38,429 bases of DNA. Source: Candidatus Sumerlaeota bacterium (GTDB lineage: Bacteria; Sumerlaeota; Sumerlaeia; SLMS01). The first letter of the stretch is position 1. Each line of letters opens with the position of its first letter. Positions 1-38,429 of the stretch are shown here, one piece after another. The stretch spans positions 1 through 38,429 of the forward strand of contig SLOM01000218.1 of assembly GCA_007132505.1 (NCBI GenBank). The letters run 5' to 3'. The notes beneath the pieces are model-generated. The model was not told the DNA's origin. It saw nothing but the letters and a program-made list of their open reading frames with translations, and searched no databases. Made by a program: the position numbers and the translations under genes.

Positions 1-2
1 CG

Positions 3-446
3 GACTCCAAGCACACGCTCTCGGACGCGCTGATCACGGTCATGAGCCTCACCTCGCTCTTTGTGGCGGGGATTTTCTGGTGGGTGGACCCGCTGCTCGC
101 GGCTGCCGTGGGGTGCTTCCTACTCTACGCCGCCTGGTCCATCCTGCGGGACAACCTGAGCACCATGACCGACCGCAGCCGCCTCGACCCCGAAGCCGTC
201 CGCACCACCGTCGAGCGCGTCGAAGGCGTTCAGAACGCCCACGCCATCCGAAGCCACGGCATGGAGAACGACATCCATCTGGACCTGCACATCGTCGTCG
301 CCGAGACCCTCACCGCCCAGGAGGTCAACCGCATCGAGACCGAAGTGGGCGCACTCCTCAGAAGCACCTTTCCCGAGGTCACCCTCGTCAGCGTCCACCA
401 CGAGACCGATCACCCGGAAGACCCCGACCCAATTTGGAAGGGGTGA
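3..446 (+). CDS. Cation diffusion facilitator (CDF) transporter, C-terminal part, cut by window edge
   Basis: The last 147 residues of a CDF-family divalent metal/proton antiporter of the inner membrane. The visible part opens with SKHTLSDAL, a piece typical of CDF membrane segments near the metal site (H and D residues), followed by hydrophobic helices ending near the LRDN motif that closes the CDF membrane domain. The rest is the cytoplasmic dimerisation domain, an alpha-beta fold with VEGVQNAHAIRSHG and HLDLHIVV, the usual signature in this family; the tail is rich in His, Glu and Asp (HHETDHPEDPDP). The start lies outside the window. The metal (Zn, Fe, Mn) cannot be told from this piece. 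A hairpin with a T-run follows about 50 bases downstream. The family call is firm; the substrate is unknown. Confidence 0.9.
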   Translation, partial: DSKHTLSDALITVMSLTSLFVAGIFWWVDPLLAAAVGCFLLYAAWSILRDNLSTMTDRSRLDPEAVRTTVERVEGVQNAHAIRSHGMENDIHLDLHIVVAETLTAQEVNRIETEVGALLRSTFPEVTLVSVHHETDHPEDPDPIWKG

Positions 447-491
447 GAGACACTGCAGAAAGGCCTTTACGTGAGGTTCCCCTGTTCTGGA

Positions 492-521
492 GCCCCCCCT
501 TCCAAGCGGGGCCGCTTTTTT
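492..521 (+). terminator. Probable intrinsic terminator after the CDF gene
   Basis: The stretch holds AAGCG, a four-base loop and CGCTT at 504-517, inside a larger GCCCC/GGGGC pairing (492-496 with 508-512), and runs into six Ts (516-521). Alternative pairings exist but all place a GC-rich stem directly before the T-run. It lies between the CDF stop and the next gene, in the right orientation. Confidence 0.5.
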
Positions 522-672
522 CCGGAATTCGGGTGCTCTGCAGTAATTCACAAGATTGCTGCTGCCCGAAAACCCTCGCCGATAACGGTTGGCCCGGGGT
601 GGGGTACGGTCCAACGTGGGTCATTCCCGCTGCCAACCTGCGGGAAAGAGCCAACACGCGAAGGAGCCAACC

Positions 673-2286
673 ATGCAGTCATTGAAAAAGGGGACTCTTG
701 CCCTCGCCCCGGCAGTTGCCCTGGCACTTGGGGGAGCGGGGCTGGCCGCCGCGGAAGAGCCCGAAATCGCACGAGGAAAGGTCTTCCACGACCTCAACGA
801 AAACGGCATCCACGACGAGGGCGAACCCGGCATCGAGGGCGTTGTCATCTCCAACGGCTACGACGTCACGACAACGGACGCGGACGGCATGTGGGAGTTG
901 CCCGTCGAAGGTGATACCGTCATCTTCATGAGCAAGCCAAGCGGCTACGCCATCGAGACGGACGAGCACAACACCCCGCTCTTCTACTACGTACATCGGC
1001 CCGACGGCTCGCCGGCCGGGCACCCCGACGCAGGGGCCCACCGCCAGTTCGACGGCATCGAACCCACCGGACCACTCCCCGAGAGCATTGACTTCCCGCT
1101 CCGCGAGATAGACGAGCCGGAAGATTATGACGTCATCCTTTTTGCCGACCCGCAGCCCCGGGACGAACAGGAGCTGGACTACGTCGCACGCACCGTCATC
1201 GGCCAGGTAAGCGACCAGGAAGACGCCTACTTCGGCATGACCCTCGGCGACATCATGTACGACGACCTGGACCTGTTCCAGCCCTACATCGAGGCCACCG
1301 CAAAGATCGGCATCCCCTTTTACGGGGTCATCGGCAACCACGACCTGAACTTCGACTCCCTGGACGACGCCTATGCGGGCGAGACGTATATACGGTACTA
1401 CGGACCGCGGACCTACTCCTTCAACGTCGGCCGGGTCCACTATGTCGCCCTCGACAACATCTACTGGCGCGGATGGGACGACGACTCCACGGGCAACTAC
1501 CGCGAGAAATTTCGCGAGCGCGACATGGAATGGCTCCGGCGCAACCTCGAGCATGTGCCGGACGACTACCTGGTCGTTATCGCCACCCACGGACCCATCT
1601 GGATGCACCATCGCCGGGAGGGAAACCGCTTCGCGGCCAACACCCAGGGACTCTTCGACGCCCTTGAGGACCGCCGGCGCATCCTCGCGGTAAGCGGGCA
1701 CTCACACCTCAGCCACCACCGGACCTTCACCGCCGAGGACGGTTGGAACGGCGCGGGCCACTTCCATCAGCACAACATCGTCACGGTAAGCGGCGCCTGG
1801 TGGAGCGGGCCATCGGACTCCCTCGGCATACCAACCGCGGAGCAGCGTGATGGCACGCCGCGCGGCTACGTCGTGCTGCAAATCCAGGGCAATCGCTACA
1901 GTCCACGGTACCGCGGCGCGGGTCTCCCCGCGGAGTCACAAATGCGGATTTACCCCCCGACACTCCATGAGCGTGGCGACAACAAGCTCCTCGTCAATGT
2001 CTTCGACGGAATGATGGACGAAGGCGAAGTGCACTTCGCCCTGAATGGTGGCCCCTTCCAGCGCATGGAATTCGCACCACAACTCGACCCAGTGGCCATC
2101 GCACTCTACGAGGAGGACTCGCCGGACGTGCGCCCATGGGTGAATCCGGTCACCAGCGTCCACATGTGGGAAGCCGAGCTGACGGGGAACGCTCTGAGGC
2201 AGGGCGTCAACTTTATAGAGGTGCGCTACCGGGACACTTTCGAAAGGAATTTCCGGGAGTCCCTGGCGTTCATCCACTTCGACTGA
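673..2286 (+). CDS. Secreted calcineurin-like metallophosphoesterase with N-terminal SdrD B-like domain
   Basis: A 537-residue exported phosphoesterase. The start ATG at 673 is chosen because AAGGAG lies just before it and it opens a clean signal peptide (K5-K6, a hydrophobic stretch, cleavage after the Ala-rich segment near 27). Residues about 33-115 (GKVFHDLNENGIHDEGE) resemble the SdrD B/MetallophosN beta-sandwich found in front of these enzymes. The catalytic core carries the two-metal motifs: D159-x-Q161, G192-D193, G221-N-H-D224, H306 in ATHGP and G342-H-S-H345. The first motif is DPQ rather than the more usual DxH, a known variant. The region after about 375 fits the MetallophosC domain. 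The substrate cannot be deduced. A periplasmic or surface location follows from the signal peptide. Confidence 0.9.
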   Translation: MQSLKKGTLALAPAVALALGGAGLAAAEEPEIARGKVFHDLNENGIHDEGEPGIEGVVISNGYDVTTTDADGMWELPVEGDTVIFMSKPSGYAIETDEHNTPLFYYVHRPDGSPAGHPDAGAHRQFDGIEPTGPLPESIDFPLREIDEPEDYDVILFADPQPRDEQELDYVARTVIGQVSDQEDAYFGMTLGDIMYDDLDLFQPYIEATAKIGIPFYGVIGNHDLNFDSLDDAYAGETYIRYYGPRTYSFNVGRVHYVALDNIYWRGWDDDSTGNYREKFRERDMEWLRRNLEHVPDDYLVVIATHGPIWMHHRREGNRFAANTQGLFDALEDRRRILAVSGHSHLSHHRTFTAEDGWNGAGHFHQHNIVTVSGAWWSGPSDSLGIPTAEQRDGTPRGYVVLQIQGNRYSPRYRGAGLPAESQMRIYPPTLHERGDNKLLVNVFDGMMDEGEVHFALNGGPFQRMEFAPQLDPVAIALYEEDSPDVRPWVNPVTSVHMWEAELTGNALRQGVNFIEVRYRDTFERNFRESLAFIHFD

Positions 2287-2303
2287 CAGACAGCAGACGA
2301 CCC

Positions 2304-2337
2304 GTGGCGGATCGGCGTTTCCCGACCGGTCCGCCAC
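2304..2337 (+). terminator. Stem-loop after the phosphoesterase gene, possible terminator
   Basis: A perfect 8-bp inverted repeat, GTGGCGGA (2304-2311) with TCCGCCAC (2330-2337), plus an inner TCGG/CCGA pairing, lies 17 bases after the stop codon. No T-run follows, so termination would be Rho-independent only if unusual. It may instead protect the mRNA 3' end. Confidence 0.35.
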
Positions 2338-2389
2338 CTTGCCCGCCCCCGTGGCTCACGACGATCATTGGGCTTCCTTTCGCCTTGTC

Positions 2390-2418
2390 TTGATGGGTGT
2401 GGCTGCCGCTACTATCCG
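2390..2418 (+). promoter_or_regulatory. Candidate promoter of the gre gene
   Basis: TTGATG (2390-2395), a 17-base spacer and TATCCG (2413-2418) match the housekeeping layout at 4/6 and 3/6 positions. The same TTGnnn-N17-TATCCG form precedes the polyprenyl synthase gene (28471-28499). It is placed about 55 bases before the gre start. Weak on sequence alone. Confidence 0.3.
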
Positions 2419-2474
2419 GCGCCGTTCGAGGGTGCGCCACCCGGGCGGACTCAGGCTTTCAGGGAGGCATGACA

Positions 2475-4733
2475 TTGCAGGCTGAACAGTTGGAATTGCA
2501 GGATCAGATCCTTCAGGCGCTACAGTCAAAGCGCGCCAACCGAGTCAAGGAACTCTGGGGCGAGGTCATCCAAGCGGAAGACCTGCCCGCCATCTTCCAC
2601 AAACCGGTCATTGACAAAATGGCCCGCAAGCAGGACCGGCACGAATTCGAGGACCTCTACCGCCAGGTCTTCGAGCTACTCGCCGCCGCCGACCGCCACG
2701 ACCAGGTGGTCGAACTGTCCGAGTACCTTCTGGCCCACGGCTGGGAACCGGACTTCCTCCGGCCGCTGCTCGTGGATGCCGTCCGGGCCGCGTACGCCCA
2801 GGGTACCTCCGGGCGTGTCGGCGAGCTGGTCGAACGGTCCGGTCTAACCGACGGGGCCACACCCCTCAAGAAGGCTTGGTTTGTTTTCTCGGACCTGCTC
2901 GGAGCCACAAAAGGGCAGGTCTTTTTTCATCGTAGCTGGGGGCTGGGTGTCGTCCGCGAACTGGACATTGACCGCGGGCGGGTCGTGGTGGACTTCGCCT
3001 CGCGGCGTGGCCAGCAGATGACCCTCGACGGCGTGCGCCAGTTCCTGGTCCGCGTGCCCCGGGACCACATCCGGGCTTACATCGCGCTCGAACCCCAAGA
3101 ACTCAGGGAACAGGCAAAGGCAAAGCCCGGCGAGGTGGTGAAGCTGGCCCTGCGCAGCTTCAATGGCCGCATGAAGGTTGCCGAGCTCAAGCGCCTGCTC
3201 ACAGACCGCTTCCTTACCGACGCGGAATTCCGAAGCTTTTGGAACAACGCAAAGAAAGCCATCAAGCTCGACCCGTGGATTGATGCCAACGGCACCACCG
3301 CGACTGCCGAGCTGAGCCTGCGGGACAATCCGCGCACGTTCCTCGACGCCTGCTTCACCCAGCTTCTCAGGGCCGGCACCGTGCAGTCTCGCCGCGAAGT
3401 ACTCCGGGACGTACGCCGGCACGGCTCCGAGGCGGAAATGAACGAGCAGGACAGCGAAGCCCTCTATCAGCTCATGTGCAAGCCCGTCCATGAAGGTGTC
3501 TTCCTTACGGACACCGGGAAGCTCAACCATGGCCTCCTGTTTGCCGAGTTTGAGGACCTGTTCCCCGGGAAGGAAAACCCGTGCGAGGTGGACGAGCTTC
3601 TGGCGGCTGAGGACCCCGTGCCGCTCGTGGAGCGGCTGGAGGTGGCCGACCTTCGCCGCCTGGCCCTGGAAAGAATCCGGGTGCTTCACCCCGAACATTG
3701 GCAGGAGCACTTCGCCGAGGCGATTCTTGGCTTGGAGCCACGCACGGCAGCTTGGATGGAGCAGGAACTCCTCGAGCACGGGTTCGAACACGAATGGCAC
3801 GTGGCACTGGAACGCATTCTGGCCAAGCCGCACGTCAATCCGGACCTGTTTGTCTGGGCGGCGAAGAACCTCCTGGACGGACGCTGGGAGCACCTGCACG
3901 ACAGCATCCCGCCGATCATGGTCTTCGAGGAGCTGCTCTCCCTGCTCTCCGAGCTGGAGGAAGCAGTCGAGTCCGGCGCGGAGCCACGGGCCAGCCAAGC
4001 GCGCAGCTCCTCGGCAAAGGTCCGCGCCGTCCTGAGCGACGGCAACAGTGCCCGCTTCCGGAAGGCGGTCATTGCGGCAAACGTCCAGGAGGCCCGCCGG
4101 GTGCTCCTCATGATCCGGCTGCATAACTCCCTTTCCAACCAGCTCAAACAATCACTCGAAATGATCGTCGTGCACAACCACGAGGAACTCCGCCGCGTGG
4201 GCCGCGCCGAGGAAGAGGAGGCCCGCGCCACGCCACGCCACCATCGCACCACCAAGGCGGCACTGGAAGCAAAGCGCTCGGAGCTCTCCCGTCTCACCTC
4301 CGCCGAGATTCCCGCAACGTCAGCCCGCATCGAGGAAGCTCGCGAGCACGGCGACCTGCGCGAAAACTCCGAATACCACGCGGCGAAGGAGCGGCTGGCG
4401 CAGCTTCAGCAGGCGGCATCCGAACTCGAGGAACTCATCGCCCGCGCAAGACTGGTGGAGCCGGATGATGTCTCGACGGAACACTCAGGTTTCGGCACAC
4501 GTCTGCGCCTGCGTAACACGGCGACCGGCGAGGAGCGCCACCTGACCATCCTTGGCATGTGGGAGTCCGACCCGAACAACAACATCATCTCCGATCAGAC
4601 ACACGTCGGCAAGCAGATGGTCGGTCACAAGCCGGGGGATGTTTTTGCAGTGACACTGCCGGACCAGAGCAGCGCAGAATATGAACTGCTCGAAATCCAA
4701 AACGCCCTCAAGGAAATGGTCAGTCCGTCTTGA
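2475..4733 (+). CDS. greA: Transcription elongation factor of the GreA/GreB family with a ~590-residue N-terminal extension
   Basis: 752 residues, against about 158 for ordinary GreA. The last ~155 residues are a complete Gre factor: the coiled-coil finger with EHGDLRENSEYHAAKERL, which keeps the tip acids (D and E of GDLRE) needed for RNA cleavage in stalled RNA polymerase, then the FKBP-like C-terminal domain (SDQTHVGKQMVGHKPGD). The first ~590 residues are mostly helical and of unknown role, with a short beta-rich insert (FHRSWGLGVVRELDIDRGRV) about 150 residues in that resembles a small barrel binding module. Long GreA proteins are known in Chlamydiae and some relatives. The start is uncertain: the strong GGGAGG at 2462-2467 is only one base from ATG 2469 but 7 bases from TTG 2475, so TTG is preferred. 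The next gene overlaps the stop. Confidence 0.88.
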   Translation: MQAEQLELQDQILQALQSKRANRVKELWGEVIQAEDLPAIFHKPVIDKMARKQDRHEFEDLYRQVFELLAAADRHDQVVELSEYLLAHGWEPDFLRPLLVDAVRAAYAQGTSGRVGELVERSGLTDGATPLKKAWFVFSDLLGATKGQVFFHRSWGLGVVRELDIDRGRVVVDFASRRGQQMTLDGVRQFLVRVPRDHIRAYIALEPQELREQAKAKPGEVVKLALRSFNGRMKVAELKRLLTDRFLTDAEFRSFWNNAKKAIKLDPWIDANGTTATAELSLRDNPRTFLDACFTQLLRAGTVQSRREVLRDVRRHGSEAEMNEQDSEALYQLMCKPVHEGVFLTDTGKLNHGLLFAEFEDLFPGKENPCEVDELLAAEDPVPLVERLEVADLRRLALERIRVLHPEHWQEHFAEAILGLEPRTAAWMEQELLEHGFEHEWHVALERILAKPHVNPDLFVWAAKNLLDGRWEHLHDSIPPIMVFEELLSLLSELEEAVESGAEPRASQARSSSAKVRAVLSDGNSARFRKAVIAANVQEARRVLLMIRLHNSLSNQLKQSLEMIVVHNHEELRRVGRAEEEEARATPRHHRTTKAALEAKRSELSRLTSAEIPATSARIEEAREHGDLRENSEYHAAKERLAQLQQAASELEELIARARLVEPDDVSTEHSGFGTRLRLRNTATGEERHLTILGMWESDPNNNIISDQTHVGKQMVGHKPGDVFAVTLPDQSSAEYELLEIQNALKEMVSPS

Positions 4734-5140
4734 AGCTCTTCCGGGTAACGCGTGATCCCTCCGGCGCCCCACGGCGGCGCTGGAGGGTGCGCACCGGAGA
4801 CGTGGTAATCCTTCTGGTGCTTGGGGTGCTGGCCGTCGCGCTGGTGACCCTCGGGCCGGGAGGGATTCTCGATGCTCTCTACAACCCGATCGTCGGCCTG
4901 ATCCTCCTCGTGATGATCGTGGAGTTCCTCTGGCTCAAGAGCGGCGACCGGACCCGCGTTTACCGGCTGGAAATTGATCGGCTGCGCACCCTTCGCCGCC
5001 GTGACGAGGACCTTCTCCACCGGGCCCGCGACACGGTGAACGAAGCGCTCGATTCACCGGCGGAAAACCCCGCGACCCAGAGGGCGGACTGGCGCCGGCG
5101 CGCCAACGAACTGCGCAAGGACCTCAAGGAACGCTTCTAG
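4730..5140 (+). CDS. Small membrane protein with cytoplasmic coiled tail, unknown function
   Basis: 136 residues. It starts with TTG overlapping the gre stop (TTGA), so it is probably co-translated with gre; an AAGGA lies about 15 bases upstream. A basic N-terminus (residues 1-22) is followed by two hydrophobic segments (about 24-43 and 48-68) and then a charged, Arg/Glu-rich helical tail. No family is recognised. The layout suggests a two-helix inner-membrane protein with both ends in the cytoplasm. Its stop TAG shares the CTAG tetranucleotide with the stop of the convergent rsmE gene. Confidence 0.65.
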   Translation: MKLFRVTRDPSGAPRRRWRVRTGDVVILLVLGVLAVALVTLGPGGILDALYNPIVGLILLVMIVEFLWLKSGDRTRVYRLEIDRLRTLRRRDEDLLHRARDTVNEALDSPAENPATQRADWRRRANELRKDLKERF

Positions 5141-5877
5141 CCACGGCGTGGGACGGCCATGAGCTGCGCCAGCCCGGCCAGGGCCGCCGTCTCCGTTCGC
5201 AGGACCGCCTCCGTGCCCAGCGAGACCCTTTCCACACCGCCCCTGCCGAGCAACTCCCGCTCCCCCTCCGACCAACCACCCTCCGGGCCGATGTAAAGAC
5301 AGACCCCCTCGCCGGCAGGCAGATCCGGCAGCCCGGGGCCATCAGGCGGGATCCTTTCCATCAGGGCAATCCGGCGCACGCCGTGCTCCCCCGCCATCGC
5401 AAGGTGATCCCCCAGCCCGGCCGGAGCGTGAAACTCCGGCAGCCAGAGCCTCTCGCATTGCTTGAGTGCTTCGGCGGCAAGCCGGCGCCAGCGCTCGATT
5501 CGTTTCTCCGCGCGGCGGGCATCGGGATGCACCTCTGTCCGGTCCGTGAGGAGGGGAAAGAACGCCGTCATGCCGACCTCGACAGCCTGCTGCAGCATGT
5601 CATCGAAGCGGGCGCTCTTTGTCAGGGCGCATGCCAGCCAGCGGGGCGCCGGAGGCGGCGCGGTCCGGGAGATCTCCAGGATGCGCACACTGGCGGTCCG
5701 CCGTCCGGCCTCGGCCACCTCCGCGCGCCACTCCCTTCCAGCGCCGTCGAGCACCAACACTTCCCGGCCCGGTCCTGCCCGGAGCACCTGAACAAGGTGG
5801 CGGGCCTCCTCCAGGGGGAGGGGAAGCACCTCTCCCGGGGAACGGACATCTGGCAGGAAACAGCGGTACTCCCTCAT
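5137..5877 (-). CDS. rsmE: 16S rRNA (uracil-1498-N3)-methyltransferase RsmE
   Basis: 246 residues, normal for the family. RsmE methylates N3 of U1498 in 16S rRNA with S-adenosylmethionine. The N-terminal part (1-75) is the PUA-like RNA-binding domain (HLVQVLRAGPGREV). The C-terminal part is a SPOUT knot: EALKQCERLWLPEF (136-149), IGPEGGWSEGE (196-206) and SLGTEAVLRTETAA (219-232), all hallmark motifs. The start MREYRCFLP matches the usual family start; an upstream in-frame extension would be unlike the family. The gene is convergent with the small membrane protein and divergent from the zinc-finger pair, with 79 bases between the two starts. Confidence 0.95.
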   Translation of the reverse strand: MREYRCFLPDVRSPGEVLPLPLEEARHLVQVLRAGPGREVLVLDGAGREWRAEVAEAGRRTASVRILEISRTAPPPAPRWLACALTKSARFDDMLQQAVEVGMTAFFPLLTDRTEVHPDARRAEKRIERWRRLAAEALKQCERLWLPEFHAPAGLGDHLAMAGEHGVRRIALMERIPPDGPGLPDLPAGEGVCLYIGPEGGWSEGERELLGRGGVERVSLGTEAVLRTETAALAGLAQLMAVPRRG

Positions 5878-5956
5878 TGGCGGCGGCCCTTCGCTTGCCC
5901 GGCGTTGGTTCTTATGGGAGCGATAGCCATCCCCCGAGGGGCAAGGGAAGGCCCGC

Positions 5957-7117
5957 ATGGACCAGGGAGCAGAGTGCCGCGTTTGCCGTATCCACAATCC
6001 GCCGGGTCAGGCTCGGTGCATACGGTGCCGGGCAGCGTTGGGTCCGCGGGAGGCCACCATTTCGGGCAATGCCGCGGGGCGATGGCTGTGCCTGCCCCGA
6101 CTGCCAGCCCCGCTCCGGCGGGTGTGGTACGCCCTTGCGAAGCAAGGCGCCCAGGGCCTTCCGGCGGGGACCGGTCATCGCTTTCCATGGACCGCCGGGT
6201 ATCTCGGGCTCTTCCTCGGCGCGGGGCAGTGGTATAATCACCAGCCCCGCAAGGCCATTGCGATGGGACTCGTCCAGGCGGGCCTAATCGCGTGGGCGGT
6301 GACCAATCTTTATCATCCGTGGAACAACTGGATGCTGCTGGCCGCACTGGCTTGGACGCTGTTCATGATGGGGGAGGCGTTCTCCACGGCGGTGCGGATC
6401 AACGGGCAGCCCTGGCGGTTGCGGTTGCTGCTGGCGCTCTGGTCGTCCCTTTTCTTCTTCGTGGGCCTGACGCTGATCGGGCTTCAGTTCTTCGGCCACG
6501 GGGTGTTCACCCTCACGACCGTGAGGAGCCCCGACCTCGGCCCACACCTGGCGCGCGGGGACAAGGTCTTCGTCCTGAACCGCTGGTTCCTGCGCCATGA
6601 GGTGCAGCCGGGCGACGTTGTCTATTTCAGCCAGACCAACAGCTATACTTACCAGGTCGAAGGTGGATTAGGAATGGACTACTTCACGGTGCGGGAATCT
6701 TCCGCCTTCGGCGTGGTTACCGGCTTGCCGGGACAGGTGGTGGAGCGTATAGACGACGAGCACATTTTCGTGGATGGCGAACCCGCACCACCGGCTCTCC
6801 TGCCTGTCAACCCGGCAGGATTCCCCTCCGGATTCCGTATTGAGGCGCCGGAGGCCCACTACGCGATTCTGCCGTCCCACCCGATCACCGACCGCGGGAC
6901 TTCCGCCATGATGGGCCGAGACGCCAGCGTCGCGGCTCCCCGGGACATGCTGCTTCAGGACAGGATTCTCGTGGACTATCCTCAGGGTGCCTCCGTGGCA
7001 CGCGGCGACATCCGCGGGGTGGTGCTCTTTTGCTATCACCCGCCGCCGCGCCGGCGGTGGTTCGGCCGCGGAGGCGGATTGTGGGACGACTACCCGGAGG
7101 ACTTCCTCTCGCAATGA
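5957..7117 (+). CDS. RanBP2-like zinc finger / membrane / signal-peptidase-like protein, catalytic dyad lost (first paralog)
   Basis: 386 residues in three parts. (1) Residues 7-24 are C-x2-C-x3-N-x6-C-x2-C (C7, C10, N14, C21, C24), the exact spacing of RanBP2-type zinc fingers but without the leading Trp. (2) A membrane block (about 77-180) begins with a GAGQWYNHQPRKA stretch like that of TM2-type domains and has three or four hydrophobic helices. (3) Residues about 186-365 follow the signal peptidase I (S26) fold: RSPDLGPHLARGDKVF for box B, QPGDVVYF for box C, FGVVTGLPGQVVERID and FVDGEP for box D. The catalytic Ser position is D193 and the general-base Lys position is G252, and the GDNR box is replaced by SHPITDRG. 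So it is probably not a peptidase. It ends in ATGA overlap with its paralog. Function unknown. Confidence 0.8.
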   Translation: MDQGAECRVCRIHNPPGQARCIRCRAALGPREATISGNAAGRWLCLPRLPAPLRRVWYALAKQGAQGLPAGTGHRFPWTAGYLGLFLGAGQWYNHQPRKAIAMGLVQAGLIAWAVTNLYHPWNNWMLLAALAWTLFMMGEAFSTAVRINGQPWRLRLLLALWSSLFFFVGLTLIGLQFFGHGVFTLTTVRSPDLGPHLARGDKVFVLNRWFLRHEVQPGDVVYFSQTNSYTYQVEGGLGMDYFTVRESSAFGVVTGLPGQVVERIDDEHIFVDGEPAPPALLPVNPAGFPSGFRIEAPEAHYAILPSHPITDRGTSAMMGRDASVAAPRDMLLQDRILVDYPQGASVARGDIRGVVLFCYHPPPRRRWFGRGGGLWDDYPEDFLSQ

Positions 7118-8277
7118 GCCAGGGCACCCGCTGCAACCTATGCGGCTTCCATAACCCGCCGGGACGGGCCCGATGCGTGCGCTGCAGCGCCATGCTGGGC
7201 TCGCGGAAATTGGAAGGCGCGGAGAAGCGAGCCGGGAAACTGCGCGACATGCCCGATCCACTCGCACCCCTCCGCCGGCTGGCCTACGCCGTCGGGCGAC
7301 GCTTCGATGACAGCCTCCCCACCGGCGTTCCGCACCGCTTTCCGTGGACGGCGGGCTACCTTGGACTGCTGTTCGGCGCCGGTCAGTGGTACAATTATCA
7401 GCCAAAGAAGGCCATGGCGATGGGACTCGTTCAGGCGGGGCTCCTCGCGTGGTGGGCGGTAAACTTCTTCCATCCCGCCAGCAACCTCATACTGCTCCTG
7501 ACGCTGGGCTGGAGCCTTTACATGATGGCGGACGCCTTCTCCGCCGCAGTGCGGATCAACGGGCAGCCGTGGCGGCTGAAGTTTCTGTTCGCAGTGTGGT
7601 TTTCGCTCTTCTTCTTCGTGGGATTCACCCTCTTCGTGTTCCAGTGTTTCGGCTATGGGGTGTTCAACCTGACGACGGTGCGGTCCACCGGGATGGGGCC
7701 GCAGCTCGAGCGGGGAGACAAGGTCTTCACCCTGATGCGATGGTTCGCACCGGGAGACATCCGCCCGGGGGATGTGGTCTATTTCCGGCAGACGAACAGC
7801 TACACCTATCAGGACCGCACCGGCAGCACCTACACCGTCCGCGAGCAGACCTCCTTCGGCGTCGTGACGGCACTGGAGGGCCAGACCGTCGAGCGTATAG
7901 ACGACGGGCACATCTTCGTGGACGGGGAACCCGTCCCGCCGGAGCTTCTTCCCATCAACCCGGACGGATTCCCCTCCGGCTTCCGCATCGAGGTGCCGGA
8001 GGGTCACTACGCGGTGCTGCCTACTCACGCCGTGACCGACCGTGGGATCATCGCGATGCTGGCCGCGGGAGGGCTCTCCGTCCGCCCGCCAAGAGAGATG
8101 CTCGAACAGGGCCTCCTCCTCCGGAATTACGACAGGGGGAGCATCGTCGCTCGTGAGGATATCTACGGGATCGTCCTCTTCCGCTACCACCCGCCACCAC
8201 GGCGTGAGTGGTTCGGCCGGGGGGGCGGCCTCTGGAGCAACTACCCGGAGGGCTTCCTGGCCGAACCGGAGGAGTGA
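7114..8277 (+). CDS. RanBP2-like zinc finger / membrane / signal-peptidase-like protein, catalytic dyad lost (second paralog)
   Basis: 387 residues; a tandem duplicate of the gene before it, collinear with no shift from residue 1 to about 230. The zinc-finger residues sit at the same positions (C7, C10, N14, C21, C24), and the membrane block (GAGQWYNYQPKKA) and S26-like domain are in the same order. The nucleophile position is G193 (RSTGMGPQLERGD) and the Lys position G249; box D GLPG has become ALEG. Both copies keep the Ser at 191, which in true signal peptidases supports the oxyanion hole, as well as GDVVYF and VDGEP. Loss in two different ways (Asp, Gly) argues that the fold, not catalysis, is under selection. 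The start ATG at 7114 overlaps the previous stop; there is no need for an upstream start. Confidence 0.8.
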   Translation: MSQGTRCNLCGFHNPPGRARCVRCSAMLGSRKLEGAEKRAGKLRDMPDPLAPLRRLAYAVGRRFDDSLPTGVPHRFPWTAGYLGLLFGAGQWYNYQPKKAMAMGLVQAGLLAWWAVNFFHPASNLILLLTLGWSLYMMADAFSAAVRINGQPWRLKFLFAVWFSLFFFVGFTLFVFQCFGYGVFNLTTVRSTGMGPQLERGDKVFTLMRWFAPGDIRPGDVVYFRQTNSYTYQDRTGSTYTVREQTSFGVVTALEGQTVERIDDGHIFVDGEPVPPELLPINPDGFPSGFRIEVPEGHYAVLPTHAVTDRGIIAMLAAGGLSVRPPREMLEQGLLLRNYDRGSIVAREDIYGIVLFRYHPPPRREWFGRGGGLWSNYPEGFLAEPEE

Positions 8278-8426
8278 GCCGGTTTTCGGAGCCCGAACCC
8301 CGGTGCGGCTGGTCAGTCCGGCTGACGGCAAGTGGGGCTCCGATGGCAACGGGTTCCCACTTGCCCGGCGTCCGGATGGGGCCAATCTTTGCCTTTATCA
8401 CGAGCGGAGGCATAGAAGCGGCCCAA

Positions 8427-11345
8427 ATGAGCACCCAGAGCGCCCCAACCACCCCTGAATTGCGGCAATTCTTCAAGGAAATGAAGGAGGCCTTCCCCGG
8501 CGAGGTTCACTCCAACCGGGTGAGCCGGGGGATATACGCCACGGACGCCAGCATCTATATGCAGCTCCCGGCGGGCGCCTTCACCCCGAAAAACCGGGGA
8601 GCCGTTCGGCGGGCACTGCGGCTGACGAGCAAATACAAGGTCCCCGTTCTGGCCCGTGGCGGCGGCACCAGCTTGGCCGGGCAGACCACCGCCGAAGGCG
8701 CGCTGGTCCTCGATCTGAGCAAGTACTTCGACGAGATCGAGGAGCTGAACGTGGACGGGCACTGGGCCGTCGTCCAGCCCGGCCTCATCCGCGATCTGCT
8801 CAACGAGCGCATCGCCTCCCAGGGCCTCATGTACGCCCCCGAGACCGCCACCAGCAACCGCGCGAACGTCGGCGGGATGATCGGCAACAACTCCAGCGGC
8901 ATGATGTCCATCCGCTACGGCAAGACGATTGATCACCTGCTCGGAGCGACAGTCTTCCTGGCGGACGGAACGGAGGCCTACTTCGGCCCGCGCGAGGAGA
9001 TGGGGGAGACCGGAAGGCGCCTCCTTGACGGCCTTCTCGGCATCGTCGAGCGCAATCGCAAGCTGATCGAGGAGCGCTTCCCCAAGGTCATGCGCCGTGT
9101 GGGCGGGTATTCGCTCGACGAGTTCCTCGGCGATGAGTCCACCCACAACCTCGCGAAGATCCTCGGCGGCAGCGAGGGCACCCTGGCCGTCATGACCAGC
9201 GCCAAGGTCAACCTCGTGCCCAAGCCGAAGCACATCGCCTGCATGGCTGTCCACTTCGCTGACCTCCTGGAGTCGCTGCGGGCCACGCCCCTCATTGTCC
9301 GGCACAAGCCACTCAGTGCGGAGTTCATGGACGGGCCACTCCTCCGCATGGCGCTGGAGAACCCCTCCACGGCCCGGATGTGCTGGTGGATGGAGGGCGA
9401 CCCCGCCGCCGTCATACCTGTGGAAATGGACGGCGACACCCTCGAGGAGTGCATCGCCAAGCTCGACGCGGTGGAGAAGGAACTGCGTGAGGCCGGTTTC
9501 GGCTACGCCTTCACCCGCCTGCACCAGCCACGCGAACGCACCCAGATCATCGAGGTCCGCAAGGCGGGGCTCGGCGTGATGCTCAAGATGAAGGGCGACT
9601 GGAAGCCGATCTCCTTCATCGAGGACGCCTGCGTGCCGGTGGAGAATCTGGCGGACTATACAGCGGGCATCCTCCGCATCTGCGAGGAGGAGGGCCTCCG
9701 CATCATGGCCTACGGGCACCCGAGCGTCGGCGTCCTGCACCTCAAGCCGGTGGTGAACCTGAAGACGCAGGAGGACCGCGACAAGTGCGAGCGCATCAGC
9801 CGCCAGGCAATGGAGCTCTGCCGGTCCTTCGGCGGTTCCTGGTCCGGCGAACACGGCGACGGTATCGCACGGGGCGCCAACAACGAGGCCTTCTGGGGCC
9901 CGGAGATGATCGAGGTCTTCCGGGAGGTGAAGCGCCTCTTCGACCCCGAAGGGCTGCTCAACCCGGGCAAGATCTTCGACACCCCGCCGGTCATGGGGCC
10001 ACTGCGCTTCACCCACGGCTACAAGCCCTCGCGCTACAAGAGCATGTTCCACTACCGCGAGGAGGGCGGATTCCAGGGCGCCGTCGAGATGTGCAACGGC
10101 TCCGGTGTCTGCCGGAAACTCGGTTCAGGGACCATGTGCCCGAGCTACATGGCGACCCGCGAGGAGAAGGACTCCACCCGCGGACGGGCGAACGCGCTCC
10201 GGCTGGCACTGGCCGGACAGTTCGGGCTGGAGAACCTCACCTCCAAGGCCATTCACGAGGTCCTCGACCTCTGCCTCGAATGCAAAGGCTGCAAGACCGA
10301 GTGTCCCACCAACGTTGACATGGCGAAGATGAAATCCGAGTTCCTTCACGCGTACCATAAGGAACACGGGAGCACGCTGAGGGACCGGGTTTTCGCCAAT
10401 TCTCCCATCGCAGCCAGGATGAACGCAGGCCTGCTGGCACCGATTGTGAACGCGGTGCTCGGCGTGGGATGGATCAGGCGGAGCATCAATCGCTTCCTTG
10501 GCGTGGCGGTGGAGCGCCCCCTGCCGAAGTACGCAACCCAGACCCTGGGCAAGTGGTTCGCAGCGCGCAGGAAGCCGGACCTGCCAGCAGACGCCCCGGA
10601 AGTCGTGCTTTTTGACGACACCTACGCCAGCTACCACGACACGGAGATCGGCAAGTGGGCCGTCCGGGTCCTCGAACACCTGGGGTACCGGGTGCGGCTG
10701 GCGCAGGCGGGCTGCTGCTGCCGCCCCGCGATCTCAAAGGGTTTCCTCACCAAGGCCCGCAAGGAAGGGGAAAAGACCCTGCGGAAGCTCGACCGATACG
10801 CCCGCAAGGGCATCCCGATCCTGGGGCTCGAGCCCAGTTGTGTCAGCTCGCTCCGGGACGACCTGCCCGACCTGATCGAGGACGAGGCGCTGGGGGCCCG
10901 CGTGGCCAAGGTGGTCGCCCCCATCGAGGAGTTCCTCGACAAGGAGGTTGCGGCCGGTCGCATCAAGATTGAGCTGCCCCACGCCGCGGACTCCTACCTC
11001 CTGCACGGGCACTGCCACCAGAAGGCGCTCGACAGCACGGATCCTCTGAAGCGCCTCATCGGCCCGAAAGACGGACAGGACCGCATCGAGGAGGTGGATT
11101 CGGGGTGCTGCGGCATGGCGGGAAGCTTCGGCTACGAGAAGGAGCACTACGAGATCTCGCAGACAATCGGCGAGCAGCGGCTCTTCCCCGCGGTCCGCTC
11201 CCTCAAGCCCGGAACCCCGGTCATCGCGAACGGATTCTCCTGCCGGCACCAGATCGAAGAAGCAACCGGAACCCCGGCGGACCACTTCATCGTGGCCCTT
11301 GGCCGGGCGCTGCTGGGTGACGAAAGAAAGGATGACCGGCGCTAA
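8427..11345 (+). CDS. ydiJ: YdiJ-type FAD-linked oxidase / Fe-S dehydrogenase (D-2-hydroxyacid, probably D-2-hydroxyglutarate)
   Basis: 972 residues, close to E. coli YdiJ (about 1018), which oxidises D-2-hydroxyglutarate. Order: an FAD-binding PCMH domain (LARGGGTSLAGQTT; TSNRANVGGMIGNNSSG), the FAD-oxidase C-terminal domain with its metal/substrate region (GEHGDG), two [4Fe-4S] motifs (MCNGSGVCRKLGSGTMCP and CLECKGCKTECP), and two CCG domains of the heterodisulfide-reductase type (GCCCRPA; HGHCHQKAL ... GCCGMAGSFG). This is the GlcD and GlcF parts in one chain. The start at 8427 (MSTQSAP) is the first ATG a usual distance before the FAD domain; no good ribosome site is seen, so it is uncertain. 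D-lactate or glycolate as substrate is not excluded. The 149 bases before it show nothing definite. Confidence 0.9.
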   Translation: MSTQSAPTTPELRQFFKEMKEAFPGEVHSNRVSRGIYATDASIYMQLPAGAFTPKNRGAVRRALRLTSKYKVPVLARGGGTSLAGQTTAEGALVLDLSKYFDEIEELNVDGHWAVVQPGLIRDLLNERIASQGLMYAPETATSNRANVGGMIGNNSSGMMSIRYGKTIDHLLGATVFLADGTEAYFGPREEMGETGRRLLDGLLGIVERNRKLIEERFPKVMRRVGGYSLDEFLGDESTHNLAKILGGSEGTLAVMTSAKVNLVPKPKHIACMAVHFADLLESLRATPLIVRHKPLSAEFMDGPLLRMALENPSTARMCWWMEGDPAAVIPVEMDGDTLEECIAKLDAVEKELREAGFGYAFTRLHQPRERTQIIEVRKAGLGVMLKMKGDWKPISFIEDACVPVENLADYTAGILRICEEEGLRIMAYGHPSVGVLHLKPVVNLKTQEDRDKCERISRQAMELCRSFGGSWSGEHGDGIARGANNEAFWGPEMIEVFREVKRLFDPEGLLNPGKIFDTPPVMGPLRFTHGYKPSRYKSMFHYREEGGFQGAVEMCNGSGVCRKLGSGTMCPSYMATREEKDSTRGRANALRLALAGQFGLENLTSKAIHEVLDLCLECKGCKTECPTNVDMAKMKSEFLHAYHKEHGSTLRDRVFANSPIAARMNAGLLAPIVNAVLGVGWIRRSINRFLGVAVERPLPKYATQTLGKWFAARRKPDLPADAPEVVLFDDTYASYHDTEIGKWAVRVLEHLGYRVRLAQAGCCCRPAISKGFLTKARKEGEKTLRKLDRYARKGIPILGLEPSCVSSLRDDLPDLIEDEALGARVAKVVAPIEEFLDKEVAAGRIKIELPHAADSYLLHGHCHQKALDSTDPLKRLIGPKDGQDRIEEVDSGCCGMAGSFGYEKEHYEISQTIGEQRLFPAVRSLKPGTPVIANGFSCRHQIEEATGTPADHFIVALGRALLGDERKDDRR

Positions 11346-11388
11346 ACCGTGAGAATCCAGTTGAACGGCCCCGCCCCCAAGCGGGTAC

Positions 11389-11419
11389 CCTTGGCGTTGT
11401 CTGGGAGAGCCTTGGCGTT
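11389..11419 (+). repeat. Direct repeat CCTTGGCGTT, 21-bp period, before the zinc-ribbon gene
   Basis: The ten bases CCTTGGCGTT occur at 11389-11398 and again at 11410-11419, two helical turns apart, in the 154-base gap between the dehydrogenase and the coiled-coil zinc-ribbon gene. A regulator site is possible; no named operator fits. Confidence 0.4.
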
Positions 11420-11499
11420 ACAGGTCTGCTGTGCCCGCCACCCCTCTGCATCCGGCTCTCGTCCCCCAGAGCGCATACCATCCAAAGGTTGACGATAGA

Positions 11500-12240
11500 A
11501 TGCTCCCTGACGTTCAGAAGCTGCTCGATCTTCAGGAAATCGATCGCGAGATTCTCGACCTGAAGTCCCAACTGGCCCGTTACCCAGTCGTCTGGGAAGA
11601 GACGAAAAAGCGCATGGCGCAACGCAAGGCGGATCACGAGGCCGCCCGGAAGAGGCTGGAGGACAATCTCGATCAGCGCCGGCGCAAGGAGCAGCGCATC
11701 AAGAACTGGCTGACCGACCTGCAGCGCAGCCAGACCCGCCTGTCCCTCAGCAAGACGGAGAAGGAGTATCAGGCCGCCAACAAGGAGCTCGAGAAGATCC
11801 GCGAAAAGCTCCAAAAGGAAGAGGAAGACGTCAACCTGCTGGTCGAGGAAGCCTCCCGGCGGGAGGAAGAGGAAGTGGAGGAGCGCGGCAAGCTGGAGGA
11901 GTTCAAGGAGTTCTACCTCTCCGAGCGCCAGCGCATCCGCTCGCAGTTCAACGAGAAGAAGGCCCGCGTGGCCGAGCTTGACCGGGAACGTGCGGCACGA
12001 GCTGAGCGGGTGCCCGACGACCTCCGCCACCTCTATGAGCGGGTTCACAAGATGCACCCGGGTTCCGCGGTCGTGCCGGTCCGCGGCGCAAGCTGCACGG
12101 GATGCCACTACAGCCTGCTGCCCGACGTGATGGTCACCCTGCACCGGGGCGATGAACTGGTGATCTGCCCGAATTGCGGCAGAATTCTCGCTTACGACGA
12201 GGAGTTCGTGCCGGAGGAGCAGGACGCCGCCGTCAGCTAG
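11500..12240 (+). CDS. Coiled-coil protein with C-terminal C4 zinc ribbon (zf-RING_7 / CdsZ-like)
   Basis: 246 residues. The first ~180 are a long antiparallel coiled coil rich in Glu, Lys and Arg with the conserved SKTEKEYQAANKELEKIREK stretch. The tail has the zinc ribbon C-x2-C (CTGCHYSLLP) and C-x2-C (CPNCGRILAY) separated by about 22 residues. This is the widespread zf-RING_7 (DUF164) family, which includes CdsZ (CT398) of Chlamydia; a type III secretion role there need not apply here, since no secretion gene is in the window. The start ATG 11500 (MLPDVQKLLDLQEID) is preferred over an upstream GTG (11431) because family members begin just before the LLxLQxID motif. The lipoprotein gene follows after 29 bases, probably in one transcript. 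Confidence 0.85.
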   Translation: MLPDVQKLLDLQEIDREILDLKSQLARYPVVWEETKKRMAQRKADHEAARKRLEDNLDQRRRKEQRIKNWLTDLQRSQTRLSLSKTEKEYQAANKELEKIREKLQKEEEDVNLLVEEASRREEEEVEERGKLEEFKEFYLSERQRIRSQFNEKKARVAELDRERAARAERVPDDLRHLYERVHKMHPGSAVVPVRGASCTGCHYSLLPDVMVTLHRGDELVICPNCGRILAYDEEFVPEEQDAAVS

Positions 12241-12269
12241 GCGCGAAAAAGAACCAAGGAAGAACCGAA

Positions 12270-13448
12270 ATGAAGAGAGCGGGTTTGCTGGTGCTCCTGG
12301 GGGTGATCCTCACGGCTGCCGCAGGTTGCAGCCGCATTGTCGTCGAGTCGAGCCCGCCTGGGGCGCAGGTCGTCTGGTCGCCGGACGGTGTGCAGCCCTA
12401 TCAGCCATGGCCACCCAGCGCTTGGGAAATCACCTCTTCCAACAGAAACGCCATGACCCCCTTCCGCAGCGCGGGAAGCTACCGTGATTCGGTCTTCGTC
12501 ACCGTGGAGAAGGACGGGTACATGCGCCCGATGCCCAAACTGGTGCAGCTTTATGGGTTCCGGGGCGAGAAGCTCCACTTTGACCTGACAGAGACACCCG
12601 ACGCCTTCGCGGCCCGCATGCGTGAGCAAGGGAAGCTCTTCTTCAGGGGTGAGTGGGTGGACCCGGAGGAGGCCGGCGTCGTCGAATACAATGGCGTTGT
12701 CATGACAAAGGAAGAGGCCTTCCGCCAGGAGCAGCTCGCCCAAGGACTGATCGAATACGACGGCGAATGGATGACTCCCGAGGAAGCAGACGAGCGCGAG
12801 ACAGAACGGCGCCTCGCAGAGGGTTATGTCCGCTTCAAAGGCCGCTGGGTCACACCCGAGGTGCAGGAAGCGGAAGAGCGCATTGACGAGGAAGTGGCCG
12901 CCATCGCCGAGGAGGGTGACTTCTATGAGATGCCCACTCCCCGGGTGGTCGGCCGGCAGCTCATCAGCGAAGCCCAGATCCAACTTTACAACAGCACGGG
13001 TCAGGTAGTCCGGTTCCTCTTCAGCGGCCCGGTAAGCCGGGAATACACGCTTGACCCCTACCGCAGCCGCGGGGTGCGGACCGAGGACCGCATCATCCTG
13101 CCGCCCGCAGAGTACGAAATCGCCATTGTGCCCACAGGAAGGGACGGTTCCGGCCGGGACCTGCGCGAACTGGCCGCGCGCTTGGGCGGCGAGCATGCCG
13201 ACGCCCTGTCCACCGATCCGGTGCTGGGAACTTGGACCCTCACCGCCGGCTCGCAGGTGAGCTTCAACTACGCAGGCGGGGGCGATGCATTGGACATGCC
13301 ACTCGACGACACGGACATCATCGTGCCGGAGTTCGAAATAGACGCGCCGGACATTGAGATCCCCGAGTTCGAACGTCGCGAGCAGCCCCAGCGCAGGCCA
13401 CCCGGCGGACCGCCGCCAGGCGGTGGAGGCGGCGGGCGCCAGCAGTAG
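12270..13448 (+). CDS. Lipoprotein with PEGA-like N-terminus and four short G-x-W-x-x-P-E-E repeats
   Basis: 392 residues. The signal peptide ends in the lipobox LTAAAGC with C20 as the lipidated Cys. SRIVVESSPPGAQVVW then VTVEKDGYMRP resembles a PEGA domain (surface adhesion or wall-associated). Residues 121-198 hold four related units of about 20-26 residues: FFRGEWVDPEE, EYNGVVMTKEE, EYDGEWMTPEE and RFKGRWVTPE, joined by charged helices; the second is degenerate. A beta-rich part (about 225-340) follows, then acidic repeats (DIIVPEFEID, DIEIPEFER) and a Pro/Gly-rich end. AAGGAAGA (12256 on) is the ribosome site. Function unknown; a periplasmic outer-membrane or inner-membrane lipoprotein. 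It converges with ada, 13 bases between the two stop codons. Confidence 0.8.
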   Translation: MKRAGLLVLLGVILTAAAGCSRIVVESSPPGAQVVWSPDGVQPYQPWPPSAWEITSSNRNAMTPFRSAGSYRDSVFVTVEKDGYMRPMPKLVQLYGFRGEKLHFDLTETPDAFAARMREQGKLFFRGEWVDPEEAGVVEYNGVVMTKEEAFRQEQLAQGLIEYDGEWMTPEEADERETERRLAEGYVRFKGRWVTPEVQEAEERIDEEVAAIAEEGDFYEMPTPRVVGRQLISEAQIQLYNSTGQVVRFLFSGPVSREYTLDPYRSRGVRTEDRIILPPAEYEIAIVPTGRDGSGRDLRELAARLGGEHADALSTDPVLGTWTLTAGSQVSFNYAGGGDALDMPLDDTDIIVPEFEIDAPDIEIPEFERREQPQRRPPGGPPPGGGGGGRQQ

Positions 13449-13461
13449 CCCGCCGGGAGCC

Positions 13462-14577
13462 TCATTCCTCCTCGTGTGACTTGGTGAACTGCTCGGTGGG
13501 AATGTCCGCCAGCGCCGCGCCCGTCACCCGGCCCTCGCTGTCCGCATGAATCTCCTTCATCACCTTCAGTGACGCACGGATCAGGTCCACCTTCTCCTTG
13601 TGGTGGAGGAAGGCCGACTTGAGGCCGTACACGACTAGGTCCTTGAGCTCCTCCAGGGTGAACCCGAGGACGGTGTGCGCCTTGTACAGCTCCTCCGTCA
13701 CGGTGGTGTCGCTGACAAGGCGGTTGTCCGTACAGACACAGCACCGGAGTCCGAAGTCGTAATACATGCGGAGGGGATGAAGCGAGAGGTCCCGCACCGC
13801 ACTCGTATGCAGGTTGCTCGTCAGGTTGATTTCCAGCGGGATGCGATGGTCGCAGCAGTAATTCAGCAGGTCTCCGTCCTCCTTGAGGCGGACGGCATGA
13901 CCCAGCCGGTGGGCGCCGCAATCGTGCAGTGCCTGGCTGATGGATTCGGGACCGTAGGCCTCGCCGGCGTGGATCGTGATGTTCACGTTGTTCTGCAGCA
14001 CAAGGTCGAAGGCCTCCTTGTGGCGAGCGGCGGGGTGACTGGCCTCCGCACCCGCAAGGTCGAACCCGACGACACCGCGGTGCTTGTACATCACGCACAG
14101 CTCGGCCATCTGTACGGTGTACTTCGGCTCGGACATGCGCATGCCGCAGATGATCAGGCCCCACTTCACTCCGAAGTCCCGCTCTCCGGCGCGCAGGCCG
14201 TCGAGAACCGCATCCACAATCTCAGTCAGCCGCATGCCCTTGCGTTGATGGAGAATCGGGGCAAAACGCACCTCCTGATAGACAACGTTCTCGTCCGCCG
14301 CGTCCTCCAACAGTTCGTAGGCCGCGCGGTGGAGTGCCTCACGGTCCTGAAGCACGCTGAGGGTGATGTCGAAAGCCTTGAGATACTCGACAAGGTCCGT
14401 TACCCCGTCCTGAACGAGAAATCGCTTCAGCTTCTCCGGGTCACTGTGGGGCAGCTCGATGTGGCGCTCGTGGGCGAGGTCCACGATGGTGTCCACGCGG
14501 AGTGATCCGTCGAGGTGACAGTGCAGGTCCACCTTCGGCAGCCTGGCGATCACCTCCCGGGATAGCTTGGTTGTCAT
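13462..14577 (-). CDS. add: Adenosine deaminase
   Basis: 371 residues. It deaminates (deoxy)adenosine to (deoxy)inosine in purine salvage. The zinc and catalytic residues are in place: H19 and H21 (HCHLDGS), H203 and E206 (IHAGE), H227 (GHAVR) and D284 in TDNRLVSDT, the form common in bacterial enzymes instead of TDDP. The start ATG 14577 (MTTKLSREV) has AAGGAG 8 bases before it, which rules out the longer upstream in-frame start at 14637. Last gene of the operon begun by the response regulator; 75 bases separate it from tsaB. Related adenine or aminofutalosine deaminases are possible, but the motif set favours adenosine. Confidence 0.9.
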   Translation of the reverse strand: MTTKLSREVIARLPKVDLHCHLDGSLRVDTIVDLAHERHIELPHSDPEKLKRFLVQDGVTDLVEYLKAFDITLSVLQDREALHRAAYELLEDAADENVVYQEVRFAPILHQRKGMRLTEIVDAVLDGLRAGERDFGVKWGLIICGMRMSEPKYTVQMAELCVMYKHRGVVGFDLAGAEASHPAARHKEAFDLVLQNNVNITIHAGEAYGPESISQALHDCGAHRLGHAVRLKEDGDLLNYCCDHRIPLEINLTSNLHTSAVRDLSLHPLRMYYDFGLRCCVCTDNRLVSDTTVTEELYKAHTVLGFTLEELKDLVVYGLKSAFLHHKEKVDLIRASLKVMKEIHADSEGRVTGAALADIPTEQFTKSHEEE

Positions 14578-14652
14578 ATTGTCGCTCCTTGGGATGAAAC
14601 GCCGCATGTGCGACAGGGGAATCTGATATCCGTCCATCTCGTGCCCAGCCTG

Positions 14653-15327
14653 TCAAGCGTTCGGTTTCACGGTTGCGTCGCGCAGGTAGACGGCCCTGGC
14701 CTCCGAGGGGGGGATTGTGCCGCCCGCCTGGACCCGCTGCCAGGCAAGCCAGGCCACCGTCCCGGGCCGTGCCCGCACTGCGTCCCCCCGGGCAAGCCGC
14801 CCGTGAGGGTGCAGGTACTTCTCATGGTAGCGAAGGGCCCCCTCGCCCGCAAACAAAGCTTCACCATCCAGCAGCCGCGGAACCTCTTCCGGCCGGAGGC
14901 AGAACTCTTCCCCCTCACGCACCAACCCCTCGTCTGTGGGTGTGAAGACGGCTCCGTACACTTCCCCCACCCGGGCGTCCAGCAGCGGCACAACGTGGCG
15001 CACCGGCTCCCCACGATAGCAGCTCCACGCCAGCGCCTCCGGGCTCGAGACGGTTACCACCGGCTTGCCAAGCGGCCATGCCAGACCCTTGATCAACGAG
15101 AGGCCAACCCTTACTCCGACGAAGGCACCGGGCCCGTGTGAGGCGGCGAAGACATCCACGTCCTCCCAGCGAAACCCCGCTGCTTCGAGCAGGCCTTCCG
15201 CTTCCCGCAGGCACCGCTTGCTGTGGCTCTGCATGCCGGTGGTCCAGGACTCCCCCGCCAGCACTCCATCGCATAGAAGTGCCACCCCACCGGAGGGGCT
15301 CGAAGTCTCGAAGGCAAGCAGGTTCAT
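14653..15327 (-). CDS. tsaB: tRNA threonylcarbamoyladenosine (t6A) biosynthesis protein TsaB
   Basis: 224 residues, normal for TsaB (YeaZ). TsaB is the non-catalytic ASKHA-fold partner that holds TsaD for t6A37 formation on ANN-decoding tRNAs, together with TsaE. Seen: the N-terminal LAFETSSPSGGVAL, then SHGPGAFVGVRVGLSLIKGLAWPL (the family's GPGSFTGxRxG motif) and the LLDARVGEVYGAVF strand. Its start ATG overlaps the stop of folK-tsaE (ATGA), and AGGAG lies about 10 bases upstream inside that gene. The order tsaE-tsaB in one transcript fits a shared complex. TsaD and TsaC are not in the window. Confidence 0.93.
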   Translation of the reverse strand: MNLLAFETSSPSGGVALLCDGVLAGESWTTGMQSHSKRCLREAEGLLEAAGFRWEDVDVFAASHGPGAFVGVRVGLSLIKGLAWPLGKPVVTVSSPEALAWSCYRGEPVRHVVPLLDARVGEVYGAVFTPTDEGLVREGEEFCLRPEEVPRLLDGEALFAGEGALRYHEKYLHPHGRLARGDAVRARPGTVAWLAWQRVQAGGTIPPSEARAVYLRDATVKPNA

Positions 15328-16331
15328 GTGGTGGGCACTCCTGCCGGACATGCGGTGCGGAAGGCGAAGGGAAGGCTCTGCCTTGCCGTGCGAACCCGGA
15401 TCCGCCGCGACTCCTCTCCTGTTTCCTCCAAGGACAGTTCGGCAAGTGCCATGTCCAGCACGGCGGGGCAACGCTCAGGCCATTCCACGAGACGGATCGC
15501 GCCCTCCGACTCGGGCGAGAAGAACCCCGCGCTCTCCAGTTCATCCTCGCTGTCCACGCGGTAGAGGTCCCAATGCTCCAGCCGCACACCGCTTGTCTCG
15601 TACTCGCGGCAGAGCGTGAAGGTGGGGCTTTGCACGGGCCCGGTGACGCCCATCTCGCGGGCGATGGCCCGGGCGAGGACGGACTTGCCCGCTCCGAGCC
15701 CCCCGCTGAGGGCCAGCAGACTCCCCCGCCCCAGACCCCAGGCCAGCTGCCGGCCGAAAGCGGCCGTTTCCTCCTCGCTCGCGGAAGACCACGAGTACTC
15801 CCGCAGGGGCAGTGTCTTCCTCCCCCACACAGGCGGGGCATCCCCCAGCGCAACCGTTTCCGGCTCCACGGCACGGCCGTCGGGATGCGGTTCGGCCAAT
15901 GCCGCCCAGGCGGGGTGCAGATCCGCCACCTCCCCCAGCGGCTTATAGACGAAGGGCCTCTTCGCGATCCACGGGTGGGGCAGTTGGAGCTGTTCCGAGT
16001 TCCTTGTTTCATCGTCCACGGCGAGCAGGTCCAGATCGAGAGTCCTCGGCCCCCAATGGATTGTGCGCTGCCGGCCGAGCGAGTCCTCGATGCCTGCCAT
16101 TTCCCGGAGCAGTTCCTCCGGCCTAAGGTCCGCGCATTCCCCCGCAACCACGGCGTTGAGGAACGGGTCCAGGCCATCGCGCCCCCAGCCCTTGCTCTCG
16201 TAAAGACGCGAGGTGGCGAGGAGAGTAACACCCGGAATGCTTTCGAGTGCCGCCAGCGCAAGGCGCATGTACGCCATGCGGTCGCCCACGTTGGAACCAA
16301 GCCCGGCGGCGAACAGTCGCTTAGCTGGCAT
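15324..16331 (-). CDS. FolK-TsaE fusion: hydroxymethyldihydropterin pyrophosphokinase joined to t6A ATPase
   Basis: 335 residues in two whole domains. Residues 1-165 are FolK (HPPK), which pyrophosphorylates 6-hydroxymethyl-7,8-dihydropterin in folate synthesis: LGSNVGD (11-17) and the HPPK signature WGPRTLDLDLL (93-103). Residues about 180-320 are TsaE: Walker A GGLGAGKS (210-217), QSPTFTL (234-240), the HWDLYR motif (253-258) and EWPER (283-287). Nothing in the linker suggests a stop or frameshift, and the frame is continuous. The start ATG 16331 lies inside the 3' end of the response-regulator gene (11-base overlap) with AAGGA upstream. The two activities belong to different pathways; both are single-domain proteins in most bacteria, so the joining is notable. 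Confidence 0.9.
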   Translation of the reverse strand: MPAKRLFAAGLGSNVGDRMAYMRLALAALESIPGVTLLATSRLYESKGWGRDGLDPFLNAVVAGECADLRPEELLREMAGIEDSLGRQRTIHWGPRTLDLDLLAVDDETRNSEQLQLPHPWIAKRPFVYKPLGEVADLHPAWAALAEPHPDGRAVEPETVALGDAPPVWGRKTLPLREYSWSSASEEETAAFGRQLAWGLGRGSLLALSGGLGAGKSVLARAIAREMGVTGPVQSPTFTLCREYETSGVRLEHWDLYRVDSEDELESAGFFSPESEGAIRLVEWPERCPAVLDMALAELSLEETGEESRRIRVRTARQSLPFAFRTACPAGVPTT

Positions 16332-17865
16332 CTTTGTCCTGCTTGCCCTTGCCCGGCCGGGCACCGGGTGCGGTGGCAGGCGGGTCCGCCTCTTCCGATT
16401 CGCCCGGCTTTTCCGCGATCTGGAACTTGTCCAGGCGGTAGCGGAGCGTTGCCCGGCTCAGGCCGAGCAACTTGGCCGCGCCTGACTTGTTGTACTTCGT
16501 GCGGGCCAGTGCCTGCTCGATGAGTGTCTTCTCGTGCTCTTCGAGCGAGAAACCCACCTCGGGAATCCGGAACGGACGCCAGCGCGATCCCGCGGGTTGT
16601 GCGGGAGCATCGCCGGGCTGCCGAACGTTTTCCTGGCGCGGCCCGAGCGACGGCCCTGCAGAGGAGACGGTCTTGTCCGAGCCGAGGTTGCTCAGGCGCT
16701 GGAGCGTGTCTATCCGGAGCAATTCCGCTGTGAGGGTGCCCCCCTTGAGCAGGATGACGGCGCGCTCGATGGTATTCTGCAGCTCACGCACATTGCCGTC
16801 CCAGCGATGGGAGAGCAAGACGTCCTCCGCCTCCGGCGAAATGGCAGGGACCTTTTTCCCCATCTCACGGCAGAAACGCCGCAGGAAGGCCTCGGTGAGT
16901 GGTATAATGTCCGCCGGGCGGTCTCTCAGAGGCGGGATGACGATCGGGAAGACGTTTAGACGATAGAAAAGGTCCTCGCGGAACTCACCCTTGCGTACGA
17001 GGTCCACAAGGTTGCGATTCGTCGCGGCCAGAAAGCGGATGTCGGTGCGGATGGTCTTGAGGCCGCCCACCCGCTCGAACTCCTGGTTTTCCAACGCCCG
17101 GAGGACCTTGGACTGGAGGGGCAGGGCCAGCTCGCCGATCTCGTCGAGGAAAAGCGTCCCTCCACTGGCCAACTCGAACTTGCCGCGCTTGGCTTCCAGG
17201 GCCCCGGTGAACGAGCCCCGCTCGTGGCCGAACAGCTCACTCTCCAGCAGATTCTCCGGGATTGCCGCGCAATTGATGGCCACAAACGGACCACGGCTCC
17301 GCCCGGAGGACTCGTGGATCGCACGCGTAACCAGCTCCTTGCCCGTCCCCGACTCGCCATAGACCATGACGGTTGAATTCGAGGTGGCCACCTGCCGCGC
17401 CATGGCGAGCACCTCCAGCATCTCCTCGCTCTCCGCAATGATGGCGTCGAAGGCGTAGCGCTGGCGCAGTTCGCCGCGCAGGACCTTGTTCTCGGCCATG
17501 ATCTCGCCACGCTCGAGAGCCTTCTCGATCGCAAGGTGGATGCGGGTTTCCTCGAAGGGTTTGGTGATGTAGTCTGAAGCGCCGCGCTGCATTGCCTCCA
17601 CCGCTGACTCGATGGAGCCATAAGCGGTGATGACGATGAGCGGTGTCTCCGGCGAGGCGGCGTTGATCCTCTCGACCAGTTCAAGGCCGTTCAGCCGGGG
17701 AAGGCGCAGATCGGTGACCACGACGTCGGCGGGCTGCTCGTTGAACTGCTCGAGCGCCTCCTGCCCATCCGCGCAGAGCACAATTTCATGCCCCCGGTTG
17801 CCCAGCAACATGCCGAGCAGCCGGCGCATGCGTTCTTCATCTTCAGCAACCAGAATCCGGGCCAT
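16321..17865 (-). CDS. NtrC-family sigma-54-dependent response regulator
   Basis: 514 residues. Receiver domain 1-115 with acid pocket E8-D9-E10, phospho-acceptor D52, T80 and K102. AAA+ domain: Walker A GESGTGKE (170-177), the sigma-54 contact loop GSFTGA (217-222, Ser for the usual Ala), Walker B FLDEIGEL, and the R-finger region. C-terminal Fis-type helix-turn-helix (SGAAKLLGLSRATLRYRL) and a charged tail. It should activate sigma-54 promoters after phosphorylation; no histidine kinase is nearby. The start MARILVAEDEE is the family's usual start. AAGGAG sits 15 bases before it, beside a run of eight Cs on the coding strand. First gene of the folK-tsaE, tsaB, ada operon. Confidence 0.93.
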   Translation of the reverse strand: MARILVAEDEERMRRLLGMLLGNRGHEIVLCADGQEALEQFNEQPADVVVTDLRLPRLNGLELVERINAASPETPLIVITAYGSIESAVEAMQRGASDYITKPFEETRIHLAIEKALERGEIMAENKVLRGELRQRYAFDAIIAESEEMLEVLAMARQVATSNSTVMVYGESGTGKELVTRAIHESSGRSRGPFVAINCAAIPENLLESELFGHERGSFTGALEAKRGKFELASGGTLFLDEIGELALPLQSKVLRALENQEFERVGGLKTIRTDIRFLAATNRNLVDLVRKGEFREDLFYRLNVFPIVIPPLRDRPADIIPLTEAFLRRFCREMGKKVPAISPEAEDVLLSHRWDGNVRELQNTIERAVILLKGGTLTAELLRIDTLQRLSNLGSDKTVSSAGPSLGPRQENVRQPGDAPAQPAGSRWRPFRIPEVGFSLEEHEKTLIEQALARTKYNKSGAAKLLGLSRATLRYRLDKFQIAEKPGESEEADPPATAPGARPGKGKQDKDAS

Positions 17866-17886
17866 TGGGGCGGTTTCGGTCTCCTT

Positions 17887-17894
17887 GGGGGGGG
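17887..17894 (+). repeat. Eight-G homopolymer next to the response-regulator ribosome site
   Basis: GGGGGGGG at 17887-17894 (C8 on the coding strand of the response regulator), directly followed on that strand by AAGGAG and then, 15 bases later, the start codon. Long homopolymers beside a ribosome site can vary in length, but no length variation can be seen in one sequence. Confidence 0.5.
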
Positions 17895-18043
17895 TGGAAT
17901 GGAACTGGCACCGTTGGGGGCGGGCCTGGGGATGGCCGCAAATCCCCTTACCGGGCGCTGGCGGGGTGAGCCACAAACGTTCCCGCCAGTTCCCAAACCA
18001 GCAATTATCAGGCACCCCCACCCCCGGAGGAGGCAACGCCCCA

Positions 18044-18301
18044 ATGAAGTTTTACGGCAAAGAAACGGAATATCTGCTCGGACTGAGCCTCGACGAGCTG
18101 AAGCTGCTGCACAAGACGCTCTGGAAGGACCTCAAGGCCCGCAAAGCGATCGGGCTTGACGAGGAGGCCAGCGACCTCCTGTACGAACTCCAGATGATCC
18201 TCATGAAAGAGGCGCAGCGACTCGGCGTGGACCCGGCCGTCCACAGCGAGTGGGCCGAGTTCGCCGGACTCGAGCAGAATTGCTCGCTCGAGGACCGCTG
18301 A
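18044..18301 (+). CDS. Small helical protein of unknown function
   Basis: 85 residues, soluble, mostly helical, with leucine-rich stretches (LLGLSLDELKLLHKTLWKDLKARK) and no Cys pair or membrane segment. GGAGGAGG (18026 on) is a strong ribosome site, supporting translation from ATG 18044. It is divergent from the response regulator with a 178-base gap. No family is recognised; the acid/base spacing suggests paired helices and partner binding. Real gene by ribosome site, start and composition. Confidence 0.65.
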   Translation: MKFYGKETEYLLGLSLDELKLLHKTLWKDLKARKAIGLDEEASDLLYELQMILMKEAQRLGVDPAVHSEWAEFAGLEQNCSLEDR

Positions 18302-18329
18302 GCCGTCCACACCGGCGGGCGATGTGTGT

Positions 18330-18335
18330 TTGACA
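18330..18335 (+). promoter_or_regulatory. Perfect -35 hexamer TTGACA before the small membrane protein gene
   Basis: TTGACA (18330-18335) lies in the 102-base gap before the next gene, but at 17-18 bases only CTCAAC/TCAACT is found as a -10, which is poor. It is a candidate promoter half only. Confidence 0.25.
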
Positions 18336-18403
18336 CGGGTCGGGCGCTGGCTCTCAACTAATCGGAGCGATGTGAATCCCGCTTCGGAGTGCACGCCCGC
18401 TGC

Positions 18404-18682
18404 ATGAACAAACTGGCTTACGTTCAATACGCTCTGTTGGGCGTGGCGCTGATCGTTCTCGTGTATGTTGCCATCCACGATTCAAGCTACGTGGAGCGGC
18501 CCACCGAAATCGAGATCGTGCTCGACGACGGTGACCACGTGCTCATCCGGTCGGAAGCACCGGCACCGGTAGCCGTGACACGTGAGGACCCGGCCCCGAC
18601 GGACGCCCCGTCGCCCCCACCCGAAGTGGAAACGAACTACGCAGGAGTAAACGACAACACTCCGGGTGGAGGGGGCCGCTGA
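18404..18682 (+). CDS. Small single-pass membrane protein with Pro-rich tail
   Basis: 92 residues from ATG 18404 (a GTG at 18389 is in frame and would add five residues). One hydrophobic helix (about 8-25) follows a short N-terminus; the rest is periplasmic or cytoplasmic, acidic, then rich in Pro, Ala and Gly (APAPVAV, PSPPPEVET, GGGGR). No ribosome site is obvious for either start. Function unknown. It precedes the FG-GAP protein gene by 59 bases and may be cotranscribed. Confidence 0.55.
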   Translation: MNKLAYVQYALLGVALIVLVYVAIHDSSYVERPTEIEIVLDDGDHVLIRSEAPAPVAVTREDPAPTDAPSPPPEVETNYAGVNDNTPGGGGR

Positions 18683-18741
18683 GAACCGCGCGCTCGGGCG
18701 CACGGCATCTCCGGCACTCTCCTCCCACCGGACACCTGCTT

Positions 18742-21132
18742 ATGAACGGGCGCGACAGCTTCCTGCTGCTCACACTCCTCGGCCTGCTGCTCATGACGGG
18801 ACAGCAGGCCGATGCCAATCCGCCAGCGAGGGACTCACTCCTCGCGGATCGGGATCTCCTTCCAGCCGCCCATGCGGACTTCCTCCTGGAGGGGCCCTAC
18901 CTCTACAAGGTCCACCGCCGCAGCCGCGACCTGATCGCGGAGGACCTGAACGGAAACGGGCTGCTGGACCTCGCTGTGGTCTCGAACGAGCGCAGCCTGC
19001 TCGAAGTCTTCCACCAGCGCGAGGACGCCGAAGGCTGGGAGGACCGCTTCGAGAAGAATACAGTCACGCTCGACCGCATCATCCGCGGCGTCGTGCCCCA
19101 GGACGTGAACGGCAACGGGCGCATGGACCTGCTCATGGCCGCCTCACCGGCTCGTCTCGTCGTCATGTACCAGGACGAGAACGGCCGGCTCCAGCCACCG
19201 CAGGAGACAGCACTGGAAGCGGACAGCATCGTGGCGGGAGACCTGACCGGCAACGGACACAACGACATCCTGGTGATGCGGGACCGGCGGGCAAAGATCC
19301 TCCACGGCGGGCCACGCGGTGTTGAACTCGAGCCGGCGGATGTCTTCCACACCAGCGGCGACCCGGCCGGCAGGCCCATGATAATGGACTTCGACGGCGA
19401 CGGGCTCGCGGACATCGTTTACCTCGACGGGTCGGACAACGAGAAGCTCGTGGTCCGATTCCAGACCGCCGAGCGCGCCTTCCCTTCGGAAGTACGCATG
19501 AGGACGAGCGCCCTGCGCACCGTCGCGCCCATGCCACCATCCCGGCCCGGCGCTGCTTCCACCGTGGCCGCCATCCAGAACCAGACGCGCCACCTCGTGC
19601 AGATTGGCCTGACGCCGGCCCTCGAGCTGCAGGAGCTCGACCGCCGCGCACTGCCGCTGTCACTCCCGCAGACCTACCCCTTCAACCCAGAGCGCCGGTC
19701 GCCCCGCTCCGCAAGCATCCCCGTGGACGTGGACGGGGACGGCCGCATGGACGTGGTTGTCTATTCGCCGGACCTCTCGGTCATGCGCATCTTCCGGCAG
19801 ACACGGGCCGGCGACCTCAAGGAAACCTCCAGCCCCACCCTCGAAGGCATCACCCAGGTGATTCCCTTCCCCACCGTGGAGAACGAATCCACGCCGATGG
19901 TGGTCTTCTCGCCGGGCGAGCGCGCCATCGGTTTCGTCCGTCAGTCCGCCGGAGGAGCGGGGCTTCGCTTCCCGCGCCTGCTCTCCGTGCCCGGACATCC
20001 CAGGGCCATTGCACTGCTCGAGGACGATGGGGAGATGCTCCTCGCCGTGGCCGGTACGACGGGCGACGACGACGCCATGAAGGTGGCCGGCTATCCCATC
20101 ACCCGCGACGGCGAACTGGGCGAGCGACGCATCCTTTTCCCGCCGGATGATGAGGAGGACAGCCAGGACCTGCGCGCCAGCATGGGAGGCCGCAATCCGG
20201 TCGGCATGACGACCGTTGACCTGAACCGCAACGGCCGGCAGGACCTCGTCATTTACGTGGAGTTCAACCCGGCGGTGCTGCTTCTCCAGCAGGAGGACGG
20301 CACATTCCGCCTCCTCGACGCCGCGTCCGGTGTCCTGGAAGGACTCCTGAGCGACGCCCGGCCGGGGACCCTCAGCGAGGCACGCCTTGACGGGCCTGAC
20401 AGCCCCACCGCCGCATTGGCACTCCGCGATCGTTTCGTTCGCGCCTTCACCATCACCGGCGACGGCAATGTCGAAGTGGAGCACCAGCTCAATGCCCGGA
20501 ACCGTAACTCGCGGCTGATAGGCATGGCAGTCGGACACCTCCGCGGCAGGGAAAACCCCGAAGTGATCCTGCTCGACCGGGGGAATCGCATTCTCACCAT
20601 CCACGGCACCGATGAGGAGGGCGAGTACCAGCCACTCACGCACGTGGACCTTGGCGGCAGGGATTACCTGGCAGTCAACGCCGTGGACCTGGACGGGGAC
20701 GGGACGGCGGACATCGTCCTCACCGGCGAAGACCGGCTGGACGTCATATACGGACGCCCGGCCTTCGGAGCGCTTGAGGTAAAGGGCACCGCGGCCCCCG
20801 TGGACGACGAGGGCGGCTACGGCGCCGTCTATACGGGCCAACTGCTTCCCGGGCAGGGACACGATGTCATGACCGTCGAAATGCGGGATCACCTGCTGGA
20901 GTTCTTCGTCCCCGGACAGGACGACGAGGAGCGGCCGGCCCTGCACCGCTTCTATACATTCAAGATGTTCGACAGCGATGCGTCCATCGCCCGCCGGCCG
21001 AATCTGGACGCACCGCCCGAGCCGCGGGAACTCATCACCGCCGACATAACGGGCGACGGGTACATGGAGATCATCGCCCTTACCCACGACAACATCATCG
21101 TTTACGTTCAGACGGAGGAGGAGGGGGACTGA
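18742..21132 (+). CDS. Exported FG-GAP/VCBS repeat beta-propeller protein
   Basis: 796 residues. A hydrophobic signal peptide (about 5-25) is followed by repeated blade units, each with a calcium-binding loop of integrin alpha type. Eight or so loops can be seen: [84 protein letters not shown] and [13 protein letters not shown]. Together they would form one or two seven-bladed propellers. No enzyme domain or anchor motif is seen. Such proteins are surface or secreted binding proteins in PVC/FCB bacteria. No clear ribosome site precedes ATG 18742. TreS begins 61 bases after its stop. Confidence 0.88.
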
Positions 21133-21193
21133 GCCCCTCCCTCCACCGCGCCTGCACGGAAGGAACGCCAGACACACAGGGAGAAACCGCCGC

Positions 21194-22867
21194 ATGGACA
21201 TCCTTTCCGAAAACCGGCCCGTGATGCTGAACAACGCACTGCATCCGGACTGGTACAAGGACGCCATCTTCTACGAGGTCCACGTCCGCACGTTTCAGGA
21301 CTCAAACGCCGACGGGATCGGTGATTTCCCGGGTCTGACCGAGCGCCTTCCCTATATCCGAGACCTTGGCGTGGACTGCATCTGGCTCCTCCCCTTCTAT
21401 CCCTCGCCCCTCAAGGACGACGGGTACGACATTGCCGATTACTACAACATCAATCCCGACTACGGCACGCTGGCGGACTTCGAGTACTTCCTGCAGCGCG
21501 CCCACGAGATGGGAATCCGAGTCATTGCGGACCTCGTGGTGAACCACACAAGTAGCGACAGCAAGTGGTTCCAGGAGGCGCGCAGCAACGCCGACTCCCA
21601 TTACCGCGACTACTACGTCTGGTCTGACGACCCGAACAAGTACAAGGACGCCCGCATCATATTCATAGACACCGAGGCCTCCAATTGGACCTACGACCCG
21701 GTGGCGGGACAGCACTACTGGCACCGATTCTTCAGCCACCAACCGGACTTGAATTACGACAACCCGACGGTCCAGGAGGAGATGCTGAAGGTCGTGGACT
21801 TCTGGCTGGAGAAGGGACTCGATGGATTCCGTGTGGATGCCGTGCCCTACCTCTTTCAAAGAGAAGGGACAAACTGCGAGAACCTCCCCGAGACCCATGA
21901 GTTCTGCAAGAAGCTCCGCGCCCACGTGGACCAGCACTTCCCCGGCTCGCTCCTCCTCGCCGAGGCCAATCAATGGCCCGAAGACGTGGTGCAGTACTTC
22001 GGCGAGGGCGACGAGTTCCACATGTGCTTCAATTTCCCCATCATGCCCCGCATGTTTATGGCCATCCGCAAGGAGGACCGTAAACCGGTCGAGGACATCA
22101 TCCTGCGCCTCCCGAAGATACCCGAATCCTGCCAATGGGCCACGTTCCTCCGCAACCATGACGAGCTTTCACTCGAGATGGTGACCGACGAGGAGCGCGA
22201 CTATATGTACAACGAGTACGCCCGCGACCCGCGCATGAAGCTCAACCTCGGTATCAAGCGCCGTCTCTTCCCGCTTATGGAAGGCAATCGCCGGGCCATC
22301 GAGCTGCTGCACTCGATGCTCTTCACCCTGCCCGGCAGCCCCATTCTGTATTACGGCGACGAAATCGGCATGGGGGACAATATCTTCCTCGGCGACCGCA
22401 GCGGCGTCCGCACGCCCATGCAGTGGACGGGCGACAGGAATGCTGGATTCTCCCGCGCCGACCCGAGCCGTCTTTACGCTCCGGTGGTCAGCGATCCGGG
22501 GTACAGCTTCCAGGGTGTCAACGTGGAGAGTTGCGAGCGCTCCCCCGCTTCCTTCCTGAACTGGCTGACCCGCCTTGTTGCCATCCGCAAGACCTACAAG
22601 GCCTTCGCCCGCGGCACCATCAATTTCCTGCACCCCGCCAACAACAGCGTCGTCACCTACCTCTGCAACCACGAAGAGCAGACAATGCTGGTGGTGAACA
22701 ACCTCTCCCGCTTCGCGCAATATGTCGAGATAGACCTGCGGGAATACAACGGAGCCACACCGGTGGACTGCTTCAGCAAGCAGGACTTCCCGCGGATCGG
22801 CGAGCTGCCCTACCTGGTTACGCTTGGGCCGCATGGGTTTTACTGGTTCGAACTGGTCCGGAAATAG
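21194..22867 (+). CDS. treS: Trehalose synthase / maltose alpha-D-glucosyltransferase (GH13)
   Basis: 557 residues, the usual length of TreS without a fused maltokinase. TreS interconverts maltose and trehalose in the cytoplasm. It is recognised by the N-terminal [15 protein letters not shown] and the GH13 regions: DLVVNHTS (113-120), GFRVDAV with nucleophile D215, [12 protein letters not shown] with acid/base E257 and [12 protein letters not shown] with D323. The tail [10 protein letters not shown] and FYWFELVRK close a small beta domain. GGGAG (21180 on) is the ribosome site for ATG 21194. It precedes the oxidoreductase gene by 21 bases. The neighbours are not trehalose genes, so its regulation is unknown. 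It is very secure as TreS versus plain alpha-glucosidase. Confidence 0.93.
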
Positions 22868-22888
22868 ACAAAGGAGGACCTGCACTCG

Positions 22889-23767
22889 GTGCGCATTGGA
22901 ATTGCCGGAAGCGAGAACAGCCACGCGCGTATCTTTGCGTCGCTGCTGAACTGCCCGGACGGCTGGGAGGGCCGCCGGGTCTCCGGCGCGCAGGTGACTC
23001 ACCTTCTCCCGGACACGCCAGAGCAGGGCGAGGCCATCGCCCGGGACTGTCTTGTCGGCAGCTTGTGTCACTCGCCGGAGGAGATGATGGGCCGCGTTGA
23101 CGCCGTCCTTTGCCTCGACCGGCGGGGCAGCCGGCACGCGCAGCAGGCCGCACCATTCCTGTCCGCCGGGCTGCCGGTGTTTATAGACAAACCGCTTGCC
23201 CGGGATCCCGCGGAGGCACGCGCCATCCTGGAGACGGCCGAACGTTCCGGCTCCACGGCCTTTTCCTTCTCCACCGTGCCCTTCGCCCGGCAAGCCCGGG
23301 AACTCGCAACGCGGGCGGCCGCGGAGAAACCCGCCATGGTGCAGGTGTCCGGCCATGCCGACCCGGAGTGCGAGTACGACGGGCTCTTCTTCTACGGGAT
23401 TCACTCCACGGAGCTGCTCTGTGCCCTGGCAGGAACGGGCGTCCGGTCCGTCGCGGCAAACAGAGCCAAAGACGGCATCACGGTCCTGTGTCAATACGGC
23501 GACGGCCGCGAGGCGGGAATCCATCTGAACCTCAACCCCGCGGGTTTCATGGTGGCATTGCGGTCCGCCGGGCAATCCGGCCCCAACATCGAGCTGGACA
23601 TTGCGGACTGCTACGCCGAGGGTCTGGCCGGGATCGTGGACGTGCTGTCCGGGCGCAAACCGCCACCCCCGCGCGAGCAAATGCTGGAACCCATTGAGAT
23701 CATTGCGGCCGTGGAGCGCTCCCTTGCGGAGGACCGCGAAGTCCCGCTTTCCGAGTTCAGACCATGA
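22889..23767 (+). CDS. Gfo/Idh/MocA-like oxidoreductase, ENSHA subgroup
   Basis: 292 residues with a GTG start, placed 11 bases after AAGGAGG (22871-22877). The N-terminal Rossmann part has VRIGIAGSENSHARIF in place of the plain GxGxxG, then VDAVLCLDRRGSRH and the LPVFIDKPLA motif, a DKP version of the EKP motif of this superfamily. The C-terminal alpha/beta domain holds the dimer sheet with FFYGIHSTELL. NAD(P)-dependent dehydrogenation of a sugar or related alcohol is likely, but the substrate is unknown. Its stop TGA overlaps the alanine racemase start (ATGA), so both are co-translated. Possible link to sugar or amino-acid use in the wall; inference only. Confidence 0.8.
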   Translation: MRIGIAGSENSHARIFASLLNCPDGWEGRRVSGAQVTHLLPDTPEQGEAIARDCLVGSLCHSPEEMMGRVDAVLCLDRRGSRHAQQAAPFLSAGLPVFIDKPLARDPAEARAILETAERSGSTAFSFSTVPFARQARELATRAAAEKPAMVQVSGHADPECEYDGLFFYGIHSTELLCALAGTGVRSVAANRAKDGITVLCQYGDGREAGIHLNLNPAGFMVALRSAGQSGPNIELDIADCYAEGLAGIVDVLSGRKPPPPREQMLEPIEIIAAVERSLAEDREVPLSEFRP

Positions 23768-24981
23768 GCAACGCCCCTCCCCTGCCGCGCCCCGAAAGGG
23801 TTCCATCGGCGCCCTTTACCCCCGGACCTTTTCTGCGACCGGTCTGGGCGGAGATCAATCTGGCCGCCCTGCGCCACAACACGCGAATCGCGCTCGAGAA
23901 GGCCGGCCCGGCCAAGGTCATGGCGGTCGTCAAGGCGGACGGTTACGGCCACGGGCTGGAGCCCGCCGCCCGGGCAATGCTGGAGGCAGGAGCGCCGTGG
24001 CTGGCCGTCGCGACCGCTGACGAGGCGAAGGCTCTCCGTGCCCTGCGCGGCATGGAGCGAATTCCAATCCTCGTCATGGCGCCCACTTTCCCCGAGGAGG
24101 CGGAGGCGGTTCAGCGCTGCGACGCGGCGTTCAGCGTCGGAGCAGTGGAACTGCTGCGCCACCACCTCGAGGTGGCCCGCCGCCGGGGTGGCCGCGCCCG
24201 CGTTCACATCCAGCTCGACACAGGCATCGGACGGGATGGGTTCCGCTGGGACGACTTCTCCTACCTCGATGCTTTCCGTGGCGCGGAGGAGCATTTCGAG
24301 GGGCTGTTCACCCACTTTTCCTGCTCGGATTCAGACGACGAGGAAAAGCGCGCCTACACGACGTTGCAGATCGAGCGCTTCAACCGCGCCATCGAGCGCG
24401 TCCGCGAGGCAGGATTCCGGCCGTTCTGTCACGCGGCGAACTCCGCGGCACTCGTCAGCCGGACGGAGGAATGCCGTTACGATGGCGTGCGGCCAGGCAT
24501 CATGCTCTACGGGATTGATCCTTTCGGCGCGGACTACCGCAGGTGGGGACTGCGGCAGGTCATGCGCTTCGCAAGCCGGCTCTCCGCTGTCCGGACCGTG
24601 GAGCCGGGGGACCCGATTTCCTACGACAGGTTGTGGACGGTCCCCTCCCGCCGCAAGATCGCCGTCGTCCCGGTGGGCTACGGTGATGGGTACATGGTGG
24701 CATTGACGAACCTTTCCGAGGTTGTCGTGCGGGGCCGGCGGGTGCCCGCCCGCGGACGCGTCTGCATGGATCAGTTCATGGTGGACCTGGAGGACGTGCC
24801 GGAGGCCCGTGTCGGTGACGAGGTGGTCCTCTATGGCCGGCAGGGCGATGCGGAGGTGCCGCTCGAGGAAGTGGCAAAGTGGGCCCGCACGATTCCCTAC
24901 GAGATCGCCTGTGGCGTCCTCCCACGCGTGCCGCGCGTCTATACCGATGATGAAACCGCCACGGGAGTACCTCAACAATGA
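23764..24981 (+). CDS. alr: Alanine racemase
   Basis: 405 residues, slightly longer than the usual 360-390 because of a Pro-rich N-terminal leader of about 20 residues. Makes D-Ala for peptidoglycan with PLP. The PLP lysine is K57 in AVVKADGYGHG, the catalytic tyrosine Y287 in PISYDRLW (D at the position usually G), and VPVGYGDGY and RGRVCMDQFMVD complete the family motifs. It overlaps the oxidoreductase gene upstream (ATGA) and the first small membrane protein gene downstream (ATGA). The serine racemase activity of some homologues cannot be excluded. Confidence 0.93.
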   Translation: MSNAPPLPRPERVPSAPFTPGPFLRPVWAEINLAALRHNTRIALEKAGPAKVMAVVKADGYGHGLEPAARAMLEAGAPWLAVATADEAKALRALRGMERIPILVMAPTFPEEAEAVQRCDAAFSVGAVELLRHHLEVARRRGGRARVHIQLDTGIGRDGFRWDDFSYLDAFRGAEEHFEGLFTHFSCSDSDDEEKRAYTTLQIERFNRAIERVREAGFRPFCHAANSAALVSRTEECRYDGVRPGIMLYGIDPFGADYRRWGLRQVMRFASRLSAVRTVEPGDPISYDRLWTVPSRRKIAVVPVGYGDGYMVALTNLSEVVVRGRRVPARGRVCMDQFMVDLEDVPEARVGDEVVLYGRQGDAEVPLEEVAKWARTIPYEIACGVLPRVPRVYTDDETATGVPQQ

Positions 24982-25289
24982 GAATGCCCGGGCACCGGCG
25001 CTCCTTTGAGCGGATCGTCCGCGAAATGTGGCTGGTGGCAGCCTTGGCCGTGGTTGTGGTGCGTCTGCTCCGGTGGACAGGTGTCTTCTTCCTTATCGCC
25101 TGGAGCTACTCCATCTGGGGCAGTCCCGAATCGCCGCTTCGGTTCCTGCTGCTGCCCGGTCTCGGGCTGCTCGTGATCTCCCTTGTGTTGCAATACCTTC
25201 AGGGCCGGATGCTTGGTTGGATATACCGGGCCAGCCATGTTGGCGGGCGCCGGCTTTCCTCCAACAGCATGCGCCCACCTCCGGCCTGA
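24978..25289 (+). CDS. Small membrane protein, unknown function (first of two)
   Basis: 103 residues. It starts at ATG overlapping the alanine racemase stop (ATGA), so it is co-translated. A basic N-terminus is followed by two hydrophobic segments (about 18-46, containing the WTGVFFLIAWSYSIWG stretch, and 55-73), then a basic Ser/Pro tail. No family recognised. The position behind alr hints at an envelope role. Confidence 0.6.
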   Translation: MRMPGHRRSFERIVREMWLVAALAVVVVRLLRWTGVFFLIAWSYSIWGSPESPLRFLLLPGLGLLVISLVLQYLQGRMLGWIYRASHVGGRRLSSNSMRPPPA

Positions 25290-25299
25290 GGGGAACCGG

Positions 25300-25599
25300 A
25301 TGCTCGACCTGCTTCTCGACGCGCAGCGCTTTACGATCCTGGTGGCCGTCCTTGCGGTTCTGACCCCTGCCTGCGGCTGGCTCCTGCGGCGCCGTTTTCC
25401 CGCCACGGGCCGGCGCCTGCCGCTCGTCGTGGCGCTCTTCGGACCTTTCGCACTCGGCCTTTGGGGTCTTCACAACGCGGTGCTGACGGTCCTCGGATTC
25501 GACTCGATCTTCTCCGCCATCGTGATGGTCGTGATTGCGGCGGCAGTGGGCTGGCTCGCTGGCGACTGGGTCCGGCGCGACCCGGAAGCCCTGAACTAA
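25300..25599 (+). CDS. Small membrane protein, unknown function (second of two)
   Basis: 99 residues from ATG 25300, with GAGGGGAA just upstream. Three hydrophobic helices (about 12-28, 43-63 and 70-89) joined by short basic loops (RRRFPATGRR) and a WVRRDPEALN end. No recognised family. Ten bases after the preceding stop, so cotranscribed with it. Confidence 0.6.
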   Translation: MLDLLLDAQRFTILVAVLAVLTPACGWLLRRRFPATGRRLPLVVALFGPFALGLWGLHNAVLTVLGFDSIFSAIVMVVIAAAVGWLAGDWVRRDPEALN

Positions 25600-25657
25600 A
25601 GGACCGGCACCATTATTGCCCCGGCAAACCACATCCCGAATGGAGGCCGGCTGACCC

Positions 25658-26095
25658 ATGTTCGGAAAAATTTACCAGCAAATCGTCAAACTCTTCTTCC
25701 CGCAATTTCCGGCCGGGCGCGTTGGCCTGGCTCTGCTGCTTCTTCGCTTCATGGTGGGAGCCGGAATGATCGTCCACGGCTACCATAAGATTGGAGACAT
25801 CGGTGGTTTCGCTGAACAGGTCGGCGTGCCCGTCTTCCTTGCAGCCGCGGCCGTGATTGCCGAGTTCGTCGGCGGCATGTTCGTGCTGATCGGCGCCTTG
25901 ACGCCCCTTTGGGGTTTGCTTATCGCCATCACCATGGCAGAGGCGGTCCGCTTCCACATTACCCAGGGCGACCCCTTCTACCAGCCGGGCGGACCGGGCT
26001 ACGAGCTGGCGCTCTTCTACCTGACCGCCATCGTAGTGATCCTCGTAACCGGACCCGGACGCTTCTCAGTGGACAGCTTCTTCTTCAAACGCTGA
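25658..26095 (+). CDS. DoxX family membrane protein
   Basis: 145 residues, four hydrophobic helices. Recognised by RVGLALLLLRFMVGAGMIVHGYHKIGD, the LRxxxGxxxxxHGxxK pattern of the DoxX family, and VAEFVGGMFVLIGALTPLWGLLIAITM. DoxX proteins are inner-membrane, sometimes quinone- or thiosulfate-linked or stress related; the exact role here is unknown. Ribosome site GGAGG (25640 on) before ATG 25658. Last of the run of genes starting at alr or earlier. Confidence 0.88.
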   Translation: MFGKIYQQIVKLFFPQFPAGRVGLALLLLRFMVGAGMIVHGYHKIGDIGGFAEQVGVPVFLAAAAVIAEFVGGMFVLIGALTPLWGLLIAITMAEAVRFHITQGDPFYQPGGPGYELALFYLTAIVVILVTGPGRFSVDSFFFKR

Positions 26096-26098
26096 AGG

Positions 26099-26132
26099 CT
26101 GCACCGCCCAAGTCGCCATGGGCACGCAGTTT
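26099..26132 (+). terminator. Possible terminator between doxX and lolD
   Basis: CTGC (26099-26102) and GCCCA (26106-26110) pair with TGGGC (26119-26123) and GCAG (26126-26129), with an internal 3x2 loop, and TTT follows. It starts 4 bases after the doxX stop, between two convergent genes. Moderate stem, short T-run. Confidence 0.35.
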
Positions 26133-26149
26133 GTCCAAAACCCGGCCGT

Positions 26150-26884
26150 CTATCGAACCGGCGTGTCGAGCTTTCCTGGAAGCGTGCCAGGGTCCGAGAT
26201 CTTTTCCTGCCCCTGCAGCTTTCCGTCGCGAAGCAAAAAGCACCTGTCAGCCTGGGCAGCGATCGAGGCGTCGTGGGTGACCATGACCAGGGAGCGTCCC
26301 TGGCCGGCGGTCATTTCGATGAGGAACTCGAGGACGTTGCGGGAGGTCTCTGAGTCGAGATTGCCGGTCGGCTCGTCAGCGAGAACGATCGCGGGGTTGT
26401 TCTGCAGCGCCCGGGCCAGGGCGACGCGCTGCTGTTCCCCGCCGGAGAGCTTGGCCGGGCGATGGGTCATGCGCTCCCCCAGTCCGACCGACCGCAGCAA
26501 CTCCTCCGCCCGCCGCACGACTTCCGCCTGCGGGCGTTGTTGAATCAGCCCGGGCATCAGGACGTTCTCAAGCGCCGTGAACTCCGGCAGCAGGTGGTGG
26601 AATTGATAGACGAATCCGATCTGCTCGGAGCGGAGCCGCGCCAGTTGCCGGTCGCTCAGCTTGCGATAGTCCTGCCCGTTGAGCCGGACCTCCCCGGCAG
26701 AGGCACGGTCAAGGGCGCCCAGCAAGTGCAGCAGCGTGGACTTGCCGCTGCCGCTCTGCCCGGCGATGGAGATGAACTCCCCCTTTCGCACTTCCAAGTC
26801 CACTCCGGTGAGGACGCGGAGGCGCCGTTCACCGTCCAGATATTCGCGTACCAGGCCGCTGGCCTGAAGGATGGGTGTGCTCAT
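26150..26884 (-). CDS. lolD: ABC transporter ATPase of the LolD family
   Basis: 244 residues. LolD powers release of lipoproteins from the inner membrane with LolC/E. Walker A GQSGSGKST (42-50), Q-loop YQFHHLLPEF with the FxHLLPEFTALENV stretch typical of LolD, signature LSGGEQQR, Walker B VLADEPTGNLD. It sits directly after nnr, its start ATG overlapping the nnr stop. LolC/LolE are not adjacent: the next gene downstream is doxX on the other strand, so the partners are elsewhere. A related MacB or FtsE identity is less likely given the FHHLLPEF motif. Confidence 0.88.
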   Translation of the reverse strand: MSTPILQASGLVREYLDGERRLRVLTGVDLEVRKGEFISIAGQSGSGKSTLLHLLGALDRASAGEVRLNGQDYRKLSDRQLARLRSEQIGFVYQFHHLLPEFTALENVLMPGLIQQRPQAEVVRRAEELLRSVGLGERMTHRPAKLSGGEQQRVALARALQNNPAIVLADEPTGNLDSETSRNVLEFLIEMTAGQGRSLVMVTHDASIAAQADRCFLLRDGKLQGQEKISDPGTLPGKLDTPVR

Positions 26885-28449
26885 GGCGATCCCGCCCCGC
26901 CGGCGAAGTGGCTGTCCGCCTCATGCTCCAGTTCACGGAACGCATCGGGGAGGAACCGCGCCACATCAACCACCCGGGCACCGCGGCTCGACAAATTCTC
27001 GGTGTAGATGTCCGCTGCAAGCCCATGTGTATAGACTGCCAGGCAGGCGGCATCACGGGGCGGCATCCCCTGGGCCAGGAGGGCTCCCAGCAGGCCGGTG
27101 AGGATGTCCCCGGCACCTCCGCGCGCCAGCGCCGTATTGCCCGTGCCGCAGTGCACCACCCGCCCGTCCGGGCTGGCAATCAGGGTCCCCGCTCCCTTCA
27201 AAACGACCGTGCAGCCGAACTTGCGTGCCGCCCGCGAAGCACTTTCCCAGCGCTCCTGCTGGATTTCCGGCACCTCGCGCCCCAGCAGGTGCGCCAGTTC
27301 CCCGGGGTGAGGCGTCAGGACGTGGCGATCCGTCAGTTTCGCCTGCAATAGCTTGTCGCTGCCCAGCAGGTTCAGAGCGTCGGCATCCAGCACGGCGGGC
27401 AGGTTGCAGAACTCGAAAAACTCGCCAAGGAACTCCCGCGCGGAATCCGTTGTCCCCATGCCCGGACCGAGCGCCATCGCGGTGGCCCGCTCCATCACCA
27501 TGTGCCAGGCCAGCTCCCCGATGGGGCCGAACTGCCCGTCAGCGGTGGACCGGGCGTGCGAGAAGATCACTTCGGGCACCTGTGCCGCCACGGACGCGCG
27601 GATCGCCGGAGGCACATGCATCCGCACCAGCCCGCAGCCGCCGCGCAGCGCTCCGATGGCGCAGAGGACCGGCGCGCCGGGCATGAACTCACTCCCCGCG
27701 GCGATGGCCACCAGCCCGAAGGTCCCCTTGTGACCGCTCTTTGGCCGGGGCGGTAGAAGGCCGGCCGCCTCAGTTCGTGTCATCGTCTCGTAGTGCGCAT
27801 CCGGCGCAGCCAACAGGTCCGCCGGGAACTCCAGCGGCTCGACCCGCACGGAGCCGCAGCACTCCGGCCCGTCGCGGCTGACCATGCCGAGCTTTGGCAG
27901 GCCCATCGTCACCGTCCGCACTGCGCGGATGGCGTGGGGACCCTCGCCGGTGTCCGGGTCGAGAGCACTGGGGACATCAATGGCGACGATGGGCCGGCGG
28001 GAAGCGTTCGCTGCCTCGATGATCGCGTCGAACGGAGGCCGGGGCCGGCCCTTCACGCCCGTGCCAAGCAAGGCGTCCACAAGGAGATCGAACTCCGCCA
28101 TGAACTCCCCGGGGGCTTCCTGGACATCCACCCAGTCCACCCGGCGGACAGCGGGGGGCACACCGGCCCATGCCGCCGCCGCATCCCCCTTACCGGAGGG
28201 CGCCCCGTCCGCCAGCAGGATCGCCACCTGCCAACCACGCTCCGCCAGTGCATGCGCCACGATGAACCCGTCGCCAGCGTTGTTGCCCTTGCCGCAAAGG
28301 ACCAGGACATCACAGGGCTCAAAATGCGCCTGGATGTCCTCCGCCACCGCAAGGCCTGCCCGCTCCATCAGCATGGAGCCGGGTACGCCGCGCTCCTTGA
28401 TGGTCAGGCGGTCAATCTCCTGCATTTGCGCTGCTGTGACGAGCTTCAT
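26881..28449 (-). CDS. nnr: Bifunctional NAD(P)HX epimerase / ADP-dependent dehydratase (NnrE-NnrD)
   Basis: 522 residues. Repairs hydrated NAD(P)H in the cytoplasm. The N-terminal half is the YjeF_N epimerase (LCGKGNNAGDGFIVAHAL, VDALLGTGVKG, IVAIDVPSALDPDTG). The C-terminal half is the carbohydrate-kinase-like ADP-dependent dehydratase (PRPKSGHKGTFGLVAIAAGS, VLDADALNLL, LTPHPGE, and the CGTGNTALARGGAGDILTG ATP/ADP-binding region). The start ATG 28449 (MKLVTAAQMQEID) is the family's usual beginning; GGGGGAG precedes it. The gene overlaps lolD at its 3' end (ATGA) and is divergent from the polyprenyl synthase. Confidence 0.95.
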   Translation of the reverse strand: MKLVTAAQMQEIDRLTIKERGVPGSMLMERAGLAVAEDIQAHFEPCDVLVLCGKGNNAGDGFIVAHALAERGWQVAILLADGAPSGKGDAAAAWAGVPPAVRRVDWVDVQEAPGEFMAEFDLLVDALLGTGVKGRPRPPFDAIIEAANASRRPIVAIDVPSALDPDTGEGPHAIRAVRTVTMGLPKLGMVSRDGPECCGSVRVEPLEFPADLLAAPDAHYETMTRTEAAGLLPPRPKSGHKGTFGLVAIAAGSEFMPGAPVLCAIGALRGGCGLVRMHVPPAIRASVAAQVPEVIFSHARSTADGQFGPIGELAWHMVMERATAMALGPGMGTTDSAREFLGEFFEFCNLPAVLDADALNLLGSDKLLQAKLTDRHVLTPHPGELAHLLGREVPEIQQERWESASRAARKFGCTVVLKGAGTLIASPDGRVVHCGTGNTALARGGAGDILTGLLGALLAQGMPPRDAACLAVYTHGLAADIYTENLSSRGARVVDVARFLPDAFRELEHEADSHFAGGAGSP

Positions 28450-28470
28450 GGACTCCCCCAATCCTTGGCG

Positions 28471-28499
28471 TTGCTCCGTCGAGGATGTAGCCGTATCCG
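28471..28499 (+). promoter_or_regulatory. Candidate promoter of the polyprenyl synthase gene
   Basis: TTGCTC (28471-28476), 17 bases, TATCCG (28494-28499). It would place transcription near 28506 and a 30-base leader before TTG 28535, which agrees with the ribosome-site choice there. The same TTGnnn-N17-TATCCG form precedes the gre gene. Weak match to the consensus. Confidence 0.3.
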
Positions 28500-28534
28500 A
28501 AGTGCCCGCAACCCCTTTGCAGGAGCCCGCCACC

Positions 28535-29578
28535 TTGACAAAGCCCGCCACAGGAACCGAGTGGGACGAGAAGCGCTTCCTCGCCGAGGCCACGCGCCTG
28601 GGCAGAATTGTTGATAAGGCCTTGGCTGCGGAATGCCATGATACCGAGCCCGTCCCGGCCCTTCATGAAGGAATGACCTACGCCCTCGGGATGGATCCCG
28701 AAGGCGGGGACGCCCGCGGCAAGCGCATCCGCCCCGTCCTCTGCCTGCTGGTGAGCGAAGCGCTCGGCGGAAGCGTGAACCAGGCCCTGCCCTTTGCCAC
28801 CGCCATCGAGATGCTGCACAACTTCGCCCTCGTGCATGATGACATCGAGGATGGTGACACGCAGCGGCGCGGGCGGGATTCCGTGCATGTCCGCTTCGGC
28901 CTGGCCCACGGAATCAACATCGGGGACTACATGCTGGCCCGCGTGTTCCGGCATCTTCACGAGGCGCCGGAGTGGGACGGACCACTGCGCCGCAGCCTCC
29001 TCGCCCTGCTGGACGAGACGCTGGAGGAGCTATTCTCCGGCCAGGCGCTCGACATTGAGGCGCGATCCCGCCGCAGCTTCACGCGCCGCGAGTACACCGA
29101 ACTGGTGGACCGGAAGACGGGGTCCTACCTTGCCGCGCCCCTGATTGGCGGAGCACTTATCGCCGGCGCCCCGCAGGCTGTTCTTAGCGCCCTCCGGGAG
29201 CTGGGGAGTGCCCTCGGGCCGCTCTTCCAGATTCGGGACGACCTGATTGACCTCACAGCGGACAAGGGCCGCGGTCAGGCCGGAAACGACATCCGCGAGG
29301 GAAAACGCAGCTTCCTTGTGGCCTGCGTGGCGGAAAAATGCAGCCCGGCGGAACACGACCGCCTGTTCACGCTGCTCGACACTCCCCGCGAGGAGACCGC
29401 ACCCGCGGACGTGGAGGAGGTCATCGCCCTCTATCACCGCCATGGAGTGGTGGAGGAGGCCGAGGCTTACTGCGAGGAACTCCGGCACCGGGCAGAGGAA
29501 TCCATCCGGCCTCTCCCGCGGGAACTCTCCGGCTTGCTCAGCACCGTCACGATGCTGCTGGCGAGGCGCACGCGCTGA
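28535..29578 (+). CDS. ispA: Polyprenyl (farnesyl/geranyl) diphosphate synthase
   Basis: 347 residues from a TTG start. Makes C15-C20 isoprenoid diphosphates feeding undecaprenyl carriers or quinones. FARM motif LVHDDIEDGDTQRRG (DDxxD), then SARM FQIRDDLIDL with DKG..GND, and KTGSYLAAP. The residues next to the first motif (EMLHNFALVHDD) suit a short-chain, IspA-like enzyme. Start choice: CAGGAG (28520-28525) is 9 bases before TTG 28535. An in-frame ATG at 28448 lies almost on top of the divergent nnr start and has no ribosome site, and a GTG at 28502 is also possible. It converges with the small zinc-ribbon gene with a 3-base gap. Confidence 0.88.
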   Translation: MTKPATGTEWDEKRFLAEATRLGRIVDKALAAECHDTEPVPALHEGMTYALGMDPEGGDARGKRIRPVLCLLVSEALGGSVNQALPFATAIEMLHNFALVHDDIEDGDTQRRGRDSVHVRFGLAHGINIGDYMLARVFRHLHEAPEWDGPLRRSLLALLDETLEELFSGQALDIEARSRRSFTRREYTELVDRKTGSYLAAPLIGGALIAGAPQAVLSALRELGSALGPLFQIRDDLIDLTADKGRGQAGNDIREGKRSFLVACVAEKCSPAEHDRLFTLLDTPREETAPADVEEVIALYHRHGVVEEAEAYCEELRHRAEESIRPLPRELSGLLSTVTMLLARRTR

Positions 29579-29581
29579 AGA

Positions 29582-29812
29582 TTACTCTTCGGCTTCGTTG
29601 TCGAAAAGGACGGCCCGCCGTCCGTGGGAACCGGCCTCACCCACACGCAACGGGGTGGAGCAGGTCGGACAGGCGAACACACCAGCCGCGGCCTTGCGGT
29701 AAGGCAGGGCGATGACGGTGCCGCAATTCGGGCAGACCGTCTTCGGCAGGCAAACCGCCAACGCTGTCGGGTCCACGGGATAAACGGGGTTTTGCGGAAG
29801 GTTGGACGGCAT
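29582..29812 (-). CDS. Small zinc-ribbon protein
   Basis: 76 residues. Two CxxC knuckles, VCPNCGTVIALPYRKAAAGVFACPTC, form a zinc ribbon like those of MJ0042/FYDLN-type families, followed by PLRVGEAGSHGRR and an acidic end. It is convergent with the polyprenyl synthase. No strong ribosome site is seen before ATG 29812, so the start is less sure. Nucleic-acid or protein binding is possible; function unknown. Confidence 0.65.
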   Translation of the reverse strand: MPSNLPQNPVYPVDPTALAVCLPKTVCPNCGTVIALPYRKAAAGVFACPTCSTPLRVGEAGSHGRRAVLFDNEAEE

Positions 29813-29891
29813 GGGAAGCGACCGTGGGCACTGAATAGGGGAAGAAAGACCAAGTTTCGTGCCTGATCGGCCCGCCTGATTTCCAACGCGT

Positions 29892-31046
29892 TTACCGTCC
29901 CGACAGCTTCCCCTCCATCAGCCCGATCATATCCCGCGCGGTCTCTTCCCACGTCCGGCTCTGCGGCGGCTTGCGCGGAGGTCCGGTCCCCTCCATCAGC
30001 GCATCCGTGCAGCATTTCACAAAGTCTGGTGGCGCCGAGGCGATCCGCACCTCCTCGGGATAATCACCCTCCACGTCCGGAATTGGCGTGGAAACCACGG
30101 GCCGGCCCGCGGCAAGGTACTCCGGCGTCTTCGTCGGGCTCATGTACCGGGTCAGGTCGTTCACCAGCCACGGAATCAGGCACACGTCGAATCCCCGCAG
30201 GTAGTCCGGCAAGACCTCGTAAGGCTTGGGGCCGAGCCAGTGAAAATTCGGCTCCTTGATGGGGATCTTGTCCATGAGCACAAGCGGCCCGATGAACACG
30301 ATGCTCCAGTGGCGGCGCTCGCGGCAGACGTGGGCGATAAGTTCCCAGTCAATGCGCTCGTCCACCGCCCCGAAATAGCCGAGCACGGGCTTGGGGAGCT
30401 CCTTGAGTTCTTTGGGGACGCGACCCTCTCCGGCCGCTTTCGCAAAGTGGGGGAAATCAATCCCGCTGGGGAAGCAATGCGGCTCGGTCCGGCTGCGTTC
30501 GAGCACCTGCTGATGCAGGCTCCTCCCGCCGGTGAAGACGAGGTCGGCACTCCGAAGAAGATGTGCCTCCTTCTCCAGCACCGAAGGGTCCGTCTTCCGG
30601 AACGCAGCGAACGGGTCCATGACGTCGTAAACGAGCAGATCGTGGGGCAGCCGTTCGATTTCTCCCGCGTAGGCGGGGTTCTGGACCCAAAGCACCCGTG
30701 GCCCGCCCTTGGTGACACGGAGCGGGGCGCGGGCCTTCGCCCGGAGGAGAGCCATGGTGAGCGAGCGGCTCGTTGCGAACTTGTCCGCAAGTGGGAAGAA
30801 GGGCAGGTTGAGTGCCTCCAGCCTGCCGTCCTCACCGGAGATGGTGCGCTCCGTGAGGCCCATGTTCAGGTAACGCCGCAGACCACAGAGCGCGAAATAA
30901 TGCACGTGGTGACCCAGACGGGCGAACCAGGTACCGAGTTGCTGGGGCCTTTGGAAGAGCTTGCGTTCCCAAACGAGGTGGGAGAGCTGGACGATGCACC
31001 AAGGTCCGGCGCGTTCGGAGCCGATGGCGGTTCCGGTCTGCATCAT
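29892..31046 (-). CDS. Glycosyltransferase, GT4/GT1-like
   Basis: 384 residues, two Rossmann-like halves. N-terminal: WCIVQLSHLVWERKLFQRPQQLGTWFARLGHHVHYF, common in group-1 transferases acting on polysaccharides. The middle has LVFTGGRSLHQQV and GIDFPHF; the C-terminal donor side has LGYFGAVDERIDWELI, FHWLGPKPYEVLPDYLRGFDVCLIPWLVND and SPTKTPEYLAAGRPVVSTPIPDVEG. The E(x7)E-type motif is represented by KTPEYLAAG. The start ATG 31046 (MMQTGTAI) overlaps the stop of the upstream secreted protein gene (ATGA). Sugar and acceptor are unknown; an envelope or exopolysaccharide role is inferred. Confidence 0.85.
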   Translation of the reverse strand: MMQTGTAIGSERAGPWCIVQLSHLVWERKLFQRPQQLGTWFARLGHHVHYFALCGLRRYLNMGLTERTISGEDGRLEALNLPFFPLADKFATSRSLTMALLRAKARAPLRVTKGGPRVLWVQNPAYAGEIERLPHDLLVYDVMDPFAAFRKTDPSVLEKEAHLLRSADLVFTGGRSLHQQVLERSRTEPHCFPSGIDFPHFAKAAGEGRVPKELKELPKPVLGYFGAVDERIDWELIAHVCRERRHWSIVFIGPLVLMDKIPIKEPNFHWLGPKPYEVLPDYLRGFDVCLIPWLVNDLTRYMSPTKTPEYLAAGRPVVSTPIPDVEGDYPEEVRIASAPPDFVKCCTDALMEGTGPPRKPPQSRTWEETARDMIGLMEGKLSGR

Positions 31047-32920
31047 GGGGTGACGGGTGTCTCCGATTCGACGCTGAAACGGAAAAGGATGCTGTCCTCC
31101 GAGGCCTCCGCCACCCACCAGATATGAGCCGGACCCTGTGGTTCCCCATCGCCCGCTCCGCTCATCAAGGGGCCGAACTCCGAGGCGGTCAGCTCGCCCG
31201 AGACGTAACCGAACCCTTTCACTCCGGAGCGGCGGTGTTCTTCCACAAGCTCGCGCAAGCGATCCGGCCATGCCTCCGTGCCCCGGTCTTCCCGCTCGGC
31301 GAACAGCTCGTCAATCACGCGCTCAGCCTCACCGCGGCTGTTGGACATGAGGATCCCCGGGCTGGCTGCAGCCATGACCAGCCGGTCGCCTCTTCCCGTG
31401 CCAAGAGGTGGAGGAGGGGTCTCCCAGATCGTGACATCCCGGTGCTGGCCCTGCTGAAGATCAAAGAAGGAGACGGTATCGCTGCTCAGGCCGCCGACGA
31501 TCCGGTTGAATATGGGGGACCGGTCTGTCCCCTCCGCGGCAGGAATAAAGAAAAGGGCGCGGTTGCGGTCTTCGCCCTCCGCCGGTGGAGAGACATAGCC
31601 CACCAGTTCGCCTTCGTAATACGGCAGGAAATCCGTCTGGATTTCCACTTCCAGCGCCGTGCGGATAACGTGGCGGATCACCTCGGCCATTCTCTGCTGA
31701 TCCCGGTCAACCACACGCATCGTCTCGAAATATTCCTCGTAAAGATCCAAGAGGTTCAAGGTGATTGTGGCGAATCCGGGAGCCGAAGAGGCCAGCCGGG
31801 ATGCCATCGTGAACGTATTGTCCGGGGCATTGGTCAACAGTGAGAGTAGACCCGATGCCTCGCCCAGCCCCCCCTGATACACGCGGATCGAGAGCTGATC
31901 GGGATGAATGGACGCAGAGACCAGAAGCGGCCCCGCCATTTCAAGCCCAAGAGCGAGAGGCCAGGGGTCCGTAAAGTGCCGCATGCCGGCGGCATGACGG
32001 GGCCTATGAATGGCACCTTGGTGCAGGAACATCGTGGCGTCGGCTTCCGGATCGCGGTTGGCAAGGACCCCGGCCAGCCTCCGGCCTCCCGGACCGGCAG
32101 CGTCACCGCTCCCGGCCACCCATTGGAGGATCGGGCGAACCCCACCAGAATGCCCCCTGCCGAGCACCAGGTGACCGTCCATGAACGCATACTCCAGCGT
32201 CTGTCGGGATTCCTCCAGGACTTGGATGCCAGGCTGCGCCCGTGCGCCCGGGAGCACCCCTCGTGTCTCAAGGTAATAGCGCGCCTGGATCACCTCGACG
32301 TCTCCGACCATGTACCGGCCCCACGTCGTGTTCTCCGGCAGTACCTCCAGCACGGAGGAAAGGAACTCTTGCACCTTCTCCCGCTCCTCGGGGGTGAAGG
32401 AGGCGCAGAGCACGGTGTTCCATTCACCCCGCATGCTGCCCCGGCGCACCACGACCTCGTATTCCGTGCCGAGAATGGCAACGGCCCCATCGAATGCCTT
32501 GTACAGCTCTCCGAACGTCGTATTTAAACCCTGCGTTCCGCTGCTTATCATAAGGAAAAGCGGTGGGGCAAGCTTCGGCACGGCCCGGTCCCACAGGAAG
32601 GAGATCGCGTCGTTTTCCGACACCGGCAGATGGGAAAGAAACTTTGAAACGGTTTCGTGCGTAAACGGGGTCTCTTCTGCCAGCGAGGCAGTCAGTGCTC
32701 GCAGATAGGGATGCGCACCAACAGCCTCCCGGAAGGAGGCCATGTCTTCAATAACCACGCCCGCGTGGGCTTGCGGCGGCACCAATTGCCAGATGGCGGA
32801 TTCCTCCGCAGGCACGGGGGACGCTGCCTTCAGTGTATAGACAAAGAGAACGGCCAGTGCGGCAGAGACGCGGACTGGGGAAGTCCTCCACCAGGTGTTG
32901 GGCTGGGGGAAAAGCGGCAC
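31043..32920 (-). CDS. Large exported protein, DUF3352-like
   Basis: 625 residues with a signal peptide (about 10-38, cleaved after AASPVPAEE). No catalytic motif is recognised. The pattern of WQLVPPQAHAGVVIEDMASFREAV at the N-terminus and repeated small beta-rich segments (YEVVVRRGSMRGEW, YAFMDGHLVLGRG, RLVMAAASPGILMSN) resembles DUF3352-type secreted proteins, but the match is by feel, not by a firm motif. GTG start at 32920, the only start that gives a full signal peptide; no good ribosome site is seen. Twelve bases separate it from the upstream protease stop, so protease, this gene and the glycosyltransferase form one transcript. Confidence 0.65.
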   Translation of the reverse strand: MPLFPQPNTWWRTSPVRVSAALAVLFVYTLKAASPVPAEESAIWQLVPPQAHAGVVIEDMASFREAVGAHPYLRALTASLAEETPFTHETVSKFLSHLPVSENDAISFLWDRAVPKLAPPLFLMISSGTQGLNTTFGELYKAFDGAVAILGTEYEVVVRRGSMRGEWNTVLCASFTPEEREKVQEFLSSVLEVLPENTTWGRYMVGDVEVIQARYYLETRGVLPGARAQPGIQVLEESRQTLEYAFMDGHLVLGRGHSGGVRPILQWVAGSGDAAGPGGRRLAGVLANRDPEADATMFLHQGAIHRPRHAAGMRHFTDPWPLALGLEMAGPLLVSASIHPDQLSIRVYQGGLGEASGLLSLLTNAPDNTFTMASRLASSAPGFATITLNLLDLYEEYFETMRVVDRDQQRMAEVIRHVIRTALEVEIQTDFLPYYEGELVGYVSPPAEGEDRNRALFFIPAAEGTDRSPIFNRIVGGLSSDTVSFFDLQQGQHRDVTIWETPPPPLGTGRGDRLVMAAASPGILMSNSRGEAERVIDELFAEREDRGTEAWPDRLRELVEEHRRSGVKGFGYVSGELTASEFGPLMSGAGDGEPQGPAHIWWVAEASEDSILFRFSVESETPVTP

Positions 32921-32932
32921 GGTGGGAGAGCC

Positions 32933-34027
32933 TTATTGTGGTCTGTGGTAGCGGAAGCCACGGCTTCGCATGGAGTCGTCCAGCGCATACGCCCGCGAGT
33001 TCCTCACAAATTGCTGCACATAGCTGACGGGGAGCGCAAAGGCAAGGCCCTCGCGGAACATGGCCTTGAGGGTCACGACGCCCACCACCTCCCCGAGTTC
33101 GTTCACCAGCGGACCTCCGGAATTTCCGGGGTTCACCGCAGCCGTGGTCTGGACGTAGAGCACGTCGTCAAAATTGCGTGCCAACGATGACACGATGCCC
33201 TCGCTGACCGTGTGGTCGAGGATCATGAATCCCATTCCGGGATTACCAACGGCGAAGACACGGTCGCCGACCTCAAGGCTGCCGGGCGCCGCAATTTCCA
33301 GCGGATGCAGTTCGATCTCGTGCTCGCGCACCTGCTCCATGTCGAGCTGGATCATGGCCAGATCAAAAAGCGGGGTGGCGGCCTCCACGCGGCAGTTCTG
33401 AATCCGCCGGCGTTCCCACTGGTCCCCGCTCTTCACGAAGATCGTCACGGTCTGGTACACCTCGTTTCCCGTCACGTGCTGGTTCGTAATCACCCTTCCC
33501 CGCTGATCGAGTATCCATCCTGTACCTAGCCCACCCGGGTTGGACACCAGGACGACGCCCTTCTTGACGCGGTCGAGAATCTCCTGCTGGGAGAGCAGCG
33601 CGCGCGCGTCCTCACGTCCGCGGAAGATGAGCGATCCCGTCTCCGGGTCGAAGACACTCGTGCCGCCCGCGATGCCGGTTTCGGTGGGTTCGGTCAGCTC
33701 GTCGAGTGGAGTGCGGCTTACGACGGCACCGCCGGGTATCTGCACCACGGTCGGTCCGATGTCCACATACACGGCCAGGGGTGTCTCCTTGACCAGCCGG
33801 CCGATCAGTTCTCCGCCACCACGCAGACGCCACAGGATGCCCTCCTCCCCGACCACGTCTTCATCGGGGAATTCAGGCTCCGTGACAACGACCTCCCCCT
33901 CCGGTGCAGGATCCGCATCCGGCGTGACCAGCCCGGGGTCTTCGGTCTCTGCCATCGCCAGAACCGCCAGCAGCATACAGGAGATTGTAAGAAGGGCGGT
34001 GATCCGCCGTGAAATGAAGTGGAACAT
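32933..34027 (-). CDS. Exported HtrA-like trypsin-family serine protease without PDZ domain
   Basis: 364 residues with signal peptide MFHFISRRITALLTISCM...AMA. The trypsin fold occupies about 155-345: His184 (TNQHVTG), Asp222 (LFDLAMIQL) and Ser303 (NPGNSGGPL), the complete catalytic triad of the S1C type. Residues 63-107 (ILWRLRGGGELIGRLVKETP, YVDIGPTVVQIPGGAVVSRTPL) form a small beta-rich N-terminal module of the sort seen in proteins with a periplasmic protein-interaction or SM-like fold. No PDZ domain follows, unlike DegP. Protein quality control in the periplasm is plausible; a regulatory role is also possible. A 16-bp palindrome lies in its probable promoter (34079-34094). Confidence 0.87.
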   Translation of the reverse strand: MFHFISRRITALLTISCMLLAVLAMAETEDPGLVTPDADPAPEGEVVVTEPEFPDEDVVGEEGILWRLRGGGELIGRLVKETPLAVYVDIGPTVVQIPGGAVVSRTPLDELTEPTETGIAGGTSVFDPETGSLIFRGREDARALLSQQEILDRVKKGVVLVSNPGGLGTGWILDQRGRVITNQHVTGNEVYQTVTIFVKSGDQWERRRIQNCRVEAATPLFDLAMIQLDMEQVREHEIELHPLEIAAPGSLEVGDRVFAVGNPGMGFMILDHTVSEGIVSSLARNFDDVLYVQTTAAVNPGNSGGPLVNELGEVVGVVTLKAMFREGLAFALPVSYVQQFVRNSRAYALDDSMRSRGFRYHRPQ

Positions 34028-34070
34028 AGGGTCAACCTTGCAAGCCGGTGGAGTCTTCATCATGCGCCCA

Positions 34071-34099
34071 ACGCTAGGAACGCCGCGCGGCGTTGGCAA
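34071..34099 (-). promoter_or_regulatory. Candidate promoter of the protease gene with a palindromic operator
   Basis: On the minus strand TTGCCA (34094-34099, 5/6 to TTGACA), 17 bases and TAGCGT (34071-34076, 3/6) form a promoter about 40 bases before the start. The spacer holds AACGCCGCGCGGCGTT (34079-34094), a perfect 16-bp palindrome, where a repressor would overlap the polymerase. Also CCAACGC (34068-34074) pairs with GCGTTGG (34090-34096). Sequence-based inference only. Confidence 0.35.
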
Positions 34100-34255
34100 G
34101 TCGAGACGGCGCTCGTGCCACGGGAAAGACCCGCAATCAGCTGCCGGTGGAAGAACCTCCGGCTATTTCGTTGACACCACGGAACGGGACTCCGCCTTTG
34201 AGATCATGCCAATATTGCGTTCGGCCATCCCCCCACCAAAGGAAAGAAATTCGTC

Positions 34256-35488
34256 ATGCATTCAACCCCTGCCACCCGCAGCAGCCGTGCTGGCTTTACA
34301 CGCACGCTCGCCGCATCCCTTCTGCTTTCTGTCCCGGCCGGCCTCTTCGCCGGGGATCAATCCATCCTGGTCTCGAGCTGGGAGGACCTCCACAACGTAA
34401 GGCTCTTCCTCTCAGGGAGCTATATCCTTGAGCGTGACTTGGGACCCTTGGACGAGGGCTACGACATATACGCCTCCCCCGCCGCGAACGACGGAGCGGG
34501 ATGGCTTCCCATCGGAGGGGGAAGCACCTTCTTCACCGGTGTGCTTGACGGACAGGGCCACACCATCACAGGGCTCCACGTGAACAAGGAGGAATCACAG
34601 GCTGGCCTGTTCGGGGCTGTCTGGGGCGGTGAGATCAAGGACCTTGGTTTGGCCGACGTGAACATCACGTCGGGAGGTGGCAGCGTAGGCGCCCTGTCGG
34701 GATTCCTTCGCGGCACGGTCACCAATTCCTGGAGCACCGGCTCGATCACCGGCGGCAGCGACCAGGCCGGCGGGCTGGTTGGCTCCGGCCGCGTGATCAT
34801 GGACAGCTGCTGGTCGGGCGCCACGGTCACATCCACCTCGTGGGTGGGAGGGCTGATCGGTTTCCAGCAGCTGGAGTCAACGGTCACCAACTCCTACTTC
34901 GTCGGCTCGGCAACCGCCTTACGGCCCACTGCAGCCTCTCACGCGGGGGGACTCGTCGCCGACCTGTTCGGCACGATCAGCACCTCCTACGCAGCAGGCG
35001 GGGTGACTGCCTCTGAAACGGGCGTGGAGGGCGGACTGGTCGCCGACCTCGGCCCGGATGGAACCGTCGAGGATTCCTACTGGGACAGCGTGGTTACCGG
35101 AACAGACACGAGCGAGGGCGGGGGAACACCGCTCACACCCGCCCAAATGAAGGGAGCCGCTGCTGTCACCCACATGACAGCTCTCGATTTCGATGACGTC
35201 TGGGTCACCATGCAGGAAGGAGTCGCCATCAACGGCATCGTGCCGGTCAACGATGGCTATCCGATACTGAGGAACCTTCCGATCGAACCGCAGCTCATGG
35301 CCCAGGCTCCGCTTATTCCACCCGCTGCCCGCGCCATGGGCGACTTCGACAGCAACGGATGCGTGAACTTCCAGGACTTCTTGTTCATGCTGGAGAACTG
35401 GAATCGGGCGATTGACGGAATTCCCATCGGCTTCAACGACTTCCTCGCCCTGCTGGAGAACTGGGGAGAGGGCTGCGTCCCCCTCTGA
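34256..35488 (+). CDS. Exported GLUG-repeat protein with dockerin-like C-terminus
   Basis: 410 residues. Signal peptide to about residue 33 (LLSVPAGLFAG). The middle holds GLUG motif units, such as GVLDGQGHTITGLHV, QAGLFGAV, GALSGFLRG, GGLVGSG and GGLIGFQ, with short aromatic-rich links, as in IgA-peptidase- and adhesin-type surface proteins. The C-terminus has two dockerin-like segments: GDFDSNGCVNFQDFLFMLENWNR and a second GFNDFLALLENWGEG. The NWG ending is usual in Planctomycetota-type secreted proteins. No enzyme domain is seen. AAAGGAAAG precedes ATG 34256; a TTGACA (34171) is 85 bases upstream but without a good -10. Confidence 0.85.
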   Translation: MHSTPATRSSRAGFTRTLAASLLLSVPAGLFAGDQSILVSSWEDLHNVRLFLSGSYILERDLGPLDEGYDIYASPAANDGAGWLPIGGGSTFFTGVLDGQGHTITGLHVNKEESQAGLFGAVWGGEIKDLGLADVNITSGGGSVGALSGFLRGTVTNSWSTGSITGGSDQAGGLVGSGRVIMDSCWSGATVTSTSWVGGLIGFQQLESTVTNSYFVGSATALRPTAASHAGGLVADLFGTISTSYAAGGVTASETGVEGGLVADLGPDGTVEDSYWDSVVTGTDTSEGGGTPLTPAQMKGAAAVTHMTALDFDDVWVTMQEGVAINGIVPVNDGYPILRNLPIEPQLMAQAPLIPPAARAMGDFDSNGCVNFQDFLFMLENWNRAIDGIPIGFNDFLALLENWGEGCVPL

Positions 35489-35515
35489 GACAACCCACCC
35501 AGGAAGAGGCTCAGC

Positions 35516-35554
35516 GGCCCGGGGAGATCCACCATCGCGTGGGTCCCCCGGGCC
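35516..35554. terminator. Strong hairpin between convergent GLUG gene and rodA
   Basis: GGCCCGGGG (35516-35524) pairs with CCCCGGGCC (35546-35554), and GATCCAC (35526-35532) with GTGGGTC (35539-35545, one G-T pair), with a single bulged A and a six-base loop. It lies in the 78-base gap between the convergent stops and could stop transcription on both strands. No long T-run follows on either side. Confidence 0.5.
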
Positions 35555-35566
35555 ATCCCTTTCCTC

Positions 35567-36727
35567 TCACGGGCCGACAAACGTGTAACGCCGCGAGGCC
35601 ACGTTCAACACGATCCCGATCAGGGCGAAGGTGCTCACCAGGAACGACCCGCCGTAACTCAGGAACGGGAGGGGCAGGCCCGTCACCGGCAGAACTCCCA
35701 TGGTCATCCCCACATTAAATAGAACGTGGAAGCTGAACACCGCAAGTAGCCCAGCCACAACGATCCCGCCGAATCGGTCCCGCGCCAGATCCATCGCGCG
35801 GAGCATGCGCAGAATGACAAACAGAAACAGCCCCAGCAGCACGACACCACCCACGAAACCGAACTGCTCCACGTAGCTGGCGAAGATGAAGTCCGTGTGA
35901 TGCTCGGGAAGGAAGCGGTGCGTTCCCTGGGTGCCCTCCCCCCAGCCACGGCCAAACCACCCACCGCTCCCGATCGCCACCTGCGACTGGATGATGTTGT
36001 ACCCGGCTCCCATCGGGTCGGCCTCAGGATTCAGGAACGTGTGAAGGCGCGCCTGCTGGTAGGGCTTCAGGAAGGGATAGCAACAGGCAAACCCCAGCAG
36101 AATGCCCGTTACGATGGCCGCCAGTCTGCGCTTCGGCACCCCGGCCATCAGCATCATCCCCAAGAACATGACGAAAAACAGCGAGGCGGTCCCGAGGTCC
36201 GGCTGTACCAGCACCAGAAGCGCCGGCAGGCCACAAAGCACACCCGGGACGAAGACGCCCTTCCATTCGCCGAGGACCTCCGGCCGGGGCGCCAGCCATT
36301 GCGCGCAGACGAGCACCGTCGCGATCTTCATGGTCTCGCTCGGCTGGAAGCTGACCGGACCGGCCTGCAACCAGCGCGTCGCGTCGTTCACCCTCGTCCC
36401 CGCAAAGAGAACAACCACCAGAAGAGCCAGGTTCGCCACGTAGAGCATCACCGCCGCGCGATTCAGCCAGCGGTAGTCCACCCACATGGTGACCAGCATT
36501 GCTCCGATCGCCACGACAAGGAAGACCGCGTGCCTCGGGATGGCGGCTTCGAGCCTTGGGACGCCGGAGACAGCGCCCTGCAGGCTGAAGAGACCGATCA
36601 GGCCAAGCAGCACCGCCACAGCGAGCAGGGGAAAGTCGAGGTTGGAGACAAAGGCCAGAGCACGCCGGTTACCCGTCGGCGGCGACTCTCCGGCCTCCCG
36701 CGTGACGGCATACGTGGCGGTGCTCAC
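35567..36727 (-). CDS. rodA: Rod-shape peptidoglycan glycosyltransferase RodA (SEDS family)
   Basis: 386 residues, about ten membrane helices. SEDS proteins polymerise lipid II for cell-wall elongation. Motifs: RWLQAGPVSFQPSETMKI, LVQPDLGTAS, the YNIIQSQVAIGSGGWFGRGWGEGTQ loop, FLPEHHTDFIFA and LPFLSYGGS. Placement behind mreC-mreD favours RodA over FtsW. GTG start 36727, overlapping the mreD stop (GTGA). The usual penicillin-binding protein 2 gene is not between mreD and rodA. Confidence 0.93.
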   Translation of the reverse strand: MSTATYAVTREAGESPPTGNRRALAFVSNLDFPLLAVAVLLGLIGLFSLQGAVSGVPRLEAAIPRHAVFLVVAIGAMLVTMWVDYRWLNRAAVMLYVANLALLVVVLFAGTRVNDATRWLQAGPVSFQPSETMKIATVLVCAQWLAPRPEVLGEWKGVFVPGVLCGLPALLVLVQPDLGTASLFFVMFLGMMLMAGVPKRRLAAIVTGILLGFACCYPFLKPYQQARLHTFLNPEADPMGAGYNIIQSQVAIGSGGWFGRGWGEGTQGTHRFLPEHHTDFIFASYVEQFGFVGGVVLLGLFLFVILRMLRAMDLARDRFGGIVVAGLLAVFSFHVLFNVGMTMGVLPVTGLPLPFLSYGGSFLVSTFALIGIVLNVASRRYTFVGP

Positions 36728-37299
36728 GGGACGAGGCTCCGCGAAAGCGCCGGGGGCACGTCATCGCTGCCACCGCGCCGGATGACGATGGCATTCAGCC
36801 TGCACCAGGCGCTCCAGCCCGCCCAGACGGCAGCCAGAAACGCCACAGACCCCGACAGCATCCCTCCGGTCACCAGGAGTCCGTGCTGAAGGACCAGGAC
36901 GGCCCCGCCTGCGGCCATCGCCACGAGGGCAAACCCGGCATGAGCCAAGTCGAAGTGCGACACCGCCTCCGTCCGCGCCACCAGATTGGAGAGGAAGAAG
37001 GCGATCCCCGCGGCGAGGAACGGCCAGGAGATCGGAATTACGCTCATCCAGGCAGCAGTCAGGCAGAGCGGCACGAGCAACCCCGCCTGCACTGGCAGGG
37101 GTCGTGCGAAACCAAGCAGCACCAAGGCAACGATTGGCCCTTCCAGCCGCCAGTGGGGAAGAACTCCCGCCCACAGAAGCCAGACCGCGCTTGCCACACA
37201 CCCAAGGAGGACCCCGAGAGCCAGCTCTCGTCCCGGCTGATCCCTGCCCCGGACAGCCCAGGGGGGAGCCCCCGCACGTGGAAACCCGGCACCTGTCAT
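36724..37299 (-). CDS. mreD: Rod shape-determining protein MreD
   Basis: 191 residues, about five hydrophobic helices (for example LALGVLLGCVASAVWLLWAG, PIVALVLLGFARPL and AGFALVAMAAGGAVLVL). MreD sequences are weakly conserved; the call rests on size, helices and position between mreC and rodA. It overlaps mreC at its start (ATGA) and rodA at its stop, so the three are translated together. Confidence 0.8.
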   Translation of the reverse strand: MTGAGFPRAGAPPWAVRGRDQPGRELALGVLLGCVASAVWLLWAGVLPHWRLEGPIVALVLLGFARPLPVQAGLLVPLCLTAAWMSVIPISWPFLAAGIAFFLSNLVARTEAVSHFDLAHAGFALVAMAAGGAVLVLQHGLLVTGGMLSGSVAFLAAVWAGWSAWCRLNAIVIRRGGSDDVPPALSRSLVP

Positions 37300-38150
37300 T
37301 GTGGACCCGTCTCCGGAAGGCGCTCCAGGGGCAGGACGAACACCGTGCGCAGACGCGCTGGCTCCTCGGGAAGCCGCACGATCGCCACCGGCTCACCCTG
37401 CCGGTTATAGACAAGCTCCTCCACGACGCCGAACAGCACGCCCCCGGGAGCAAGCGACCCTGCCATCCCGGAGGAGACCACGGTGTCGAGTGCATCCGCA
37501 AAGACGGCAGTCCGGTTGAAATGAAACTCCGCCCGGCGCGAATCACCCGTGCCGCGCAGCATGCCCAGCTCGCTCCGCCCCTCAATCTCAGCTCCCCAGA
37601 CGGACCGCCGGTCCGTCACCAACTGCACCAGCGACATGGATTCGTGCACCTCCTCGACCACACCCGCGATTCCGCGGGGCCCAAGGACCACCATGCCCGA
37701 ACGGATACCGTCCCGGCTGCCTGCGGCGATCCACAAGACCTGCCGTCCGCCGGTGACAGGCCCGGAAAGCACCGGCACGGGCTGGAGGTCCCATGTGCCC
37801 TTCGGGATATTCGTGGAGACCTCGTGGCTCAGCGTGGCAAGCGCCTCAGCGGAAAGGGTTCGGTGGCCTTCCAGCTGCGCCTCAAGGAGCTCCTGGCGAA
37901 GGCGCTCGTTCTCTTCGCGAAGCTGCTCCGTTCCACGAAACGTCAGCCAGACATTCTCCGTCCCGTGGCGGAGGGCACCGCCGATCATCAGGACAGGTGT
38001 GGCAAGGGCGGCAAAGAATCCCCGCGCCGCGCGCTCCTCGGTGGGATGGCGCGACTCTATTGCCTGCATCACCAGGGCGAGCAGGATCAGGACAAGTGTG
38101 AACGTGGCAATTCGGCGGGTACGGCTGTTTTTACGCCGGAGCGTGGCCAT
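37296..38150 (-). CDS. mreC: Rod shape-determining protein MreC
   Basis: 284 residues. One N-terminal membrane helix (about 14-32, FTLVLILLALVMQAI), a coiled coil (about 75-97, EQLREENERLRQELLEAQ) and the two-barrel periplasmic part with WIAAGSRDGIRSGMVVLGPRGIAGVVEEV and LVQLVTDRRSVWGAEI, all typical. MreC organises the elongasome between MreB filaments and the wall enzymes. ATG 38150 (MATLRRK) preferred over a TTG one codon upstream. mreB, normally next to it, is not in the 279 bases that remain before the window edge. Confidence 0.93.
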   Translation of the reverse strand: MATLRRKNSRTRRIATFTLVLILLALVMQAIESRHPTEERAARGFFAALATPVLMIGGALRHGTENVWLTFRGTEQLREENERLRQELLEAQLEGHRTLSAEALATLSHEVSTNIPKGTWDLQPVPVLSGPVTGGRQVLWIAAGSRDGIRSGMVVLGPRGIAGVVEEVHESMSLVQLVTDRRSVWGAEIEGRSELGMLRGTGDSRRAEFHFNRTAVFADALDTVVSSGMAGSLAPGGVLFGVVEELVYNRQGEPVAIVRLPEEPARLRTVFVLPLERLPETGPQ

Positions 38151-38305
38151 CAACAGGTCTCAGCTGGAGCAAGAAGGTGCTTTTCGCACGCTAACGGGCG
38201 CAGAAAAGCGGGCCGCGGCACACCGTGTCAAGTCTCCATGGCCCTCTTTCCCGGATCCCGTCCCCCTGTTTCAGCTTCTCTGGCAGCCAGCCAATTCCGG
38301 CTTCC

Positions 38306-38318
38306 AAGTCCAGGACTT
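38306..38318. repeat. Small inverted repeat before mreC
   Basis: AAGTCC and GGACTT around a single A (38306-38318), downstream of the candidate promoter start, in the leader of mreC. Six-base arms; possibly a protein site, more likely chance. Confidence 0.25.
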
Positions 38319-38347
38319 TCCCCATTTTTTCGGACTCTCAATAGCCG

Positions 38348-38376
38348 ATGATATCAAGCTGTCCGCCTTGGTTCAA
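38348..38376 (-). promoter_or_regulatory. Probable promoter of the mreC-mreD-rodA operon
   Basis: On the minus strand TTGAAC (38371-38376, 4/6), 17 bases, then TATCAT (38348-38353, 5/6). Transcription would start near 38341, giving a leader of about 190 bases before the mreC start. A second, weaker TTGACA (38226-38231) with TTTTCT lies nearer the gene. The bases from 38151 to the right edge hold no open frame I can support. Confidence 0.45.
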
Positions 38377-38429
38377 GTCCGGCGGGGCGCGGAAGGCCGG
38401 TGTCTGGCGCCGGCGGAGGATGTCAGCCA

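What the first reader, a model, noticed from the sequence alone, without database searches (positions are those of the whole stretch)
5957..8277. Tandem zinc-finger / membrane / signal-peptidase-like proteins with both catalytic residues gone
Both proteins keep boxes B, C and D of signal peptidase I (the conserved Ser191, GDKVF, PGDVVYF, VDGEP), yet the nucleophile position is Asp193 or Gly193, the general-base Lys is Gly in each, and the GDNR box is replaced. Each also carries an N-terminal zinc finger and a TM2-like membrane block in the same order. Loss in two different ways with the rest kept implies a non-peptidase role, such as a membrane receptor or a chaperone for exported proteins. 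I know of no described system with this architecture.
Basis: partly seen in the sequence, partly recalled or inferred. Interest (0 to 1): 0.72.

Follow-up and report, generated by a model that had tools for sequence, protein, structure and literature searches.

The report
Dead signal peptidases in a new module
Two neighbouring bacterial membrane proteins look like the enzyme that trims export signals but lack its catalytic residues; relatives in several phyla share that loss and sit in a conserved gene cluster with an ATPase motor and small proteins of unknown function, so the family probably binds rather than cuts exported proteins.

Summary
ORF A (5957-7117) and ORF B (7114-8277, overlapping A by ATGA; 62% identical) each encode a C4 zinc ribbon, a three-helix membrane block and a signal-peptidase-I (S26) domain. 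Position 193 (nucleophile) is Asp/Gly, the general-base Lys is Gly, and GDN is gone. The genome is Candidatus Sumerlaeota and has two separate S26 proteins with intact motifs. The loss is not private to this pair. The family occurs in 25 of 40 Sumerlaeota genomes and in a few genomes of four other phyla; in 30 aligned members the Lys is never present (E/Q/G/S/A), GDN never, Ser in three. The pair is a genus-level duplication under purifying selection. The closest solved relatives of B by direct sequence search are LepA and SipA; SipA carries the same Asp/Gly swap and is a non-catalytic pilus-assembly factor. New here: the family is tied to DUF2997 proteins (just upstream in 10 Sumerlaeota genomes) and, outside Sumerlaeota, lies in a cluster of Ycf46-like AAA+ ATPase, DUF1257, DUF2997, this protein, TPR and usually PilT. 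Best reading: a membrane-anchored, non-cleaving receptor for exported peptides, coupled on the cytosolic side to that module. Peptide binding and the module's job are inferred, not shown.

The parts
5957..7117 (+). ORF A: zinc ribbon / membrane block / S26-like protein, 386 aa
   Evidence: 82% identical to the orthologue in sister species G026
5975..6028 (+). A: C4 zinc ribbon, Cys7/10/21/24
   Evidence: four Cys invariant in 27 of 27 members
6176..6511 (+). A: membrane block (three predicted helices) with family-invariant YN-x-Q-x2-K motif
   Evidence: hydropathy and charge; invariant columns
6512..7051 (+). A: S26-like extracytoplasmic domain
6533..6535 (+). A: nucleophile position, Asp193 instead of Ser
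6710..6712 (+). A: general-base position, Gly252 instead of Lys
7114..8277 (+). ORF B: tandem paralogue, 387 aa, start codon overlaps A's stop (ATGA)
7132..7185 (+). B: C4 zinc ribbon
7333..7668 (+). B: membrane block
7669..8208 (+). B: S26-like extracytoplasmic domain
   Evidence: PF10502 E=3e-6
7690..7692 (+). B: nucleophile position, Gly193 instead of Ser
7858..7860 (+). B: general-base position, Gly249 instead of Lys

Best explanation
A and B are duplicated members of an old family of catalytically dead signal peptidases. Each is anchored by three membrane helices with the zinc ribbon in the cytosol and the S26-like domain outside. Shown: homology to S26, loss of the Ser-Lys dyad and GDN box across the family, purifying selection on the g1 copies, duplication within this lineage, linkage to DUF2997 proteins in other members, and location of relatives outside Sumerlaeota in a Ycf46-like AAA+ / DUF1257 / DUF2997 / TPR / (usually) PilT cluster. 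Inferred: the topology (from hydropathy and charge); that the S26 domain still binds signal-peptide-like or other extended segments of exported proteins without cutting; that the zinc ribbon docks the DUF2997 protein, and through it the AAA+ ATPase, at the membrane, so that binding outside is coupled to an ATP-driven action inside (handling of an exported or envelope substrate, possibly of a PilT-dependent surface apparatus). The tandem copies would be specialised versions or halves of a heterodimer.
For: Dead in all: Lys 0/30, Ser 3/30, GDN 0/30, while all six S26 comparators keep K-R and GDN or GDC (one comparator, L005, is misaligned at the Ser column there, but its MIPTGSM motif is intact). 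Own genome has two separate S26 proteins with intact motifs on contigs C181 and C171. Selection: dN/dS 0.20 (A) and 0.18 (B) between sister species. Spread: 25/40 Sumerlaeota, G167, G257, G300, G311, G511. DUF2997 link: a DUF2997-like ORF just upstream in G013, G014, G015, G016, G028, G029, G030, G032, G033, G035 and G167; profile match to the DUF2997 set at 97.7%, E=2e-12, that set being PF11211 at 1e-12 to 5e-14 for two members; genome co-occurrence 23 both, 12 neither, 5 one only, Fisher p=6e-6, not corrected for phylogeny. Cluster: AAA-DUF1257-DUF2997-protein-TPR-PilT in this exact order in G311/G432, G511 and G300; rearranged in G257 and, without PilT seen, G167; in Sumerlaeota G034 and G030 the slot holds a zinc-ribbon/membrane protein without the S26 domain. 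Precedent: SipA keeps the binding cleft with Asp48/Gly85 in place of Ser/Lys, has no peptidase activity and is essential for pilus polymerisation (PMC4049620); LepA and SipA are the top PDB hits of B by direct sequence search, at weak E-values of 0.02-0.03.
Against: No peptide binding or interaction is shown. The only structure prediction (4 sequences) had pLDDT 36.6 and is unusable. In this genome the DUF2997 gene (C299) and an AAA+ fragment (end of C145) are unlinked to the pair. Most AAA+ relatives outside the cluster have no DUF1257/DUF2997 beside them, so co-occurrence with the AAA+ gene alone is weak evidence. With the family profile, active-type signal peptidase chains score above SipA, so resemblance to SipA is in the lost residues, not in special sequence kinship. 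In SipA, a cleft mutation did not affect pilus polymerisation, which weakens the peptide-binding analogy.
Confidence: 0.55

Rival explanations
1. The S26 domain no longer binds peptides; it is a structural extracytoplasmic cap or oligomerisation domain on a zinc-ribbon/membrane adaptor whose real work (docking DUF2997 and AAA+) is cytosolic.
For: In Sumerlaeota G034 and G030 the cluster slot holds a zinc-ribbon/membrane protein lacking the S26 domain; in a distant member the S26 part is very diverged (L093: PF10502 E=0.11) while ribbon and membrane block persist.
Against: G030 and G034 also keep full-length S26-bearing members elsewhere; in the g1 pair the S26 part is at least as constrained as the rest (dN/dS 0.15-0.17 against 0.18-0.25).
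Confidence: 0.22
2. An export quality-control factor beside the Sec exit, working with cytosolic Hsp20/Lon, unrelated to pili.
For: In taxonomic family f13 SecG, the DUF2997-like gene, this gene, Hsp20 and Lon lie together in G028, G030 and G035, and in part in G029, G032 and G033.
Against: SecG/Hsp20/Lon linkage was seen only in f13; relatives elsewhere lie beside ABC permeases, rsmE/ydiJ or the AAA/PilT cluster.
Confidence: 0.2
3. Still an active peptidase using another nucleophile or base.
For: Three aligned members have Ser at the nucleophile column (G033, G030, G167); the distant G257 protein has a Ser one column away.
Against: No Lys or His at the base position in 30 members; no conserved Ser or Lys elsewhere in the S26 domain.
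Confidence: 0.03

Closest known systems
Streptococcus pyogenes SipA (PDB 4N31) and LepA (PDB 4K8W)
   Same: S26 homology by sequence; SipA has Asp/Gly at the Ser/Lys positions exactly as ORF A; membrane-anchored, non-catalytic (PMC4049620)
   Different: No zinc ribbon or three-helix block reported for SipA in the passages read; sits in sortase pilus clusters; not closer in sequence to this family than active SPases are
Staphylococcus aureus SpsA (inactive SPase beside active SpsB)
   Same: S26 homologue lacking both catalytic residues, in a genome with an active S26 (PMC12445088)
   Different: Described there only as a dispensable type I SPase homologue; no cluster of the present kind mentioned in the passages read
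DUF2997 / DUF1257 (ycf35) gene pair of cyanobacteria, listed with fed7 (PMC4284462)
   Same: The same two small families side by side
   Different: No zinc-ribbon/S26 protein, TPR or PilT in that listed cluster
Membrane-block S26 proteins with intact motifs (L091, L092, L094)
   Same: Similar membrane block fused before an S26 domain
   Different: No zinc ribbon; SM, KR and GDN or GDC motifs present

Membership tests
Signal peptidase I (MEROPS S26A) | S26 sequence homology | tested here: met
Signal peptidase I (MEROPS S26A) | Catalytic Ser in S-x-S-M box | tested here: not met
   Asp193 / Gly193
Signal peptidase I (MEROPS S26A) | General-base Lys in K-R box | tested here: not met
   Gly252 / Gly249; 0 of 30 members
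Signal peptidase I (MEROPS S26A) | GDN box | tested here: not met
   0 of 30 members
Signal peptidase I (MEROPS S26A) | Score over the curated equivalog cut-off | tested here: not met
   TIGR02227 22.6 and 33.8 against 47 bits
SipA-type pseudo-signal peptidase | Ser/Lys replaced, S26 homology kept | tested here: met
SipA-type pseudo-signal peptidase | Location in a sortase pilus operon | tested here: not met
   no sortase among the neighbours annotated; other clusters found
SipA-type pseudo-signal peptidase | Preserved open peptide-binding cleft | tested here: inconclusive
   model pLDDT 36.6, unusable
RanBP2 zinc finger | Pfam PF00641 over cut-off | tested here: not met
   B 17.8 against 27 bits, E=0.002; A no hit
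Ycf46-like AAA+/DUF1257/DUF2997 module | DUF2997 gene adjacent | tested here: not met
   not in the window; unlinked copy on G000:C299. Met in 10 other Sumerlaeota genomes and in the loci of four other phyla, in G257 with PilT in between
Ycf46-like AAA+/DUF1257/DUF2997 module | Ycf46-like AAA+ gene in the genome | tested here: inconclusive
   only a C-terminal fragment at the end of contig C145 (54% identity over query residues 343-541); full-length in sister G026

The most novel reading that the evidence does not exclude
A conserved, undescribed transmembrane system in at least five phyla: a Ycf46-like AAA+ ATPase, DUF1257, DUF2997, a TPR protein and usually a PilT motor, coupled to a dead signal peptidase that senses or holds exported peptides outside the membrane. 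The window pair belongs to a lineage in which the genes were scattered and the receptor was duplicated.
Probability: 0.35. Interest if true: 0.8.

Novelty: new variant of a known kind. Interest (0 to 1): 0.6.

Why it matters
Pseudo-signal peptidases are known mainly from a few Gram-positive bacteria (to my knowledge). Here a whole family with another architecture recurs across several little-studied phyla, always without the general base and under selection where tested. Its tie to DUF2997, DUF1257 and a Ycf46-like AAA+ ATPase gives those families, known chiefly as plastid and cyanobacterial reading frames of unclear function, a membrane partner and a testable setting outside photosynthesis.

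Tried and rejected
Active peptidase by another dyad: no conserved Ser or Lys in the S26 domain. Decaying pseudogenes: rejected by dN/dS of about 0.2 and conservation of both copies in G026. Function from rsmE/ydiJ neighbours: that order was found only in this taxonomic family. RanBP2 finger: below cut-off. AlphaFold of the pair with its two sister sequences: pLDDT 36.6, so no fold search was made; sequences from the genome search are not on that tool's permitted list and were not submitted. AAA+ co-occurrence as proof of a module: weakened when 40 outside AAA+ loci showed DUF1257/DUF2997 beside only one, weakly (G158). Literature: no paper in the library searched joins Sumerlaeota with signal peptidase or DUF1257 with PilT; the search for pseudoprotease, signal peptidase I and zinc ribbon gave nothing relevant by title and abstract. 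Absence there does not prove novelty.

Full report
1. What is there. ORF A (5957-7117) and ORF B (7114-8277) are real, tandem and overlapping by ATGA. Each has a C4 zinc ribbon, a membrane block and a diverged S26 domain. Hydropathy and charge suggest three helices with the ribbon in the cytosol and the S26 part outside (the three-helix count is my reading of that output). Position 193 is Asp in A and Gly in B; the general-base position is Gly in both; no GDN box exists.

2. Whose genome. The sister contig SLMS01000265.1 is Candidatus Sumerlaeota. The window's genome also carries two S26 proteins with intact motifs, on C181 (GGRSMEP, VKRV, GDNR) and C171 (PTGSMTP, IKRV, GDNS), so A and B are extra.

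3. Family. A search with B finds relatives in 25 of 40 Sumerlaeota genomes and in one further phylum, G167. The family profile adds G300, G311 and G257, and a later search adds G511, in the phylum of G311. In a joint alignment of 30 members with six S26 proteins bearing active motifs, none of the 30 has the Lys (E 15, Q 7, G 6, S 1, A 1), three have Ser at the nucleophile column, and none has GDN. One comparator (L005) is misaligned at the Ser column; its own sequence keeps the motif. The four ribbon Cys and the YN-x-Q-x2-K motif are invariant in the 27-member alignment.

4. Pair. A and B are each 82% identical to their counterparts in G026 and 62% to each other. The tree groups the four g1 sequences with full support and the two A copies within them; the other f1 genomes with a hit have one copy. 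dN/dS is 0.20 for A and 0.18 for B between species. So loss of catalysis predates the duplication.

5. Neighbours. In f1 the gene lies between rsmE and ydiJ in G000, G026 and G022. In f11 and f12 it follows a PHP protein, two ABC permeases and a small protein; in f13 it lies among SecG, the small protein, Hsp20 and Lon, together in G028, G030 and G035 and in part elsewhere. The small protein is a diverged DUF2997 (profile match 97.7%, E=2e-12). It lies just upstream of the gene in ten Sumerlaeota genomes and in G167. Across 40 genomes the two co-occur (23 both, 12 neither, 5 one only; p=6e-6, uncorrected for relatedness). In the window's genome it is on another contig, C299.

6. Cluster. In G311, G432, G511 and G300 the order is Ycf46-like AAA+, DUF1257, DUF2997, this gene, TPR, PilT; in G257 the same genes are rearranged; in G167 all but PilT were seen. 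The name Ycf46-like is my recognition; the tools show AAA and AAA_lid_3 only. Likewise PilT is read from the T2SSE match and the PilT-like motif near the C-terminus. In Sumerlaeota G034 and G030 the same cluster exists, but its slot holds a zinc-ribbon/membrane protein without the S26 domain. Other AAA+ relatives mostly stand alone.

7. Reading. The closest functional precedent is SipA, which has the same Asp/Gly swap, no activity and an essential role in pilus polymerisation (PMC4049620). SpsA is another inactive homologue (PMC12445088). I therefore favour a non-cleaving, membrane-anchored binder of exported segments coupled inside to DUF2997 and AAA+. The peptide binding, the docking and any link to pili are inference. 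The family profile does not place these proteins closer to SipA than to active enzymes, and a cleft mutation in SipA had no effect.

8. Limits. The structure model is unusable. Tree positions of the most distant members are unsure because of long branches. Co-occurrence tests treat genomes as independent, which they are not.

Noticed in passing
L115:4569-9424; L116:4431-9408: Sumerlaeota G034 and G030 carry an AAA+/DUF1257/DUF2997/zinc-ribbon-membrane/TPR/PilT cluster whose membrane protein lacks the S26 domain.
   Followed up: partly
window 12174-13445: A 424 aa ORF without Pfam match, downstream of ydiJ and a C4 zinc-ribbon coiled-coil gene; this order is kept in G026 and G022.
   Followed up: no
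window 2397-4730: A GreA/GreB domain at the C-terminus of a 778 aa protein whose long N-terminal part has no Pfam match.
   Followed up: no
window 18742-21129: A 796 aa FG-GAP repeat protein with a weak match to a TcdB middle/N-terminal model, probably from the shared repeats.
   Followed up: no
L160:6075-9266: In G158 a AAA+/DUF1257/DUF2997 set is followed by a zinc-ribbon protein with no evident membrane block, seemingly with helix-hairpin-helix repeats.
   Followed up: no
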